DNA of 64,000 nucleotides from the NCBI RefSeq assembly GCF_024397795.1, contig NZ_CP072983.1:1488001-1552000 (forward strand), written 5' to 3'. The notes under the pieces were generated by a model. That model was not told the origin of the DNA, did not search any database, and saw only the letters and a list, made by a program, of their open reading frames with translations. This DNA is from Lactobacillus intestinalis (GTDB lineage Bacteria > Bacillota > Bacilli > Lactobacillales > Lactobacillaceae). The translations under genes and the position numbers were made by a program. Shown in pieces: positions 1-64,000 of this stretch (positions are counted from its first letter, which is position 1; every line of letters starts with the position of its first letter).

Positions 1-1089
1 AACCAAATTAAGTCGATGGCTCAAGGACTCAAGGCTAAGGTGTTAGTTTTAAATGATGAATTGAGTCCAGTTCAAATCCGCAATTTGGAAAAAATGACCA
101 AGTTACGCGTCATTGATCGAACCGAATTAATTTTGGAAATTTTTGCTAGTCGTGCCCGCACCAAGCAGGCCAAGCTTCAAGTGGCATTAGCTCGCTTACA
201 ATATGAGTTGCCACGTTTGCACCCGTCAGAGAATAACTTGGACCAGCAGCGCGGGGGCGGAATGAGCAACCGTGGTGCCGGTGAAACTAAGTTAGAATTA
301 AATCGAAGAACAATTGGTAAGCAAATTTCTGCAATTAAGAAAGAACTCAAAGCCGTTGCGAGCCAAGAAGAGATTAAAGCTAGTCGCCGCAATCAAAGCC
401 GCATCCCTAAAGTCGCTCTTGTCGGCTACACGAACGCGGGTAAATCCACGACAATGAACGGTTTACTCAAAGCCTTCGACCATGAAGGTAGCGACAAGCA
501 AGTTTTTGTAAAAAATATGCTCTTTGCTACGCTGGATACTAGTGTACGTAAAATCGACATCGACAACAACAAAGGCTTTATCTTATCCGATACTGTTGGA
601 TTCATTTCTAAATTGCCTCACAACTTGGTTGAATCCTTTAAGGCGACTTTGCAAGAAGCACGCGATGCCGATTTACTGGTGAACGTCGTTGATTCATCTG
701 ATCCAAATATGATTCAGATGGTGCGCACCACCCAAAAAGTTTTGAATGAAATCAGCGCTGGCAACATCCCAATGATCACAGCTTACAACAAGGCAGATCG
801 TACCGGCCGTAATTATCCACAAATCGAAGGCGATGACATCCTTTATTCTGCCACCGACGAGAAGTCGATTCGGATGTTGGCAGATTTGATTACTAAGCGC
901 ATTTTTGCTGGGTATGGCGAATTTGAATTGCTTTTGCCATTATCCGATGGAAAAGAATTGGCCTTTTTACACGAACATGCTCAAGTTAATAAGGAAGAAT
1001 TCAAGGACGACGGCGTCCATGTGAGCGCCAATATTGCACCAAGCGATCAGGCAAGATTTAAGAAATTCATGATTGCAGAAAATGCATAA
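1..1089 (+). CDS. hflX: GTPase HflX, 5' end outside the window
   Basis: Ribosome-associated GTPase that acts on stalled or stressed 50S/70S particles. The reading frame is open from base 1 through the first in-window ATG at 16, so this is a 3' fragment; HflX proteins usually have about 420 residues and roughly 360 are present. Visible are the HflX N-terminal helical region with the family motif GGGMSNRGAGETKLE, then the G domain with G1 GYTNAGKST, G3 DTVGF and G4 NKAD. The C-terminal domain follows and the gene ends normally. A weak hairpin follows the stop. The next gene is the oppositely oriented tnpB. Identification is firm. Confidence 0.95.
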   Translation, partial: NQIKSMAQGLKAKVLVLNDELSPVQIRNLEKMTKLRVIDRTELILEIFASRARTKQAKLQVALARLQYELPRLHPSENNLDQQRGGGMSNRGAGETKLELNRRTIGKQISAIKKELKAVASQEEIKASRRNQSRIPKVALVGYTNAGKSTTMNGLLKAFDHEGSDKQVFVKNMLFATLDTSVRKIDIDNNKGFILSDTVGFISKLPHNLVESFKATLQEARDADLLVNVVDSSDPNMIQMVRTTQKVLNEISAGNIPMITAYNKADRTGRNYPQIEGDDILYSATDEKSIRMLADLITKRIFAGYGEFELLLPLSDGKELAFLHEHAQVNKEEFKDDGVHVSANIAPSDQARFKKFMIAENA

Positions 1090-1092
1090 GAA

Positions 1093-1124
1093 AAAGGCAA
1101 GGATAAGTTCCGTGCCTTTCTTAG
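1093..1124 (+). terminator. Weak hflX terminator hairpin
   Basis: AAAGGCA pairs with TGCCTTT around a 13-base loop directly after the hflX stop, but only a short T-rich tail (CTTAG) follows, so termination is probably partial. Confidence 0.45.
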
Positions 1125-1126
1125 AT

Positions 1127-1246
1127 AGCTAATTCAGGCTATAATTACTCCTGTGCTATAGAAGTTAATTACTTCGATAGTCAAGTCGGTAAATTAGCTT
1201 AGTGCTACTATCCCAGCGCAGGTCCAGTGCGCTGCCGATCAGCACT
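1127..1246. other. Structured intergenic segment with nested inverted repeats
   Basis: This gene-free stretch between hflX and the tnpB element is full of inverted repeats. AGCTAATT (1127) pairs with AATTAGCT (1192). Inside it CTATAGAAGT (1156) pairs with ACTTCGATAG (1171) at 9 of 10 positions. To the right AGTGCT (1201) pairs with AGCACT (1241) around a second hairpin, AGCGCA/TGCGCT (1215-1233). The arrangement resembles a folded RNA on either strand. It may be an untranslated RNA, a remnant of an older mobile-element end, or downstream RNA of tnpB. No coding potential is convincing. Confidence 0.4.
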
Positions 1247-1251
1247 CAAAC

Positions 1252-1272
1252 AAAAAGTTTCCGTATGGGAAC
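1252..1272 (-). terminator. Terminator-like hairpin downstream of tnpB
   Basis: On the minus strand GTTCCC-ATAC-GGAAAC is followed by TTTTTG. It lies about 150 bases beyond the tnpB stop and just outside the proposed right end, where a guide-containing transcript could stop. Confidence 0.45.
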
Positions 1273-1284
1273 ACCTTCTCGTTA

Positions 1285-1440
1285 TCAACTACCCTAGAAT
1301 AAATTCTAGGGTTTGCAGCTCTCATCTATTTTTACTAGATAGCGGTTATAGCGTCTTGCGACTTCCGCCTCCGAGGCTGCATCGTCGGGCAGTTGACAAT
1401 ACCCGTTTACCTGCCAAGTTTACTCGGCAGATCTTAATTT
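1285..1440 (-). ncRNA. Putative TnpB guide RNA (omega/reRNA) scaffold
   Basis: In IS200/IS605 elements the RNA that guides TnpB is made from the 3' end of tnpB through the right end of the element into flanking DNA. Here the minus strand after the tnpB stop carries a hairpin CTGCCGAG/CTTGGCAG that overlaps the end of the gene, a GC-rich folded stretch, and the right-end hairpin with 9-bp stem at 1292-1311. The guide would begin just past the element end, near 1281. Position and family knowledge support this; sequence identity to a known guide RNA was not tested. Confidence 0.5.
1292..1311. repeat. Right-end subterminal hairpin of the tnpB element
   Basis: CCCTAGAAT and ATTCTAGGG form a perfect 9-bp stem with a 2-base loop. 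It has the same geometry as the hairpin at the other end of the element. Confidence 0.6.
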
Positions 1441-2661
1441 AGTAAATTTAGGTATTTTAACACCTTTGTGGTACTGGTCTCCTAAAAACTGGATATTCAT
1501 GGCCGCTAGGCGATCGTCATTGGATTTGTAGCCACACTTATCACAAATGTAGAGGTGCAACTCATGGTTGCGGTTCTCCTTGCGGATTCTTCCGCACTTA
1601 GGACAGCGCTGGCTGGTAAATCTTGGAGAAACTTTGACTACAGTTGAAGAATTCAAATTAGCCTTGTAAGCTAAAAACTGCTCAAACTGGTAAAAAGTCC
1701 AAGAAACCATTTCATAGCGACGCTTTTTGGCAGCTTTCTCAGTCGCAAAGCGGACATTGGTTAAGTCTTCTAAAGCAAAGATAGTATTGGGACCGTAATG
1801 ATCAACGAGTGTCTTGGTAAGGCGATGATTAACATCGCTTATAAAACGGTTCTCTCGCTGACCGATCTTTTTAAGTCTTCGCTTGGCAGACTTAGTGCCT
1901 TTGGCTTGAAGCTGAGCACGGAGTTTCTTATATTTGCGCCTGGTGCGCAATACTTTTTGTCCGCTGCAAAGCAGAGTCTGGCCCTGTTCGTCATAGCAGG
2001 CAGCCAAAAAGCGCAGACCGCGATCAATCCCAACGATGTGCTGCGTCTGCTTTAATTCATATTCAGAAAAGGACGTGGTCGCACTAAGGTGGATATACCA
2101 ATTATTTTTGAACTGAAGCAGCTTAATTGAGCCAAACTTCCAGTGGCTAGAATCAAGATACTGGTCGAAATTTTTGCAGACAAAATCAACTTTCTTTCTC
2201 CCCATTAAGGTATTCAAAGAAAGCTGGGTGCTTGTATTTAAATAAGACCAGTCGCGATTGCGCTGAAGATCAAGCTGAAGACGCTTAAACTTAACTGGAC
2301 GCCAAAGCCAAGTGAGATCACGCGGAATCTGCGACCAGATAGCATGGCCCTGCGCATCTTTTTCGCCAGTATTATAGCGAAACGGTGTTTGCTTTAATTG
2401 GGTTTTGATGGTTCTATAGCGAGCAACAACATTTCTGATAACCGATTGAGCCATTTGACTTTTAAGTCCAAACAGGTCTCTCAAATCATGATAAAGGACA
2501 TGATTTAACCGAGAAAACCGAAACTCAAAATCATGGTCAAAAACATACTGCGAGACGAAATTGCAGGCATCTCTGTATGCAGTCATGGTCTTTATAAAAG
2601 CGTGTTCAGTCTCATCATCAATATTAAGGAGCTTGGCTTTAATCGTTACTGCCTGATCCAA
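1420..2661 (-). CDS. tnpB: RNA-guided endonuclease TnpB
   Basis: Programmable DNA nuclease of IS200/IS605 elements, ancestor-type relative of Cas12. The protein is about 413 residues, normal for TnpB. All RuvC residues are visible: the first Asp in GIDRGLRFLA, the Glu in ALEDLTNVR, and the last Asp in NDDRLAAMNI. The zinc ribbon CPKC...CDKC is intact, so the enzyme is probably active. I place the start at the TTG at 2661 because GGAGGTG lies 6 bases upstream; a longer frame would begin at 2676. A TATAAT box lies about 45 bases upstream of the start. The gene stands alone between hflX and the CAP protein, on the opposite strand. Confidence 0.9.
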   Translation of the reverse strand: MDQAVTIKAKLLNIDDETEHAFIKTMTAYRDACNFVSQYVFDHDFEFRFSRLNHVLYHDLRDLFGLKSQMAQSVIRNVVARYRTIKTQLKQTPFRYNTGEKDAQGHAIWSQIPRDLTWLWRPVKFKRLQLDLQRNRDWSYLNTSTQLSLNTLMGRKKVDFVCKNFDQYLDSSHWKFGSIKLLQFKNNWYIHLSATTSFSEYELKQTQHIVGIDRGLRFLAACYDEQGQTLLCSGQKVLRTRRKYKKLRAQLQAKGTKSAKRRLKKIGQRENRFISDVNHRLTKTLVDHYGPNTIFALEDLTNVRFATEKAAKKRRYEMVSWTFYQFEQFLAYKANLNSSTVVKVSPRFTSQRCPKCGRIRKENRNHELHLYICDKCGYKSNDDRLAAMNIQFLGDQYHKGVKIPKFTKLRSAE

Positions 2662-2756
2662 ATTATTCACCTCCAAACAAGCGTTTGAAAATGATTATAT
2701 CATAGAAATTAGAGGAGAAAAAGACAAAATATAAAAAGGCTGAAAGTGCAATTCCT

Positions 2757-2776
2757 CCCCGGATTAAAATCCGGGG
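2757..2776. repeat. Left-end subterminal hairpin of the tnpB element
   Basis: CCCCGGATT and AATCCGGGG form a perfect 9-bp stem with an AA loop. It is flanked by AATTCCT and TATCCTTGC, which resemble flanks I recall from IS200/IS605 ends. Confidence 0.6.
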
Positions 2777-2869
2777 TATCCTTGCTTAATCAGCCTAGAA
2801 GGAGAAATCAATGAATTAGGTGGGTGAAATTTCTGACCTGCACTATCAAAAAGTATAACAAACGAAAAT

Positions 2870-2911
2870 GCACCTGAATAGCTTTTTAAGCTGGTAGGTG
2901 TATTTTTGTTT
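2870..2911 (+). terminator. Terminator-like interrupted hairpin
   Basis: CACCT...AGCTT-TTT-AAGCT...AGGTG with a mismatched middle is followed by TATTTTTGTTTTT. No plus-strand gene precedes it, so it could end a short unannotated transcript or be fortuitous. Confidence 0.35.
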
Positions 2912-2966
2912 TTCTAAAATAAAAGTTGGACTACAATTAACTTAACTAGATTTTAGAAAGATATAG

Positions 2967-4022
2967 ATGATGGAAATTAAACATTTAAAAATCACAATGT
3001 TGGTGGCTCTAGTTTCTTGTACATTCTTCCTGGCACCCACACAAGTCAATGCCGCTAATTACAGCAAAAGCGAAGCCAAGCAGGTACGGTATTTTCAGAA
3101 CCGTTACAAAAAGCTCAGCAAAAAGGTCTATGATGAAAATAATTTATACACAGTTGAACCTAATTTTGCCGAGCCATTCAATCCAGGCCAGTTAAAGGCT
3201 GCTTACATTACGACATCGATGGACTATGTTAATTACTATCGCAAGCTCTGTGGCCTTCCCAGCGAAAGCAATAATGATAAAGTGAATCGCGATGCTCAAA
3301 TCGGGGCGAGTGCCTTAGCCGCCATCAATGCTAAGACATCCCTCACTGCCCACGGTCTTCTTGGCTACACACGCCCTTATTACATCAGCGAGGACGAATG
3401 GAATACTGCTGAAGACGCAACTTTAGGCAATATCAACTTTCTTGAAAGTGACACCGGTGCCAGCGCTGGAGAAATCGTGACTGATTTAATCAAAGACGAT
3501 AACAACCTCGATGGCAGTGGTAATACTGGTCATCGGGCCCTAATTTTATCTGCGCGCGCAACTCGCATGGGAATTGGCGCAGCTTACGGTAGTTCCAATA
3601 AGAAGTTTTATTCAGTTCAAAATGGGGTTTTTGCAGATGATATCTTGCGTCCAGCTGTTAAAGATGTGGTTGCTTTCCCAAGCAGTGACGTTTTTCCCTA
3701 TGAACTATTAGACAGCGACACTCCTTGGTCGATTTACTTTGCCAAGCGACATTTAACGCGCCAGCCTAAAATCTACGTGACTGATCTCACCACTAATAAG
3801 AAAAAGCGCGCCATTCACGTGCGCAACTATGGCACCGACTACTTTGGCGACGGCTACACAAGTGCGATCAGCTTTGATCCTAATATTTCTCTGATCAATA
3901 CCCATAAATATAAGGTAGAAATCCGCGGTGTAACATCATATTCATTTCGCTTATTTAGGCAAAAGGATACTTTAAAAAGTCCTAAAAAAGTTGTTCACAA
4001 AACCACTCAACATAGTAAATAA
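2967..4022 (+). CDS. Secreted CAP-domain (SEC10/PgrA-like) surface protein
   Basis: Extracellular protein of unknown molecular function that resembles lactobacillus proteins named SEC10/PgrA surface-exclusion domain proteins. It has an N-terminal signal peptide with a hydrophobic core at about residues 9-26 and likely cleavage after VNA at about residue 29. The CAP/SCP-like core runs roughly from residue 60 to 220; YVNYYRKLCGLP, a His in TAHGLLGY and GHRALILSARATRMGIG are the typical landmarks. The C-terminal part has no recognisable motif and there is no LPXTG, so it is probably released or held non-covalently. The ATG is preceded by a weak AGAAAG; a second ATG follows immediately. It is monocistronic with a strong terminator. 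Confidence 0.8.
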   Translation: MMEIKHLKITMLVALVSCTFFLAPTQVNAANYSKSEAKQVRYFQNRYKKLSKKVYDENNLYTVEPNFAEPFNPGQLKAAYITTSMDYVNYYRKLCGLPSESNNDKVNRDAQIGASALAAINAKTSLTAHGLLGYTRPYYISEDEWNTAEDATLGNINFLESDTGASAGEIVTDLIKDDNNLDGSGNTGHRALILSARATRMGIGAAYGSSNKKFYSVQNGVFADDILRPAVKDVVAFPSSDVFPYELLDSDTPWSIYFAKRHLTRQPKIYVTDLTTNKKKRAIHVRNYGTDYFGDGYTSAISFDPNISLINTHKYKVEIRGVTSYSFRLFRQKDTLKSPKKVVHKTTQHSK

Positions 4023-4050
4023 GGAATCGCTTCAACGATTCCTTATTTTT
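4017..4050 (+). terminator. Rho-independent terminator after the CAP-domain gene
   Basis: AAGGAATCG-CTTCAA-CGATTCCTT followed by ATTTTT. Confidence 0.9.
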
Positions 4051-4083
4051 GTACACAAATAATCTTCAAAATTCACTAGCTTT

Positions 4084-4097
4084 TGTATGCGTTTTCA
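4084..4097 (+). promoter_or_regulatory. cre-like CcpA site before the lactate oxidase pseudogene
   Basis: TGTATGCGTTTTCA matches the consensus TGNAARCGNWWWCA at all but one fixed position. It lies about 50 bases upstream of the start codon, in the promoter region, and suggests glucose repression through CcpA. Confidence 0.55.
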
Positions 4098-4149
4098 TTT
4101 ATAGTGAGACTATAACAGTAACTTAATCAAATTAGGAGGATTTTTGCGA

Positions 4150-5377
4150 ATGACTTATTATTACAATGGTTTTCCACAAAGTGAACATGATGAAAAGCTA
4201 AACTTAATCAATGTTGATCAACTTGAAGAAGACGCTAAAAGAGTTATCCCTGAAGGAGCATACTATTATATCGCTTCAGGAGCAGAAAACGAGTGGACCT
4301 GGCGCAACAACACCGCTGCCTTCAATCATTATCAAATTGTGCCCCGGGCTTTAACTGATATGGAAGATCCCCAACTTGACACCGAATTCATGGGAATAAA
4401 GTTAAAGACTCCTGTAATGATTGCTCCAATTGCTTGTCATGGAATCGCCCATAAAGACGCAGAAGTCGCCACGCAAAAAGGTGCCGCGGCAGCTGGTGCT
4501 CTATTTTCTTCAAGTACTTATGCTAACAAGAGCGTAGAAGATATTGCGGCAGCCGCACCTGACGCACCAAGATTTTTCCAGCTTTATTTAAGTAAAGATT
4601 GGAATTTCAACAAGATGGTTTTTGATGCAGTCAAAAAAGCTGGCTATAAGGCTATCATGTTGACTGTCGATGCATTGGTATCCGGCTATCGTGAAGCCAA
4701 CTTGCGGACACAATTCACCTACCCCGTCCCTCTTGACTTCTTTAATCGTTATTTGGGCGCTAAAGGTGAAGGACAAAGTGTAGCCCAAATGTACGCGGCT
4801 TCTGCCCAAAAGATTGGCCCCAAGGATGTAGCTCGCATTAAAGAAGAAAGCCGGCCTTCCTATCTTTATTAAAGGAATCACTTGTGTGGAAGATGCTTAT
4901 AAAGCTCTGGGAGCTGGGGCCGATGGAATTTATGTAACCAATCACGGTGGGCGGGAAATTGACGGTTCACCTGCGACAATTGACGTTTTACCTGACATCG
5001 CTAAAGCAGTTAACCACCGCGTCCCAATTATTTTCGATTCTGGCATTCGTCGTGGTTCTCATGTCTTTAAAGCTTTAGCCCTGGGTGCAGACTTAGTCGC
5101 AATCGGTCGTCCCTACCTTTATGGATTAGCTTTAGGTGGGGCAAAAGGCGTTGAATCTGTGATCGAACAATACAATAAAGAACTTAAAATCGACATGCAA
5201 TTAACTGGCTGCAAGACCATTGATGATGTCAAAAAGGCAAAGATTATGCACATTAACTACACCGCAGATAATTTACCTTCTAATACTGATCCTTCTCGAA
5301 TGAAACCTTATCCCGTAACTAGCGAAAATCAACCACAAGAAGATTTAGACGCAACCTCTGGCGCATCCCACCACTAA
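4150..5377 (+). pseudogene. lox: L-lactate oxidase (alpha-hydroxyacid oxidase), single-base frameshift
   Basis: FMN-dependent enzyme that oxidises L-lactate to pyruvate and makes hydrogen peroxide. ATG at 4150 follows AGGAGG by 10 bases and matches the start of the intact paralogue at 31558-32787. The frame breaks at about 4851: deleting one C of AGCCGG restores a continuous protein in register with the paralogue. As it stands, translation ends at 4872 and a second open frame covers 4886-5377. The catalytic His in NHGGR and the FMN-phosphate loop (GIRRGSHVFKALALGAD) lie after the break, so the N-terminal product would be inactive. The rest is undamaged, suggesting a recent mutation or a sequencing error. 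Confidence 0.9.
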
Positions 5378-5393
5378 AAATTTTCACTCATAC

Positions 5394-5430
5394 AAAAAGG
5401 CATCTGAAAACCCAGATGTCTTTTTTGTTT
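5394..5430. terminator. Bidirectional terminator
   Basis: GGCATCTG-AAAACC-CAGATGTC, with T6 on the plus strand and T5 on the minus strand. It serves the lactate oxidase pseudogene and the convergent NlpC/P60 gene. Confidence 0.85.
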
Positions 5431-6434
5431 CACAAAACTCTTTTAGCAATGGTTGGATAGTAATATGTTGTAAGTTTTTGCAAAGCAACACCTTGGTCTG
5501 GCGTTGCGGCACTGACATATTGATCATTGCCCACATAAATTGCCACGTGATATGGCGAGGTAATTGATCCCCAATAAATCAAATCGCCAGGTTTTAATTG
5601 ATCCATTGGGACAGTTTGACCTACTCTTACTTGATCGGCCGTAACTCGCGGCATGTTCACGCCAGCTGCATGACCATAGACATATTGAACTAAGCCTGAA
5701 CAATCATAGTTATCCGGTCCTACACCACCCCAAATATATGGTTTGCCAACTTGTTGTTTAGCTAAACTCACAATGGCATTCAACTTAGTTGCTGTTGAGA
5801 CCGAAGGTGCTTGTTGTGAAGCAGGTTTTTGAGCTGGTGTAGATGCCTTATTAAGCTTATTGAGAGTATTAGTAACAATACTTTTAGCCTTTTTAATTTT
5901 ATTAGTTTTTTTAACCGTGTTTTTTAAAGCTGTAGGCTTAGTTGGTGCGGCTACTTTATCATTCTTTTTAACTTCAGGCTTTTGAGCTTGTGCTTGATCA
6001 TCAGCCTTTTTTTCTGCAGTCTTTTTCTTTTTAACAGCTACATTTTTTGCAGTTTTATCTAAAATTTGAACTACCGGATTTTTAGTTTTCTTAGGCTTCT
6101 TAGTTTTTGCTGGTTTCGGATTTTCAATATCTTCAGTATACCGAGCTTCAATCCATTCCCGCGTCCCGACCTTATACCAAAGATTTCCTGATTTATCGAT
6201 TGCAGTTTGAGCAATATTCCATTCAGTACCATCCTTAGCACGAAAGCCCATAAATTGTCCATTATTATAATTAGTCCAAATTCTAACACCCTGACCAGGC
6301 AAATATTTAATTCTTACCCTCTTAATTGCCGTCTTAAAGCTTGAGGCCGAAACCGTCTTCACAGACGTTGCCGCAGAAAGACCCGTAACTGTTAAAGCAG
6401 CTGCAGCTCCAATTTTAAAAAAATTATGTGACAT
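5430..6434 (-). CDS. Secreted NlpC/P60 peptidoglycan hydrolase with SH3-like domain (paralogue 1)
   Basis: Probable gamma-D-glutamyl-diamino-acid-type endopeptidase of the cell wall. The start at 6434 follows AAAGGGG by 7 bases; the frame is open to 6467 without such a site. Signal peptide about residues 1-30, SH3-like wall-binding domain about 38-100, then a long Lys/Ala/Thr-rich linker to about 220, then NlpC/P60 to residue 334. Catalytic Cys245 (DCSG) and His296 (YHVAIYVG) are present. The third triad position, His in most relatives and in both neighbouring paralogues, is Ser308 here (YVSAATP). A WalR-like box lies upstream. It is first of three tandem paralogues, each with its own terminator and promoter. 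Confidence 0.88.
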   Translation of the reverse strand: MSHNFFKIGAAAALTVTGLSAATSVKTVSASSFKTAIKRVRIKYLPGQGVRIWTNYNNGQFMGFRAKDGTEWNIAQTAIDKSGNLWYKVGTREWIEARYTEDIENPKPAKTKKPKKTKNPVVQILDKTAKNVAVKKKKTAEKKADDQAQAQKPEVKKNDKVAAPTKPTALKNTVKKTNKIKKAKSIVTNTLNKLNKASTPAQKPASQQAPSVSTATKLNAIVSLAKQQVGKPYIWGGVGPDNYDCSGLVQYVYGHAAGVNMPRVTADQVRVGQTVPMDQLKPGDLIYWGSITSPYHVAIYVGNDQYVSAATPDQGVALQKLTTYYYPTIAKRVL

Positions 6435-6527
6435 ATATAATCCCCTTTGGTAGCGAAAAATGGTCACAAAGAACCATCTATATCTCTCACTTAAAAATCT
6501 TACACTTCCTATTTTAAAGACTTAGCA

Positions 6528-6544
6528 ATTACAAATCCATTACA
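6528..6544 (-). promoter_or_regulatory. WalR (YycF)-like box
   Basis: Minus strand TGTAAT-GGATT-TGTAAT, a perfect fit to the WalR direct repeat TGTWAH-N5-TGTWAH. It sits about 11 bases upstream of a TAAAAT -10 candidate for the hydrolase at 5430-6434. Confidence 0.65.
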
Positions 6545-6624
6545 AGGGTAAAGAAATTCTGTAAATTTTTGGCTTTATATTAAGAATTAGCAGCCTTTTA
6601 CAGAGAAGCTTAAATTTGCGCACT

Positions 6625-6654
6625 AAAAAAGCAGCTAGAGAATACTCTCTAACT
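6625..6654 (-). terminator. Terminator of NlpC/P60 paralogue 2
   Basis: Minus strand TAGAGA/TCTCTA hairpin extended by AG/CT across one mismatch, then GC and T6. Confidence 0.75.
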
Positions 6655-6683
6655 ACTAATTTTTAAAATTTCTGTTGATTTTA

Positions 6684-7541
6684 TTATTTCAAAATTCTAC
6701 GTGCAGTAGATGGGTAGAAGTAGCCACTAAGAGCTTGCATCTTTACCCCTTCGCTTGGGGTTGCGGCGTGAACATATTGACCATTACCTACGTAAATACC
6801 TACGTGGTATGGAGCACTTGCAGAACCCCAGAATAACAAGTCACCTGGTTGTAAATTGTTTAAGGAAACAGCCTTACCTTGATTTACTTGAGTATAAGTA
6901 GTGCGTGAAATATCAATTCCAGCTGCATTATTATAAATATATTGGGTAAGACCTGAACAGTCGAAACCAGCAGGAGTAGTACCGCCCCAAACGTAATTCT
7001 TGCCTACTTGAGCTTTAGCAAGAGCTACAATTGCGGATGCACTACTTGAAGCTTGCTTTGATGTCTTTTTAACTTGTGAAGTTTTAGAAGTTGCTTCGCT
7101 ATTTTGATTTTGAGTTGTGATAGTTAAATTAGTTTTCTTAGTAGCTTTTTTCTTCTTAGGTTTAGAAATAGTACCAGTGGCTTTTACTGCTTGATTAGCA
7201 CTTACTTTCTTAGCCTTAGCAGATTTAGCATTGATAGCGTAGCGACCTTCGATCCATTGATGATCATCTAGTTTATACCAAGTATTACCATCTTGATCTT
7301 TCTTAGTTTCAAGCACTTCGTAGGTTTCACCATGCATAGCGCGTTTACCAGTAAAATGGCCATTCTTATAACTTGACCAAATATTCACGCCATAACCTGG
7401 AATATAGTTAACCTTGATGCGCCAAACAGCAGCCTGTACATGTTGAACAGAACTTGTCTTAACTGCATTAATTCCAGTAACTCCCACAGCAGTCAATGCA
7501 GCAGCTGCTGTAATCTTCACTAAGTTAGTCTTAATTTTCAA
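6684..7541 (-). CDS. Secreted NlpC/P60 peptidoglycan hydrolase with SH3-like domain (paralogue 2)
   Basis: Cell-wall endopeptidase with the same plan as its neighbour at 5430: signal peptide (about 1-37), SH3-like domain with the pattern VNYIPGYGVNIWSSY (about 43-110), Lys/Thr/Ser-rich linker, and NlpC/P60 domain (about 168-285). The triad Cys195, His246 and His258 is complete. Length 285 residues. The start ATG is preceded by AGAGGAAACTG. A perfect WalR-like box sits 10 bases upstream of the -10 TATCAT. The catalytic domain is very similar to the third paralogue, with long stretches of shared DNA, which indicates recent duplication or gene conversion. Confidence 0.92.
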   Translation of the reverse strand: MKIKTNLVKITAAAALTAVGVTGINAVKTSSVQHVQAAVWRIKVNYIPGYGVNIWSSYKNGHFTGKRAMHGETYEVLETKKDQDGNTWYKLDDHQWIEGRYAINAKSAKAKKVSANQAVKATGTISKPKKKKATKKTNLTITTQNQNSEATSKTSQVKKTSKQASSSASAIVALAKAQVGKNYVWGGTTPAGFDCSGLTQYIYNNAAGIDISRTTYTQVNQGKAVSLNNLQPGDLLFWGSASAPYHVGIYVGNGQYVHAATPSEGVKMQALSGYFYPSTARRILK

Positions 7542-7641
7542 AATTCAGTTTCCTCTGTAATATTGCTTAATTAATAAGAAAATGTTCTTTAAGCATAATC
7601 TATACCTAATCCTCTTAACGACTATATGATACACGCACTAT

Positions 7642-7658
7642 ATTACAAAATCGTTACA
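7642..7658 (-). promoter_or_regulatory. WalR (YycF)-like box
   Basis: Minus strand TGTAAC-GATTT-TGTAAT fits TGTWAH-N5-TGTWAH. It is exactly 10 bases upstream of the -10 hexamer TATCAT (7627-7632) of the hydrolase at 6684-7541. Confidence 0.7.
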
Positions 7659-7676
7659 GAAATAATACGAGCACAC

Positions 7677-7707
7677 AAAAAAACACTCAAGATCAAACTT
7701 GAGCGTT
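7677..7707 (-). terminator. Terminator of NlpC/P60 paralogue 3
   Basis: Minus strand CTCAAG/CTTGAG stem extended to AAC/GTT, followed by T7. Confidence 0.85.
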
Positions 7708-7740
7708 TAATTTATTATTGAAAGAGAATTAGAACTTTAA

Positions 7741-8301
7741 TTATAAAACTCTCTTAGCTGCTGATGGGTAGAAGTAGCCTGATAAAGCTTGCTTACGAAC
7801 ACCTTGTGAAGGAGTTGCAGCGTGAACATATTGACCGTTACCTACGTAAATACCTACGTGGTATGGAGCACTTGCAGAACCCCAGAATAACAAGTCACCC
7901 TTCTTCAAGTGACTCAATGAAACACGTTTACCAACATTTACTTGTGAGTAAGTAGTTCTTGGCAAAGTCTTCTTACCAGCATTTCTGTAAACGTATTGTA
8001 CTAAACCTGAGCAGTCAAATGCGTAAGGACCAGTAGCACCATAGACGTAGCTCTTACCAACTTGCTTTTTAGCAAGCTTAACAATTGCGTTTAACTTCTT
8101 AGTCTTTGCTGAAGTAGTCTTAGCTTTCTTAACTGGTGCAGCAATTTCAGGTGTAACTGCGTTAGTAGTATTCTTGTCAACTTGACTTGAGTCAACAGTG
8201 TCAGCTTGTGCTGTTTGAACTGGAACATTAACTACTGAAATTCCAGTAAAGAACACTGATAAAACTGCTGTAAACTTAACTAAACTTGACTTAAAATTCA
8301 A
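7741..8301 (-). CDS. Secreted NlpC/P60 peptidoglycan hydrolase, short form (paralogue 3)
   Basis: Short version (186 residues) of the tandem hydrolases: signal peptide to about residue 33 (QTAQA), a brief linker, and the NlpC/P60 domain from about 70 with a full triad Cys97, His148 and His160. It lacks the SH3-like domain of the two neighbours, so wall targeting must differ or rely on diffusion. The start is preceded by AGGGAGAGAATTA. A WalR-like box with one mismatch lies 10 bases upstream of the -10 TATGAT, about 110 bases before the start, implying a roughly 100-base leader. The leader is AT-rich with no clear riboswitch. Confidence 0.92.
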   Translation of the reverse strand: MNFKSSLVKFTAVLSVFFTGISVVNVPVQTAQADTVDSSQVDKNTTNAVTPEIAAPVKKAKTTSAKTKKLNAIVKLAKKQVGKSYVYGATGPYAFDCSGLVQYVYRNAGKKTLPRTTYSQVNVGKRVSLSHLKKGDLLFWGSASAPYHVGIYVGNGQYVHAATPSQGVRKQALSGYFYPSAAKRVL

Positions 8302-8408
8302 AATTAATTCTCTCCCTATAACATTTACTAATTTTTTTAAAATTTAATTTACTTTTTTTAAAGGATCGCCGATTTTTTAGTAATTTCTTAAATCAGCTGA
8401 CGGTTTAT

Positions 8409-8441
8409 ATCATACCTAGCTAATGTTACATGAATGTTTCA
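8409..8441 (-). promoter_or_regulatory. WalR-like box plus -10 box for NlpC/P60 paralogue 3
   Basis: Minus strand TGAAAC-ATTCA-TGTAAC (8425-8441; one mismatch to TGTWAH in the first half) is followed after 10 bases by TATGAT (8409-8414). It has the same spacing as in front of paralogue 2. Confidence 0.55.
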
Positions 8442-8505
8442 AAAAAACTACCATCCCGTTAAGAAACATGTAAAGGAAGAACTAAATCTGTAAAAAAAGG
8501 AATCA

Positions 8506-9057
8506 TTAATTTTGCTTAAGCTTTGTTACTATCGTGTTTAAATCGCTTTCAGTTTCATTCCATTTATCATTTAACAAAATGTGCGCTGTTTGCTTCAAAT
8601 CTTCTGGCAATCGATTTAATTCACTCCCAGACAGACGTTTTTTGACCATTTCCTTACTATCCCCACGGTTAATTAAACGCTCACGCAACTCATCCATGGT
8701 GGAAGTTGTCACATAAAGAAAATAAACTTGCTCAGGATCAAGTTTGGACAAATATGACTTCACTCCTTGAATATCAACTATTAAAGAAACGATGTCATGC
8801 TTTTTCCACATGGCTTCCAAGGCCTCTTTACTTGAGCCATATTGGTAGTTGCCATATTTTATATGTTCAAAGAAGTGCAACTTATTGAAGCTTTCATTTG
8901 TTTCAAAAAAGTAGCTTTCTTTGTCGACTTCACCCTCTCGTTTAGGACGCGTAGTATGAGTAATCACCCGAGGGATGCCATATTCACGCTCTAAATAATT
9001 TGAAATCGTTGTCTTTCCTGCCCCACTTGGTCCGGCGATCAAAATAATTTTCTTCAT
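8506..9057 (-). CDS. Guanylate-kinase-like nucleoside monophosphate kinase
   Basis: Guanylate kinase family protein, 183 residues, with P-loop GPSGAGKTT (about residues 9-17), the GMP-binding region THTTRPKREGE followed by ESYFFET, and YGSS plus DIQGVKSYL in the places used for GMP contacts and the lid. Canonical Gmk has THTTRxPRxGE and longer C-terminal helices and is about 205 residues, so this is probably a paralogue; a housekeeping gmk is expected elsewhere. Its substrate may be GMP or may differ. It is divergent from the DUF2187-like gene at 9148 and monocistronic, with no clear terminator seen. Confidence 0.75.
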   Translation of the reverse strand: MKKIILIAGPSGAGKTTISNYLEREYGIPRVITHTTRPKREGEVDKESYFFETNESFNKLHFFEHIKYGNYQYGSSKEALEAMWKKHDIVSLIVDIQGVKSYLSKLDPEQVYFLYVTTSTMDELRERLINRGDSKEMVKKRLSGSELNRLPEDLKQTAHILLNDKWNETESDLNTIVTKLKQN

Positions 9058-9147
9058 TTTTGAGTATACTTCCCTTGAAAACTTATAATTAATGTAATAA
9101 CATTCTACTATTGTATAAAAGAAAAGTGGAAGGAGAAAAATTTCACT

Positions 9148-9450
9148 ATGAAAAAAGCAGATGTAAAAGTTGGCGCAATTGTTGGCGGCAAGTCAGAAGA
9201 AGAACTTAAGAAGCCATTTTTAGGTAAAGTAGAAAAAATCTACGAAAATTCCGCTCTTTTAGCTATTACTTCATATGACCCAGTTGACGAAACTGCCATC
9301 AGCGACTTAAATAATAAGATTGTTGTTAACTTCAAAAACTTAAAGAGTGCTCGCAGCTTGAAGAACTCTAAGACTGCCGCAACTAACGAAGTTAAGATCG
9401 AAAAGATGAAGAAAGTTGCTAAAAAAGACGACGATAAGAAAGAAAAGTAA
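9148..9450 (+). CDS. Small DUF2187-like protein with lysine-rich tail
   Basis: 100-residue cytoplasmic protein. The first 70 residues form a small beta-rich domain (FLGKVEKIYENSALLAITSYDP, then NNKIVVNFKNL), which resembles DUF2187/KOW-like proteins of Firmicutes as I recall them. The last 30 residues are mostly Lys, Asp and Glu, so the tail is disordered and charged, compatible with nucleic-acid or ribosome contact; that role is inference. AGGAG precedes the ATG. It is followed by a strong terminator, so it is monocistronic. Confidence 0.75.
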   Translation: MKKADVKVGAIVGGKSEEELKKPFLGKVEKIYENSALLAITSYDPVDETAISDLNNKIVVNFKNLKSARSLKNSKTAATNEVKIEKMKKVAKKDDDKKEK

Positions 9451-9460
9451 TTTTCGAATT

Positions 9461-9493
9461 AGACTAAGAATTTATATCTTAGTCTTTTTTTTT
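9461..9493 (+). terminator. Rho-independent terminator
   Basis: AGACTAAGA-ATTTATA-TCTTAGTCT followed by T8, after the DUF2187-like gene. Confidence 0.9.
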
Positions 9494-9548
9494 CGTCTTT
9501 TTTTTCCTAAAATAAGGCGAGTAGTTTTGAAAGAGGATAACTTTAACA

Positions 9549-11075
9549 ATGAAAGAAAAAACAAGAACTGCCTTATTTTGGTTCATACTTATTCAGCCAT
9601 TTTTAGACCTTTATTGGCTCTATAATGGTAAGCTAGCCACGATTTTGCCATTCACACTACCGACAATCATTAGAATTTTAGCAGTGGGAATCTTAATCGG
9701 GATGTTTTTCAGTAAAAAAGACTCCTGGCAAAAGCTTAATAAGCAGAAATGGTTGATTGCCTATCTAATTTTGCTAGTTGTGTATTCAATCTTTCACTTA
9801 TTACATGTGCGCCACTTTAATAGCGTCAATCCGAATGATTACAACTATTCCACCATCAGTGAAATTTTTTATTTAATTAGAATGTTTCTTCCACTCAGCG
9901 TAATTTACTTTACCCGTGAGTTGGAATTTACTCAAGAAGATTTTAAAAAAGTGATTATGGGATTGTCGGGATTATTTTCCTTTACAATCGTCATCAGTAA
10001 TTTATTTTTAATTTCGCTAAGATCTTATGGCGACGGTTTTATTTCAGCAAATGTTTTTGAGTGGTTTTTTAATCAAAATATTGGCTATTCTCATATTGCT
10101 TCTAAAGGATTTTTCAATTTTGCCAATATGGTTAGCGCGATTTTGTTTATGTTGCTTCCGCTAATGCTTTACTTTATGTTTAAGGAATTCAACTGGAAAA
10201 TCGTTACTTTAAACGCAGTTCAAGCCTTAGCCATGCTAGAAATTGGGACTAAAGTGGCGGCGATTGGTTTAATCGCGGGAATCATCATCACCCTTTTGAT
10301 TTACTTTATTCATCGCTTTTTGATAAAAAATGTACATAAAAATACACAGGCTGTTCTGGCAGCTTTAATCATTGAAATTGCATCCCTGGCAATTCTTCCT
10401 TTCAGCCCTGCAATTCAGCGTTACAACTATGAAATTTACTTAGCTCATCAATCTGACCATGAATTAAAAGATGAAACTAAAGAACTTGAAACTGGTCTAA
10501 AGAAGTATCCTCAAGGTAAAAAGCGTCAGGAATTCTTACGGACATTTATTAAAGAAAATTACCATTCATACGCACTAAACGAAAAATTCGTTACGAAGAG
10601 TTATTCATATCAATATGATCCCGAATTCTGGCTATCTATTATGAAACAACCCGGTGAAACGCGAATGCAGAATCGCTATCTTGAACGCGCTATGCTCGAT
10701 AAAGTGGTCGCTACTAACAACAATAAGCTTGATAAGTTCATGGGTATTTCTTACACGCGTGAAACTAATATCTTCAATTTAGAGCGTGATTTCACTTCAC
10801 AAATTTATTCCTTAGGATGGTTTGGCATGATTTTGTTTATTGGCCCTTATGTTGCTATCTTGGCCTATGGAATCTTGAAGTGGATCTTAAACAAAAACAA
10901 ACGCACTTATCTAATTACATCTATCTTAACTGCGATGGTTTTCATGTTAGCAGCTGCTTTTTCTTCAGGAAACGTAATGGACTTTTTAACGGCAAGTTTC
11001 ATCTTGGCATTTGTTAGTGGATTTTTGTTGAAAGAATTTGCTGGTGAGTCAAGAACACAAAGATTATTCAAATAA
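9549..11075 (+). CDS. Wzy/O-antigen-ligase-like polytopic membrane protein
   Basis: 508-residue integral membrane protein with about 11-12 hydrophobic segments and one large extracytoplasmic loop between about residues 295 and 405. That topology is shared by Wzy polymerases and WaaL-type ligases. It may join or polymerise a lipid-linked glycan (surface polysaccharide or glycosylated wall polymer). The family assignment rests on topology and general appearance (GTKVAAIGLIAGI, then the long soluble loop); no catalytic residue can be named confidently. No glycosyltransferases lie nearby, which is unusual for a Wzy protein and leaves its substrate open. Confidence 0.65.
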   Translation: MKEKTRTALFWFILIQPFLDLYWLYNGKLATILPFTLPTIIRILAVGILIGMFFSKKDSWQKLNKQKWLIAYLILLVVYSIFHLLHVRHFNSVNPNDYNYSTISEIFYLIRMFLPLSVIYFTRELEFTQEDFKKVIMGLSGLFSFTIVISNLFLISLRSYGDGFISANVFEWFFNQNIGYSHIASKGFFNFANMVSAILFMLLPLMLYFMFKEFNWKIVTLNAVQALAMLEIGTKVAAIGLIAGIIITLLIYFIHRFLIKNVHKNTQAVLAALIIEIASLAILPFSPAIQRYNYEIYLAHQSDHELKDETKELETGLKKYPQGKKRQEFLRTFIKENYHSYALNEKFVTKSYSYQYDPEFWLSIMKQPGETRMQNRYLERAMLDKVVATNNNKLDKFMGISYTRETNIFNLERDFTSQIYSLGWFGMILFIGPYVAILAYGILKWILNKNKRTYLITSILTAMVFMLAAAFSSGNVMDFLTASFILAFVSGFLLKEFAGESRTQRLFK

Positions 11076-11103
11076 AAAAGACGATCCGAAGATCGTCTTT
11101 TTT
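11074..11103. terminator. Bidirectional terminator
   Basis: AAAAAGACGATC-CGAA-GATCGTCTTTTTT between two convergent genes. Confidence 0.95.
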
Positions 11104-11109
11104 ATATTT

Positions 11110-11736
11110 TTAACTACGTTTTTGTTTAACAAAAGTTGAATCAGGAATTCGAATCAAGTAATACTGCGTCGCAATTCTTCCTGCATGCATTCCAATTCCA
11201 TTTTGCCAGTTCTTCTCGTAGCGTGCTGTGTAGATTGCCACATATGCTCTTTGATACTTTTCATCCATTTGTTTCAATTTCTTCAATTCGTATGGAATCT
11301 TTTCTGCATTAACGCTCATCGGATTATTGCCATAAGATACGGTCGCATAATCGCTGGAGACAGTAATTTTACTACCAGCGCGGTAATAAGTATAAGTTTG
11401 AGAACCGTTCTTTTTCTTAGAAGAATTGATGGTCACATAACTTGAATTCCCTGAGCCAGTGTTCATAATCAAAGGTTCATATTTCACACTGGAAGTAATG
11501 CGGCTTGTATCATCGAGGTTAGGGTTATCCAGCGCTGTCTGATTAAACAGCCATAGGGCAGCCACAATAAAAATTACAATTTCAACCACGTCTAAAATAA
11601 AGTTCGGCCAATTAAAGCGTTGGTGTTTCTTAATAATCATTTCGATTCGTCTACGGCGAATATTTTGAATGATAAACACTAAATAAAGGATAACAATGAC
11701 CCATAATAAAATCCCGAGCAAGTTCCAACTAATCAT
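11110..11736 (-). CDS. Conserved two-TM membrane protein of lactobacilli, function unknown
   Basis: 208 residues. Two hydrophobic segments (about 5-25 and 46-65) are separated by an Arg/Lys-rich cytoplasmic loop, followed by a Ser/Thr/Tyr-rich extracytoplasmic domain of about 140 residues. I believe it belongs to the lactobacillus-specific group named after LVIS_2131, but this is recall, not a search. No enzyme motif is visible. A GGGG-type ribosome site precedes the ATG. It is divergent from nrdI, with the nrdI promoter in the roughly 115-base gap, so shared regulation is possible. Confidence 0.65.
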   Translation of the reverse strand: MISWNLLGILLWVIVILYLVFIIQNIRRRRIEMIIKKHQRFNWPNFILDVVEIVIFIVAALWLFNQTALDNPNLDDTSRITSSVKYEPLIMNTGSGNSSYVTINSSKKKNGSQTYTYYRAGSKITVSSDYATVSYGNNPMSVNAEKIPYELKKLKQMDEKYQRAYVAIYTARYEKNWQNGIGMHAGRIATQYYLIRIPDSTFVKQKRS

Positions 11737-11791
11737 ATTGACTGCCCCTTTCTATGGTTTTAATTATATGGTTTTTTTCCTAACTAAACAA

Positions 11792-11820
11792 TTGAAACAT
11801 GACCAATGAAGTGGGAGAAT
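11792..11820 (+). promoter_or_regulatory. Promoter of nrdI-nrdF
   Basis: TTGAAA (11792-11797), a 17-base spacer, then GAGAAT (11815-11820), 32 bases before the nrdI ATG. I see no palindromic NrdR-type box pair. Confidence 0.5.
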
Positions 11821-11852
11821 GAACTTGTGATAGTTTATATTTAGGAAAAATT

Positions 11853-12296
11853 ATGGTAGCAATAGCATTTTATTCAATTACTGGGCAAACTAAGAAATTT
11901 GTTGTCAAGACAGGCTTAGAGGCCCATGAAATCGACGATGCGTGGCCACAATATGATATGGGAGAAGACTACATTCTTATTACACCTTCCTATCAGGATT
12001 TTATGATGGATTCGCTTGTTGATTTTTTAAATTATAAAGATAATAAAAAACACCTAGTTGGAATTATTGGTTGTGGCAACCGAAACTTTAACGATTTATT
12101 TGCGCAAACCGCCAAAAAACTATCGGTTACTCTTAAAGTTCCAATACTTTATTTAATGGAATTTAGTGGGACAGATAAGGACGTTAAAAATGTTCGCAAA
12201 ATTGTTAGAGGACTTGCAAAGGGTCAAAGTACGAAAGAGGTACAAAAGCCCAAAGAAATGCGTGGAAATATTAGCTTTTTAAGTGACTACAGGTAA
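11853..12296 (+). CDS. nrdI: NrdI flavodoxin, R2 activase
   Basis: FMN protein that supplies superoxide to the class Ib ribonucleotide reductase small subunit NrdF so that its radical forms. In metal-free class Ie enzymes it is needed to modify the radical tyrosine. The 147-residue protein has the flavodoxin phosphate loop YSITGQTKKF (about 7-16) and the NrdI signature GCGNRNFNDLFAQTA, followed by VPILYLMEFSGT. All look normal. The C-terminal 25 residues (after GLAKGQ) extend beyond most NrdI proteins. It is followed 2 bases later by nrdF, so the two are co-transcribed. No nrdE or nrdH accompanies them. Confidence 0.9.
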   Translation: MVAIAFYSITGQTKKFVVKTGLEAHEIDDAWPQYDMGEDYILITPSYQDFMMDSLVDFLNYKDNKKHLVGIIGCGNRNFNDLFAQTAKKLSVTLKVPILYLMEFSGTDKDVKNVRKIVRGLAKGQSTKEVQKPKEMRGNISFLSDYR

Positions 12297-12298
12297 TA

Positions 12299-13231
12299 AT
12301 GACTAAGAAATATAGAACAATCAATTGGAATAAAATTGAAAATCGAGTAGATTTCTCAGCTTGGTCTCGTTTAAATGATTTTATTTGGGAGCCAGCTCGA
12401 GTTCCAGTCCATAAAGATAAAGATGAATTTAATAATTTAGAGCCCGTTATTCAAGATACCTTCTTGAAATCTTTTAGCTCTTTGGCATTCCTCTCCAGTT
12501 TACAAGTTAAAATTGGAGACGATATTGTCAAAAAAGATTCCGCAACTCAACTTGAATACTCTGTTTTTAATGCTTTGGCTTACTTGGAGTCAATTGCTAA
12601 TCGAGGCTATAACTATGTAATCCAAACTTTAGCAGATCCAACACAAATTGACAGCATGATTGAGTGGGCTGAAAATTCTGACATTTTGCAGGATATTGCC
12701 ACTTTAATTGGGGATGTCTATTTAAAGGGGAGTGTTTTGCAAAAGAAGATTGCCTTATCATTCGTAGAAATGGCAGTCTATCATGCAGATTATTACACCC
12801 CTCTTTACATTTTTGGAGAAGGTAAATTAGTACGCTCGGCCGAAATTATCAAATTAGCTATTCGGAGTACTTCCTTTAATGCAATGTACCCTGGCGTTAA
12901 ATTTAGAGCTTCATTTGATAATTTATCTAAAGAAAAGCAAGATGATTTGAAGGTTTGGATTGATACTTTTATAGCTAATTTAGCTGGCTTAGTCGAAAAG
13001 CACATCGACGAGCTCTACACGAATTGCGGATGGAATAATGAGGTAAAGCATTATTTCCGCTATACCATTAACAAAAATTACATGAACTTAGGATTTCCTA
13101 CTCCTTACCCTGATGATGCCAATACCATCAACCCTACCATTCAACAAGGAGTAATTAAGAGTGCTGATTTTGAAGATTTCTTCTATTATCAAAACAGCAA
13201 TCGTCTTACTGAGTTTCATGAAGAACACTAG
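12299..13231 (+). CDS. nrdF: Divergent NrdF-like R2 protein lacking four of six metal ligands
   Basis: Homologue of the class Ib ribonucleotide reductase small subunit, 310 residues. By hand alignment to enterobacterial NrdF, the regions around the active site match without gaps and with an offset of one residue. The ligands Asp67, Glu98, His101, Glu158, Glu192 and His195 correspond to Ser66, Glu97, Ala100, Glu157, Thr191 and Asn194 here, so four are lost. The radical Tyr105 is kept as Tyr104 and Trp31 as Trp30. At the C-terminus the radical-relay Tyr is missing and the acidic-aromatic NrdE-binding tail is replaced by LTEFHEEH. The fold motifs INWNKI, PLYIFGEGKL and NKNYMNLGF remain. A normal di-iron or di-manganese site seems impossible. 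It may be a new metal-free R2 subclass or a repurposed subunit. Confidence 0.85.
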   Translation: MTKKYRTINWNKIENRVDFSAWSRLNDFIWEPARVPVHKDKDEFNNLEPVIQDTFLKSFSSLAFLSSLQVKIGDDIVKKDSATQLEYSVFNALAYLESIANRGYNYVIQTLADPTQIDSMIEWAENSDILQDIATLIGDVYLKGSVLQKKIALSFVEMAVYHADYYTPLYIFGEGKLVRSAEIIKLAIRSTSFNAMYPGVKFRASFDNLSKEKQDDLKVWIDTFIANLAGLVEKHIDELYTNCGWNNEVKHYFRYTINKNYMNLGFPTPYPDDANTINPTIQQGVIKSADFEDFFYYQNSNRLTEFHEEH

Positions 13232-13233
13232 AA

Positions 13234-13257
13234 AGAAGCCCGATGGGCTTCTTTTTT
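13234..13257 (+). terminator. Terminator of nrdI-nrdF
   Basis: GAAGCCC-GAT-GGGCTTC followed by T6. Confidence 0.92.
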
Positions 13258-13335
13258 GTTTAGAGTTAAGGTCAAATTTTAGATATTTTTGGCAAAAGTA
13301 TAGTGATTAATCTAAATACAAAAAATATTATATAG

Positions 13336-13364
13336 AAAAAAGCAATTCTTAGAATTGCTTTTTA
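13336..13364. terminator. Bidirectional terminator
   Basis: AAAAGCAATTCT/TAGAATTGCTTTT is a long uninterrupted palindrome with T runs on both strands, just after the stop of the minus-strand gene at 13367. Confidence 0.85.
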
Positions 13365-13366
13365 CT

Positions 13367-13876
13367 TTATTCACTTTTCTTAGTTGTTGTTTTTTTGGCT
13401 GTTGTTTTTTCAGGTTTCTTATATTCACGAATCACTTGCAACTTATCCATAATTGCATCAACCATCATATTACTGATCGCTTCTGGATCAGCTTCAATTT
13501 GCTTTTCAGTCGCAATTTGATCAATTCGAAAATGAGAAACATTTATATATTCTGAACGAGTTTCAAAATAAACATTCAAGGCATAATCCACACCTTCGTC
13601 AAAAAAGTTGGAGATCTTTTTATAGTTACTATAAGGCAAGTTGATGATATTCGTTTCCAGGGCAAAAGTCACCGGTCTTCGCCCAGTTAAAGCAAGCTGA
13701 GTTTGAACTAAGGAATCATGCTTAAAGGCAGCCACTACCTCTTTAACCATCTTGTCAGTATAAACCTTCAGCTTCTTCTTTGACTTGCTTACATCTGCAT
13801 ATTTTATAGTTTCAAGATCTTGAATGTATTCTTGATTTTCAATCTTATCAATTAAGTCTTTTAAATTAATTTCCAA
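13367..13876 (-). CDS. Conserved hypothetical cytoplasmic protein
   Basis: 169 residues, no signal peptide or membrane segment. I do not recognise it. The N-terminal 60 residues are helical and charged (IDKIENQEYIQDLETIKYAD), the middle mixes beta-like segments (RPVTFALETNIINLP), and the last 17 residues are a Lys/Thr tail. The regular composition, good codon use and a dedicated terminator argue that it is a real gene. It faces the C39-like protease gene divergently across about 120 bases of AT-rich DNA. Confidence 0.6.
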   Translation of the reverse strand: MEINLKDLIDKIENQEYIQDLETIKYADVSKSKKKLKVYTDKMVKEVVAAFKHDSLVQTQLALTGRRPVTFALETNIINLPYSNYKKISNFFDEGVDYALNVYFETRSEYINVSHFRIDQIATEKQIEADPEAISNMMVDAIMDKLQVIREYKKPEKTTAKKTTTKKSE

Positions 13877-13994
13877 AACGTATTGTCCTTTGATCTAAAT
13901 TTGAGTTTTTCTAAGTATTACCTTACTCAACTTTTAAACTAAATACAACTATAAGTCGTTTCAAAAATACATAAAATGTGCTTAAATACTAGCC

Positions 13995-14723
13995 ATGGAA
14001 ACAAAAACAAGATCTCAAATGAGAAAATCACACAATAAAAATTGGGTTAATATTCTCTGTATCATTCTGGCAATCGGATTACTAGGTGTTTTTCTCAATT
14101 TTAACAAAATCAAGAAAAATTGGGACTGGCTCACGATGAAGCCAAGGCAAGAATTGAATGTCCCCTTGGAAAAACAACTTCCTGACTTACCTAATGGGTG
14201 TGAAGTGACATCCCTCTCAATGCTTTTAAACTATTATCACATCAACGTTTCAAAGGATAAACTTGCGCAAAATATCAAGCATGTTTCATCCTTCACAGAT
14301 GATGGACAGTATCGGGGTAATCCTCATGAAGGCTTCGTTGGCTATATGAGCATCGCAAATGCCGGCTGGTGCGTTTATAACGAACCGCTCTATAATGTTG
14401 CGCGTAAATACACTGACCGCATCCAAAACGCAACCGGCTCCAGTTTTACCCATCTTCTCAGCCTTGTTTCAAGCGGACATCCCGTGATGATTATTACTAC
14501 CTTACATTTTAATAAGGTCAATGACATGCAAACTTGGAAAACGAAGCAAGGAAATGTCCATGTAACGCCCTCTTCGCATGCATGTGTAATTACAGGTTAC
14601 GATAAAAAGAAGCGCCTAGTTTACGTAAATGACCCGTATGGGGTTAAAAATAAAGCTGTCTCATGGAATAATATCGAAGCCAGTTATAACCAGCAAGGAC
14701 GTCAAGCCTTGTACATCAACTAA
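13995..14723 (+). CDS. Membrane-anchored C39-like cysteine protease
   Basis: 242 residues with a single N-terminal membrane segment (about 18-36), then an extracytoplasmic peptidase C39-like domain. Catalytic Cys lies in LPNGCEVTSLSMLLNYY (about residue 68), His in SSHACVITGYD and the Asp/Asn in YVNDPYG, in the order expected for papain-fold C39_2 proteins. It is not linked to an ABC transporter and lacks the bacteriocin-processing context, so the substrate is probably a wall or surface protein; that is inference. No ATG-proximal strong ribosome site is apparent. It ends at a terminator shared with the opposite strand. Confidence 0.8.
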   Translation: METKTRSQMRKSHNKNWVNILCIILAIGLLGVFLNFNKIKKNWDWLTMKPRQELNVPLEKQLPDLPNGCEVTSLSMLLNYYHINVSKDKLAQNIKHVSSFTDDGQYRGNPHEGFVGYMSIANAGWCVYNEPLYNVARKYTDRIQNATGSSFTHLLSLVSSGHPVMIITTLHFNKVNDMQTWKTKQGNVHVTPSSHACVITGYDKKKRLVYVNDPYGVKNKAVSWNNIEASYNQQGRQALYIN

Positions 14724-14909
14724 AAAAAGACCAAGAACCATAAAGTTCCTGGTCTTTTAACTCAAGGCACATTTTCAAAAGAAAATATGTGGACACTTCC
14801 TGTTCACATCAGGGTTGTCCAACATCAGCACTTCCCGTGCCTGCTATTTAAAGTAGATGTCCTCTATCTCAAAAATATCCGCATCTCGCGTTGTTTTTCT
14901 CGACTCGTC
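14722..14909 (-). ncRNA. Putative structured small RNA of about 187 nt, family unknown
   Basis: A gene-free interval that carries its own signals on the minus strand: promoter TTTACA-18-TATAAT, overlapping the 3' end of the exporter gene, and a strong terminator at 14725-14758. Between them several stems fold: CGC/GCG around GAGAT, GACATC/GATGTT enclosing a GCAC-GGGAA-GTGC hairpin, GGACA...CCTG/CAGG...TGTCC, and CACATATTTTC/GAAAATGTG. The short sequence GGAAGTG occurs in two of the hairpins. Length and layout would fit a 6S-like or other regulatory RNA, but I cannot match it to a family. Confidence 0.55.
14725..14758. terminator. Strong bidirectional terminator
   Basis: AAAAGACCAAGAAC/GTTCCTGGTCTTTT stem with one mismatch. 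T7 on the minus strand ends the putative small RNA; the plus-strand side ends the C39-like gene. Confidence 0.88.
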
Positions 14910-14915
14910 ATTAGT

Positions 14916-14945
14916 ATTATAGCTTAATTTTGCGCTTCTTGTAAA
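14916..14945 (-). promoter_or_regulatory. Promoter of the putative small RNA
   Basis: Minus strand TTTACA (14940-14945), 18-base spacer, perfect TATAAT (14916-14921). It overlaps the last codons of the threonine/serine exporter gene. Confidence 0.65.
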
Positions 14946-15387
14946 ACTTTTTAACTCGGTAGAACATTTCAGTAAACATGGTGGCAAGTAAAATTCCTAA
15001 AGCAATCGAACACGTTACAATTCCAACCCGTAAAAACGAAGCTTCTGCGTCAAATACATTGCCATTTACGAGAGCTCGCACCGCTTGATAAGCTGGCACT
15101 CCGGGTACAAGCGGAACGAGAGCGGGAATATTAAAAACAGTCACTGGACATTTTTTAATTCGGGCAAAAAATAAACCCAAGATTCCAATCACAAATGCGC
15201 CCATTAAGTTAGACAGCATTCTTCCCATTTGAGCTTTAGTAATAAACCAGCACACCATCCAGCCCACCGTTCCACTAACTCCCGCAAGATTCAAGGCACG
15301 GTGTGGCACATTGATCGTCAGCGCAAATCCCACTGAAGCAATATAGGAAAAGACAATATTGATAATAATCTGCATGTATATTGGCAT
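14917..15387 (-). CDS. Threonine/serine exporter, small membrane subunit (ThrE_2 domain)
   Basis: 156-residue membrane protein with four to five hydrophobic segments; it corresponds to the second half (DUF3815/ThrE_2) of ThrE, which exports threonine and serine. Motifs include PHRALNLAGVSGTVGW and IPALVPLVPGVPAYQAVRAL, typical of the family. It starts 2 bases after the stop of the partner gene at 15390, so the two halves are translated together and probably form one transporter. The 3' end overlaps the promoter of the putative small RNA. Confidence 0.85.
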   Translation of the reverse strand: MPIYMQIIINIVFSYIASVGFALTINVPHRALNLAGVSGTVGWMVCWFITKAQMGRMLSNLMGAFVIGILGLFFARIKKCPVTVFNIPALVPLVPGVPAYQAVRALVNGNVFDAEASFLRVGIVTCSIALGILLATMFTEMFYRVKKFYKKRKIKL

Positions 15388-15389
15388 CT

Positions 15390-16163
15390 TTACGCTCCCA
15401 TAAACTTAATCACAATCGCTACGCCCCCACCTAAGGCAATTGCCGTTAAAGTGGCTTCAAATAGTCTCACGATTCCTGATAACAAGTCTCCCATAAACAA
15501 ATCTCGCAAAGCATTAGTAAAAGCCAGACCCGGAACTAAGGTCATCAACGCCCCAATTAAAATATTATCTACAATGGTTTGCGGGAATAATGCTTTGATA
15601 ATAATCGCAATAATACTCATCACTATGGCTGCAATCAATTCAGATAAAAAGCGTACTTTAGTAAAACGTTTGAAGTAAACATAGGCTAAGTATCCTAATG
15701 CACCAACTAGAGCAGCTGCCGGAAAGTCAATCCAATCATAATCATCCATAAAAAGTACCATTAAGGTTGAACTTAACACTGCAGCTCCTATTACCTGCAT
15801 CCATAAAGGAAAAGTAGGCGTCTTAGTTTCCACGTTTGCTATTTTATTATGCAGTTGGATCAAATCTATTTTTTTATTAGCAAATTCACGCGACAATTCA
15901 TTTACTCGATCCACCAATTCCAAATTAATGTTTCGATCACGAATTTGCTTCATCTGGGACAAGTTTCCCCCATCTAAACTCATAAATACACAAGTTGGTG
16001 TGGCAAAAACTCGAGGATCATCTACACCGGCATTTTTTGCAATTCTAAGCATCGTATCTTCCACACGGTACATTTCGCTACCGCCTTCGATCATTAAACG
16101 CCCAGCTAGTAAACAGATATCTAGTATCTCTTGATAAAACTTCGCATCATGTTTGTTAGCCAT
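15390..16163 (-). CDS. Threonine/serine exporter, large subunit (ThrE domain)
   Basis: 257 residues. The cytoplasmic N-terminal domain has the DUF1212 hallmarks AGRLMIEGGSEMYRVEDTM and FATPTCVFMSL, followed by five hydrophobic segments from about residue 120. Together with the ThrE_2 partner downstream it makes the split form of the amino-acid exporter common in Firmicutes. It lies 16 bases downstream of the ABC-F gene on the same strand, so the three may share a transcript. Confidence 0.87.
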   Translation of the reverse strand: MANKHDAKFYQEILDICLLAGRLMIEGGSEMYRVEDTMLRIAKNAGVDDPRVFATPTCVFMSLDGGNLSQMKQIRDRNINLELVDRVNELSREFANKKIDLIQLHNKIANVETKTPTFPLWMQVIGAAVLSSTLMVLFMDDYDWIDFPAAALVGALGYLAYVYFKRFTKVRFLSELIAAIVMSIIAIIIKALFPQTIVDNILIGALMTLVPGLAFTNALRDLFMGDLLSGIVRLFEATLTAIALGGGVAIVIKFMGA

Positions 16164-16179
16164 AATTTTACCTACAAAA

Positions 16180-17730
16180 TTAATTCAATTTTTCTAAATC
16201 AATGGTCTTGTCTACCCAATCTCCGCGGAAGAAATCGCGCTCGTGACTAACGATAATGACACCTCCTGGGAAATTTACAATCGCCTTTCTTAAAGCGTCC
16301 TTGGTATCATTATCAAGGTGATTAGTTGGCTCATCCAAGAAGAGCAAATTTGCTGGTTCAAATTGCATCTTGGCTAGTTTAACTTTTTCTTGTTCTCCAC
16401 CAGAAAGCTCTTTAAGTGGGCTCATGGCTTGTTGTGCAGTTAGGCCCATTTTTGCTAAGGCTTGACGTAATTCCTTAGGCTTCTTACGTTCAAACTCTTC
16501 TTGTAGATATTGAAGCGGCGTCATATTATTGTTAGGCCAAGTCAAATCTTGCTTAAAATAAGCCAATTTAGCTGTTACTGATAATTCATAATTGCCATAA
16601 ATCGGCTTAAGTTGCCCCAATAAAGTTTTAAGCAGAGTAGTCTTCCCAATTCCGTTAAAACCTGTAATGGCAACTTTTTCACTTCCACCCACCGAAAAGT
16701 TAAAGGCAGTTTTTACCAAGGCTTCATCATAACCGATAACTAAATCTTGTGTTTGCAAAAGCAAATTAGATGCAGTCGCAACATAAGGAAAATCAAACTT
16801 AGCCCGGCGATTATTCTTTGGTGGAGTTAAAACTTCCATTCTAGCCAATTGCTTTTCACGCGACTTAGCACTTTTTGCACGAGTACCGGCCTTATTTTTC
16901 CGAATATAAGCCTCAGTCTTTGCAATCTTGCGTTGCTGGTTCGAATACGCCTTCAAGTAAGTTTCACGGTTAGCAGCTTTTTGGCGCAGAGCTTGCTTCA
17001 AAGTTCCCGTATAACGAGTAATTGTTCCAAAATCGATATCGATAATACAATTAGTAATTCTGCCTAAAAAGTCGTAATCGTGACTCACAACGATAAAGGC
17101 ACCTTCAAAATTGTTTAAATAGTCCACTAACCAATCAATATGGGAAACATCAAGGTAGTTAGTAGGTTCGTCTAAAACCAAGACATCTGGATTTTGAAGA
17201 AGTAATTTTGCCAAAATAATCTTAGAACGTTGACCTCCCGATAATTTAGATACATCATGGTCAAAACCTAAATCTGCTAACCCTAATCCTGAAGCCACAC
17301 GTTCAATTTCGGTATCTAAATCATAGAAATTATTTTCTTCTAGATAAGTTTGAACTTTGCCTGCCTTTTCTAAAAGTGCATCATCACTATTTTCTGCATA
17401 TTTAGTATAAAGATCGTTAAGTTCTTTTTCTTTTGTGTATAACTCATCAAAAGCCGTTCTCAAAAAGCCACGAATAGTAACTCCGGGCGCAAGTTTGGCA
17501 TACTGATCTAGGTATCCAACACTTACTTTATTTTGCCATTTCACTTGGCCTTCATCTGGAATAATATCGCCAGTCAAAATCTTAATCAACGTAGACTTAC
17601 CTACTCCATTTTGCCCAGTAACTCCCATATGATCTTCTTTATTCAATACAAAGTTTGCATCTTCATATAAAGTTTTATCAATGAAACTTTGACTTAAGTC
17701 TTTTACAGTTAATAAACTCAACTTTTTCAC
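16180..17730 (-). CDS. ABC-F family ATPase
   Basis: 516-residue soluble protein with two ABC domains and no membrane segment. Walker A motifs are GQNGVGKST (about 39) and GFNGIGKTT (about 360); signatures are LSGGQRSK and LSGGEQEK; Walker B motifs are LVLDEPTNYLD and LFLDEPTNHLD. A charged inter-domain linker (about 240-310) contains the interaction region, relatively short for the family. ABC-F proteins act on the ribosome, as translation factors or antibiotic-resistance factors; which type this is cannot be told from the sequence. Its start is 38 bases downstream of the next minus-strand gene. Confidence 0.9.
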   Translation of the reverse strand: MKKLSLLTVKDLSQSFIDKTLYEDANFVLNKEDHMGVTGQNGVGKSTLIKILTGDIIPDEGQVKWQNKVSVGYLDQYAKLAPGVTIRGFLRTAFDELYTKEKELNDLYTKYAENSDDALLEKAGKVQTYLEENNFYDLDTEIERVASGLGLADLGFDHDVSKLSGGQRSKIILAKLLLQNPDVLVLDEPTNYLDVSHIDWLVDYLNNFEGAFIVVSHDYDFLGRITNCIIDIDFGTITRYTGTLKQALRQKAANRETYLKAYSNQQRKIAKTEAYIRKNKAGTRAKSAKSREKQLARMEVLTPPKNNRRAKFDFPYVATASNLLLQTQDLVIGYDEALVKTAFNFSVGGSEKVAITGFNGIGKTTLLKTLLGQLKPIYGNYELSVTAKLAYFKQDLTWPNNNMTPLQYLQEEFERKKPKELRQALAKMGLTAQQAMSPLKELSGGEQEKVKLAKMQFEPANLLFLDEPTNHLDNDTKDALRKAIVNFPGGVIIVSHERDFFRGDWVDKTIDLEKLN

Positions 17731-17768
17731 ATCCCTTAAAAATCAAATTCAAACATTATAACACGTTT

Positions 17769-18128
17769 TTAGCTATGTTCTTTTTCATATACTTGTAAAG
17801 CATTCAAAATTCGTGGCCAATATCGCTTAGGCAAAATCAACTGCAATTGATCATGATAAATTGGAAAATCACTTGCCTTAAGTCCGGTAATTTCAGCCAA
17901 ATCTTGATCTGTTAAATGATATTTATAAACGATTCGTTTAATTTCAACACTAGCATGTCCGCGAAACCAGGACAAGACAAAAAAGAAAACAGCAAAGATT
18001 CCACTTAATAAAATCGCAAGCTGCAAATTAAGATGAAAACTACGCATACAAATGAAGAAGACAGCAATAAAAGAAATGATAGCAGAAATAATCCCGTATA
18101 CTACGGGAAAGATTTGATTTTTATTCAT
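17769..18128 (-). CDS. Small two-TM membrane protein, function unknown
   Basis: About 119 residues. Start taken at 18128, where AAAGGA precedes ATG by 6 bases; the frame extends to 18143. Two hydrophobic helices (about 7-29 and 34-54), then a cytoplasmic C-terminal half with a helix-turn-helix-like run (YHLTDQDLAEITGLKASDF), possibly a degenerate DNA-binding or protein-contact module. I do not recognise a family. It lies between ndh and the ABC-F gene on the same strand. Confidence 0.6.
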   Translation of the reverse strand: MNKNQIFPVVYGIISAIISFIAVFFICMRSFHLNLQLAILLSGIFAVFFFVLSWFRGHASVEIKRIVYKYHLTDQDLAEITGLKASDFPIYHDQLQLILPKRYWPRILNALQVYEKEHS

Positions 18129-18244
18129 AGTATTTCCTTTCAAAAATCATTAATCTAATCTTACATTCTATAAGCAAAGAAAAGAAGAAAAAAGATGAAT
18201 TTCTTCAAAAGAAATCCATCTTTATTATTTCATGTAGATTAGAT

Positions 18245-19465
18245 TTAATGATACAAATCAAATCTACCTACAGCTAATGTTTCTTTAATTCCACCAGTTT
18301 CCATTAAAGACTTATCATCAATGATCTTTTTTAAAGCTGAAGCCAAATAGCCACGGTAATTGTGGCCAAGAGCCTTAGCAGCAGCCTTGGTATCGCCAAT
18401 TGCAACGTCTACACCTAAATCATGATAACGGTATGGATTTGGACGACTATGACCTAAAACACGTGCAGAGATGTCTTTTGCTGCATAACCAGCCATTGAA
18501 AGGGCTAATTGAGCGGTATTTGGCCATGGCCACTTTTTACCTGGAACCATAACAGCTGACACATCCCCTAAAGCATAAATTGCTTCGTCTTCAGGCACAG
18601 TTAAATGTTCAGTAACTGTGATTCTACCACGATTTTGTTTAAAGCCTGAAGCCGCAATTACAGGATTACCACTAAAGCCCATCATCCAAATTGTAGTATT
18701 AGCTTCAATTTTATGTAGATCTTCTTCGTCTTTTTCAGAAGTCATCTTGTAGTAAACTGCATCTGCCTCAACCTTTTCAATTCGAGCAGGTTTAATAATT
18801 TTAATTCCTACTTCATCCACCAAACTTAAAGCATATTTCATTTGCTTATCATCAAACATTGGCAATAATCTAGGAGAGCCATCAATCATTCTAACTTCAA
18901 TTTTCTCAGGATCAACGCCAGCCATCTTGGCATATTTATCTCTTGAACTAGCAATTGCCCCAGCAAGTTCAATGGCTTGGAAGCCTGCACCACAAAATAC
19001 AATCCGTAAATCTTTCGGATCTTTGGTCTTCTGATAGTCTTCCATTTTTGCATAAATATGATCACGAATTGCTTGAGCTGTTTCCGTATTGTACATTGGC
19101 AAAGTATTTTCTTTTACTCCGCTAATCCCAAAAGTACCCAAAACAAAGCCTAAACCTAAAACCAAGTAATCATATTTCAGATCTGCGTGATTCTTCAAAT
19201 GAACCGTCTTATTTTTATAATCTACAGTAGTGACGTCATCAACAATTAATTTACTCATTTTATCATCTAAAACATCCGTAAAATTATAAGAAATACGAGT
19301 GTAAGGATGGTTACCTGATGCAACTTCTGGTAAGCGATTGGTTTCACAGTGATAAGGATTGCGATCGACAAGAACAATCTCTACTTCTCTTTTGAGCTTT
19401 TTTTGTAACTCAACAACTGTCTTAATTCCCGCAAAACCTCCACCTAATACTACAATCTTCTTCAT
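18245..19465 (-). CDS. ndh: Type II NADH dehydrogenase (NDH-2)
   Basis: Single-subunit flavoprotein that passes electrons from NADH to menaquinone without pumping protons. 406 residues, usual for NDH-2. The FAD site GGGFAGIK is at the N-terminus, the NAD-binding loop CGAGFQAIELAGA near residue 155, and the second FAD motif ALGDVSAV near 295. A membrane-associating C-terminal region follows (residues 345-406). It is encoded 21 bases downstream of the MenA-like gene, so both make one operon; with the cyd operon nearby they would form a minimal electron-transport chain to oxygen. Confidence 0.92.
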   Translation of the reverse strand: MKKIVVLGGGFAGIKTVVELQKKLKREVEIVLVDRNPYHCETNRLPEVASGNHPYTRISYNFTDVLDDKMSKLIVDDVTTVDYKNKTVHLKNHADLKYDYLVLGLGFVLGTFGISGVKENTLPMYNTETAQAIRDHIYAKMEDYQKTKDPKDLRIVFCGAGFQAIELAGAIASSRDKYAKMAGVDPEKIEVRMIDGSPRLLPMFDDKQMKYALSLVDEVGIKIIKPARIEKVEADAVYYKMTSEKDEEDLHKIEANTTIWMMGFSGNPVIAASGFKQNRGRITVTEHLTVPEDEAIYALGDVSAVMVPGKKWPWPNTAQLALSMAGYAAKDISARVLGHSRPNPYRYHDLGVDVAIGDTKAAAKALGHNYRGYLASALKKIIDDKSLMETGGIKETLAVGRFDLYH

Positions 19466-19486
19466 ATTTAATCCTCCATTTCTACT

Positions 19487-20386
19487 CTAGATTAAAATTC
19501 CAATGAAATACGTAATTAAAAAAGTCATTGACCCAACTAACAATGTTTTAACAGCAGTAATAAATGTTTCTTTTTTTACCTGCTTTTGAATTAGTAGCTT
19601 GTTCTGCTTATAAACGAAAGGTACAATAAAGACTGTTAGCCACACTGTTTTAGGGGCAATATTAATAAATGGCAATAGTATAATAACTAAAAATGCCAAC
19701 ACATTTTTTACACTAAAAGCAACTAAAGCCGCTTTTTTACCAATAAAGTGAATAATCGTTGTTCTGTGATTGGATTCATCCTCTTCTGCATCACATAAAT
19801 TATTAGCTAGCATCAAATTAGAAATCCATAATTCATCAGCTAATGCTAATAAAAATACCCGGCCTAGGCTTACCCAACTCCAGGAAAAGACTTGATAGGT
19901 ATTCAGATAAACGCTTAAAAGCACAATCATAAACCCCATTGTAAAACCTGAGGCAAATTCTCCCAAAGGTAGTCCTGAAATTGGCTTGGGACCAGAGGAA
20001 TACAAATATCCAATTGCAAAACAGAATATTCCCATCCAAAGTACTGGCAATCCAGCTTGGATAACCAACCAGATTCCTAATAAAGCTGAGATAAGGGTAA
20101 AGCTAATCATCAAACCCAAAACAAGTTTTGGGGAAATGTTTTCTCTTCCAATAATGTTAGTACTTTGTTGGTAAGCTTTATTATCGGCATGATAATAGTC
20201 ACTGTAGTTATCAAGCATATCAACCACCATATTGAACAAAAACATTGCTACAAAGAATACTAATGCTAAAGTCCAATTCAGGTGATGATAATAATATGCA
20301 CTAAAGCACATCCCTAACAAAAAAGGGGCTACACTAGCTGTTTTAGCTTTTATTTCAACAAGTTCTAAAAATACATTTAATGACAT
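19487..20386 (-). CDS. menA: UbiA-family prenyltransferase, MenA-like
   Basis: Integral membrane enzyme expected to attach a polyprenyl chain to 1,4-dihydroxy-2-naphthoate in menaquinone synthesis. About 299 residues with 8-9 hydrophobic segments. The first Asp-rich motif DMLDNYSDYYHAD and the second NLCDAEEDESNHRTTI are both present. Start chosen at 20386 (MSLNVFLELVEIKAK) by similarity to family N-termini as I recall them; the frame extends to an ATG at 20401, whose GAGAGG touches the codon. It is divergent from the polyprenyl synthase, with only about 50 bases between. Confidence 0.85.
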   Translation of the reverse strand: MSLNVFLELVEIKAKTASVAPFLLGMCFSAYYYHHLNWTLALVFFVAMFLFNMVVDMLDNYSDYYHADNKAYQQSTNIIGRENISPKLVLGLMISFTLISALLGIWLVIQAGLPVLWMGIFCFAIGYLYSSGPKPISGLPLGEFASGFTMGFMIVLLSVYLNTYQVFSWSWVSLGRVFLLALADELWISNLMLANNLCDAEEDESNHRTTIIHFIGKKAALVAFSVKNVLAFLVIILLPFINIAPKTVWLTVFIVPFVYKQNKLLIQKQVKKETFITAVKTLLVGSMTFLITYFIGILI

Positions 20387-20451
20387 CGATCCACAACACA
20401 TCCTCTCAAAACATAATTTTGAGTATTTACAACAATTAAGGAAATTTCATC

Positions 20452-21444
20452 ATGAATAATTATAAACCTTGGCAATCTTATCCATTGATTAGTTCACAGT
20501 TATCTCAAGTTAACGATTACTTATTAAAAACAATCAAGGCTCCCATTCCCAGTCTTCAATCAGCCTTACTAACAATGGTAAACAGTGGCGGAAAATATCT
20601 GCGTCCTACAATTTTAATTTTATCCGCTAGAAGCTGTGGAAAAAAGGAATTAGCCACTTCTCCTAAAATAATTAAATTAGCTACTTCAATTGAAATTTTA
20701 CATATGGCTACTTTAATTCATGATGATGTTATTGATGATTCTGATAAAAGACGTGGCAATATTAGCATCCAAGCTCGATTTGGTAAGGACGTAGCCGTGT
20801 ATGCAGGTGATTTACTATTTACTAATTTCTTTGATCTGATGCTTGAAACCATTGATGAACACGAATTTTTAGTTAAAAATGCCCAAACTATGCGCCGAAT
20901 TTTAAATGGTGAATTGGGACAGATGGGCCAGCGTTTTAACATTAATCAAAGTTTTGATGATTATCTAAAAGATATCAAAGGTAAAACCGCTGCTTTATTT
21001 AGTCTAGCCAGTGAAGAAGGAGCTCATTTTGCTGGCGGTGATTTTGATCAGGTGCAATTAATGGCTGACTTTGGCCAAAATCTAGGAATTGCTTTCCAAA
21101 TGATTGATGACATTTTAGATTATGCTGGTGGCAAAAAATTAAACAAACCTACGCTAGAAGATCTAGCAACCGGAGTTTATTCATTACCCATCCTCCTGGC
21201 CTTAAGTCATGATAATTTGCGCTTAAGACTTGACCCAATTTTAGCTAAAAAGCGTGAAATGACTCTTGAAGATATTGGTCAAATTCAAGAAATAATTTTA
21301 TCAAGCAACACCATCGAAGAAAGTCGCGCACTCGCCGAGCAATTTTCTCAAAAAGCAATTAACAACTTAAAGGAATTACCCTCAAATAAGGCTGTTAAAC
21401 TCCTTCAAAAAATGTCACAAGAATTATTATCTAGAACACTTTAA
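20452..21444 (+). CDS. Long-chain polyprenyl diphosphate synthase
   Basis: Trans-prenyltransferase that makes the isoprenoid tail for menaquinone (hepta- to decaprenyl). 330 residues, all alpha. The first Asp-rich motif is DDVIDDSDKRRG (about 89-100) and the second DDILDYAGG (about 218-226); GGKYLRP near residue 46 binds diphosphate. Neighbours menA and ndh support a quinone-side-chain role rather than cell-wall lipid synthesis. Its stop codon overlaps the cydC stop on the opposite strand by 4 bases, with no terminator between. Confidence 0.88.
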   Translation: MNNYKPWQSYPLISSQLSQVNDYLLKTIKAPIPSLQSALLTMVNSGGKYLRPTILILSARSCGKKELATSPKIIKLATSIEILHMATLIHDDVIDDSDKRRGNISIQARFGKDVAVYAGDLLFTNFFDLMLETIDEHEFLVKNAQTMRRILNGELGQMGQRFNINQSFDDYLKDIKGKTAALFSLASEEGAHFAGGDFDQVQLMADFGQNLGIAFQMIDDILDYAGGKKLNKPTLEDLATGVYSLPILLALSHDNLRLRLDPILAKKREMTLEDIGQIQEIILSSNTIEESRALAEQFSQKAINNLKELPSNKAVKLLQKMSQELLSRTL

Positions 21445-23198
21445 AGGCCCTGATCGGCTTTTTTTAATTCACGAAAACGGGGTTCTGTCTCCCACAACTC
21501 TTGCGGAGTTCCTTCCATGGTCAATTTACCATCTTCAATGAAAATCACCTGATTCATTTTATCGATTCCCTGCAGGTGGTGAGTAATCCAAATCAGAGTT
21601 TTACCTTTTAACTGTTTAATAAAGGTATTAATGACAGCCTGTTCTGTAATCGGGTCGAGGCCTACAGTTGGTTCATCAAGAAGCACAATGGGAGTATCGC
21701 GCAATAAAATTCGCGCTAATGCCAAGCGATGGCGTTCCCCCCCAGAAAAGCGAAGCCCGGCTTCATCTACCTTAGTTTCTAAGCCATCAGGTAATTCTTG
21801 AACCATCTCGCTCAATCCAACTCGTCTTAATACTTGCCATAATTGCTCTTCACTTGCATCTTCGTTTCCTAAACGGAGATTATTAGCAATTGTGGTATTA
21901 AAGAGATATGGCGTTTGATTGATGATACTGATGTATTTAGTAATTTGATCTCCAAATTTATCAGTATCAACTCCATTCAGCTTTATCGACCCGCTACTTG
22001 GCTTTCGATCACCCCTAATTAGAGATGCAAGAGTACTTTTACCCGACCCACTTCTACCAAGAATTGCTAGTCTTTCTCCCGGCTTAATAGTTAAATTAAT
22101 TCCTTTTAAAATTTCTTTTTTAGTCCCAGGATAAGTGTAATGAACATTAGACAAAGTCAATTCATAGGGCTGTTTCAGATCTATAGGCTTAACTTCTTCT
22201 TTTTTAGGTTGGGGAAGTTTATTTAAACGAACCAAAGACCTTTGATAGATATTAGTTTCTTGAGCTGCACTTGGAAGTTGAACAAAAGCATCTACCATTG
22301 GGAAAACTGCTAAAACAAAAGCAGCAATCCAATTAGTAGCTGAACTATAGTGACCACCAAATTTAGCCCCGGCCCAAATAATTAAACTCACTACAATTAA
22401 AAGAAATAACATCTGCAAAAGAAAGTCGCGCATTCGTTCAAACTTTCTCATTTTTTGATGAACTTTGAGCCATTCTTTTTCGCTGGCCACATGCAAACGC
22501 AAGTATTCTTTATTGCGACCTGATAAAATCCAATCATTAACCCCCATTACATTGTCGGTTAAATCTACATAAATTTTATCTTGAACTTCTTTTTCATAGG
22601 CTTGACGCGCACCATTAATAATTACAGACCAATATGGAATAGCAAAAATCATCAAACCAAATAGAATTAACATCCATAGTCCCATTAAAGGTGACAAGAT
22701 TCCTAATCCTACTACAATTAAGGCATAAAGCCCCCAAGCAACAAACATGGGAAAAATAGACCGCAGATATAAATTTTGAATGTGACTTACATCATCTGCC
22801 AAAAGTCCCAAAATATCACCTAGTTGATATTTACTATTGAAAAATACCGCATCTACTTCCAATGAATCATAGAGTTTTTTTCGAAAACTAGATGTCATTT
22901 TCAAAACCCAATTATGACTCACAAGTCTTTCAACATAACGAACTGCCGGACGCGCAATCCCAAATGCTCTAGTTAATACAATTGGAACATAGATCAATAA
23001 AATATTTTCTGGCATTGTGGCGGCTTTACTAATTAAATAGCCAGCGCAAAACATCAATCCGGCCCCACAAACAAAGGTCAAAATTCCTAAAAAAATGGCC
23101 AAAATCAAAGTCTTTTTATAGCGTTTTAAAAATGGCTTTACCCAATGATCATTTTTTAGAGATCGCAAAATTGGAATTTTATTTAGCATCCTCTTCAC
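21441..23198 (-). CDS. cydC: Thiol reductant ABC exporter subunit CydC
   Basis: Half of the CydDC transporter, which exports glutathione/cysteine-type reductants and is needed for assembly of cytochrome bd. 585 residues: six-helix membrane domain to about 330, then the ATPase with Walker A GRSGSGKST, signature FSGGERHR and Walker B IVLLDEPTVGLD. The start overlaps the end of cydD by 20 bases, indicating translational coupling. It is the last gene of cydABDC. The 3' end meets the polyprenyl synthase convergently with overlapping stops. Confidence 0.93.
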   Translation of the reverse strand: MKRMLNKIPILRSLKNDHWVKPFLKRYKKTLILAIFLGILTFVCGAGLMFCAGYLISKAATMPENILLIYVPIVLTRAFGIARPAVRYVERLVSHNWVLKMTSSFRKKLYDSLEVDAVFFNSKYQLGDILGLLADDVSHIQNLYLRSIFPMFVAWGLYALIVVGLGILSPLMGLWMLILFGLMIFAIPYWSVIINGARQAYEKEVQDKIYVDLTDNVMGVNDWILSGRNKEYLRLHVASEKEWLKVHQKMRKFERMRDFLLQMLFLLIVVSLIIWAGAKFGGHYSSATNWIAAFVLAVFPMVDAFVQLPSAAQETNIYQRSLVRLNKLPQPKKEEVKPIDLKQPYELTLSNVHYTYPGTKKEILKGINLTIKPGERLAILGRSGSGKSTLASLIRGDRKPSSGSIKLNGVDTDKFGDQITKYISIINQTPYLFNTTIANNLRLGNEDASEEQLWQVLRRVGLSEMVQELPDGLETKVDEAGLRFSGGERHRLALARILLRDTPIVLLDEPTVGLDPITEQAVINTFIKQLKGKTLIWITHHLQGIDKMNQVIFIEDGKLTMEGTPQELWETEPRFRELKKADQGL

Positions 23199-24897
23199 CT
23201 CTCATTTGTTTCATTAAACTTGTAAAGTAGCCATTTTTCTTGGTTAATTCGCTATAAGTTCCTTGCTCAACAAGTTGACCATGATTCATTACTAAAATGT
23301 AGTCCATCTTCTTAATCCAATGCAATCTATGGGTGGCAAACAGAACCAGTCGATTTTCCATTAACGGAATCATCCGCTTCTTTAGATCAATTTCAGTTTC
23401 AATATCTAAGTGAGCAGTTGGTTCATCAAAAATCATGACTCGTCTTTCTTTATCCAAAAATGCTCGTGCTAAAGCAATTCGCTGAGCCTGTCCTCCTGAC
23501 AAAACCCGTTTTCCTTGGCCAATCACTGTATCTAGACCTTTAGGTAATTCAGCTAATAAATCATCTAGCCCCATTACATGGATCGCTTCTTTAATTTCTT
23601 CATCGCTAGCATCTGGAGTGTAGAAGGCAATATTTTTCCTCAAAGTCGTAGTAAAAACATAGGGCTGTTGAGGAATATAGATGAGCTGCTGATGCCAATC
23701 CGGAATATTTAAGGTCTTAGTTTTATGATTCTGAATTTCAAACTCACCATCTGATGGAGTTAAGAATCCACTTAACAGGTTAACCAGAGAAGTTTTACCC
23801 GAGCCACTCATCCCAATAATGCCGACTTTTTCATAGCCCTTTATTTTGACATTAATTGGTCCAATTTCAGCCCCTTTTTCATAATCAAAGCAAATATTTT
23901 CAGCTTGAAGTTCATCATCCTTTTGCCAAGTATGAAGACTGATCTTGGCCACAGGTTCTTTAGGTGATTTAATGAGTTCATTTATCCTCTTAAAGGCATT
24001 TTTCCCATTTAAGGTTGCGTGAAAATCACCTGCAAAATTTCTGATTGGTAAGAAAAATTCGGGAGCCAAGATTAAGATTCCTAAAGCCGGAAACAAACTA
24101 ACCTTGCCATTCATCAGCCCAAATCCTAAATAAACCGCAATTACGGCAATCGATAAAGTAGTGAAAAAGTCCAAGGCAAAAGTTGATAGCATCGCCACTT
24201 TTAAAACGGCCATAGTTCGATGTCTGAACCGTTCACTTAACCTAAAAATACTCTTAGAGTAACGTTTACTTAATCCTAAATACTTCAAGGTATCAATGCC
24301 ACGCAAAGAATCAATGAAATTATTAGATAATTTTTGAAAATTACCAAATTGCTTAATTGCCTTATCTTGAGCCGCATGACCAAGAATAATCATGAACAAA
24401 ACAATCAAGGGATACATTGCAAGCAAAATTAGAGCTGATAGCCAATTCAAAAATAGCATAGCTATAAAAATAAAAATTGGCACAATCATCATTGTTAAAA
24501 CTTTACTGAAAACTAACTTGATATATTGTCGTACTTCATCAATCCCATCAAGGGCCATCGTAATCAAACTGCCGGTCCCTTGTTTTTGAATTAAAGCTTG
24601 TCCTTCTACAAAGACTTTCTGTAGAAGCTTTTTTCGTAATTCTTCACTTACTCTACTTGAATAATGATCTAGTATTTTTTCATTTAGCCAATTAATTATT
24701 TGTCTAAAGCTAAAACAAACAATAAAGACTAAAAGCATTTCAATATTTAAATTTTTTCCTTGCCATAGCTGGGTTAAAACTATACTTAACGCCACAGCTT
24801 GTCCAATAATGAAAAAGGCTTGCAGAACCTCAAGTACTGCAAGTCTTTTTGCGATTGAATTAGCACCTGCAAGTTGAAATAGATGTCGATCAATCAT
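23179..24897 (-). CDS. cydD: Thiol reductant ABC exporter subunit CydD
   Basis: Partner of CydC. 572 residues: six membrane helices, then the ATPase with Walker A GMSGSGKTS, signature LSGGQAQR and Walker B MIFDEPTAHLD. The catalytic Glu and switch His (THRLHW) are intact. Its ATG shares one base with the cydB stop (TAATG), so it is tightly coupled to the oxidase genes. Gene order cydA-cydB-cydD-cydC matches other Firmicutes. Confidence 0.93.
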   Translation of the reverse strand: MIDRHLFQLAGANSIAKRLAVLEVLQAFFIIGQAVALSIVLTQLWQGKNLNIEMLLVFIVCFSFRQIINWLNEKILDHYSSRVSEELRKKLLQKVFVEGQALIQKQGTGSLITMALDGIDEVRQYIKLVFSKVLTMMIVPIFIFIAMLFLNWLSALILLAMYPLIVLFMIILGHAAQDKAIKQFGNFQKLSNNFIDSLRGIDTLKYLGLSKRYSKSIFRLSERFRHRTMAVLKVAMLSTFALDFFTTLSIAVIAVYLGFGLMNGKVSLFPALGILILAPEFFLPIRNFAGDFHATLNGKNAFKRINELIKSPKEPVAKISLHTWQKDDELQAENICFDYEKGAEIGPINVKIKGYEKVGIIGMSGSGKTSLVNLLSGFLTPSDGEFEIQNHKTKTLNIPDWHQQLIYIPQQPYVFTTTLRKNIAFYTPDASDEEIKEAIHVMGLDDLLAELPKGLDTVIGQGKRVLSGGQAQRIALARAFLDKERRVMIFDEPTAHLDIETEIDLKKRMIPLMENRLVLFATHRLHWIKKMDYILVMNHGQLVEQGTYSELTKKNGYFTSLMKQMRGEEDAK

Positions 24898-25913
24898 TAA
24901 TATCCGTCCCCTACTCTAGGCATTTCAATTCTCTTACGGAAAATCCAATATGCCCAAATGGTATAAGCTAAAATACATGGTACCAAAATAACTGTTGCAA
25001 TAGTCATGATTACTAATGTGTAGTTTGATGATGATGCACTCTGAATCATCAAGTCATAACTACTACTAATTGATGAAATCATGACTCTTGGGAATAATCC
25101 ACAAAAGATCAATGCAACTAATGAAACTAAGGTAAGTCCACTAAAAGTAAAGGCCAATCCTTGCTTATCACTAAAGGTGCAAATATGAGCTGCAACTGAG
25201 AAGCCCACAATCAAAATTAGGCATACCCAAGTTAAGATTGGATGAACTCTCAAAAAGTCGGTTTGGAATAAAAGAAGTAATGCAAAAATCACTTCACCAA
25301 CATAAAGTACCCAATATAAAGCTTGGGCATAATTTCTGGCACGATCAGAAATAGGGCCTTTAGTTTTTAAAGTAATATAGTTCAAGCCGTGCAAATAAGT
25401 GAGAAGAACTAAGGCAACCCCCCCTACGATTGAGAACCAATTAAAGTAATCGAAAAATTGGGCTTTCATATTACCATTTGCATCAATAGGCATCCCTTTA
25501 ATCATTGAGATAAACATAACTCCCAAGAAGAAAACAGCAATTAAACTTCCAAGAGCAAGCATTGCATCCCAGAAAGGCTTGCGATATTCCGGACTTTGAG
25601 CACGGAACTCAAATGATACCCCACGAATGATCAAACCAAATAAGATCAACAACAGAATTAAATAATATCCAGAAAATAAAGTAGCGTACCAATATGGGAA
25701 TGATGCGAACATCGCACCCCCGGCAGTAATTAGCCACACTTCATTTCCATCCCAAACAGGACCGATTGTTTCAATAACTTGGCTTTTTTCTTTTTCATTA
25801 TAAGCCAGCGTCTCAACAGCCATTCCTACCCCATAATCAAAGCCATCAAGGAAGAAAAAGCCTGCAAATAAAACGCCGATCAAAACAAACCAAAGTATCT
25901 GTAAGAATGACAT
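24897..25913 (-). CDS. cydB: Cytochrome bd quinol oxidase subunit II
   Basis: Membrane subunit of the bd oxidase that reduces oxygen to water with menaquinol. 338 residues with about eight hydrophobic segments. The conserved N-terminal stretch FFLDGFDYGVGMAVE and GPVWDGNEVWLITAGGAMFASFP are unmistakable. It begins one base after the cydA stop. Lactobacilli cannot make heme, so activity depends on an external heme supply. Confidence 0.95.
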   Translation of the reverse strand: MSFLQILWFVLIGVLFAGFFFLDGFDYGVGMAVETLAYNEKEKSQVIETIGPVWDGNEVWLITAGGAMFASFPYWYATLFSGYYLILLLILFGLIIRGVSFEFRAQSPEYRKPFWDAMLALGSLIAVFFLGVMFISMIKGMPIDANGNMKAQFFDYFNWFSIVGGVALVLLTYLHGLNYITLKTKGPISDRARNYAQALYWVLYVGEVIFALLLLFQTDFLRVHPILTWVCLILIVGFSVAAHICTFSDKQGLAFTFSGLTLVSLVALIFCGLFPRVMISSISSSYDLMIQSASSSNYTLVIMTIATVILVPCILAYTIWAYWIFRKRIEMPRVGDGY

Positions 25914-27341
25914 TTAGAAGGCCCCCTTTGCAAATGGATCTGCTAATTTAGGTTCTTGATTTTCAATATCGTCAGGATCCTTACGCAAGTAGCGAACCAC
26001 TAAAGCAATCATGATAATCGCTAATATTGTAAACAAACAGAAGTAAACAATGTTGGATGTTAATAGGGATGCTACCGAAACATTTGGCGACACACTTTGA
26101 GCGGTGGTAAATACTCCATAAACAGTCCATGGCTGTCTACCAAATTCAGTAATTAGCCAACCACAAGTGTTCATAATAAATGGAGCAAATGTCAAAATAG
26201 CAACCACCCATAGACACCAACGATGCTTATACAAGGTTTCATGACCTTTGCGAGTCATAATTAAACCAACAATTGAAACAAGAGCTAGAAGTGTTCCGAA
26301 TCCAGCCATAAAACGGAAGCTCCAGAATAAAGTATTAACTGGAACATAGTAATTCATCTTGTGACCAGCAATTCTAGTGCCGTACTTCTTTTCCATTTCC
26401 TTATTGATTTCTTCCATACCCTTAACTGAACCTGTAGTTTTGTGGTAAGAAAGAATACTTAGCATATCAGGAATATCAATGTTTCCTTTGACTTCATGAG
26501 TTTTTGGATTTACAAAAGCAATTACACTCCATGGTGCACGTTCGCCAGTGGTCTTCATAACTGCTTCAGTAGCTGCAAATTTCATAGGTTGTTCCTTAAC
26601 CAAATATTGCATTTGAAGGTCACCTAAGCCAATAGTTAAAATAGAGAAAATAAACATTAAGACAAAGCTTAAACGCATTGTTTTATGATAAATTTGCTTA
26701 CTTTCTTTTGAAATAGCACGCTTTTTAAGAAGTTGAAAGGCAGCTAAACCGGCAAAAATAGTAGAGCCAGTCAATAAAGCACCAAAAATAACGTGTCCAT
26801 ATTCAAAGCCTAATTGTGGATTAGTGATCAACGCACCGAAGTTAACCATTACGGCACGACCACCTTTAATTGAATAGCCTACTGGGTGTTGCATAAAGGC
26901 ATTAGCAGTTAAAATCCAAAATGCGGAAGCTAATGTACCAAATGAGACCATCCAAATAAAGAACAGATGTAAACCTTTCCCCACTTTATTCCAGGTAAAC
27001 ATCCAAAGTCCGATAAAGGTAGATTCAATAAAGAAAGCAAGCAAAGCTTCAAATGCAAGCGGTGCTCCAAAAATATCTCCCATAAATCTTGAATAATCAG
27101 ACCAGTTCATTCCAAATTGGAATTCTTGAATTATTCCTGTAACTACTCCCACGGCAAAGCTAAGCAAGAAAACATTGCCCCAAAACTTTGTCATTTTTTT
27201 GTACTGGGAATTCCCAGTCTTTACATACATAGATTCCATGATTGCAACAACAAATGCTGTACCAATAGAAAATGGTACAAAGAAAAAGTGGAATATGGTT
27301 GTCATCGCAAACTGAAATCTTGCCAAATCGACAATATTCAT
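25914..27341 (-). CDS. cydA: Cytochrome bd quinol oxidase subunit I
   Basis: Heme-carrying subunit of the bd oxidase. 475 residues with the short Q-loop typical of Firmicutes. Visible are the N-terminal heme His in ARFQFAMTTIFHF, the conserved glutamates in EALLAFFIESTFIGLW, and GRQPWTVYGV near residue 400. It starts at ATG 27341 after GGAGGC and is first of cydABDC. The leader of about 120 bases holds a Rex/cre-like sequence at the likely transcription start and a palindrome, so control by redox state, carbon source or both is plausible. Confidence 0.96.
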   Translation of the reverse strand: MNIVDLARFQFAMTTIFHFFFVPFSIGTAFVVAIMESMYVKTGNSQYKKMTKFWGNVFLLSFAVGVVTGIIQEFQFGMNWSDYSRFMGDIFGAPLAFEALLAFFIESTFIGLWMFTWNKVGKGLHLFFIWMVSFGTLASAFWILTANAFMQHPVGYSIKGGRAVMVNFGALITNPQLGFEYGHVIFGALLTGSTIFAGLAAFQLLKKRAISKESKQIYHKTMRLSFVLMFIFSILTIGLGDLQMQYLVKEQPMKFAATEAVMKTTGERAPWSVIAFVNPKTHEVKGNIDIPDMLSILSYHKTTGSVKGMEEINKEMEKKYGTRIAGHKMNYYVPVNTLFWSFRFMAGFGTLLALVSIVGLIMTRKGHETLYKHRWCLWVVAILTFAPFIMNTCGWLITEFGRQPWTVYGVFTTAQSVSPNVSVASLLTSNIVYFCLFTILAIIMIALVVRYLRKDPDDIENQEPKLADPFAKGAF

Positions 27342-27363
27342 ATTACGCCTCCATTGAGAAAAC

Positions 27364-27443
27364 TATTAGAAAATTCTTCTAATAATAACGTACATTATTT
27401 AATCCCATTTCCAGTCTACTGCTACTTATGAAATGTTGCAACA
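27364..27443 (-). promoter_or_regulatory. Palindromes in the cydA leader
   Basis: TATTAGAA-AATTC-TTCTAATA (around 27364-27384) and the perfect decamer palindrome TGTTGCAACA (27434-27443) lie between the likely transcription start and the cydA gene. Either could bind a regulator; none is recognised. Confidence 0.35.
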
Positions 27444-27449
27444 CCTTAA

Positions 27450-27502
27450 ATAATGCGCTTTCACAACTGTTATATTATTTCTCTGTTAAGCTTTACTTTC
27501 AA
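27450..27502 (-). promoter_or_regulatory. cydA promoter with cre/Rex-like site
   Basis: Minus strand TTGAAA (27497-27502), 19-base spacer, TAATAT (27472-27477). Starting at the probable transcription start is TTGTGAAAGCGCATTAT. Its first part resembles a Rex half-site (TTGTGA), and TGAAAGCGCATTAT matches the cre consensus at 12 of 14 positions. Confidence 0.45.
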
Positions 27503-27676
27503 TTATAACATTATGCTTATACATTAAATTATTTTTGAATCCCTATCCGATGGCAAAGAACAATATTTATATAATTTTATTAGAAATATATTTACAATTA
27601 ACTTCACAAACAAAAACTAATTAAGGATTATTATTATCCTTGAATAAAAATCAAAAAAATTTTTATGGTTATTTAT
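27503..27676. other. AT-rich gene-free stretch upstream of cydA
   Basis: Between the cydA promoter and the terminator of the LCP gene. Apart from a small AAGGAT/ATCCTT hairpin near 27625-27645, nothing recognisable is seen. Confidence 0.4.
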
Positions 27677-27678
27677 AC

Positions 27679-27708
27679 AAAAAAAGCATTTCTATCCGAA
27701 ATGCTTTT
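27679..27708 (-). terminator. Terminator of the LCP-family gene
   Basis: Minus strand AAAAGCATTT/AAATGCTTTT around a 7-base loop, followed by a run of Ts. Confidence 0.9.
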
Positions 27709-27714
27709 CCATAT

Positions 27715-28992
27715 CTACTTGAAGATACTCCAAGTATTACTCTTTTTGCTCTTTGTAGTTTTTGAATTTTGATTAGTTTCTGAATTACCAGAATAATAAG
27801 ACTCAGAATTTGAAGATGAACTTGTCGTCGAACTAGAACTCGTTGAATTTCTAGTTTGAGGTGTATCTGAATTTGCATCAAAAATTTGATAATTAGTGAA
27901 GGCATTTGGATCTTTCCAATTAATATGATTATGAAGCTCATTCAACTCATTTTGACGAGTTTCTTCATTATCCAAAGTCTCTTTATCAAGATCTAGATTA
28001 GTTCTGATTTTATCAGAAGTTTTTTGCAATTCTTTAGTTGAAGCAACTTGAATAGAAGAACCATTAATCCAAGCGTCATGCCCTTGGATATAGCCACTGT
28101 CTAAATTGTTCATACAACCACGGTAATTCATAGCCAATGCGAACATATCATTAAAAGTAAGGTTAGTTTTGACATATTTATCAAAAATTTCAACTAACTT
28201 ACGATAGTTTCTAATTGTATTAACGGACATCGCTTTTTGGGCTACTGCCTCAATTACTTGACGTTGACGAAGCTGACGACCGTAATCACCGCGCGGATCC
28301 TCTTTTCTCATTCGAACATAAGCTACCGCATGACGCCCATTCAAATGTTGTTTACCCTTGTGGAAGTCACACCAGTCATAAGAAAAGCTAAATGGAACTT
28401 GAACGTCTACTCCACCTACCGCATCAACTAAGCTCTTTAATGCCTTCATATTAACTTCTAGATAATAATTGATAGGTACATTAAGCATCGTTGAAACTGT
28501 CTTAACTGCAGCTTTATTCCCACCTACTTCATATGCGGAATTAACTCTAAACATAAAGTATTTATTCCCAGGTTCACCCAAAACATCTACCAATGTATCA
28601 CGAGGGATAGAGGTCATAGTGGCCTTATTTTTTTGTGGATTAGCCGTAGCTAAAATCAAAGTATCGGAATTTCCTTGATCATGGCGTCCTTCAATACCCT
28701 GGTCTACTCCCAAAATCAACACAGAAATTGGTTGCTTAGCTGCAATTTTACCGGAAGTAGCCGAGGTGTTGCCACTAGCATTGTCAATTGCATTGTGAAC
28801 TGAAAAGTACATATGAGCCCCCCAAGCAACTCCACATCCAGCTACAATTAATACAAGCAAGCCAATAAATCTAATGAATGTATTTCCTTGTTTAAATGAA
28901 CCTTTTGATGCCGCAAACACTCGATTACGATGTAAATTGAGTCCCGAGCGCCGCGAGCGATAGTTCTCTCTATTTTCGGAATTTGGATCCAT
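27715..28992 (-). CDS. LytR-CpsA-Psr (LCP) family wall-polymer transferase
   Basis: Membrane-anchored enzyme that transfers teichoic acid or polysaccharide from a lipid carrier to peptidoglycan. 425 residues: cytoplasmic N-terminus, one membrane helix (about 40-62), LCP domain about 90-270, then a helical stretch and a Ser/Thr/Asn-rich tail to the end. Pyrophosphate-contacting residues are visible in ILGVDQGIEGRHDQGNSDT, SIPRDTLVDV and AVAYVRMRKEDPRGDYGRQLRQRQ. The disordered Ser-rich tail is longer than usual. It is divergent from pepF across about 130 bases. Confidence 0.9.
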   Translation of the reverse strand: MDPNSENRENYRSRRSGLNLHRNRVFAASKGSFKQGNTFIRFIGLLVLIVAGCGVAWGAHMYFSVHNAIDNASGNTSATSGKIAAKQPISVLILGVDQGIEGRHDQGNSDTLILATANPQKNKATMTSIPRDTLVDVLGEPGNKYFMFRVNSAYEVGGNKAAVKTVSTMLNVPINYYLEVNMKALKSLVDAVGGVDVQVPFSFSYDWCDFHKGKQHLNGRHAVAYVRMRKEDPRGDYGRQLRQRQVIEAVAQKAMSVNTIRNYRKLVEIFDKYVKTNLTFNDMFALAMNYRGCMNNLDSGYIQGHDAWINGSSIQVASTKELQKTSDKIRTNLDLDKETLDNEETRQNELNELHNHINWKDPNAFTNYQIFDANSDTPQTRNSTSSSSTTSSSSNSESYYSGNSETNQNSKTTKSKKSNTWSIFK

Positions 28993-29148
28993 ATCGTTAT
29001 ATCGTTTCCCTTCAAAAATAATACAAATTTATTTGTACCACTTTTAAACAGCAGATAAAATAAAATTACTGATAATTAATAATAACTTATTCTTTGTATT
29101 TTAGCACATACAGTTTTTGAATAAGTGATATGTAAAAAGGAGATTTTT

Positions 29149-30948
29149 ATGGCTTTACCAACAAGAAACGAAGTCCCAGAAGAATTAACTTGGGATTTGA
29201 GTCGCATTTTCAAATCAGATAAAGATTGGGAAAATGCGTACCAAAACGTCAAAAACGATATCAATGATTTAGCAGATTTAAAAAATACTATTACCAATTC
29301 TGGAAAAGATCTGTACGAAGCTATCACTCAAATGTTGGCCGTAAAGCGGCGCTTTGAAAACATTTATGTCTATGCCACAATGGCAAGCGATGTTGATACT
29401 TCAAATAATCATTATTTAGGCTATGTCGCCCGTGTCCAAAGCTTAGCTAGTCAATTTGAAGCAGTGACTTCCTTCCTTAATCCTGCGATCCTTTCTATCC
29501 CAGAAGAAAAGCTCTCTGACTTTATGAAAGAGGAACCACGTTTAAAGGATTATGCTCATTTAATTGACACCATCACCAAGATGCGTCCCCATACTCTTCC
29601 AGCCCAAGAAGAAAAATTAATTGCTGACGCGAGTGATGCAATGAATACTTCAGAAAGCACCTTTAACGTTTTAACTAACTCGGACATGCAATACGGATAT
29701 GTTCAAGATGAAGATGGTCAAATGGTCCAACTTTCTGATGGGCTATATTCCAATTTAATTCAATCTCAAAACCGTGATGTACGTAAAATGGCCTTTGATG
29801 TGATGTATGCAACTTATGGTCAATTTGAAAACACACTAGCTTCAACTTTATCTGGCGTAGTAAAAATGCATAACTATAACGCTCGGGTTCACAATTTTAA
29901 GTCTGCACGGAATGCTTCTCTTAGCGAAAATGGCGTAAATACCAATGTTTATGACACATTGTTAAAAGAAGTTAACAAGCATCTTGATCTTCTCCACCGC
30001 TACGTTAGTTTACGTAAAAAGATTCTCAAGCTTGACGATTTACAAATGTGGGATATGTATGTGCCTTTGACTGGAAAACCTGCTCTTTCATATAATTTTG
30101 AAGAAGCTAAAAAAGAAGCTAAAAAAGCTTTAGCTCCTCTTGGAGAAGATTATTTAAAGCATGTCGATTATATTTTTAACAATCGAGTAATTGACCCCGT
30201 AGAAAGCCAAAACAAGGTCACTGGCGCTTATTCTGGAGGAGCCTACGATACTGATCCATATGAACTTTTAAACTGGGAAAACAATATTGACTCTCTTTAT
30301 ACTTTAGTTCATGAAACTGGCCACTCAATGCATTCATGGTACACCCGTCACAATCAACCTTATGTTTATGGGGACTACCCGATTTTTGTTGCAGAAATTG
30401 CATCAACTACTAACGAAAATATTTTGACGGAATATTTCCTGGACCATATTAAGGATCCAAAAACCCGGGCCTTCATTTTAAATTATTATCTTGATTCATT
30501 TAAAGGTACTCTTTATCGTCAAACTCAATTTGCGGAATTCGAACAATTTATTCATGAAGCCGATGCCAATGGTGAACCCTTAACTGCTGAAGTTTTAGAT
30601 AATTTTTACGGTGAGCTCAACCAACGCTACTACGGCGACAGTGTTACACCAGGTGGAGATATTGCTAAGGAATGGTCACGTATTCCTCACTTCTACTACA
30701 ACTTCTATGTATATCAATATGCGACCGGCTTTGCAGCAGCGACAGCTTTAGCAAATAAAGTGGTTCATGGCGATCAAAAAGATAAAGAAGCTTATATTGA
30801 TTATCTTAAGTCTGGTTCAAGCGATTATCCTGTTGAAATCATGAAACGTGCAGGTGTTGATATGACTAAACCTGATTACTTAGAAGATGCTTTCAAGACC
30901 TTTGAAAAACGACTAAATGAATTTGAAAGTTTGATTGATCAATTCTAA
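29149..30948 (+). CDS. pepF: Oligoendopeptidase F (M3B metallopeptidase)
   Basis: Cytoplasmic zinc peptidase that cuts oligopeptides of about 7-17 residues. The zinc site HETGHSMHSWY is at about residue 387 and the downstream Glu in FVAEIASTTNENI about 25 residues later, as in M3 enzymes. The N-terminal MALPTRNEVPEELTWDLSRIF is typical. Start at 29149 follows AAAGGAG by 7 bases; the frame is open from 29125. 599 residues, full length. Terminator after the stop; monocistronic. Confidence 0.95.
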   Translation: MALPTRNEVPEELTWDLSRIFKSDKDWENAYQNVKNDINDLADLKNTITNSGKDLYEAITQMLAVKRRFENIYVYATMASDVDTSNNHYLGYVARVQSLASQFEAVTSFLNPAILSIPEEKLSDFMKEEPRLKDYAHLIDTITKMRPHTLPAQEEKLIADASDAMNTSESTFNVLTNSDMQYGYVQDEDGQMVQLSDGLYSNLIQSQNRDVRKMAFDVMYATYGQFENTLASTLSGVVKMHNYNARVHNFKSARNASLSENGVNTNVYDTLLKEVNKHLDLLHRYVSLRKKILKLDDLQMWDMYVPLTGKPALSYNFEEAKKEAKKALAPLGEDYLKHVDYIFNNRVIDPVESQNKVTGAYSGGAYDTDPYELLNWENNIDSLYTLVHETGHSMHSWYTRHNQPYVYGDYPIFVAEIASTTNENILTEYFLDHIKDPKTRAFILNYYLDSFKGTLYRQTQFAEFEQFIHEADANGEPLTAEVLDNFYGELNQRYYGDSVTPGGDIAKEWSRIPHFYYNFYVYQYATGFAAATALANKVVHGDQKDKEAYIDYLKSGSSDYPVEIMKRAGVDMTKPDYLEDAFKTFEKRLNEFESLIDQF

Positions 30949-30952
30949 AAAA

Positions 30953-30989
30953 TATAACCCAGGAAACATTAATTTCTGGGTTATTTTTT
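30953..30989 (+). terminator. pepF terminator
   Basis: TAACCCAGGAAA/TTTCTGGGTTA followed by T6. Confidence 0.88.
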
Positions 30990-31038
30990 ACTATTTTTCC
31001 TCAAAACGTATTAATGTATAGATAGAAAGGAGATTTTT

Positions 31039-31422
31039 GTGATGGAGGAAAAAATTAATCGTGCTTTATTAAGAGCAGGCTATAATACTCATATGGAATT
31101 CAATCAAATGATCAGTGAAATTGAGCAGAATCAAAAGCAGTGGGCTGAAATTATTGAAAAACATATTGATAAACTTCTTCAATTGATCAAGGAATATCAT
31201 GAAGTAGCTTTAAAGATTACCATGCAAGCAAAAACCGATAGCGTTCCAGAGGATATTATGAATTCTAATGATCAATCTTTAGAGGTAATGGATGCCTTCA
31301 ATCAAGAAATTTTGGATTTCGATAACTTTCTTAATGATCTCTCTCAACGTCAACATTTAATTGATTTAATCAAAGTAGTAAACTATGCAAATGACTTATT
31401 ATATAAATTAAAAACGCAATAA
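31039..31422 (+). CDS. Small helical protein, function unknown
   Basis: 127 residues, almost entirely alpha-helical and acidic, without membrane segments or recognisable domain; heptad-like spacing in IEQNQKQWAEIIEKHIDKLLQLIKE hints at a coiled coil. AAAGGAG lies 8 bases before GTG 31039, which is followed directly by ATG 31042; either may be the start. Not recognised. Confidence 0.6.
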   Translation: MMEEKINRALLRAGYNTHMEFNQMISEIEQNQKQWAEIIEKHIDKLLQLIKEYHEVALKITMQAKTDSVPEDIMNSNDQSLEVMDAFNQEILDFDNFLNDLSQRQHLIDLIKVVNYANDLLYKLKTQ

Positions 31423-31510
31423 CGGAAATTTTTCACTATTTTTATAAATTTAATTTGACTACTTCTTAAACTACATATATAACTATTAAAGGAAAGTAAA
31501 ATTTCTCACA

Positions 31511-31552
31511 TCAAAAAACCGCTTCCTGCGTTGGGAGGCGGTTTTATTTTTT
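31511..31552. terminator. Bidirectional terminator
   Basis: AAAACCGC-TTCC/GGA-GCGGTTTT with one bulge and T runs on both sides; it ends the lactate oxidase gene on the minus strand. Confidence 0.88.
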
Positions 31553-31557
31553 ACTGA

Positions 31558-32787
31558 TTAAGCTTCAGAAGCTCCTGAACTTGCATCAGCTTCATCACTC
31601 TTCATTTGATTATACTTAGTGACAGGATATGGTTTCATTCTAGTTGGATCAGTATCAGATGGTAGATTGTCAGCAGTATATCTAATATGAGCAATCTTAG
31701 CATGTTTTACATCTTCAATGGTTTTACAACCGGTTAATTCCATATCAATAAGTAATTCTTTATTATATTGATCAATTACCGACTTAACCCCTTTAGCACC
31801 GCCAAGAGCTAAGCCATAAAGGAACGGACGACCGATACCAACCATATCAGCACCAAGTGCTAAAGCCTTAAATACATGTGAACCCCGACGAACACCTGAG
31901 TCAAAAACAACAGGAACACGATGAGCTACAGCTTTGGCAACTTCTGGCAAATCATCAACTGTAGCTGGTTCACCATCAACTTCACGACCACCGTGGTTAG
32001 TTACGTATACACCATCTGCACCTGCACCAATTGCCTTATATGCGTCTTCCGCATTAGTTATACCCTTGATAAATACAGGCAAGCCACTTTCATCTTTAAT
32101 TCTTTGAACATCCTTAGGACCAATCTTTTGAGCAGAAGCGGCGTACATTTGAGCCACAGTTTGACCTTCTCCTTTTCCACCTAAATAACGAGTAAAGAAA
32201 TCTAGCGGAACAGGATAAGTAAAGTGAGTTCTTAAGTTTGCTTCACGATAACCTGATACCAAAGCATCAACGGTTAACCAAATACCTTTATAACCTGTCT
32301 TTTTAATAGCATCAAAGACCATTCTGTTAAATTTCCAATCTTTACTTAAATAAAGTTGGAAATATCTAGGAGCATTTGGAGCAGCTGCAGCAATATCCTC
32401 AACACTCTTATTTGCATAAGTACTTGATGAGAAGAGTGCTCCTGCAGCGGCAGCCCCTTTTTGGGTACCAACTTCCGCAGCTTTATTGGCAATCCCATGA
32501 CAAGCAATTGGAGCAATCATTACTGGTGTCTTAAGTTTCATCCCCATAAATTCGGTATCTAGTTGAGGATGGCTCATATTAGTTAGTGCCCGGGGAATAA
32601 TTTGATAATGGTTAAAGGCAGAAGTATTAGCACGCCAAGTCCATTCATTTTCAGCACCAGATGCAACATAGTAGTAAGCTGCCTCTGGCATCACATCTTT
32701 AGCTTTTCTAGCTAGCTCTTCCACATTCACCATATGTAATACTTCATCACGGGTACTTTGTGGAAATCCTTTGTAATAATAAGTCAT
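31558..32787 (-). CDS. lox: L-lactate oxidase / alpha-hydroxyacid oxidase, intact copy
   Basis: FMN enzyme that converts L-lactate and oxygen to pyruvate and hydrogen peroxide. 409 residues. Recognisable are SGAENEWTWRANTSAFNHY near the N-terminus, the FMN region PIACHGIA and SSSTYANKSVED, TVDALVSGYREANLR, the catalytic His/Arg in YVTNHGGREVDG, and the phosphate loop FDSGVRRGSHVFKALALGAD. Oxidase and other alpha-hydroxyacid enzymes are similar, so lactate is the likely rather than proven substrate. It is the intact paralogue of the frameshifted gene at 4150-5377. A cre-like site lies just upstream of the -10 box. Confidence 0.88.
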   Translation of the reverse strand: MTYYYKGFPQSTRDEVLHMVNVEELARKAKDVMPEAAYYYVASGAENEWTWRANTSAFNHYQIIPRALTNMSHPQLDTEFMGMKLKTPVMIAPIACHGIANKAAEVGTQKGAAAAGALFSSSTYANKSVEDIAAAAPNAPRYFQLYLSKDWKFNRMVFDAIKKTGYKGIWLTVDALVSGYREANLRTHFTYPVPLDFFTRYLGGKGEGQTVAQMYAASAQKIGPKDVQRIKDESGLPVFIKGITNAEDAYKAIGAGADGVYVTNHGGREVDGEPATVDDLPEVAKAVAHRVPVVFDSGVRRGSHVFKALALGADMVGIGRPFLYGLALGGAKGVKSVIDQYNKELLIDMELTGCKTIEDVKHAKIAHIRYTADNLPSDTDPTRMKPYPVTKYNQMKSDEADASSGASEA

Positions 32788-32833
32788 TTTAGTACTCCCT
32801 CTTATTATCTATGAAATCTTATATTTCACTCTC

Positions 32834-32855
32834 ATTATAAAAGAAAGCACTTTCA
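32834..32855 (-). promoter_or_regulatory. cre-like site and -10 box of the intact lactate oxidase
   Basis: Minus strand TGAAAGTGCTTTCT (32842-32855; 12 of 14 to the cre consensus) is directly followed by TTTATAATG, so CcpA bound here would block the promoter. Confidence 0.5.
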
Positions 32856-32890
32856 TGCTATAACAATATGACTTATTATGATTTTTACTC

Positions 32891-32916
32891 AAAAAATAAG
32901 GCCTTTCGGCCTTATT
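32891..32916 (-). terminator. Terminator of the metal ABC transporter operon
   Basis: AATAAGGCC/GGCCTTATT with a 4-base loop, followed by a T run on the minus strand. Confidence 0.9.
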
Positions 32917-32918
32917 CT

Positions 32919-33716
32919 CTAGACTTTATGTTTAATGAGATGAGTAAAGTAAGCTCCCAAATAAATAACTACATCAATCAAAGAAATAAAGAAAGTTACG
33001 GGCCAATTAGTTACAAATCCTAAATATAACCCAAGCCATACACTAAAAAGGGCAATTCCTACTGACCACGCAATCATTCCGGGCACACTGCGAGCAATAT
33101 AACGCGCCGTAGATGATGGCAAAGTCAAAAGGATAAAGACCAGCATTGATCCTACTATTTGTGAGCCAATTGAAACAGCCATTGCCAATGCAACTAAAAA
33201 TATTAATCCTACTAATCCAACTTTTACCCCATTAGCTAGCGCACCTACATGATCAAAAGAATCAAAATTCAATTGCCTTTGTACACTAAAAATCAGTAAT
33301 AAAACAATAATTGAGAGAATGACTAACTGAATAACCCCTTTACGGTCAACACCAATAATACTTCCAAATAAAATATTAGTTGCATAACGACTATTGGAAT
33401 TAGAAATAGCTAAAAACAACACACCTAATCCAATAAACAAAGCAGAAATTGCGCTAATTGAGCTTTCTTTTTGGTCAGTGTGCATAGATAATTCACCTAC
33501 ACTAATTGATCCCAAAAGAGTAAACAGAAGCATCCCCCACAATGGCGCCATATTCAAATAAACTGCAAAAGCCGCACCAGCAAAGCCGATTTCTGATAAT
33601 GTATGAGCTAAAAAACTAAAGTTTCTCGCCACTACATAAACTCCTGCTACACCACAAGTAATTGCAATGAACGTACTTGCAAGGAAGGCATAACGCATAA
33701 ATTCAAATTGAAACAT
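32919..33716 (-). CDS. Metal (Zn/Mn) ABC transporter permease
   Basis: 265-residue polytopic protein of the ZnuB/MtsC (ABC-3) family with about eight hydrophobic segments; GVYVVARNFSFLAHTLSEIGFAGAA near the N-terminus and IVGSMLVFILLTLPSSTARY are typical. It shares the base at 33716 with the ATPase gene, so translation is coupled. Forms the membrane channel of the transporter encoded with the ATPase and the binding protein. Which metal it carries is not decided by the permease. Confidence 0.9.
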   Translation of the reverse strand: MFQFEFMRYAFLASTFIAITCGVAGVYVVARNFSFLAHTLSEIGFAGAAFAVYLNMAPLWGMLLFTLLGSISVGELSMHTDQKESSISAISALFIGLGVLFLAISNSNSRYATNILFGSIIGVDRKGVIQLVILSIIVLLLIFSVQRQLNFDSFDHVGALANGVKVGLVGLIFLVALAMAVSIGSQIVGSMLVFILLTLPSSTARYIARSVPGMIAWSVGIALFSVWLGLYLGFVTNWPVTFFISLIDVVIYLGAYFTHLIKHKV

Positions 33717-34369
33717 TATTCGTAATCCCCCTCAAATTCGCTCATCTTACCTTGAGTAATTGTACCGTGATTTAGGTACAAATAATTATTCATATATTTT
33801 CTAGCTAAAGGAACATCATGCGTTACAAAAAGTACAGTAATATCATGTTCTTCATTCAAATGCTTAATGAGCTGCATAAGTTCTTCTTTGGCAGAAGGAT
33901 CCAGACTAGCCGTTGCCTCATCCAAAATAATCATATTGGGCTTATCCAGCAGCGCTTGCGCTAAATATGCGCGTTGTTTTTGTCCTCCAGAAGCTTCACC
34001 CATGCGAGTATTTTGAATGGAGAGCAGATGGGTTTCTTTCAACTCAGAGGTAACTCTTTCCTTAATTTTCTTAGTTTTAATTAAAGGTGTATTTAAACTG
34101 ACAAAAGCTCTAATAGATAGAGGATAGTCGGCTTCAATATTTCTAAATTGTGGAACATAACCCAATTTTACACCTTTGGCAAATTCAAAAGTCCCCGAAG
34201 TTGGAATCAACAATTTCATCAAAATATTGATCAAAGTTGTTTTTCCCGTCCCATTAGGACCAAGAAGCGCAGTCATGGAACCCTTTTTTAATTCAAAATT
34301 TAAATTTTGAAAGATGACTTTTGAATCAAACTTCATGGTTAAGTCTTTAACTTTTAAAACATCAGTCAA
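33716..34369 (-). CDS. Metal (Zn/Mn) ABC transporter ATP-binding protein
   Basis: 217 residues with Walker A GPNGTGKTT (about 37-45), signature ASGGQKQR, Walker B MIILDEATASLD and switch His in FVTHD. Somewhat shorter than many ZnuC/MtsB proteins. Middle gene of the binding protein-ATPase-permease operon, all on the minus strand; 39 bases after the binding-protein gene. Confidence 0.92.
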   Translation of the reverse strand: MTDVLKVKDLTMKFDSKVIFQNLNFELKKGSMTALLGPNGTGKTTLINILMKLLIPTSGTFEFAKGVKLGYVPQFRNIEADYPLSIRAFVSLNTPLIKTKKIKERVTSELKETHLLSIQNTRMGEASGGQKQRAYLAQALLDKPNMIILDEATASLDPSAKEELMQLIKHLNEEHDITVLFVTHDVPLARKYMNNYLYLNHGTITQGKMSEFEGDYE

Positions 34370-34408
34370 ATTTTTGCGCCACCTTTTCTTCTTAATTCAG
34401 CTTAGTTA

Positions 34409-35311
34409 CTATTTTTTAGAAACTTGAGCTAATTTTTCGTAATTTTCATTCATCCACTTTAAATAAGTTACATGGTTAGGAATAGTTTCGCGAACATTCA
34501 AAACAGGAATACCATGGTCTTTAGCTTGTTTTACAAAGCTCTTCACAGTTGAACTGCTGGATTGACTATTATTAACAAAGAAAGCAATCTTCCGATTCTT
34601 AATATCATTAGTCATCTTGTTAATCATCTTTGGACTTGGGTCAGTACCATTTTCAACTGCTTCTTCAAATTCCTTATCGCCAATTCTATAACCAGCTTCT
34701 TTTAAAGCATAATCAAAGACTGGTTCACTTACAAAGACCGGCTTACTATTCTTACCATCAATGCTCTTAGCTAACTTCTTGATTTTATTAATTTTAGCTA
34801 GATACTTTTGACCATTTTCTTTAAAGTAAGCAGCATGCTTTTTATCCAATTTAGACAAACGCTTTACCAAGTAGTTTACATATTTAGTTGGCATGTTTAA
34901 ATTGTACCAAATATGTGGATTGTCGCCTTTTTTAAGGCCCATCAAGTCTTCACCTACTAGAACCGGCTTTTTATCTACTGAACTGGCTAATTTTGTCATC
35001 CAGCTATCATAACCTAAACCGTTAGCCACAATGATATTGGCATTTGATAATTTCTTAGCATCTGCAGTAGTAGGCTCAAAATCATGCGGATCAGTTGTAC
35101 TGTTAGTAATAATCGCATGTACATCGCCATATTTACCCACTACATTTTTGGCGATATCTGAATAAACGTTAGTGGTAGTTACAATTTGAATCTTCTTTGA
35201 ATCACTGGTGGAGTCGGTTTGTCCAGAACAAGCTGAAACAAGCACCATTAAAGCACCTAATAATCCTAAGATAGAAATGGATCTTATAATTCTAGATTTT
35301 GTATTTTTCAT
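34409..35311 (-). CDS. Metal ABC transporter substrate-binding lipoprotein
   Basis: Cluster A-I metal-binding protein (ZnuA/MtsA/PsaA type), 300 residues. Start at 35311 after GGAGGT; the frame extends to 35323. Lipobox LVSACSG places the lipid-modified Cys at about residue 28. Putative ligands are His in TTDPHDFEP, His in NPHIWYN, Glu in FVSEPVFDY and an acidic residue in VRETIPN. A Glu in the third position favours Mn/Fe over Zn, and there is no His-rich loop, but the call is uncertain. First gene of the transporter operon; the promoter carries a long palindrome. Confidence 0.88.
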   Translation of the reverse strand: MKNTKSRIIRSISILGLLGALMVLVSACSGQTDSTSDSKKIQIVTTTNVYSDIAKNVVGKYGDVHAIITNSTTDPHDFEPTTADAKKLSNANIIVANGLGYDSWMTKLASSVDKKPVLVGEDLMGLKKGDNPHIWYNLNMPTKYVNYLVKRLSKLDKKHAAYFKENGQKYLAKINKIKKLAKSIDGKNSKPVFVSEPVFDYALKEAGYRIGDKEFEEAVENGTDPSPKMINKMTNDIKNRKIAFFVNNSQSSSSTVKSFVKQAKDHGIPVLNVRETIPNHVTYLKWMNENYEKLAQVSKK

Positions 35312-35335
35312 ATTTACCTCCAAAATACAAATAAA

Positions 35336-35376
35336 AAAGCATTTAAATCAAAATTCAGCAACATTTTTGATTTAAA
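35336..35376 (-). promoter_or_regulatory. Operator-like palindrome in the metal-transporter leader
   Basis: A perfect 12-bp inverted repeat, TTTAAATCAAAA and TTTTGATTTAAA, separated by 11 bases (35342-35376), lies immediately after the -10 box. It is a good candidate for the operator of the ArsR-family gene at 35550, or for an RNA hairpin. Confidence 0.55.
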
Positions 35377-35379
35377 GTT

Positions 35380-35408
35380 AGCATAAGCTAGTTTTTATAT
35401 TCTGTCAA
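35380..35408 (-). promoter_or_regulatory. Promoter of the metal-transporter operon
   Basis: Minus strand TTGACA (35403-35408), 17-base spacer, TATGCT (35380-35385). The palindrome follows directly. Confidence 0.75.
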
Positions 35409-35425
35409 CATCTTTGAGAAACGCA

Positions 35426-35458
35426 AATAACATCAAGCTCTAAGAAGCTTGATGTTAT
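35426..35458. repeat. Perfect hairpin between arsR-like gene and metal operon
   Basis: ATAACATCAAGCT-CTAAGA-AGCTTGATGTTAT forms a perfect 13-bp stem. Without a clear T run it may be a weak terminator of the upstream regulator gene or a binding site. Confidence 0.6.
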
Positions 35459-35473
35459 CGATATTCATGCCAT

Positions 35474-35503
35474 AAATTTTGCTGAATTATTTAAATGCTT
35501 TAT
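35474..35503. repeat. Inverted copy of the 35336-35365 sequence
   Basis: The reverse complement reads AAGCATTTAAAT, AATTCAGCAA and ATTT in the same order as the sequence at 35336-35365, so two related copies face each other across the hairpin at 35426-35458. Confidence 0.5.
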
Positions 35504-35549
35504 CTAGAATTACATCATTATATAAACATATTTTTATATGATTGTCAAA

Positions 35550-35828
35550 CTAAAATTCACCTTTAGCATGTTGTCTTAGAACATCAAGAATCTTGATAAT
35601 ATGATTGTCAAACAGATAATAGTACTTTTCTTGCTTGACTCTTTCACTTTTTACTAGCCGAGCTTCTTCTAAAATTCTCAAATGACGCGAAATCGCAGGT
35701 TGACTAACATCAAATTGCTTAACTAAATTATTCACGCTGCTTTGTTTATTATCATTTAAATAATAAAGGATTTGAATTCGAATAGGGTGATTTAATGCTC
35801 TCGTAATTCGAATAATTTGATCATTCAA
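35550..35828 (-). CDS. ArsR/SmtB-family transcriptional repressor
   Basis: 92-residue winged-helix regulator. The recognition helix VSQPAISRHLRILEEARLV and the wing SERVKQEKYYYLFD are typical of ArsR. No ELCVCDL-type Cys motif is present; acidic and His residues near the C-terminus (DNHIIKILDVLRQHAKGEF) could form the alpha-5 metal site of Zn/Mn sensors. The start is TTG at 35828 with AGGTGG 9 bases upstream; no ATG fits. It precedes the metal ABC operon on the same strand and probably represses it under metal excess. Confidence 0.85.
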   Translation of the reverse strand: MNDQIIRITRALNHPIRIQILYYLNDNKQSSVNNLVKQFDVSQPAISRHLRILEEARLVKSERVKQEKYYYLFDNHIIKILDVLRQHAKGEF

Positions 35829-36084
35829 CTTCTTTTTCCACCTGTCCTGTCAATCTTCCTTCATTATAACTTAATTTCAAAAACAAAAAAACGCCACCCT
35901 CAGGTGACGCAAAACATAACAGAGTATCTTGATTTAAGTAGAGATCATCAAGATATTTATATTATAATACGTTTTTTATAAAAATAGTAGTCATTTTGCA
36001 CGATAACATAGGTTATTTTTGCATTTAACCATTATTTTGGGATTGCGTTATCTTTTTAGATTAGTTTTTTCTAATATCACCTAA
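35829..36084. other. Gene-free stretch upstream of the ArsR-family gene
   Basis: Contains, on the minus strand, TTATAAT near 35960, an ATCTTGAT/ATCAAGAT inverted repeat, then a terminator-like hairpin at 35885-35910, then a second TATAAT (about 35865) for the regulator gene. It looks like a short leader RNA of roughly 75 bases or an attenuator. The rest is AT-rich without signals. Confidence 0.4.
35885..35910 (-). terminator. Terminator-like hairpin in the leader region
   Basis: Minus strand GCGTCACC-TGAG-GGTGGCGT (with two wobble pairs) followed by a T run, about 60 bases before the ArsR-family start codon. Confidence 0.65.
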
Positions 36085-36085
36085 C

Positions 36086-36117
36086 AAAAAATTGCTGCCT
36101 GAGTAGACAACAATTTT
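36086..36117 (-). terminator. Terminator of the fru operon
   Basis: AAAAATTG and CAATTTTT arms with an imperfect inner stem and a T run on the minus strand, just after the fruA stop. Confidence 0.75.
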
Positions 36118-36125
36118 TAATAATT

Positions 36126-38114
36126 TTATTCGTCAGGATCCTTTGAAATTGGCTTTCTCCAGAAGCTAAGAACTAATCCGGCAACAATAGAACCAATAAT
36201 AGTTGCTAAGAAGTAGAGCCAGATGTGGTTAGCAAGTGGTGATACCCAAAGTCCACCGTGAGGGGCTGGAACTTGAATATGCCATAAACCAACAAGGAAT
36301 CCACCAACAGCAGAACCAAGTACACATGATGGAATGACGTGACCTGGGTCAGCTGCAGCAAATGGAATAGCACCTTCAGTGATGAATGAGAATCCTAAAA
36401 TCCAGTTTGATACACCAGCACGACGTTCTTCTTTGTTGAACTTGTTCTTAAAGAAAGTAGTACCAATAGCAGTAGCAAATGGAGGAACCATACCACCAAC
36501 CATAACGGCAGCCATCATAACAGCGGCAGTAGCTGAATGAGGGTCATTAGCAAAGGCACCAGAAGCAAATACGTAAGCAGCCTTGTTGAAAGGACCACCC
36601 ATATCGATAGCCATCATACCAGCCAAGATAGTAGTAAGAACTACTAAGTTACCAGTACCCATGCTGTTTAAGAAGTGAGTAATTGCAAAGTTAACTGAAC
36701 TAAAGATTGGGTTGACAATGTAGTACATAATCAAAGCAATGAACAATAGTCCTAAAATTGGATAAAGAAGCATTGGCTTCATACCTTCAACTGACTTAGG
36801 TAATTTTGCAAAAATCTTCTTCAAAAGAATCATCAAGTAACCAGCGATGAAACCTGAAGCAATACCGCCTAAGAAACCAGCTGGAGAAGTTGCATGAGCT
36901 TGAACGTTAACTTGAAGACCATTAGTACCGTTAACGATGGCAGCCATATAACCACCAACTAACCCTGGCATCAATGCAGGCAAATCACCAATTGATTCAG
37001 CGATATAAGCTGACAAAATTGGAACCATGAAAGCAAATGCTAAGTTACCTGCTGAGTTTAAGAAGATAAATGCAGGGTTCTTAGGACCACCAGCCATATA
37101 GTTTTCAACGATAAAGGAGATAGCCATCAAGATACCACCACCAATAACGAATGGTAACATGTGGCTAACACCGCTCATTAAGTTCTTGTAGATCTTGCCC
37201 CAAACACCAACGCTTGCGTCGCTTGATCCTTCATCTGACTTGTCGCTTGCACTAGCATGGTAAACACTAGCCTTACCATCCATAATGTCATCGATCAATT
37301 CATTTGGCTTATTAATACCATCAACAACCGGACGAGAAACTAATTCCTTACCATCAAAACGTGGCATGTCAACTTTCTTGTCAGATGCAATAATTACACC
37401 CTTAGCGCGCTTAATTTCTTCTGGGGTTAACTTATCCTTAACACCTTCAGAACCGTTAGTTTCGATTCTAACTTCGATACCGCGCTTTTCACCGGCCTTA
37501 ATCAAAGCTTCTTGAGCCATGTAAGTGTGAGCAATACCGTTAATACATGCAGTAACACCAACAATTAAAGGCTTTTCGTCTTCCTTAGAAGTACCGGCAG
37601 CCTTTGCGGCTTCTTGCTTTTTCTTCTTTTCAGCAGCAGCCTTATCTTCAGCATCCTTCTTAGCTTCAGCGTTTTCAAACAAGTCAATTACTTCTTGAGG
37701 AGTTTGAGCTTTCTTTAATTCTTCAACTAAATCAGGATTTACCAAAAGTCCTGAAAGTTTTGCTAAAGCTTGAAGGTGAGTATTATCAGCACCATCTGGT
37801 GCAGTAATCATGAAGAATAAGTGAACTGGTTGACCATCCAAAGAATTGTAGTCAATACCATTCTTACTCTTGGCAAATAATACTCGTGCTTTATTAATGT
37901 ACTTATTACGTGCGTGAGGCATTGCGATTCCGCCACCGATACCAGTGGTTGATTCATCTTCACGAGCCCAAATTGATTTAATGAATTCATCTTCATTATT
38001 TACAATGCCAGTCTTGACTTCAAGGTCAGCCATTTCTTTAATGGCGTCTTCTTTATTAGTAGCCTTGAGGTCCATAATCATGGACTCAGTACTTAATATG
38101 TCCTTGATTCTCAT
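36126..38114 (-). CDS. fruA: PTS fructose transporter subunit IIABC
   Basis: Takes up fructose as fructose-1-phosphate. 662 residues: EIIA domain (about 1-150) with phospho-His in GIAMPHARN, an Ala/Lys-rich linker (about 152-178), EIIB domain (about 182-285) with phospho-Cys in GVTACINGIAHTYMA, and EIIC membrane domain (about 310-655) with GGGILMAISFIVENY and FITEGAIPFAAADP. The start follows AGGAGGA. Third gene of fruR-fruK-fruA, 32 bases after fruK; terminator downstream. Confidence 0.96.
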   Translation of the reverse strand: MRIKDILSTESMIMDLKATNKEDAIKEMADLEVKTGIVNNEDEFIKSIWAREDESTTGIGGGIAMPHARNKYINKARVLFAKSKNGIDYNSLDGQPVHLFFMITAPDGADNTHLQALAKLSGLLVNPDLVEELKKAQTPQEVIDLFENAEAKKDAEDKAAAEKKKKQEAAKAAGTSKEDEKPLIVGVTACINGIAHTYMAQEALIKAGEKRGIEVRIETNGSEGVKDKLTPEEIKRAKGVIIASDKKVDMPRFDGKELVSRPVVDGINKPNELIDDIMDGKASVYHASASDKSDEGSSDASVGVWGKIYKNLMSGVSHMLPFVIGGGILMAISFIVENYMAGGPKNPAFIFLNSAGNLAFAFMVPILSAYIAESIGDLPALMPGLVGGYMAAIVNGTNGLQVNVQAHATSPAGFLGGIASGFIAGYLMILLKKIFAKLPKSVEGMKPMLLYPILGLLFIALIMYYIVNPIFSSVNFAITHFLNSMGTGNLVVLTTILAGMMAIDMGGPFNKAAYVFASGAFANDPHSATAAVMMAAVMVGGMVPPFATAIGTTFFKNKFNKEERRAGVSNWILGFSFITEGAIPFAAADPGHVIPSCVLGSAVGGFLVGLWHIQVPAPHGGLWVSPLANHIWLYFLATIIGSIVAGLVLSFWRKPISKDPDE

Positions 38115-38146
38115 CGAATCATGTCCTCCTATTTTTTATTTATTAA

Positions 38147-39061
38147 TTAAGAAATTTGTTCTACTTTAATTTGTGGGAGTACAGCATCAATTTGACTCTT
38201 AACAGCAATATCTTTAGTAAAGGCAGTTGCAGCACCACAAGCCATACCCATTCTAAAGCTTTCTTCTGCATTATGAGTCTTGAAGTAAGTACCAACAAAT
38301 CCAGCGATCATTGAGTCACCAGCACCTACGGAGTTAACAGCAGTACCAACGGCACCCTTTGCGTGGTAAACGTGGTCCTTAGTCAAAAGGTAACCACCGT
38401 CGCCAGCCATAGATACCATTACATTTTGTGCACCCATGTTCAAAAGCTTTTCTGCGTATTCAAGCATGACATCGCTAGAATCAAAGCTAGTATTGAACAA
38501 ATCTGCTAATTCATGATGGTTTGGCTTAATTACTAATGGGCCATATTCAAGAGTATCAAGAAGTGCTTGTCCAGTAGTATCTACAACAAATTCAGCACCT
38601 GCATCCTTAATTGTAGGCAATAATTGTTGATAAAAATCAGTTGGTAAACTTGGAGTAAGAGAACCACTCATTACCACAATGTCACCCTTCTTAAGATCGT
38701 CTAAACGTGACTTAAAAGCAGTGATTTCTTGGTTAGTAATTTGGGGACCAGCAGCGTTAATTTCAGTTTCCTTTTCAGCATGAATCTTAACGTTCACACG
38801 GGTTACATCTGAAATAGTAACGAAGTCGCTGGTAATTCTCTTTTGATTCAATTGACGAATCAATTCCTTACCAGTAAAACCACCAACAAAGCCCCAAGCT
38901 GTGTTTTCTACGTTTAATTGGTTAAGGATTTGAGAAACGTTAATTCCCTTTCCTCCTGCTAAAAATGAATAATTATTAGTTCTATTAACTTCACCAGCAT
39001 TAACTTTTTCAAGTTGCATTACATAGTCAAGTGCTGGATTAACAGTAACTGTATAAATCAT
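38147..39061 (-). CDS. fruK: 1-phosphofructokinase
   Basis: Converts fructose-1-phosphate to fructose-1,6-bisphosphate. 304 residues, PfkB family: substrate motif GGKGINVSQIL (about 37-47) and the anion hole/catalytic motif VNSVGAGDSMIAGFVG (about 245-260). ATG overlaps the fruR stop by four bases (ATGA), so the two are coupled. Pathway partner of FruA. Confidence 0.95.
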   Translation of the reverse strand: MIYTVTVNPALDYVMQLEKVNAGEVNRTNNYSFLAGGKGINVSQILNQLNVENTAWGFVGGFTGKELIRQLNQKRITSDFVTISDVTRVNVKIHAEKETEINAAGPQITNQEITAFKSRLDDLKKGDIVVMSGSLTPSLPTDFYQQLLPTIKDAGAEFVVDTTGQALLDTLEYGPLVIKPNHHELADLFNTSFDSSDVMLEYAEKLLNMGAQNVMVSMAGDGGYLLTKDHVYHAKGAVGTAVNSVGAGDSMIAGFVGTYFKTHNAEESFRMGMACGAATAFTKDIAVKSQIDAVLPQIKVEQIS

Positions 39062-39816
39062 TTTTGTACCTCCTCTATTTTTATCCCGGCAGGTAGTGCC
39101 TTTTTTTGACTTTGATTAAGTTTATTGATAATCACACAAACGTCGTCTACATTTGCAAAAACTGCAAAATTGCGTTCCCCAATCTTAGAAGAATCTGTTA
39201 AAACATAGGCCTTGTGCGCTTGAGCAATTTCGGCTGCTTTAATGGCAGATTCCTCTGGATCCGGAGTGGTGATATTGCCATTTTTTTCAATACCATTTGC
39301 CCCAATAAAACTTGCAGAAAAGTTCATCCCTTTAATTTGTTTTAATGCGGTTTGACCGATGACTGCATGAGTATCATCTTTAACCTTTCCGCCAATTAAA
39401 ATAGTTTCAATGCCATAATTTAAACTACATAAAGCGGTCTCTACTCCATTAGTAATTATCTTTACATCAGGAATTTCCGCTAAAAATGGTACCATCTCAT
39501 AGGTAGTAGTCCCAGCATCAATAAAAATATTATCTCCAGAATGAACGAAATGTTCCGCCGCATATTTGGCAATTTCTATCTTAGCATCGTGATTAAGATT
39601 AAAACGAACATTTTGTGAAACATCACGAGAGAAATTCTTCACTGATTGAGCGCCACCATGAACCCTCTTAAGAATTCCTGATTTTTCCATTTGGATTAAA
39701 TCTCGTCTAATCGTTGATTCAGAAGTATCAGTTAATTTACATAGCTCTGCCACACGACACAACTCATGCTCGTTGACATAGTTTTCAATTAAACTTCGGC
39801 GTTCCTCAGTCAGCAT
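39058..39816 (-). CDS. fruR: DeoR-family fructose operon regulator
   Basis: DeoR/GlpR repressor, about 252 residues. Start at 39816 after GAGGTG; the frame is open to 39864 but the upstream part has no ribosome site. N-terminal helix-turn-helix (VAELCKLTDTSESTIRRDLIQMEKSGILKRVHGG) and a sugar-phosphate-sensing domain with DAGTTTYEMVPFL and ITNGVETALCSL. It probably responds to fructose-1-phosphate. First gene of the operon, so it is autoregulated, with a cre-like site and four phased decamers upstream. Confidence 0.93.
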   Translation of the reverse strand: MLTEERRSLIENYVNEHELCRVAELCKLTDTSESTIRRDLIQMEKSGILKRVHGGAQSVKNFSRDVSQNVRFNLNHDAKIEIAKYAAEHFVHSGDNIFIDAGTTTYEMVPFLAEIPDVKIITNGVETALCSLNYGIETILIGGKVKDDTHAVIGQTALKQIKGMNFSASFIGANGIEKNGNITTPDPEESAIKAAEIAQAHKAYVLTDSSKIGERNFAVFANVDDVCVIINKLNQSQKKALPAGIKIEEVQK

Positions 39817-39835
39817 AATTTTCACCTCAAAAAAT

Positions 39836-39864
39836 ATTGTATTCGCTTTCGATTCTAAAATCAA
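39836..39864 (-). promoter_or_regulatory. fru operon promoter with overlapping cre site
   Basis: Minus strand TTGATT (39859-39864), 17-base spacer, TACAAT (39836-39841). CGAAAGCGAATACA (39838-39851) matches the cre consensus at all fixed positions but the first and covers the -10 box, so CcpA binding would repress the operon. Confidence 0.7.
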
Positions 39865-39870
39865 TCATTT

Positions 39871-39910
39871 TTCTTCAAAATAATTCAAATAAATTCAATT
39901 TTCTTCAAAA
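39871..39910. repeat. Four phased 10-bp TTCAA repeats upstream of fruR
   Basis: Four consecutive decamers, TTCTTCAAAA, TAATTCAAAT, AAATTCAATT and TTCTTCAAAA, each place TTCAA at the same position, so the motif recurs once per helical turn directly upstream of the -35 box. It is a likely FruR operator array. Confidence 0.6.
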
Positions 39911-39926
39911 TTAAGCAATTAAATGC

Positions 39927-39959
39927 AAAAAAAGAGGCAATCATATAGATTGCTTCTTT
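39927..39959 (-). terminator. Terminator of the small membrane-protein operon
   Basis: Minus strand GAAGCAAT/ATTGCCTC hairpin followed by T7, 10 bases after the stop of the gene at 39969. Confidence 0.85.
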
Positions 39960-39968
39960 ATTACGGGA

Positions 39969-40328
39969 TTATTCTTTTCTCAATTCAGTGAAAGCAATTA
40001 TACCAATCACTGCTGCATATAAGAAATAGTAGATAAGTAATGCAAATTCAACACTACTAATTAATAAATATAAAATCGAAAAGATAAATATTGCGATTGC
40101 TGCAATGCAAGCTCCTAAATATAGGGATTTAGTTAATAAGTAGCTGCTAGCAACAATTAATAAGACATACACTATCATTGAAATGAATTGCACAGTTTTA
40201 GCGATATTAGGCGAAACGATGATTACTTGAAATCTTCCGGCTAATTTTGCAATTACAACTAATGATAAAACCAATGAGAAAAAGCAAATTATTGGATAGA
40301 CAATATTCTTCCAGTAGTTTTTCATCAT
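39969..40328 (-). CDS. Four-TM small membrane protein, function unknown
   Basis: 119 residues with four hydrophobic helices filling almost the whole length and short charged ends. No family recognised. Last gene of a run of five minus-strand genes (DUF2975 protein, HTH regulator, 99-aa, 64-aa and this one) that are probably one or two transcripts. Confidence 0.6.
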   Translation of the reverse strand: MMKNYWKNIVYPIICFFSLVLSLVVIAKLAGRFQVIIVSPNIAKTVQFISMIVYVLLIVASSYLLTKSLYLGACIAAIAIFIFSILYLLISSVEFALLIYYFLYAAVIGIIAFTELRKE

Positions 40329-40337
40329 ATCACCGAC

Positions 40338-40532
40338 TTAATTAAATAAATCAGACATACTAGTTGGGATATTATTGTTCTTTGCGAAGTATTTCTTAAA
40401 TGCTTGGATAAAAGTCAAATGATCTCTATCGTGATATTTCAACGTATCCATTACTGCCCAATATGCAGTAATTAAACAGTTAACCCCTAATACGATGATA
40501 ATGCCAATTAAAATGTATAACAAATATAACAT
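40338..40532 (-). CDS. Single-TM small protein, function unknown
   Basis: 64 residues: a hydrophobic N-terminal helix (about 3-24), then a polar part with HDRDHLTFIQAFKKYF. GGGGG precedes the ATG by 8-10 bases, which supports translation. It ends 9 bases before the next gene. Not recognised. Confidence 0.6.
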   Translation of the reverse strand: MLYLLYILIGIIIVLGVNCLITAYWAVMDTLKYHDRDHLTFIQAFKKYFAKNNNIPTSMSDLFN

Positions 40533-40617
40533 CTTGAATCCCCCACTTGTTTTCGATCTACTGTATTATTTACTTAATACAGTAATATAGATTGCAAACT
40601 CTGTCAATACTTTCTAG

Positions 40618-40917
40618 CTAAAAGTAGAAAATCGCATCTATAAGCCACCATTTCCACCAATGCTTCAAATAATACTTTGCATATTTACGAAAAGCTTCGC
40701 CATAACTTTTACATCTTTCGTGAATATAGACCTTCTCTTTTTCACCCCTTACGAACTGATCAATTCGTCGACTTTTCAAAGTGAAATAGTAATTTCCATT
40801 TTCTTTTCGAGTGAAGGCACGCCAGCTTGCAAATACTAAAATGAAGATCAAATCTATAATGGCAATCAGCACTAATAAAATCAGTACCAAAATCAGCCAT
40901 TCTTTAAATCCTTCCAC
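40618..40917 (-). CDS. Small membrane protein, GTG start, function unknown
   Basis: 99 residues with one strong hydrophobic segment (about 7-31) and a basic, Tyr/Trp-rich remainder ending in hydrophobic HWWKWWLIDAIFYF. Starts at GTG 40917 inside the end of the regulator gene (25-base overlap), so it is coupled to it. No family recognised. Confidence 0.55.
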   Translation of the reverse strand: MEGFKEWLILVLILLVLIAIIDLIFILVFASWRAFTRKENGNYYFTLKSRRIDQFVRGEKEKVYIHERCKSYGEAFRKYAKYYLKHWWKWWLIDAIFYF

Positions 40918-41129
40918 TCCTCTTCTTCCTCTTTCTTATACTTAAGTAAGTCACCTGGTTGACAATCCAACACCTCACAGATTTTATTCAAGGTATCAAA
41001 TCTCACCCCGTGAGCTTTCCCCGTTTTCAAAATCGATAGATTCGCTGGAGTAATTCCCACTTTTTGTGCTAATTCTTTTGAAGATATTTTTCGCTTTAAC
41101 AACATAAAATCTAGTGTCACTTCTATCAA
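40893..41129 (-). CDS. Cro/CI-type (YozG-like) helix-turn-helix regulator
   Basis: 78 residues with the compact HTH of the YozG group: ELAQKVGITPANLSILKTGKA, then RFDTLNKICEVLDCQPGDLLKY. Start is TTG at 41129 with AGGGGGC upstream; the first residues MIEVTLD match the usual start of this group. It lies between the DUF2975 protein gene (12 bases upstream) and a small membrane protein gene that it overlaps. Such regulators are often paired with DUF2975 proteins and probably control their own operon. Confidence 0.88.
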   Translation of the reverse strand: MIEVTLDFMLLKRKISSKELAQKVGITPANLSILKTGKAHGVRFDTLNKICEVLDCQPGDLLKYKKEEEEEWKDLKNG

Positions 41130-41141
41130 ACTACTCGCCCC

Positions 41142-41675
41142 CTAGATAATTGCGTCTGAATCTTCTTGAAGTTGCATCCCATATTTGAACACGATGTAAA
41201 TTACATATATTACGGCAAGAAACAGCAGTCCTCCTTGAGCGCCTGTAGGGTAAGCAAGGTGTTGTATCTCGTCTTTCCCTGGTTGTAAATTAAGACTCAT
41301 CAAGAACAAAACAATCGTCATCACTGTATAAGTTGCAACCCACACCAACAATTTACGAATCAATTCTAAATTTTGATTAGCAAAAAAGATCTCATTTTTG
41401 ATATTTCTTACTAATCCTCGCGCGAATCTACAGATAAAGAATTCAGCCAAAGCTTCAAGAAACAATACAACAAAGAACGCAATTGCTAGCCAAAGCGTGT
41501 TTCCTTTGCCCCAACTTCCAAAACCTGCTCTAAATCCTTGAGCAAAATCCGAATTATTGTTAAAACTAAAGGCAACTATCCCTAGCACAAATACACTAAA
41601 GACCATTCCCAAAACACAGAAAATTTGATAAATAAAAGCTACAACTTCAATCAAATTCAACCAAAACTTTTTCAT
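41142..41675 (-). CDS. DUF2975-family membrane protein
   Basis: 177 residues, four hydrophobic segments (about 10-35, 58-82, 110-130, 143-165). The loop between helices 2 and 3 reads IKNEIFFANQNLELIRKLL, the hallmark NPF-type region of DUF2975 as I recall it. Pairing with a YozG-like HTH gene right behind it is the usual layout of this family, whose function is unknown. First gene of the small membrane operon; its upstream region is AT-rich with an inverted repeat around ATTATTGATAAATAAAAT. Confidence 0.8.
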   Translation of the reverse strand: MKKFWLNLIEVVAFIYQIFCVLGMVFSVFVLGIVAFSFNNNSDFAQGFRAGFGSWGKGNTLWLAIAFFVVLFLEALAEFFICRFARGLVRNIKNEIFFANQNLELIRKLLVWVATYTVMTIVLFLMSLNLQPGKDEIQHLAYPTGAQGGLLFLAVIYVIYIVFKYGMQLQEDSDAII

Positions 41676-41769
41676 TTCAAGCTCCTCCCTTAATTCATTA
41701 ATTATTGTATTACGATAATTAATACTTGTAAATCAATATTTTATTATTGATAAATAAAATTATTTAGGC

Positions 41770-41812
41770 AAAAAAATCCCAAGTTAGCACTTAACTAACT
41801 TGGGATCTTTTT
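41770..41812 (-). terminator. Terminator of the 98-residue gene
   Basis: ATCCCAAGTTAG/CTAACTTGGGAT around a 7-base loop with T runs on both sides. Confidence 0.92.
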
Positions 41813-42108
41813 TAAAATTCAACTGTATATTTTTTGAGTTCTTCTTGAAGCTTGCGCACACCCTTTGGCACCTTGAATTTATTTTTAGCTAAATAAACCG
41901 AGAGCTCGTCATCAAGTTCCTTAGCAACTTCAGCACGTGGCTCATCTTTGCTTGCTTTATACAAAGCTAACTTCACGATCTTCATAATATCTTTGTTCCC
42001 AATCAAATCAGGATCGTTATTAACCAAGCTTCTTACTTTAATAATAAATTCGTTGTTGGCGGCATAAGTGTTATTGTGCATCCCAACGCCCATTTCCGTT
42101 TCTTTCAT
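41812..42108 (-). CDS. Small conserved hypothetical protein
   Basis: About 98 residues; start at 42108 where AAAGGGG lies 8 bases upstream (frame open to 42126). Soluble, mostly helical, with acidic DDELSVYLAKNKF and a C-terminal KGVRKLQEELKKYTVEF. Not recognised. It stands between two terminators next to the giant surface protein and is transcribed alone. Confidence 0.6.
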   Translation of the reverse strand: MKETEMGVGMHNNTYAANNEFIIKVRSLVNNDPDLIGNKDIMKIVKLALYKASKDEPRAEVAKELDDELSVYLAKNKFKVPKGVRKLQEELKKYTVEF

Positions 42109-42154
42109 GATAAACGCCCCTTTCATATCTTTTAATTAAATTTTAGCACAAGAA

Positions 42155-42181
42155 AAAGCCATGGACTTTTTCCATGACTTT
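42155..42181 (-). terminator. Terminator of the giant surface-protein gene
   Basis: Minus strand CATGGA/TCCATG stem with AAG/CTT extension, followed by T5. Confidence 0.8.
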
Positions 42182-42190
42182 TATTTAATA

Positions 42191-45100
42191 TTAGTTTTTC
42201 TTTTTACGCTTTTTGCGATCGGCTAATCCAAAGATTCCCAATCCAGCTAAAAGTGCACCAATCCAACTAATATTTTCACTATCCCTTTGACCAGTTTGTG
42301 GCAAAACCTTTTCATGACCTTTCTTAAGCATCGCTCTACCTAAACGAGTCAATTTGCCATTTTTATAAAGTACTCTGCCGTGTGAATCAACAATTGTACC
42401 ATTATCAAGCTTATGACTTCCTCTTGGGAAATCTTTTTCTTCATAAAGAGGCTTATTATCACTCCCCTTGGTTGAAGGCTTGTGAATTGTTGGAGTTACA
42501 GGTTTTGCAGGCACCTTATTAGCAGGCTTCTTGTTTGGTTGAACCGGCTTAGCTGGTTTCTTATTCGGCTTATTTGGTTCAATTGGCTTATTATGATCAG
42601 GTTTATTTGGCTTGTTATTATCTGGCTTAGATGGATTTACTGGATTATCTGGATTTGGAGTTGGTTTATTGTTGTCATCATTTGGCTTCTTAATCGAACT
42701 ATAAGTAACTGTAAATTCAAGATCTTGTGAATTTGGACCTACAGTTTGAGCATTAATAGTCATTGGATTTGGACTGTAGCCTGAAATATTAGGAGCAACA
42801 ATTTCTGGGAAAGTGGAGCTTTCCTTGTCCCATTTACCCCAAATCGTTTCACCAGTTACCAAGTCTTTAACCCCATTGCGTATAAAGGTGATAGTTTGAA
42901 TGGTATCTGGTAAAGCTTGACTTTGATCAGCATACTTGAAGTGGATTGTTTCTGTTACAGTGTGAGTATCAGTAACTTCCTCTGTCTTATGTTGAATTGC
43001 AATCTTAGTTATACCATTTTCAACCTTAACTTGATCAGCTGGCTTACCATTTGTATATTCCCAATTATTTGGAAGTGGCAAATTGTAAGTTACTTCTTGA
43101 CCAAGTTTTCCAACCACAGTAGTCGAAGCAATTACCTGGCCTTTTGAATCAACAAGTTGAACTACTTGGCTTGCTTGAACTTTATCCTTAACATAAGTAA
43201 TTTCAATGGTTGAGTTTTCAGTAGTTGCATTAACTACTTCTTCTCCTACCATGTTTGGACTAGCAGTGTAGCCAGCAACCTTTTCTGGAGTATAAGCATC
43301 AAATTTACCAGAATTCCATTGCGTTTGAACTTCACCAGTTACCAAATTCTTACTTTGAGTGCCAGTTAAAGTTACCTTTTGAACAACTTTCTTATCGCCA
43401 TTTGGTAAATGTTCAATGATTGTTCGAGTAACTGTCTTAGTAAGTTCCGTAGTTTCAATCTTAGGTTCAATTCTAATAATGGTCTTATTACTATTTTCAC
43501 CAATTGTGATTGTCTTTGGAACTTCTCCACTTGCTTGCCAGTTTTCTGGGATATGTGGAGTAAATGGCATTTCTTGGCCTTTTTCACCAGTAATTGCTTC
43601 CCTAGCAATAATCTTGCCATCTTTATCTTGATACTCAATAGTCTGAGTTTCTTCAACAGGTGGAACAATATTCTTCGTGTAAGAAATATTAACAGTTACA
43701 TTTGCGGTATCTGCACTCACTGCTTCTTGAGCAACTTGAGCTATGTTTGGAGTATATCCATCAATTGTTGCAGGGGTATAAGCTTCCCAAACAGCAGAAT
43801 CAGTACTCTTCCAATCGCTGTAAGTTACTTCGCCAGTTACTTCATCAAATGTAGCAACTCTAGTAAACTTAACTTTTTGAGTAACAGTTTCTTTAGTTCC
43901 GTCTGGTTTAGTTACCACGATAATTCTCGTTGGTTCAGAAACTAATTTTTCCATTTTTGGATAAGTTTTATCTGGATTACCTGGAACCTTACCATTTGGA
44001 ATCTGATCTTCAGGAGTATCTGGAGTAATCGTAATTGTTGCATGTTCAACTTGAACAACTACATCCTTGTGACCATCTGGGCCAAAAGTAATAGTTGATG
44101 GAATGGTGTAGCCATTAACTAGCTTCCAGCCTGCAGGAACCGTTGAATAAACATCAACTGTCTGATCAGTTTCCCCATTTACCTTATCTGTCTTAATAAC
44201 CTGACCAGTATTATCTTGGTAAATAATGTTAGTCGATTGTTTATTTGCAGTGTAGGTAATATCAACTGTGACATTCTTTTGACCGTCTTTAACTTCAACT
44301 GCAGGAACAACGGCTTCACTTGGAGTGTATCCATCAATCTTCTCTGGACTAAATTCTTTCCAACTTCCAGTTGACCATTCTCCATAAGTTACTGCACCAG
44401 TTACATTATCGTAACTTGCATTACGGTAAATCTTTGCGGTTTGAACTTCCGTACTCTTAGTTCCATCTGGCTTAGTTACATTAATTGTTCTTGTAATTGT
44501 TTGGTTCAAGTCACTTGCGTGAGCACCATTAATTACTGCACCAGTTACCGTCTTTTCACCTGTTGGTACCGGATTATTATGATCAACATTGGTTATTCCA
44601 TGTTCAATCTTAATTACAGTAGTTCCATTATTAATGGTGATTTCAGTTGGCACTTCACTTGGATCACTTGCTACCCAACCTACTGGAATTTCAGGAGTAA
44701 ATGGAAGTTTAGTTCCTTTAAGGTGCCCCTTAATATCAGTTGAACTAATTACCTTATTATCAGCATCCACATAATTAATAGTTTGGCTACCATTTTCCAA
44801 AGTAAATGTGGCTATTGAACTGAAGTCAATATTGTAATTTGGATTTTCTTGACGAATCTTATTGATTGCATCCCCACTAAGTTCAACGTCATAAATTCCT
44901 GCTTCAGTTAATTGAGCTGGATGACCATCTTTACTAAAGACAAAATCATTTGCTGTTAATCCAGTAATAGTTTGTTGTTGCCCGTTTAACGTTACAACAA
45001 CTGAGTAGTTATGAGGATCAAGTTCTAAGTCTTGAGTAGTTTGAGAACCACTTATTGTTGCACTAGCCTTGGCGCGAACAATTACTAGTGCTCCCTGACT

Positions 45101-48100
45101 GTCATCGTAACTGTAGTTATAGTTACTATCAGCTGCTTTGATTGCATCAATTCCAGCTTGACTTAACTTAACTTGGTAAGTACCAACATTTATTGGATTA
45201 CCAATGACTTGAATATCTTTGTCAGTTAATTGGTAAGTTTGACTGTTAGAAAGTTTAACTTCAAATTTATCAGGGTCTAATGCTATTACACTGCCTGTAT
45301 AAGGAGTTTCTTGATTACCACTAAAACCGATGGTTGCATTTGCCTTGCTAATCGTGACACTAGCTAAACCCTTGAAGTTCCATGTGTAATTATTATTAGT
45401 AGCAATCTTACTTTGGCTAGAATCCTTAAGCTTCAAGTAGTAAGTACCCACATTTACTGGGGCAGCAACTACCTTACCAGTTTCATCAACCCATTCATAG
45501 TCGTCAGCAGATAGAGTTGGGGCGGTAAGATCTACACCATTGTTAGTAGCAATAGCGTTAGTAATCTTATCAACAGTAATTTCTGGAGTTTGGCCGTTGT
45601 AAACTACATCATATGAACCGGAAGTGGTTACATCAGCGTTAGCTTTTTCAATTGTAAAGTCTACCGCATCATTATTATAAGTATAGTTATAATGATTACT
45701 TTCAAGATTTCGAATTTGACCTAATGCTGCTTCGGTCAATCTAACCTTGTAAGTACCTGCATTAGTTGGTGCAGGAATTGGATTGCCTTGATCATTTACA
45801 AATTCAAGATCTGTCGTCTTTAAGACATAAGTTTGGCCATTTGATAACTTCACATTAATGCCGTTAACAACTCCATCAGTGGCTGGAATAACTACTGGAT
45901 TTCCTGTGTAAATTGTTGAAGCTGAACCGTCAAGAGTAATGCTTGCAGTTGCCTTTTCAATATGATAATTACCTTCGCCTTGGTAACTCCAAGTATAGTT
46001 AGTATTTCCAGTAATCGCATTTTGGACTTTTTGCCAGCCAGCTTCGGTTAAACGAACTTGATAAGTTCCAACTTCGCTTGGTGCAGAAATTACTTTTCCA
46101 TTTTGTAAGAATTCATAATCACTTGCAGTTAATTGCAAAGTACTTGGCAAAGCAATGGTCTTTTCATTTGGATTATCAGTAGTGATTTCTGGAATAAAGT
46201 TAGCTGGATCAATTGTTGCTGGATTACCAGTCCAAGTAATAGTTTGATCACTAGTACTTGGCAAAGTAATCTCAGCCTTAGCTTGACTAATGTTATAAGT
46301 ATACTCACCGCTAATTGCACCAGTGGCAAAACTGTAGTTAGGGTTAGCTGCCTGAATTTTAGCAATTGAACTATCCTTAAGCTTCAAGTAGTAAGTACCA
46401 GCATTAGTTGGTAAGCCAGTCATTTCAGTGTAAGTGCCGTCTGCATTCTTGGAATACCAAGCATAGTCGTCAACATTCAAATTAGAAAGATCTAAGCTTT
46501 GGCCAGCAACTAAGCCACTTGGCGTCCAAGTAATTGAATTAAAGACATCACTAACTGAAGTTTCCTGACCATTGTAAATCTTATTGCCATTTCCACCTAA
46601 AGTATCAGTAGCTGCTTTTTGATTAATTGTGTACTTAATCGTGCCACTTGCAGCATTAAAGCTGTAGTTAGGATTATCCTTTTGCAATGTTTGCAGAGCA
46701 GAAGGTTTCAAACAGGCTTCATAAGTGCCAGCATCAGTTGGGATCGCATCTAGCTTCTCACCTTGGGCATTATACCAATCAAAATCACTGATAGTAATAC
46801 CTTTCATTGATAATGGGTTATCAGTAACAAGATCATTAGCGTTAATCGTTAAGTCTTTTACATCTAAACTAGCAGGCTGACCATCGTAAGTCTTTTCTTG
46901 ATCCTTGCCCGAGATAGTTACATCAGTAATTGACTTAGGACCGATTTCAAAAGTAGCTGAACCAGTTAAGCTATCCGCACTAATTTTTACATTCCCTGAA
47001 CCAGCATATTGATCAATTGCAGCTTGCAAATGAGCCAAACCAGCTTGGGTCAACTTAATAGTGTAAGTACCTACATTAGTTGGTGCCGCACCATTAGTCC
47101 AAATGTAATCACCATCTTGCAAGTGGTAAATGCTATTTTCAGTGCTACCAGGGAAGGTCAAGTTAACAATAATGTCACCACCATTGTTAAGTTCAGCGGT
47201 AGTTACTGCTGATCCATTAAATGTCATTTGGTTAGAACCTGACAAGCTTGCACTAGCCTCAGTAGCTGCATTAATCGTATAAGTGGCCTTAGTATTAAAT
47301 GTCCACTTGTAGTTATCGCCATTGTTGCCAGTTAAATTCTTCAACTTAGCTTCACCGGCTGGTGATAATTCAACCGTATAAGTTCCAGCATTAATAGGAT
47401 CACCATTAGCAAACTGCAAATCATCACTAGTTAACTTAATCGTTTGTGCAGTACCGTCGGGAGCATAAACAGTTGCTGAATAAGTTAACTTATACTTATC
47501 AATGTTCAAATCAGCTGGTAAAGTAGTTTTTCCATCATAGGTCTTATTATCGCTACCATCTAAGCTAATCGTGACTTCGCCTAGGTTAACGGTAAAGGTG
47601 CCATAAGTAGTTACATCACTCGCATCCTGTGGATAGGCATAGTTAGTACCTAATGCACTCTTGATATTTTCCAGACCTTGAGCTGATAAGACAACGTGGT
47701 AGCTACCAACATTGCCTGGTGTTTGACTAAAAATCAAATCCCCATCTTTAGCTTGATAGTTTAAAGTGCCATTTTCAGTTTTCACAGTTAGAGTATAACC
47801 TTGAGGATTCTCCTTAATAGCCTTTAACCAATCATTGGAACCATAAGTTACATTTTGCTCATTACCACCAACAGTAATTGTCACTGGCATCTGGTCAACA
47901 AAGAAGTTAGCCCGTGCTTCAGCAGCTTGAGTCCAATTATAGTTAGTTGAACCAGTTAAAGCTTGAAGTTTCTTCAGCCCCTGAGCAGATAATTTCACTT
48001 CATAAGTACCAACATTACTTGGAGTAGTTACAAACTCTAAATCGCCTGTTTCAAGCTTCAAATCTGTATAAATTGGCTCATGTTCATTGTCAGTTGTCGC

Positions 48101-51100
48101 ATTCTTAACAGGTGCAGTAATAGTTATACTGTAGCCGTTATCGCCGCCATATTGAATCGTGGTATTTTCACCATATTTAATATGCTCTGCGCCATTAATC
48201 GTAACGGTAGTATCAGCCGGCGTAATTACATATGTAGCTGGTTCATGTCTAGCATCAACAGTATTAGCATCAGTTGACCCACTCTTAGCATTACTATTAG
48301 TTCCATTGACCGCATTCCAATCATAATCTGGAAAAGCTGCTTGGAGTCTTTGCAGTAATTGACCAGCAATCTTAACTTGGTAAGAGCCGACATTAACTGG
48401 CATTTGCCCATCAGTAAAGCCATTAATATAGACATCGCCAGTTTTCAAACCACCAATTTTTTGAATAATTTCAGCCTCGGTTGGCCCAGGAATACTGCTA
48501 TTCCAATTAGTTAGTTCAATATGATATGCATTTGGGTCGAGTGGTAAATCAGTCCCGTAAGTGGTCGTTTGATTACCATTTAAGGTAACTTGAGCCTTGC
48601 GAGCATAGATTAAGAAATTACCAGTTGCATTACCTAAACTAATGTCATAATTACTTGCACCTGTTAGATTCTTAATCTTATTAAGTGCAGCACTTGTCAA
48701 ACGAACATAATAAGCTGGATTACCTGTTTTATCGTTTTCTTGGGCGTTAGCATGGTTGACTGGATTACCAGCACTATCAACCACTTCTAAATCTTCTGGG
48801 ATTAAAGTGAAGCTCCCCAATCCAATTGGCTCATCATTTGAATTACCCCATACTAGTTTAATATCACCATTATCAAGCTGTGTCTGGGTAATGGCTGCAT
48901 TTTGACCATTATAAACTTGTGATGCAGTTCCACTTACGCCAATAATCAAGCTTGCTGGATAAATGTGGTAAGTAATGCGGCCTGAAATAGTACTCTTTCC
49001 ATCCTTAACAAATGTGTAGTTAGGGTTAGCATTCGCAAAAGCGGTCTTACCTTTTTCATTCAATTGCAAGTAGTAGTAACCAGCATCAGTTGGAGCAGCA
49101 ATCGGTTTGCCATCTTGATCGACCCATTCAAAGTCATCAGCAGTTAAATCTGGAATAGTCAAGCCTTGAACATTATTGAAGCCAAAGTTCTTCTTGGTTT
49201 CTTCATTACTTGGATCAAAGCTGACCGCTTGACCATTGTATTCACTCTTTTCACTACCATCTAACTGAACGTTTGGTGAAACAGCTTGTTCAATTTGGAA
49301 AGTGGCACTTCCTGTATTGACCTTAGACAAGATAACATTACCTTTACCAACCGCTTCATCAATTGCAGCTTGAATTTTATCAAGACCTGCACTAGAAAGA
49401 GTTAGAGTATAGTTTCCAGCATTAACAGGTGCTTTGCCATCTTGAGTATTCCAAGCGTAGTCTCCATCTGCAAGAGTGAAACTAGTTGGTAAGTTAACAA
49501 TATTATTACCACTAATAACTACCTTGATGGTTGAACCATCAGTGTACAAATCAGCTGTTGTTACTGAATTGCCATTGTAAACCATAGAATTGTGACCGCT
49601 AAGTTCAGTATTAGCGCTAGCAGGAGTAATGTTGTAAGTCCCTGTTCCACTTGATGCTGTAGCAGCCCAAGTTACATTATCACTATTAATCTCTTTGATA
49701 TGATCCCAACCGGCTTGTGATAAACGAACTGCATATTTTCCAACATTAATTGGAACAGTAGTAGTCCAAGTCCCATCGATATTAAATTCAATATCACCAG
49801 CAACTAAGTTATAAGTTGGATTATTTGGTTCATTCAGCTTAATTGAGAAGCCGTTTAAGTAATCACTATTAGGACTACCAGTGTAAGTGTATGAAGGATT
49901 GCCACTAAATTCTGCAGATGCTTGGGCCTTGTTAATAACTAAAGTACCGAAACTTGTGCCTTGGCTAATCTTGTAATTATCACCAACGGCTTGTTGAATC
50001 TTATTGGCACCGGCATCAGTTAAGACAATATGGTAAACACCACCAGCATTCGTTGCAGTGATAGGCTTACCGCTGACATCAACAATTTGGAAATCACCAG
50101 AATCTAATTGTACATTGCTCAAGCTAGCTGTTGCTCCATCTTTAGAGCTAATGCTTACTTGAACGCTGTTATTTCCATTAGCATTGTATTTAACGCTAAT
50201 TGGTTGGCCCGTGTAAGTTTCGGTTTGTGTACCATCGACACTTACAGTATTTTCAGCAGCATTAATTGTATAACTTGCACTTCCAGTAAAGTCATTATCA
50301 GCAAATACTACATTTGGTGTGTTATTTTGACCAGAACCTGCTAAACCAAGAATATATTTTTCAATGTTGGAAATACCATCAGGTGTCAAAGTAATTGTGT
50401 ATGCTCCAGCATTAGTTGGTGCAGAGCCACTACTCCACTTGTAGTCACCATCTTTAAGAATATAGGTCTTGTTAGCATCAGTAACACCTGGAAAGGTTAC
50501 CGTTACACCAATTTGACCATTGCTATTTACTTCAGCAGTTGTAGTAGCTTGACCATCGTATGTGCGTGAGTTAGAGCCACTTAATACACCACTTGCTTGA
50601 GCTTGCGTAATAGTGTAAGTAGCTAAACCACCACCATTAGTCAAAGTAAAGTTAGGATTATCCTTTTCTAGAGTAGAGAGTGCAGAGTCCTTAAGTTTTA
50701 TGTAGTAAGTTCCAACATTTTCAGGATTACTGATCGGATTACCCTGAGCATCTACCCACTCATAACTATCACTAGTAAGGTCCGTCGTATCTAAAACTAC
50801 TTTGGCATTGTTAAAGTTAGCAGTAATTGTTAATTTTGAAGGATCGATACTAGTCGCAGGTTGGGCATCATAGATCTTACTATAATTTCCAGATGTCTGG
50901 TTGCTTAAAGTGAAAGTAGCTGGGGCCGGATTAATAATATAGGTTGCAGTACTGGTAAAGGTTGAATTACCCTGAGCATCTACCCATTTAATACTGTTAT
51001 TACCAAATTCTTTTATAATATTCTGCTTGCCATGTTCTGACCAACGTAACTCATAGGTGCCTGCATTAGTTGGCATTTCACTCGTCCAAGTTTGACCATT

Positions 51101-54100
51101 ATTAGATGAAAATTCAACATCCCCGGCCTGTAAATAATAGACATTTCCAGTTGGTCCGCTAACTCCAGCATAAATTGGATTGTTACCATCCCCATTATTA
51201 AGGTCATCAAGAGTGATTGGACTGCCAGTGTAAGTTGACTCATTAGTACCTGCCAAAAATGCTGTTGCAGTTGCCGTATAGGTTATGTTAATTACAGTCG
51301 GAAGTGTATCGATAGTAACAGTTTGAGCTGGAATAGGTCTCCAGTTTGGAATATTTAATGTTGTTTCAGTAGTTGTCCCATCAGGATGCGTAACAATTTG
51401 TTTAATGACTTTCGTATAATTATCAGGAACTGGCATATTCTTGTAGCGGTCCCATTCACCTGTAGTCCAGCCACTACCATCAAAGCCATCAAATACTACT
51501 CCTCTATCATCAGTATTTACTCTAACAGGTCTAGTAATCGTAGCTGATTGAGTCGTAGTTTGGGTAACTGAAGGAGTTCCTGGTTGGTTAACTGGCGTGA
51601 AGTTAATTACACGGTTAATAGTTTTTTGCGTCAATGATTTAGGTACATAGTAAGTTGTCAATTCATTACGAACATACCATTGAGAAGCATTATTAGTAGT
51701 AAATACTGTATTGGAATTATAATTTGGATTAGCAAAATTTACAGTAGTATATGTGCCTGTAGAATTGAGGTTTGCTACTACATAGTCATTGCCAGCATCA
51801 GGAGGAGTAACAGTAAATTGTCCATCTTGTGCTATATTCCAATTTCCAGAAATTACATGGAAACCTAAGTTGTCCTCAGTCTTATCCCAAGTCCAATCTC
51901 CATAAACCACTTTATTGGTTGAAGCATTAATGGTCCCAGCTTGTTTGAAGAAGACTTGAATCTGCGCATCGGGGGCAACTGATTGGCCATTCTTATCACC
52001 ACCTGCATACACAAATTTAGCGGTTATTGTTCTAGCTGCAGTTTTATTTGGAACATAGAAAATAGTATGAACAGGTTGAGCTTCATAAAGAGATGCAGCC
52101 GTAGTATATGCAGTTGAGCCTTTAGAAATATCGCTGGTATCGTCATCACTACCATTCCAAGTAGGGAAAACAAATTGATTAGCGGGAACTTTATTAGTAT
52201 TTGTAGCAGGACCACCAGTGTAAGCTGTATATCCATTTAAGGTTGGTACATCGGCAGTTACCGTAGCCCACTCTTGCGGTAAATTAGTCCAAGTCCCGGA
52301 TACCACATGGTAACCAGGTGTATTACTATCACCTTTTTTAGTATTCCATTGCCATGGACCATACGTAACAGTTCCAGTTACCAAATCTTTTGTAGCTTGC
52401 CGAGTATAGTAAACATCTAAAACTGCGGAAGTAAAGGCATTACCATCCTCGGTGTAAGTACCGTCTTCATTAACCTTTGTCTTAACGTAATTTACGGTAA
52501 CAGTGCGTGTTTCTTGTGCGGCTGGATCAGTATTAGTTACGTCTTGAGTTTTATGAACTAAGTGAACAACAACATTTGCACCATAGAATGAAGGAGCAGC
52601 CTCAGTCGTCCATTTATAATTTGGTATTGTCCAATTACAACTTGGATCTGTAAACGGCTTCCAGAAATCCCCGGCAACTGTTGCTCCTGCAGGTACTCCA
52701 GAGACACTGACAGATTGATAATCGTTTGGATTTATACCTTCTGGAAATTTAAGTCGACTATATGCCCCATTACCAGCATTTTTTATATCAAATTGAGTAA
52801 TTTCCTTATTTTCCGTATCATCCCAGTAAGTGATTGTAAACTGCATTTGTTGAGTAACAGTAACCTTAGCAGTAGCTGGAGCAGTTACGGCAGTGTATTG
52901 CTGGCCATTCACAGAAACTGGATAAGTTGCAATAACTTTAACATTATATGTTCCTACTTGATCCCAATTTGGTTCACTATTATCAGTAAATTCAAATGTA
53001 GTACCTGATGGAAAATCAGCAACATTAGTGACTAAATCTTTAGCTGTTAAAGTCTTCCCCTTATAGGTAGTCTTATCTTGAATCTGAAGATTTTTCTTTT
53101 GATCTGCGGGGATAGTAACAACTTGGTATATAGCATTCGCATAGTTAACTAGATGATTATTGTGACCCGTTACATCATCAACAGGGGCAGTTGAAACTCT
53201 CTTTAATACATAGTTATGTTCAGTAACATAATCCTCAAGCTTTTGATCAATCATGTCTTTGTAACTATTAATGGCATCCGTCATGTTACTTGCACCAGCT
53301 GCATCATAAACAACAGGTACAGAAATAGTAGTAAGTTGGCTACCACTGGCATTATTAATAGTAATATTATGTGTATTATTGTTTTTATTGGATAAAAGAG
53401 TGTAGAGATTACCACTAGCTAAAATGATTGGCTGAGTAAAGCCACCATTGGCAATACCCAAAGTGTTTAACTTATCAGCAGTAAGTGTGGAGTTATTGCC
53501 GAGATAAACGACTGACTGAGTATTATTTATGACATTAGATGCACTGGTTACCTTACTAAAGTCCCAGTTAGAAAGATCAACATATTGAGCATTTGACCCA
53601 GCAAACAAAACTGACATATTGGTAACATTGCTCGTGTTCCAGTTAGCAATCGCACTTGCATCAACCAATGATCCTTCATTGGCAAAAGTTGCTTCAAGAT
53701 TAGTTACCTTACTGGTATTCCAGTTTTCCAAACCATGCAGGCTCGTTAGAGCCTGGTTAACATTAAATGCACGATTCAGATCAGTTACATTGCTAGTATC
53801 CCAATTAGCTAAGGCACTAATGTCAGTCAGATTAGCATCACTCATAAAAATGACGCCCATATCAGTTACGTGACTTACATTCCAATTTTCTAGACCTTGT
53901 AAGTTCGTAAAACTATTATTAGCAAATGCAGTGTTAAGTTTTTGTAAACTATCAGTCTTCCAATTGCTCAAAGGAGAAAGATCTGTAACTTTGTTAACAT
54001 TGTTGAAAATCCGAGTCATATTCGTAACTTTTTGAACATCCCAGTTTTCCAAACCAGTTAAGCTAGTCAAGCCAGTCGCATTTTGGAATAGAAGGGACAT

Positions 54101-55183
54101 ATTAGTCACATTGGAAACATCCCAATTACTAATTCCAGTTAAAGAAGAGAGTTTAGTAGCACAGCTAAAAGTATTTTGCATTGAAGTAGCACTACTAGTA
54201 TCTAAACTGTTGGTATCTAAACTAGTCAAATTCGTATCATTTTGGAATGTATTATTTAAGTTATTACTTGCAAGCTTAACTTTCTTATCTTCTGTCTTAC
54301 TAAAAGCAATAGTAGCGGCCTTTTGCCAGGTTTTAATTAAATCGTTAGAGATCGATACTTGAAGACCATTAGTTGATTTATCAGCAGCCGTAAAGTCAGC
54401 CTCATTAGGCACAATAATATGAGTTTGATCACCAGTGTAGCCAGTTAATTGGTAATAATTGTTTCCATCAAATGTCGTGTTCTGCCCTGTCCATTTAGAG
54501 GTATCTAATGTTCCCCAAGTAGCAGAATCATATCCACCGTTAGTAGTAGGTGCGGTGGCGCTTGCTGCTACAGCCTTATTTTCTTGAAGAGCATTAAAAT
54601 TAACCTTAGCAGCAAAGTTACTTACATTAAATGTAGTTGTATCGTGAGCTGCATCATTAGCATTATTTTTTTGATTTAAAGAATCTGTTTCACTTTTAGT
54701 CTTTTGAGGAATAGAAGAATCAGACTTTGAAGTTTCAGAATTTTGAGCAGTAGAAGGAGTTTCTACAGGCTTAGCAGTTGTACTCTGTTGATTAGTATTC
54801 TCTACATTATCATTCTTACTTTCATCAGGCTTTTTAGGAGTTTCTGCCCCAGAAGTCTTCAGTTGGGTAGCTCCATTCTTAGAATTCTCTGGTTGAGGTG
54901 ATGGTGTCCCAGAAGCTTCTGATTGAGCTGATTCAGAAGTTTCTGTGGTAGTAGCAGACTTTGATGCAGATTGGTCTCCAACATTCGATCTGCTAGAAGC
55001 CGAAGCCTCCACATTTTCACTTGTCTCAGTTTCTTGCTGATTACTTTCTGTTGCTGCATGAACCGTTTGATTATCATTCATTGTCAAAAATAATGTTGAT
55101 AACAATACAGAACATACGCCAACACTTAGTTTTCTAATACTAAACCTTTGTTTACTATCGTAGTCATTTTTATTGAAAATCAT
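42191..55183 (-). CDS. Giant LPXTG surface protein with BspA-like, Mub-like and about 20 MBG-like repeats
   Basis: 4330-residue cell-wall protein, probably an adhesin or a mucus/host-contact protein. Order: YSIRK-type signal (KQRFSIRKLSVGVCSV, cleavage near 44); Ser/Thr/Glu/Asn-rich low-complexity region to about 190; BspA-like leucine-rich repeats with NWDVSNVTNM pattern (about 310-590); a Rib-like domain; three Mub-like B segments (about 780-1305); about 20 degenerate repeats of roughly 90-125 residues with start Y-[TND]-G-x and core NAGTY..[VI].L...G (about 1305-3460), which I class as MBG-like; four Mub-like segments each with VTGEV-TYG-W motif (about 3460-4165); a Pro/Asn/Lys-rich wall-spanning part; and LPQTG near residue 4294 with hydrophobic helix and RKKRKKK tail. 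The reading frame is uninterrupted. Confidence 0.92.
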   Translation of the reverse strand: MIFNKNDYDSKQRFSIRKLSVGVCSVLLSTLFLTMNDNQTVHAATESNQQETETSENVEASASSRSNVGDQSASKSATTTETSESAQSEASGTPSPQPENSKNGATQLKTSGAETPKKPDESKNDNVENTNQQSTTAKPVETPSTAQNSETSKSDSSIPQKTKSETDSLNQKNNANDAAHDTTTFNVSNFAAKVNFNALQENKAVAASATAPTTNGGYDSATWGTLDTSKWTGQNTTFDGNNYYQLTGYTGDQTHIIVPNEADFTAADKSTNGLQVSISNDLIKTWQKAATIAFSKTEDKKVKLASNNLNNTFQNDTNLTSLDTNSLDTSSATSMQNTFSCATKLSSLTGISNWDVSNVTNMSLLFQNATGLTSLTGLENWDVQKVTNMTRIFNNVNKVTDLSPLSNWKTDSLQKLNTAFANNSFTNLQGLENWNVSHVTDMGVIFMSDANLTDISALANWDTSNVTDLNRAFNVNQALTSLHGLENWNTSKVTNLEATFANEGSLVDASAIANWNTSNVTNMSVLFAGSNAQYVDLSNWDFSKVTSASNVINNTQSVVYLGNNSTLTADKLNTLGIANGGFTQPIILASGNLYTLLSNKNNNTHNITINNASGSQLTTISVPVVYDAAGASNMTDAINSYKDMIDQKLEDYVTEHNYVLKRVSTAPVDDVTGHNNHLVNYANAIYQVVTIPADQKKNLQIQDKTTYKGKTLTAKDLVTNVADFPSGTTFEFTDNSEPNWDQVGTYNVKVIATYPVSVNGQQYTAVTAPATAKVTVTQQMQFTITYWDDTENKEITQFDIKNAGNGAYSRLKFPEGINPNDYQSVSVSGVPAGATVAGDFWKPFTDPSCNWTIPNYKWTTEAAPSFYGANVVVHLVHKTQDVTNTDPAAQETRTVTVNYVKTKVNEDGTYTEDGNAFTSAVLDVYYTRQATKDLVTGTVTYGPWQWNTKKGDSNTPGYHVVSGTWTNLPQEWATVTADVPTLNGYTAYTGGPATNTNKVPANQFVFPTWNGSDDDTSDISKGSTAYTTAASLYEAQPVHTIFYVPNKTAARTITAKFVYAGGDKNGQSVAPDAQIQVFFKQAGTINASTNKVVYGDWTWDKTEDNLGFHVISGNWNIAQDGQFTVTPPDAGNDYVVANLNSTGTYTTVNFANPNYNSNTVFTTNNASQWYVRNELTTYYVPKSLTQKTINRVINFTPVNQPGTPSVTQTTTQSATITRPVRVNTDDRGVVFDGFDGSGWTTGEWDRYKNMPVPDNYTKVIKQIVTHPDGTTTETTLNIPNWRPIPAQTVTIDTLPTVINITYTATATAFLAGTNESTYTGSPITLDDLNNGDGNNPIYAGVSGPTGNVYYLQAGDVEFSSNNGQTWTSEMPTNAGTYELRWSEHGKQNIIKEFGNNSIKWVDAQGNSTFTSTATYIINPAPATFTLSNQTSGNYSKIYDAQPATSIDPSKLTITANFNNAKVVLDTTDLTSDSYEWVDAQGNPISNPENVGTYYIKLKDSALSTLEKDNPNFTLTNGGGLATYTITQAQASGVLSGSNSRTYDGQATTTAEVNSNGQIGVTVTFPGVTDANKTYILKDGDYKWSSGSAPTNAGAYTITLTPDGISNIEKYILGLAGSGQNNTPNVVFADNDFTGSASYTINAAENTVSVDGTQTETYTGQPISVKYNANGNNSVQVSISSKDGATASLSNVQLDSGDFQIVDVSGKPITATNAGGVYHIVLTDAGANKIQQAVGDNYKISQGTSFGTLVINKAQASAEFSGNPSYTYTGSPNSDYLNGFSIKLNEPNNPTYNLVAGDIEFNIDGTWTTTVPINVGKYAVRLSQAGWDHIKEINSDNVTWAATASSGTGTYNITPASANTELSGHNSMVYNGNSVTTADLYTDGSTIKVVISGNNIVNLPTSFTLADGDYAWNTQDGKAPVNAGNYTLTLSSAGLDKIQAAIDEAVGKGNVILSKVNTGSATFQIEQAVSPNVQLDGSEKSEYNGQAVSFDPSNEETKKNFGFNNVQGLTIPDLTADDFEWVDQDGKPIAAPTDAGYYYLQLNEKGKTAFANANPNYTFVKDGKSTISGRITYHIYPASLIIGVSGTASQVYNGQNAAITQTQLDNGDIKLVWGNSNDEPIGLGSFTLIPEDLEVVDSAGNPVNHANAQENDKTGNPAYYVRLTSAALNKIKNLTGASNYDISLGNATGNFLIYARKAQVTLNGNQTTTYGTDLPLDPNAYHIELTNWNSSIPGPTEAEIIQKIGGLKTGDVYINGFTDGQMPVNVGSYQVKIAGQLLQRLQAAFPDYDWNAVNGTNSNAKSGSTDANTVDARHEPATYVITPADTTVTINGAEHIKYGENTTIQYGGDNGYSITITAPVKNATTDNEHEPIYTDLKLETGDLEFVTTPSNVGTYEVKLSAQGLKKLQALTGSTNYNWTQAAEARANFFVDQMPVTITVGGNEQNVTYGSNDWLKAIKENPQGYTLTVKTENGTLNYQAKDGDLIFSQTPGNVGSYHVVLSAQGLENIKSALGTNYAYPQDASDVTTYGTFTVNLGEVTISLDGSDNKTYDGKTTLPADLNIDKYKLTYSATVYAPDGTAQTIKLTSDDLQFANGDPINAGTYTVELSPAGEAKLKNLTGNNGDNYKWTFNTKATYTINAATEASASLSGSNQMTFNGSAVTTAELNNGGDIIVNLTFPGSTENSIYHLQDGDYIWTNGAAPTNVGTYTIKLTQAGLAHLQAAIDQYAGSGNVKISADSLTGSATFEIGPKSITDVTISGKDQEKTYDGQPASLDVKDLTINANDLVTDNPLSMKGITISDFDWYNAQGEKLDAIPTDAGTYEACLKPSALQTLQKDNPNYSFNAASGTIKYTINQKAATDTLGGNGNKIYNGQETSVSDVFNSITWTPSGLVAGQSLDLSNLNVDDYAWYSKNADGTYTEMTGLPTNAGTYYLKLKDSSIAKIQAANPNYSFATGAISGEYTYNISQAKAEITLPSTSDQTITWTGNPATIDPANFIPEITTDNPNEKTIALPSTLQLTASDYEFLQNGKVISAPSEVGTYQVRLTEAGWQKVQNAITGNTNYTWSYQGEGNYHIEKATASITLDGSASTIYTGNPVVIPATDGVVNGINVKLSNGQTYVLKTTDLEFVNDQGNPIPAPTNAGTYKVRLTEAALGQIRNLESNHYNYTYNNDAVDFTIEKANADVTTSGSYDVVYNGQTPEITVDKITNAIATNNGVDLTAPTLSADDYEWVDETGKVVAAPVNVGTYYLKLKDSSQSKIATNNNYTWNFKGLASVTISKANATIGFSGNQETPYTGSVIALDPDKFEVKLSNSQTYQLTDKDIQVIGNPINVGTYQVKLSQAGIDAIKAADSNYNYSYDDSQGALVIVRAKASATISGSQTTQDLELDPHNYSVVVTLNGQQQTITGLTANDFVFSKDGHPAQLTEAGIYDVELSGDAINKIRQENPNYNIDFSSIATFTLENGSQTINYVDADNKVISSTDIKGHLKGTKLPFTPEIPVGWVASDPSEVPTEITINNGTTVIKIEHGITNVDHNNPVPTGEKTVTGAVINGAHASDLNQTITRTINVTKPDGTKSTEVQTAKIYRNASYDNVTGAVTYGEWSTGSWKEFSPEKIDGYTPSEAVVPAVEVKDGQKNVTVDITYTANKQSTNIIYQDNTGQVIKTDKVNGETDQTVDVYSTVPAGWKLVNGYTIPSTITFGPDGHKDVVVQVEHATITITPDTPEDQIPNGKVPGNPDKTYPKMEKLVSEPTRIIVVTKPDGTKETVTQKVKFTRVATFDEVTGEVTYSDWKSTDSAVWEAYTPATIDGYTPNIAQVAQEAVSADTANVTVNISYTKNIVPPVEETQTIEYQDKDGKIIAREAITGEKGQEMPFTPHIPENWQASGEVPKTITIGENSNKTIIRIEPKIETTELTKTVTRTIIEHLPNGDKKVVQKVTLTGTQSKNLVTGEVQTQWNSGKFDAYTPEKVAGYTASPNMVGEEVVNATTENSTIEITYVKDKVQASQVVQLVDSKGQVIASTTVVGKLGQEVTYNLPLPNNWEYTNGKPADQVKVENGITKIAIQHKTEEVTDTHTVTETIHFKYADQSQALPDTIQTITFIRNGVKDLVTGETIWGKWDKESSTFPEIVAPNISGYSPNPMTINAQTVGPNSQDLEFTVTYSSIKKPNDDNNKPTPNPDNPVNPSKPDNNKPNKPDHNKPIEPNKPNKKPAKPVQPNKKPANKVPAKPVTPTIHKPSTKGSDNKPLYEEKDFPRGSHKLDNGTIVDSHGRVLYKNGKLTRLGRAMLKKGHEKVLPQTGQRDSENISWIGALLAGLGIFGLADRKKRKKKN
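44800..51270 (-). repeat. Tandem MBG-like repeat block inside the giant surface protein
   Basis: About 20 protein-level repeats, mean 108 residues. Each opens with a glycine-rich strand (LSGSN or LDGS), then Y-x-G, then LT..D-[FY]-x-[WF], then P-x-N-[AV]-G-x-Y, and ends in a TY.I..A linker. At DNA level they have diverged, so recombination between them should be limited; repeats 3, 6 and 13 are the closest trio (all carry TTAEL/TTADL-like and PG/SG segments). Confidence 0.75.
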
Positions 55184-55292
55184 AAGTCAAATCCCCTTAA
55201 GTCTGTATTCTATATGCTATACCATATTTTAACGCGAAAAATAACAGATAACAAAACATGTACTCATTCTAAAATACATTTAAGAAACCATC

Positions 55293-55336
55293 AAAAAAAT
55301 AGTGAACGAACTTTTATAAAGTCATTCACTATTTTG
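55293..55336 (-). terminator. Terminator of the murE-racemase operon
   Basis: Minus strand AAAATAGTGAA/TTCACTATTTT with an inner ACTT/AAGT stem, followed by T7. Confidence 0.88.
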
Positions 55337-55347
55337 TTTAAAAATAT

Positions 55348-56097
55348 TTATTTGTACAAATATTTAGCACAAGCTTCTTGTGGATCCATTCCATTTCTAA
55401 TTTTTAATGCTAGCTCAATGGAAACATCGGCAATAATGGATTGTGGATCGATTACATTGTAGGGATGATCGGGTGCTTTTTCTTGAGCCAAAGAAAGCTC
55501 GGTACATCCCAACAAGACCACATTACAACCGTACTTATCATGCATCGTCTTCAAGATCTTATGATATAAATCGTGATTTACAACGCCTTTTTCCTTAATG
55601 TCTGAATAAATCAACTCATTAACCATAGGCTGAATCTCAGACCCACCTAGTTCAACTTCCCGTCCAACATGATGAATTTCATCTTCATATAAATGATCAT
55701 AAATTGAACCCTCAGTAGCAATCAAGCCGATTTTCTTTTCATCGGGATAATTATCAATAAAATTATGGACTGCAATTCGCATCATATGCAAAAATGGAAT
55801 ATCTGTCAAAGCAGCTAAATCATCATAGAAATAATGAGCTGTATTACATGGCATAACAAAGAAATCTGGATTAAGCTTGGCTTGGCCTAAGACGTCATCT
55901 TTTAAATCATAAAAGAAGTTGGGCTTGGAATGATCCATAATGTAAGAAGTTCGATCAGGAACCTGGGCATCATTTACCAAAATATAGTTTAAATAATCTT
56001 GGTCTCGAGCAATTTTAACTCGATGATTAATTAAACGAACATAGCTTTCAGTGGCAATTGTTCCCATTCCACCGATAATACTAAAAAAATGCTTCAT
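55348..56097 (-). CDS. Aspartate/glutamate racemase family protein
   Basis: Cofactor-independent amino-acid racemase, 249 residues. The two catalytic cysteines lie in MPCNTAH (about 84) and LLGCTELSLA (about 195), as in RacD/MurI enzymes; the N-terminal SIIGGMGTIATESYVRLIN is aspartate-racemase-like. D-Asp is used in the wall cross-bridge of many lactobacilli, which fits the neighbouring murE gene 31 bases upstream in the same operon. Substrate (Asp versus Glu) is not certain from sequence. Confidence 0.88.
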   Translation of the reverse strand: MKHFFSIIGGMGTIATESYVRLINHRVKIARDQDYLNYILVNDAQVPDRTSYIMDHSKPNFFYDLKDDVLGQAKLNPDFFVMPCNTAHYFYDDLAALTDIPFLHMMRIAVHNFIDNYPDEKKIGLIATEGSIYDHLYEDEIHHVGREVELGGSEIQPMVNELIYSDIKEKGVVNHDLYHKILKTMHDKYGCNVVLLGCTELSLAQEKAPDHPYNVIDPQSIIADVSIELALKIRNGMDPQEACAKYLYK

Positions 56098-56128
56098 AAT
56101 TTCCCTACTTTGATTATTTTAACCGTTA

Positions 56129-57700
56129 CTAATGTTCAAAATGTTCTTGTTCACCTTCAAGTTCGTTAATTACATTTTGAGCAACAACGATATCTGATGG
56201 ATATGGTGTATCTACACCGCGAATCTTTTGGAAAGCATCTGCACCTTTTCCACAGATAAGAACAACATCATCTTTGCCAGCCATTGCAATTGCATCATGG
56301 ATAGCCTTTTTACGATCTAATTCAATTGTTACATCACACTTTGAGTGATCAATTCCAGAGTCAATTTCTTGAGCAATTGACATTGGATCTTCAAATCCTG
56401 GATCATCGGTAGTAAGGAAGGCTTTATCAGCATAAGCAGTCAAACTTTCACTGAATCCTGGACGACGAGAAACTCCTTTATCCCCAGGAGCACCTACAAC
56501 CACAATAATCTTTGGATTATCAAATTCTTCTTGCATAAAGCTCATAAGTGCCATCATTGAAGCTTTGTTGTGAGCATAATCCACAACAACCATTCCATGA
56601 TTCTTGGTCATTTCAGTTTGCATTCTACCAGGGATGGTAACGTGACGAATCCCCTTAGCGCATTCATCATGATCCATGCCAGCAAGTCCGGCGCCGATGA
56701 TTGCAGCAGTACCATTTGATTCGTTGAAGTCACCGATCATTTGCAAAGTGTAATCGCCATTAATTGGAAGTTGCTTAGCTTTATCACTTGCACAGTAAAG
56801 CTTGAAGCGAGTTTCACGCATATCAGTTTCTTGTGAAGCATAGCGGAAATCAATTGGAACCTTCAAGTTTGGATTTTCAAAGTTTTCGTTAGCAAAAAGA
56901 TAAATACTGTCTGGATTAGTTGTAGTAGTTGCGGCTGCATATACTTCATCAAAGTGAGCAGTTTCTGCATTGATGATACACTTGCGTGAATTTACCAACA
57001 ATTGCAACTTACAGTGAAGATAATCCGCAAAGTTAGGGTGTTCATTTGGTCCAATATGGTCTGGCGTAATGTTTAAGAAAAAGCCAAGATCGTAAGTCAA
57101 ACCAAATACACGATTCTTCTTGTAAGCTTGACTTGAAACTTCCATTACCAAATGAGTCATTCCATTATCAACAGCAGTTCTCATATCACGGAACAAATCA
57201 AGTGATTCTGGTGTAGTTAAGCTTGATTTAAAGCTGTCTTCTGGCTTAGGACCCACTACATCATTAACTGAAGAAATAAGTGCAGTGCGACCACCATTCA
57301 TTTGATCAAGCATTCCCTTTAAAAAGTATGCGGAAGTGGTCTTACCCTTAGTTCCAGTGAAGGCAACTACAAATAAATCGTCTTGTGGGAAACGGAAAAA
57401 TGCGGCAGACAAAAGTGCCATGGCCTTTGATACATCCCGAACAATTAAGGCGTGCATCCCTTTTCCTTCTGGATATGGTTGTTCTGCAACATAACAAATG
57501 GCGCCGTTGTCTTTAGCCATTGATAAGTAGGTTGGTCTAAATCCAGCCCCTTTACAGAAAAATAAAGTGTTGGTTTGAATGTCGCGTGAATCATAAGATA
57601 CGTAATCCATCTTAGTTGCGACAGCATCTTGAACCGCACTTGACTTAAGCAAGTGGTGTTCTTTTAAAATTAAAATACAGGTATTTAAAGAAATACTCAT
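56129..57700 (-). CDS. murE: UDP-MurNAc-tripeptide synthetase (MurE, probable L-lysine-adding)
   Basis: Adds the third stem-peptide residue to UDP-MurNAc-L-Ala-D-Glu in peptidoglycan synthesis. 523 residues: N-terminal UDP-binding domain with VDYVSYDSRDIQ-like motif, ATP loop GTKGKTTSA (about 114-122), EVSSQAYKKNRV, and MNITPDHIG-like region. The substrate-selecting motif reads DDPGFEDP, where diaminopimelate enzymes have DNPR, consistent with lysine. Operon with the racemase gene downstream. Lactobacilli may carry a second MurE-like paralogue, so this may not be the only one. Confidence 0.88.
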   Translation of the reverse strand: MSISLNTCILILKEHHLLKSSAVQDAVATKMDYVSYDSRDIQTNTLFFCKGAGFRPTYLSMAKDNGAICYVAEQPYPEGKGMHALIVRDVSKAMALLSAAFFRFPQDDLFVVAFTGTKGKTTSAYFLKGMLDQMNGGRTALISSVNDVVGPKPEDSFKSSLTTPESLDLFRDMRTAVDNGMTHLVMEVSSQAYKKNRVFGLTYDLGFFLNITPDHIGPNEHPNFADYLHCKLQLLVNSRKCIINAETAHFDEVYAAATTTTNPDSIYLFANENFENPNLKVPIDFRYASQETDMRETRFKLYCASDKAKQLPINGDYTLQMIGDFNESNGTAAIIGAGLAGMDHDECAKGIRHVTIPGRMQTEMTKNHGMVVVDYAHNKASMMALMSFMQEEFDNPKIIVVVGAPGDKGVSRRPGFSESLTAYADKAFLTTDDPGFEDPMSIAQEIDSGIDHSKCDVTIELDRKKAIHDAIAMAGKDDVVLICGKGADAFQKIRGVDTPYPSDIVVAQNVINELEGEQEHFEH

Positions 57701-57751
57701 GTTATACCCCTCAAATAGAATATTAATGTTTCAGACAAAATTATAACACAG

Positions 57752-58906
57752 CTACTGCTTCACTGACGCTTTACTTGGATCTAATGGCAGACGAATAATG
57801 AAACTTGTCCAATTATCATCCGATACACAAGTAATTGTTCCATGGTGCAAATCAACTACACTTTTTGTAATTGATAAACCTAGCCCAGTTCCGCCAGTTT
57901 TAGTATTGCGAGAAGTTTCGACACGGTAGAAACGTTCAAAAATCTTCTTCAAGGACTCTTCAGGAATCTTAGCCCCATTATTTTCGACGCGAAGTTCTAC
58001 TTGTTGATTATTTACTAAATTTGCTACCAGCTTGATCGTCGTAGCCCCAGTACCGTACTTCAAAGCATTAGTAATCAAATTATTATAAACACGGACAAGC
58101 TTTTCTGGATCAGCCTTAATAGTTAAATCTTGCGGACGAGCTTGAATTTCAAAACTAATTCCCTTTTTTTCAGCTTCCAGTTCAAATCCAGCTGCTACTT
58201 GTTCCAGCATAGAATAAATATGAAGTGCCGATAAATTCAAGGTAGTATTAGTTGATTTCAAGGTCGTGTATTCCAACAAATCATTTGCCAGAGATTTCAT
58301 TTGCTCGGCTTTAGTATAAGCAATATCAACATATTTCTGCGTATCTTCAGGTAAAGCTGCGCCGGATTTTAACAGGCCAAGATAACCAATAATTGAAGTC
58401 AGCGGTGTGCGAATATCATGAGAAACATTAGTAATAAGTTCATCTTTAGACTTCTCAATAGCGCGCTCTTCATTAATTGAATTCACAGTACTATCTACCA
58501 AAGAATTAATTGAATCAATTACGCGTTGGAGGTCCGTTCTTACCACAAAAGAAATTCGATGATCAAAGTGACCGTTTGCGATATAGTGCAATTCCGAAAT
58601 CACATGGCGCAGTTGCATTTGATGATAGCGACGGATTAAACGCCAATACAAAACTATCAAATCCCCAATAGCCATGATGATAATCACGACATTTTGCCAA
58701 GACCAGAAGTCTTTTCCTCCTACAAAACTCATCGTCTTTTTTAAGAAATAAATCCCATTGACTAAGTTTTCATCTTGTAAAATCGCCAAATGAATTAAAA
58801 TGATGATCGATAAGTTCAGTAATAAAAGCAAAACAATCGTAACGACCGCTTCCGCAAAAAGTTCACTTTTTTCAGCGCCAGTTAATTTTACGCGCTCTTT
58901 TTTCAT
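57752..58906 (-). CDS. Sensor histidine kinase (VanS-like)
   Basis: 384 residues: two membrane helices (about 17-42 and 70-92) with a short outer loop of about 27 residues, HAMP-like linker, phosphoacceptor His in NVSHDIRTPLTSIIGYLG (about 163), and ATPase boxes N (NLITNALKYG), G1 (ENNGAKIPEE), F (FERFYR) and G2 (GGTGLGLSI). The small outer loop suggests sensing within the membrane or through a partner. It starts 5 bases after the response-regulator stop. The signal is unknown. Confidence 0.93.
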   Translation of the reverse strand: MKKERVKLTGAEKSELFAEAVVTIVLLLLLNLSIIILIHLAILQDENLVNGIYFLKKTMSFVGGKDFWSWQNVVIIIMAIGDLIVLYWRLIRRYHQMQLRHVISELHYIANGHFDHRISFVVRTDLQRVIDSINSLVDSTVNSINEERAIEKSKDELITNVSHDIRTPLTSIIGYLGLLKSGAALPEDTQKYVDIAYTKAEQMKSLANDLLEYTTLKSTNTTLNLSALHIYSMLEQVAAGFELEAEKKGISFEIQARPQDLTIKADPEKLVRVYNNLITNALKYGTGATTIKLVANLVNNQQVELRVENNGAKIPEESLKKIFERFYRVETSRNTKTGGTGLGLSITKSVVDLHHGTITCVSDDNWTSFIIRLPLDPSKASVKQ

Positions 58907-58911
58907 AGGTT

Positions 58912-59598
58912 TTAAGCCTCTACTTTATAGCCAACTCCCCAAACAGTCTGAATAACATCTTCGCCACCAGTTGCTTTTTGGATTTTATCACGAAGGTGGG
59001 AAACGTGGACCATAACAGTTTTAGCGGAAACAATGGATTCTTGTTGCCATACTCTTTCAAAGATTTCATCAGCTGAGAAAACGCGATTTGGATGGCTTGC
59101 TAGTAAATAAAGAATTCCAAATTCCAAAGCTGTTAATTGAATATCCTTACCGCCGATTGTTTTTACTTCATGAGAATCACGATTAATTACAAGTGGTCCA
59201 ACTTCTAAAACATCAGGTTCGTCATCTTTGACTTGCTTTTGACTACGACGCAAAAGTGAACGTACACGAGCCATTACTTCTAATGGATTAAATGGTTTAG
59301 AAACATAATCATCTGCACCAGTAATTAACCCTTGAATCTTATCCATATCTCCAGTCTTAGCAGAAACAATGATGATTGGAATATCCGAATCTTTTCTAAC
59401 CTCCTTAATCACTTCGATCCCTGTCATATTTGGCATCATGACATCTAAAATCATTAAAGCAATGTCAGGAGTGGTAGTTAATTTAGTAATTGCTTCTTTA
59501 CCGCTATAGGCTGCAATTGGTTCATATCCTTCATTTTTTAGGTAAATGCTTAATAATTCTACGATTTCTTTATCGTCGTCAACAACTAAGATTTTCAC
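58912..59598 (-). CDS. OmpR-family response regulator (VanR-like)
   Basis: 228 residues: receiver domain with acidic pocket DDDKE, phospho-Asp in LMILDVMMPNMTG (about 53), Thr/Lys switch in ISAKTG and the Lys in VSKPFNP; then a winged-helix DNA-binding domain ending in VWGVGYKVEA. First gene of the two-component operon. Probably controls envelope genes; targets cannot be read from the sequence. Confidence 0.94.
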   Translation of the reverse strand: MKILVVDDDKEIVELLSIYLKNEGYEPIAAYSGKEAITKLTTTPDIALMILDVMMPNMTGIEVIKEVRKDSDIPIIIVSAKTGDMDKIQGLITGADDYVSKPFNPLEVMARVRSLLRRSQKQVKDDEPDVLEVGPLVINRDSHEVKTIGGKDIQLTALEFGILYLLASHPNRVFSADEIFERVWQQESIVSAKTVMVHVSHLRDKIQKATGGEDVIQTVWGVGYKVEA

Positions 59599-59727
59599 AG
59601 AGAAAACCCCTCTCTTTTGATTAATACATTATCTTACATTACTTATAGTTTAGCAGACCTCATGCAGTCTATTTTACACATTTTCAAAAAATATACAGTC
59701 TTCATATAATTTTTTTACTAAAAGCTA

Positions 59728-59766
59728 AAAAATACGCTCCTCTCTTAACTGAGAAAAGCGTATTTT
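59728..59766 (-). terminator. Terminator of the 112-residue membrane-protein gene
   Basis: Minus strand AAAATACGCT/AGCGTATTTT outer stem with an inner CTC/GAG, followed by T6. Confidence 0.8.
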
Positions 59767-59786
59767 ATGTGAGATTAATATCTCGA

Positions 59787-60125
59787 TTAATGTGCTGCAT
59801 GTTTATCATCGTAAAGTTGAGTTTCAATATAAACACAAACAATGAACAACAAAGCAAAACAACAAAGTTTAGGAATTGAAGCATAATCGAGCATACTTGC
59901 AAAACCAAATAAAATTCCGTCTGGAATGACCCACCAAGATCCAACCCAGGCATTAAAGGTACTGCTAAAAGTTCCAAAGAATGCAATCAAGATTGTTAAA
60001 ATGATCAATATTGATGTCAAAATCATTCCGGGCCTAGTATAATCCTTGAATCCGTGGTCCCAATAGACCATCACGCCTAGGAGCACCAATAAAATCGATG
60101 CCATCCATAAACTACTCTTCCTCAT
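59787..60125 (-). CDS. Small four-TM membrane protein, function unknown
   Basis: 112 residues with four hydrophobic segments (about 7-24, 33-54, 66-80 and 84-101) and a C-terminal HAAH. No recognisable family. It sits between the exporter and the two-component system on the same strand, 60 bases after the ABC gene, and ends at its own terminator. Confidence 0.6.
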   Translation of the reverse strand: MRKSSLWMASILLVLLGVMVYWDHGFKDYTRPGMILTSILIILTILIAFFGTFSSTFNAWVGSWWVIPDGILFGFASMLDYASIPKLCCFALLFIVCVYIETQLYDDKHAAH

Positions 60126-60188
60126 AATAAAGGCCTTCTTTCCGCCTTCATTTTACCACTTTCAGCTTATAGATATAGAGCCTAACAC

Positions 60189-62051
60189 TTATTGAATTTC
60201 TTTCTTACCAGTATAAAGTTCGTAGTAGTAGCCTTTTTCGGCAAGAAGTTCTTTATGAGTACCTGATTCAATAATATGACCATGATCAAGAACCAAAATA
60301 AGATCTGAGTTAACAATTGTAGACAAACGGTGCGCAATTACAAAACTTGTTCTACCAGCAAGCAAGTTATCCATACCCGCTTGAACCATCTTTTCAGTTC
60401 GTGTATCAATACTTGAGGTAGCTTCATCCAAAATCATTACTGGCTCATCCGCAATCATTGCCCGGGCAATACTGAGCAATTGCATTTGACCCTGTGATAA
60501 ATCGCCACCATCACCGTCAATCACAGTATCATACCCATCATCAAGCTCATGAATAAATTCATCCGCATGTGATAAGCGTGCAGCTTGATAGACCTCATCA
60601 TCACTAGCATTTGGATTACCGAAACGAATATTATCCATAATAGTTCCTGTAAACAGGTGTGTTTCTTGCAATACAATTGAGAGCGATCTTCTTAGATCAT
60701 CCTTTTTAATATTCTTAATCGGAATACCATCATAAGTAATCTCGCCAGAACTAATTGGATAGAAACGGTTAAGCATATTAGAAATCGTCGTCTTCCCAGC
60801 TCCAGTTTCTCCAACTAAAGCCACCTTCATCCCCGGTTTGGCATTGATACAAATATCATACAAAATCTGCTTTTCAGGTACATAAGAGAAGTTAACATGA
60901 TCAAAAATAATATGACCACGTACTGGAACTTTCTTGGTGCTGCCATCTTTTTGAGGAACATTCCAGTGCCATGCACCTTCAACTTCTTTATCTTTAGAAA
61001 TTGTAACCACGCCATTATCTGCTTCAACAGGTTCATCCTCTAATTGGAAAATTCTTTGTGCACCAGCTAAAGCCATCACAATCGAGTTCAATTGTTGAGA
61101 AATCTGAGCAATTGGCATACTGAATTGTCTAGACAATTGCAAGAATGAAGCAATTGCACCCAAAGTCAATGGTGCCCAGTTATTAATAGCAACGGCTCCA
61201 CCTAAAATTGCAATTAATACATAAAGTAAGTTCCCCATATTACCCATAATTGGGAAAAGGATAGTTGCGTAAGTGTTAGCTTTTCCAGAAGCGATTCTCA
61301 ATTCATCATTATATTTTTCAAAGCCTTCCTTTACTTCTGGTTCATGTGAAAAAACCTTGATAACCTTTAAGCCGTTAAGCATTTCTTCGTTATAACCATT
61401 AATTTGGCCAAGTTTCTTTTGCTGAACCTTGAAGTAGTAACTAGACTTTTTAGTTAAGAAACGAACAATTCCAAATGATAAGGCGAAGATGATAAATGAG
61501 AAGATCGTAAGCTGCCAGCTCAAACTAAACATGGCGGCAATTACGAAAATCAAAGTCAAAGCTGAGTTAGTAAACTGTGGGATTGACTGCGAAATCATCT
61601 GCATCAAAGTATCGATATCGTTGGTGTAACGTGACATGATATCGCCGTAGTCATTTTGGTCAAAATAAGCAATTGGCAAGTTCTCCATGTGGGTAAACAT
61701 ATTGTTACGTACCCGGAATTGAACCTTTTGGGCCAAAATTGCCATTAACATTGTGAATAGATAGTTAGAGATAAATCCAATGGCATAAATACCTAACATT
61801 ACCCAAATTGCATATGCAAGCGGACCGTAGTTAGGACTCTGACCATGTTGTACCTGCTTAACTAAAGGCGCAATGTAGTTATTAATTAAACGCTCAATAA
61901 ATAAAGTACCTATAACGTTGGCTCCAGCCGACAAGATAATGGTAATTATTGAGGCAATGAACATCCATGGGCTAGTAGTTAAGATTAATTTTAATAATCT
62001 AGCTAAAGTACTAGAATGATGAACTTTTTCATTATTTACTGTTTGATCCAA
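60189..62051 (-). CDS. Heterodimeric ABC multidrug exporter subunit (LmrD/BmrD-like)
   Basis: 620 residues: six-helix exporter domain (about 20-330), then the ATPase. Walker A GETGAGKTT, Walker B VMILDEATSSID with the catalytic Glu, switch His in IAHRLS. Its signature motif is LSQGQ rather than LSGGQ. In LmrCD/BmrCD pairs this subunit carries the intact Walker site and donates the altered signature to the inactive site, which matches what is seen here. Start is 11 bases after the partner gene. Confidence 0.92.
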   Translation of the reverse strand: MDQTVNNEKVHHSSTLARLLKLILTTSPWMFIASIITIILSAGANVIGTLFIERLINNYIAPLVKQVQHGQSPNYGPLAYAIWVMLGIYAIGFISNYLFTMLMAILAQKVQFRVRNNMFTHMENLPIAYFDQNDYGDIMSRYTNDIDTLMQMISQSIPQFTNSALTLIFVIAAMFSLSWQLTIFSFIIFALSFGIVRFLTKKSSYYFKVQQKKLGQINGYNEEMLNGLKVIKVFSHEPEVKEGFEKYNDELRIASGKANTYATILFPIMGNMGNLLYVLIAILGGAVAINNWAPLTLGAIASFLQLSRQFSMPIAQISQQLNSIVMALAGAQRIFQLEDEPVEADNGVVTISKDKEVEGAWHWNVPQKDGSTKKVPVRGHIIFDHVNFSYVPEKQILYDICINAKPGMKVALVGETGAGKTTISNMLNRFYPISSGEITYDGIPIKNIKKDDLRRSLSIVLQETHLFTGTIMDNIRFGNPNASDDEVYQAARLSHADEFIHELDDGYDTVIDGDGGDLSQGQMQLLSIARAMIADEPVMILDEATSSIDTRTEKMVQAGMDNLLAGRTSFVIAHRLSTIVNSDLILVLDHGHIIESGTHKELLAEKGYYYELYTGKKEIQ

Positions 62052-62062
62052 AATTAATCACC

Positions 62063-63787
62063 CTACTTTCCATTTTCTTCTTGGAACTTAGCAATTGAAC
62101 TATAGAGAGCGTTACGTTTCATAAGTTCATCGTTTGTTCCGATATCTTCAATTTTTCCATGATTCATTACAATAATGCGATCTGCATCCTTAATGGAAAC
62201 GATACGCTGAGAAATAATTATCTTAGTGGTTTCTGGCATATCTTTAGCCAAAGAATGACGAATTTCTCGCTCAGTACTGGTATCAACAGCTGAAGTTGAA
62301 TCATCCAAAATCAAAATCTTTGGATTCTTCAAAAGCGCACGAGCAATTGTCAACCGTTGCTTTTGACCACCTGAAACGTTATTACCACCTTGTTCAATCA
62401 TCGTATCGTAGCCATCTGGCATTTCACGAATAAAACCATCTGCATGGGCAATCTTAGCTGCTGCAACGATTTGTTCATCAGTTGCATTTTCATTACCCCA
62501 CTTCAAGTTGTCTTTAATGGTACCGGAGAATAAGATGTTCTTTTGCAATACCATCGCTACGTTATCACGTAAACTCTTTAAATCATATGACTTAACATTG
62601 TGTCCAGCCACCCGGACTGCACCCGCCGTTACATCGTACAAACGTGGAATCATGGAAACGAGAGTAGATTTAGAAGACCCAGTTTCTCCAATGATACCAA
62701 TTGTTTCTCCGGGTTTAATATGTAAATCGATATCATCTAAGGCTAAATGCTTATCGGATGGATCATATTTAAAGCTAACATGATCAAACACCACTTCTCC
62801 ATTAGTAATGGTCTTAAGCGGTTTTCTTGGATTTTCAATGGCTGGTTTTTCAGTAATTACGTCAGCAATACGACGACCACTCGCGCCAGAAATAATCAAT
62901 TGAGTCGCAATCATAGCCAAAATGTTCAAACTGAACAAAACAGAGTTGGAATAAGAGAACATTGAAATTAATTGCCCAGTTTGCAAAGTTCCACCAACAA
63001 TTTCTTTAGCACCAAACCAGCAAATTGCTAAAGTTGCAATATTAAGTACGGCCATTACAACTAGTGCGTTTAATGAAATAATCTTTTGTGCAGTAGAGAA
63101 TAGCTTATAAATGAAACCTGAGGACTTTTCAAATTTCTTAATTTGTGGTTGTTCTTGGACATAAGTCTTAACTTCGCGAATCCCACGTACATTTTCACGC
63201 ACTACTTGGTTCATACGGTCATATCCCTTAAAGCTCTTTGGGAAATACGGATAAGCTGATTTAATAATCAAAGCCAAAATGATGACAAAAATCGGTGCAA
63301 TTACCAAGAAAATTAATGATAATCTTGGGCTGATAATTATTGACATAATTACTGACACAATTAACATCATTGGTGCTCTAACCGCAATTCGGATCAAAAT
63401 CTGATAAGCGGTTTGAACATTAGTTACGTCAGTAGTTAAACGAGTTACCAAACTTGAACTTGAAAACTTATCAATATTTTCAAAAGAATAATCTTGCATA
63501 TGATAAAACATATCTTTACGCAAGTTAGCCGCAAAACCAGCTGCTGCGTGAGCTGAAACATAGCTGGCGCTCGCACCCAGAATTAACGAAACAATTGTAA
63601 TTATGAACAAGATTAAGCCCCATTTATTAATGTAAGCCATATCTCCTTTCATAATCCCTTTATCAATTAAAATACCAACCAAATACGGAATCAGCATTTC
63701 AATTATTACTTCGCCAATAACAAAAAGTGGTGACAGAAGTGATAATTTTTTATACTGCCGTATTGATTTACTTAGTGTTTTTATCAA
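62063..63787 (-). CDS. Heterodimeric ABC multidrug exporter subunit (LmrC/BmrC-like)
   Basis: 574 residues with six membrane helices and one ATPase. The Walker B motif is LILDDSTSAVD, Asp in place of the catalytic Glu; Walker A reads GETGSSKST with Ser for the usual last Gly; the switch His is Gln (SQRIVS). The signature VSGGQKQR is intact. These changes are the expected degenerate-site pattern of the first subunit of such heterodimers. Upstream gene of the pair. Its start follows GGGGGC in the leader; substrates unknown. Confidence 0.92.
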   Translation of the reverse strand: MIKTLSKSIRQYKKLSLLSPLFVIGEVIIEMLIPYLVGILIDKGIMKGDMAYINKWGLILFIITIVSLILGASASYVSAHAAAGFAANLRKDMFYHMQDYSFENIDKFSSSSLVTRLTTDVTNVQTAYQILIRIAVRAPMMLIVSVIMSIIISPRLSLIFLVIAPIFVIILALIIKSAYPYFPKSFKGYDRMNQVVRENVRGIREVKTYVQEQPQIKKFEKSSGFIYKLFSTAQKIISLNALVVMAVLNIATLAICWFGAKEIVGGTLQTGQLISMFSYSNSVLFSLNILAMIATQLIISGASGRRIADVITEKPAIENPRKPLKTITNGEVVFDHVSFKYDPSDKHLALDDIDLHIKPGETIGIIGETGSSKSTLVSMIPRLYDVTAGAVRVAGHNVKSYDLKSLRDNVAMVLQKNILFSGTIKDNLKWGNENATDEQIVAAAKIAHADGFIREMPDGYDTMIEQGGNNVSGGQKQRLTIARALLKNPKILILDDSTSAVDTSTEREIRHSLAKDMPETTKIIISQRIVSIKDADRIIVMNHGKIEDIGTNDELMKRNALYSSIAKFQEENGK

Positions 63788-63828
63788 TTAAAAGCCCCCT
63801 TCTTTATGCACACAAATATTAAAAAGGA

Positions 63829-63862
63829 TAAATAGGCAAATAACACCTACTTATCCCTTTAC
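63829..63862 (-). terminator. Terminator of the gene at the right edge
   Basis: Minus strand AAAGGGATAAGTAGG/CCTATTTATCCTTTTT hairpin with wobble pairs, in front of the ABC exporter operon. Confidence 0.75.
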
Positions 63863-63903
63863 ATCACTATTTAGATTATACCAATTCCATTAATTAAGCA
63901 ACT

Positions 63904-64000
63904 TTATTTCTGTCTTGGTGCAGGAGCAAAAGTTGAGCCTGTAATATCATAATGGCGTCTAAAGAGCCAGCGTATACCATAAGCAATGGCCGCAATAATG
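63904..64000 (-). CDS. 3' end of an unidentified membrane-protein gene
   Basis: An open minus-strand frame runs from the window edge to TAA at 63904. The last 31 residues begin hydrophobic (IIAAIAYGIRWLF), turn basic (RRHYD) and end APAPRQK. They suggest the C-terminal helix and tail of a small membrane protein. Too little is present to name it; the terminator behind it supports a real gene end. Confidence 0.45.
   Translation of the reverse strand, partial: IIAAIAYGIRWLFRRHYDITGSTFAPAPRQK

Follow-up and report, generated by a model that had tools for sequence, protein, structure and literature searches.

The window, i.e. the whole stretch of 64,000 nucleotides of Lactobacillus intestinalis DNA that has been analysed, contains a pair of genes on the forward strand: nrdI (11853..12296), which encodes a NrdI-like flavodoxin of 147 residues, is followed after a gap of 2 nt by a gene (12299..13231) that encodes an R2-like, NrdF-derived protein of 310 residues, from which the set of dimetal ligands has been lost. 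R2 supplies the radical to an essential enzyme, ribonucleotide reductase (RNR), and NrdI is the activator of R2. Both reading frames are open, and the initial annotation, which had placed the two genes in one short operon and had described NrdI as normal in appearance, is borne out: the coordinates are right, and the NrdI-like protein matches both PF07972 (113.7 bits) and TIGR00333, passing the equivalog cut-off of the latter (85.9 vs 74.65 bits). The R2-like protein passes the gathering score of PF00268, the profile of the RNR small subunit (142.4 vs 33.6 bits), and misses the cut-off of TIGR04171, the profile of class Ib NrdF (230 vs 355 bits).

After the R2-like gene, an inverted repeat followed by six T (13235..13257, forward strand), read by eye, is a possible terminator; the terminator scan of positions 11700-13400 did not return this repeat and reported positions 13337-13363 instead. 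The sites found by the scans of this region, one terminator-like site vs 1.0 in shuffled sequences and eight promoter-like sites vs 6.8, lend no support to either type of signal. The scan of positions 9000-15000 against Rfam gave a single match, located outside the pair: a COG3610-DE RNA motif (RF03066, 85.2 bits) at 14788-14909, downstream and on the opposite strand. On the other side of the pair, a membrane protein similar to O-antigen ligases (PF13425) is encoded at 9549-11075 of the forward strand.

The alignment (phmmer) of the R2-like protein with the NrdF structure 4n83, from Streptococcus sanguinis (PMC9462851), covers residues 4-298 of both proteins with zero gaps, so that the six ligand columns can be read directly: Asp66, Glu97, His100, Glu157, Glu191 and His194 are occupied by Ser, Glu, Ala, Glu, Thr and Asn, while the tyrosine at position 104 is kept. 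The class Ib ligand set (D/E/H/E/E/H) is thus absent from the window protein, in agreement with the six-residue reading of the initial annotation. Among 45 homologues, 44 have Ser66 and no His100 and, where the sequence reaches, Thr or Ser at position 191 and no His194; the only canonical protein among them is P0045. Since 44 of the 45 depart from the canonical set in the same way, the loss of the ligands is not an artefact; an alignment error or a frameshift is ruled out by the gapless alignment and by the dozens of relatives with the same changes.

We have compared the residues of 61 proteins of this family (the window protein included), which we refer to as orphan R2 proteins, with 36 canonical Lactobacillaceae R2 proteins and two class Ie R2 proteins, after the exclusion of 22 near-duplicates, fragments and broken or fused copies; some of the 61 may represent one species taken from two databases. 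The residue at position 66 (codon 12494..12496, forward strand, as for all codons below) is Ser in 61/61 orphans and Asp in all canonical (36/36) and class Ie (2/2) proteins, and neither ligand histidine is kept in any of the 61. Position 100 is occupied by Ala in 44, Asn in 16 and Ser in one orphan; position 194 by Asn in 44, Ser in 14 and Gly, Cys and Ala in one each; position 191 (codon 12869..12871), which is Glu in the canonical proteins (36/36) and Lys in the VPK type of class Ie (2/2), by Thr in 60, with Ser in the other. Glu97 (codon 12587..12589) is the sole invariant residue among the six ligand positions (61/61), whereas position 157 is Glu in 46, Ser in 11, Asn in three and Gln in one. 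The dismantled site that had been described for the window protein is therefore a family trait as regards Ser66 and both histidines, but not as regards Glu157, which is not constant. Tyr104 (codon 12608..12610), i.e. the radical or DOPA tyrosine, had been noted as kept, and it is present in 60 of the 61 orphans, the other having Phe.

The changes extend beyond the ligands: at 22 positions, the orphans and the canonical proteins each have a fixed residue (93% or more) of their own, including D66S, A101N, F161Y, Y162H, E191T, K24R, L31E, D32P and W44F, as well as L172F, N179R, I187A, Q203R, T289A, Q297Y and G299N, while 30 positions are invariant in both groups alike, among them E97, Y104, Q69, R189, N258 and K259. 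Asp190 is gone in 61/61 orphans. Position 30, which we take to be the Trp of the radical path in R2, is Trp in 48 and Tyr in 13. The class Ib tail (…GNGYLLG…DxDYxxG), by which canonical R2 docks on R1, is absent from the orphans, and a C-terminus of the SAxFEDFFFYxNxxxLTKF type is found at its place in the alignments (13151..13228 in the window, forward strand).

In the R2b protein of B. cereus, the channel that leads from NrdI to the metal site is formed by Ser162, Tyr166, Lys263, Asn267 and the main chain of Glu195 and Ser196 (PMC9462851), positions that correspond by alignment to 158, 162, 259, 263, 191 and 192 of the orphans. Lys259 (60/61), Asn263 (58/61) and Ser or Thr192 (59/61) are largely kept; position 158 is Met in 32, and the channel tyrosine at position 162 (Tyr in 36/36 canonical proteins) is replaced by His in 61/61 (codon 12782..12784). 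Gln69, taken as the counterpart of the channel-blocking Q91 of class Ie R2 (PMC7615503), is kept in 60/61 orphans, while the column of position 66, to which we have mapped D88 of the class Ie R2 of M. florum, the residue that bonds DOPA (PMC7615503), is Ser in 61/61.

The partner protein is also altered at its C-terminus, where an extension of approximately 25-35 residues, ending in GNISFLSDYR in the window (12219..12293, forward strand, start approximate), is present with an NISFLSDYR-like end in 25 of 26 aligned orphan NrdI proteins, the exception (L045, genome G392) having a different end; in the same alignment, the extension is absent from 30 NrdI proteins of other genera and from two class Ie NrdI proteins. 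The motif can be read, in any frame, at all 29 loci that carry the R2-like gene (27 with a stricter pattern), and occurs in 91 of the 96 C-terminally complete proteins among 120 of 137 NrdI matches listed; the other five comprise two with an end of the G392 type, two near variants and one unlike. The codons of the tail show synonymous variation, so the constraint acts on the protein, and no source of the tail was detected in NrdE or R2, the best local scores being within the range of shuffled sequences. In other genera of the Lactobacillaceae, many NrdI proteins have a longer Gly-rich loop (e.g. L137-L148), often beside a shorter NrdI. The new fixed residues, the altered end of R2 and the new end of NrdI suggest that the two proteins diverged together.

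Among 75 Lactobacillus genomes, assigned to the genus by named relatives, 29 carry the R2-like gene (27/60 among the more complete, clean ones), and an NrdI match (E 1e-30 or better) is located directly upstream in 27 of the 29 carriers, with broken copies in the other two. In a search of 397 Lactobacillaceae genomes, the 17 orphan R2 genes among the matches listed are all in Lactobacillus, with E 8.9e-76 or better, while the best match listed from outside the genus is 37% identical (E 9.7e-66); as far as these genomes go, the family is restricted to Lactobacillus. Its members include a 97% identical protein from an uncultured Lactobacillus MAG (L005) and a 52% identical protein of Lactobacillus acidophilus (P0031) that is named ribonucleotide-diphosphate reductase subunit beta, and the names of the NrdI relatives begin with L. 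crispat, L. hamster and others (120 of 137 matches listed); one member (P0033) comes from a MAG named Limosilactobacillus, a placement given by the MAG label alone. In one genome (G067; L063 / L131), a single open frame of 474 aa spans both nrdI and the R2-like gene; it differs from the near relative G440 by one A in a run of A, so that it may be a natural fusion or a sequencing error, and it has been set aside.

In all 29 carriers, the pair is located just beyond the same divergent gene of 208 residues, and the same convergent gene of 169 residues follows within three ORFs in 28, the contig ending in the other (L119). A palindrome upstream, near the divergent gene, was noted by eye in some members of the family, and the PF13425 gene is near the site in 28 of the 29 carrier loci and was not recognised in 15 loci of other genera. 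These 15 are canonical operon loci, hand-picked from ten other genera, and in nine of them the same flank, i.e. a guanylate-kinase-like gene, a small gene and the 208-residue gene, is located beside nrdI-nrdE-nrdF, on the nrdI side. One small ORF lies between flank and operon in seven (L171, L172, L173, L176, L177, L179 and L181) and more genes in two (L174, L175); the remaining six operons are located elsewhere (L167-L170, L178, L180). In the four cases that were scanned (L171, L172, L173 and L176), this ORF encodes NrdH (TIGR02194 above cut-off), and in L179 it is, by inspection, a CxxC protein of the NrdH type. Since the site may contain a complete nrdHIEF operon in other genera, nrdH and nrdE have apparently been lost from it in place.

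Of the 46 non-carriers, 20 loci were examined, and in 18 of them the two flanking genes are adjacent (ORF limit 60 residues), with one small ORF between them in L186 and three in L196; only a 64-residue remnant of nrdI is left at the site in genome G275. In a tree built from four flanking genes of 50 Lactobacillus genomes, the carriers are spread over the whole tree, and their distribution takes at least five changes. In the tree of 99 R2 sequences (LG+G4), all orphans group in a single clade (UFBoot 100) with a stem of 1.25 substitutions per site, the next grouping of this clade with the canonical proteins having a support of 41. The simplest history would be that nrdH and nrdE disappeared in place before Lactobacillus radiated and that the remainder was then lost several times. 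The synteny of the pair argues for vertical descent and against an origin from a plasmid or phage, a candidate that was rejected: the best eight rows of each search are R2 proteins of at most 36% identity, and no match reaches 60%.

Both remaining genes are under purifying selection: dN/dS is 0 to 0.13 for R2 in the 12 of 14 genome pairs that gave an estimate (the other two being saturated) and 0 to 0.14 for NrdI in the 12 pairs with both copies usable, within the range of the neighbouring genes and far from 1, although the ratios are rough because many dS values exceed 1. The pair is also dispensable, being missing from 46/75 genomes (33/60 of the more complete ones) and broken in several: NrdI is broken beside an open R2 in G143, G248 and G386, and R2 in G300. 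Selection on the two leftover genes points to a new job for the pair.

The initial annotation had reported neither nrdE nor nrdH; the absence of nrdE holds for the whole window genome, where no R1 of NrdE grade was found and the only PF02867 match is a class II enzyme, NrdJ (RTPR, TIGR02505 867 bits), and that of nrdH holds at the locus. A class III NrdD is also present in this genome. An R1 of NrdE grade occurs in two of the 75 genomes (G392, G408), so that 27 of the 29 carriers are without nrdE; both of these genomes have a class Ie operon (L134, L135) on a contig separate from the orphan pair, in the order nrdF(VPK)-nrdI-nrdE reported for VPK operons (PMC11846895). Two carriers (G233 and G288, both 99% complete) have no match to PF02867, NrdJ or NrdD, although these profiles could miss an R1 that is highly divergent. 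Considering that nrdE is absent from 27 of the 29 carriers and that no RNR is matched in two, the pair is very unlikely to serve these carriers as an ordinary RNR subunit. By the same profiles, no RNR was detected in 11 non-carriers (G346, G400, G418, G422-G428, G442), which, like G233 and G288, are each 90% or more complete; these 13 Lactobacillus genomes would thus depend on salvaged deoxynucleosides. The class III NrdD is found in 25/29 carriers vs 15/46 non-carriers (Fisher p 5e-6), a link that may reflect shared ancestry, since the tree of the flanking genes offers only five independent pairs (median p 0.5), and NrdJ shows no link (13/29 carriers vs 18/46 non-carriers).

We interpret the pair as R2 and NrdI by descent that are located outside RNR by function, which is the best reading of these findings. 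That the R2-like protein is not an RNR subunit, and that it has no dimetal site, we consider very likely, and it is also highly probable that the pair works as a NrdI-R2 complex. Our main reading, to which we give a probability close to 0.7, is that of a metal-free flavin/oxygen module of R2 and NrdI that has been freed from RNR, its chemistry being proposed from the sequence. In an ancestor of the genus Lactobacillus, nrdH and nrdE would have been deleted from a class Ib nrdHIEF operon without any change of site, and the leftover NrdI and R2 would have evolved jointly into a redox module of two proteins with no remaining part in ribonucleotide reduction. NrdI, with FMN, would still dock on R2, and its reduced flavin would convert O2 to superoxide or peroxide, which would pass through the old channel (Q69, K259, N263 and S/T192, together with the new His162) and reach the former metal pocket, probably lined at present by Ser66, Glu97, Asn101, Tyr104, His162 and Thr191. 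There, the oxidant could be used without a dimetal centre, on Tyr104 or on a small organic ligand, or could be disposed of or sensed, while the new tail of NrdI and the new C-terminus of R2 may keep the two proteins bound to each other or recruit a third one. The kept parts are largely those that feed oxidant from NrdI to R2, and the lost parts are those that hold metals, carry the radical out or bind R1, which favours a flavin-fed module or an O2 sensor; the kept channel residues may, however, serve folding only. Oxidant chemistry in the former pocket is proposed tentatively, and a sensing or scaffold role somewhat more tentatively still.

Among the other explanations, a regulator or scaffold, in which the NrdI-R2 pair senses O2 or the redox state of the flavin and uses the new tails to bind a third protein, the pocket being without catalytic activity, would account for the conserved new ends of both proteins, for the lost ligand set and for the presence of the pair in two genomes without any RNR match; we consider it unlikely, because the 30 shared invariants include Tyr104, Glu97 and channel residues, for which a pure scaffold has no evident need. 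The invariant His162 at the channel position and the invariant Glu97 could alternatively belong to a relocated mononuclear metal site, fed by NrdI and completed by Glu157 in part of the family; however, 15/61 orphans have Ser, Asn or Gln in place of Glu157, leaving only two invariant candidate ligands, and such a metalloprotein is distinctly improbable.

The initial annotation had proposed either a new way of storing a radical or an R2 turned to another use, and it is the second idea that is better supported. The extent of the family within the genus and its location at a site of nrdHIEF in other genera go beyond what that annotation had noticed. A third type of metal-free radical, related to class Ie and serving an R1 encoded elsewhere or a class II or III enzyme, would be in line with the retention of Tyr104 and NrdI and with the NrdI-dependent DOPA of class Ie (PMC11846895), but we hardly credit it: nrdE is absent from 27/29 carriers and RNR is undetected in two, Ser replaces the DOPA-bonding Asp of class Ie, Asp190 and the class Ib tail are lost, and both carriers with nrdE have their own VPK R2 in the nrdF-nrdI-nrdE operon. 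A decaying, functionless remnant of the lost class Ib operon, suggested by the broken copies, by the losses in several lineages and by the earlier disappearance of nrdE and nrdH from the site, is also very improbable, given that dN/dS is within the range of the neighbouring genes, that the same replacements are fixed across the genus and that the NrdI tail is conserved. Returning to the module freed from RNR, we are evenly divided on its most specific form, i.e. that this would be the first R2-NrdI pair released from RNR, a metal-free, flavin-fed redox enzyme or sensor with a newly fixed Ser/Glu/Asn/Tyr/His/Thr pocket, which selection has maintained in much of the genus Lactobacillus, including species without RNR.

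A conserved pair without metal ligands, R1 or the class Ib tail suggests that the NrdI–R2 complex can live independently, and it occurs in commensal species (L. acidophilus, L. crispatus), where its label in the databases, "ribonucleotide-diphosphate reductase subunit beta", is a source of error for inventories of RNR. No published description of an orphan NrdI–R2 family was found in the open-access literature; R2 sequence space has been sorted by the motifs of classes Ia/b, Ic, Id and Ie, and the orphan pattern is not mentioned in the available part of that work (PMC8463856).

One of the closest known systems is the class Ib R2 (NrdF) with NrdI, with which the orphans share the gapless alignment, the NrdI partner, Tyr104, the residues Q69, K259 and N263 and, in 9/15 hand-picked loci of other genera, the chromosomal site. 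They differ from it by the change of four of the six ligands in the window protein and of five in part of the family, by the loss of Asp190 and of the class Ib tail, and by the absence of nrdE from 27/29 carriers and of nrdH from the site; membership in class Ib was thus rejected on the ligands, the NrdE partner and the profile cut-off. R2lox is likewise an R2-fold protein outside RNR, but it is described as having a Mn/Fe centre and a Tyr-Val cross-link (PMC6399176). Class Ie R2 proteins (VPK, QSK) resemble the orphans in that metal ligands are replaced while the tyrosine and NrdI are kept; however, class Ie replaces three glutamates (PMC11846895), and the VPK examples L065 and L067, whose residues fall in the same alignment columns, keep Asp66 and both histidines, which the orphans lose, while keeping Glu97. 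Membership in class Ie was also rejected on the residue pattern (E/E/T at positions 97, 157 and 191, with S66, A100 and N194), as the initial annotation had rightly found the pattern to be neither VPK nor QSK. Class Ie, moreover, works with NrdE, which 27/29 orphan carriers do not have. In class Ie, DOPA forms in the metal-free R2 when NrdI is co-expressed, by a mechanism that is described as unknown (PMC11846895); by analogy, DOPA might form in the orphan R2 as well, and the orphan pair is a natural test of what NrdI is capable of without a metal site, a question that class Ie has left open.
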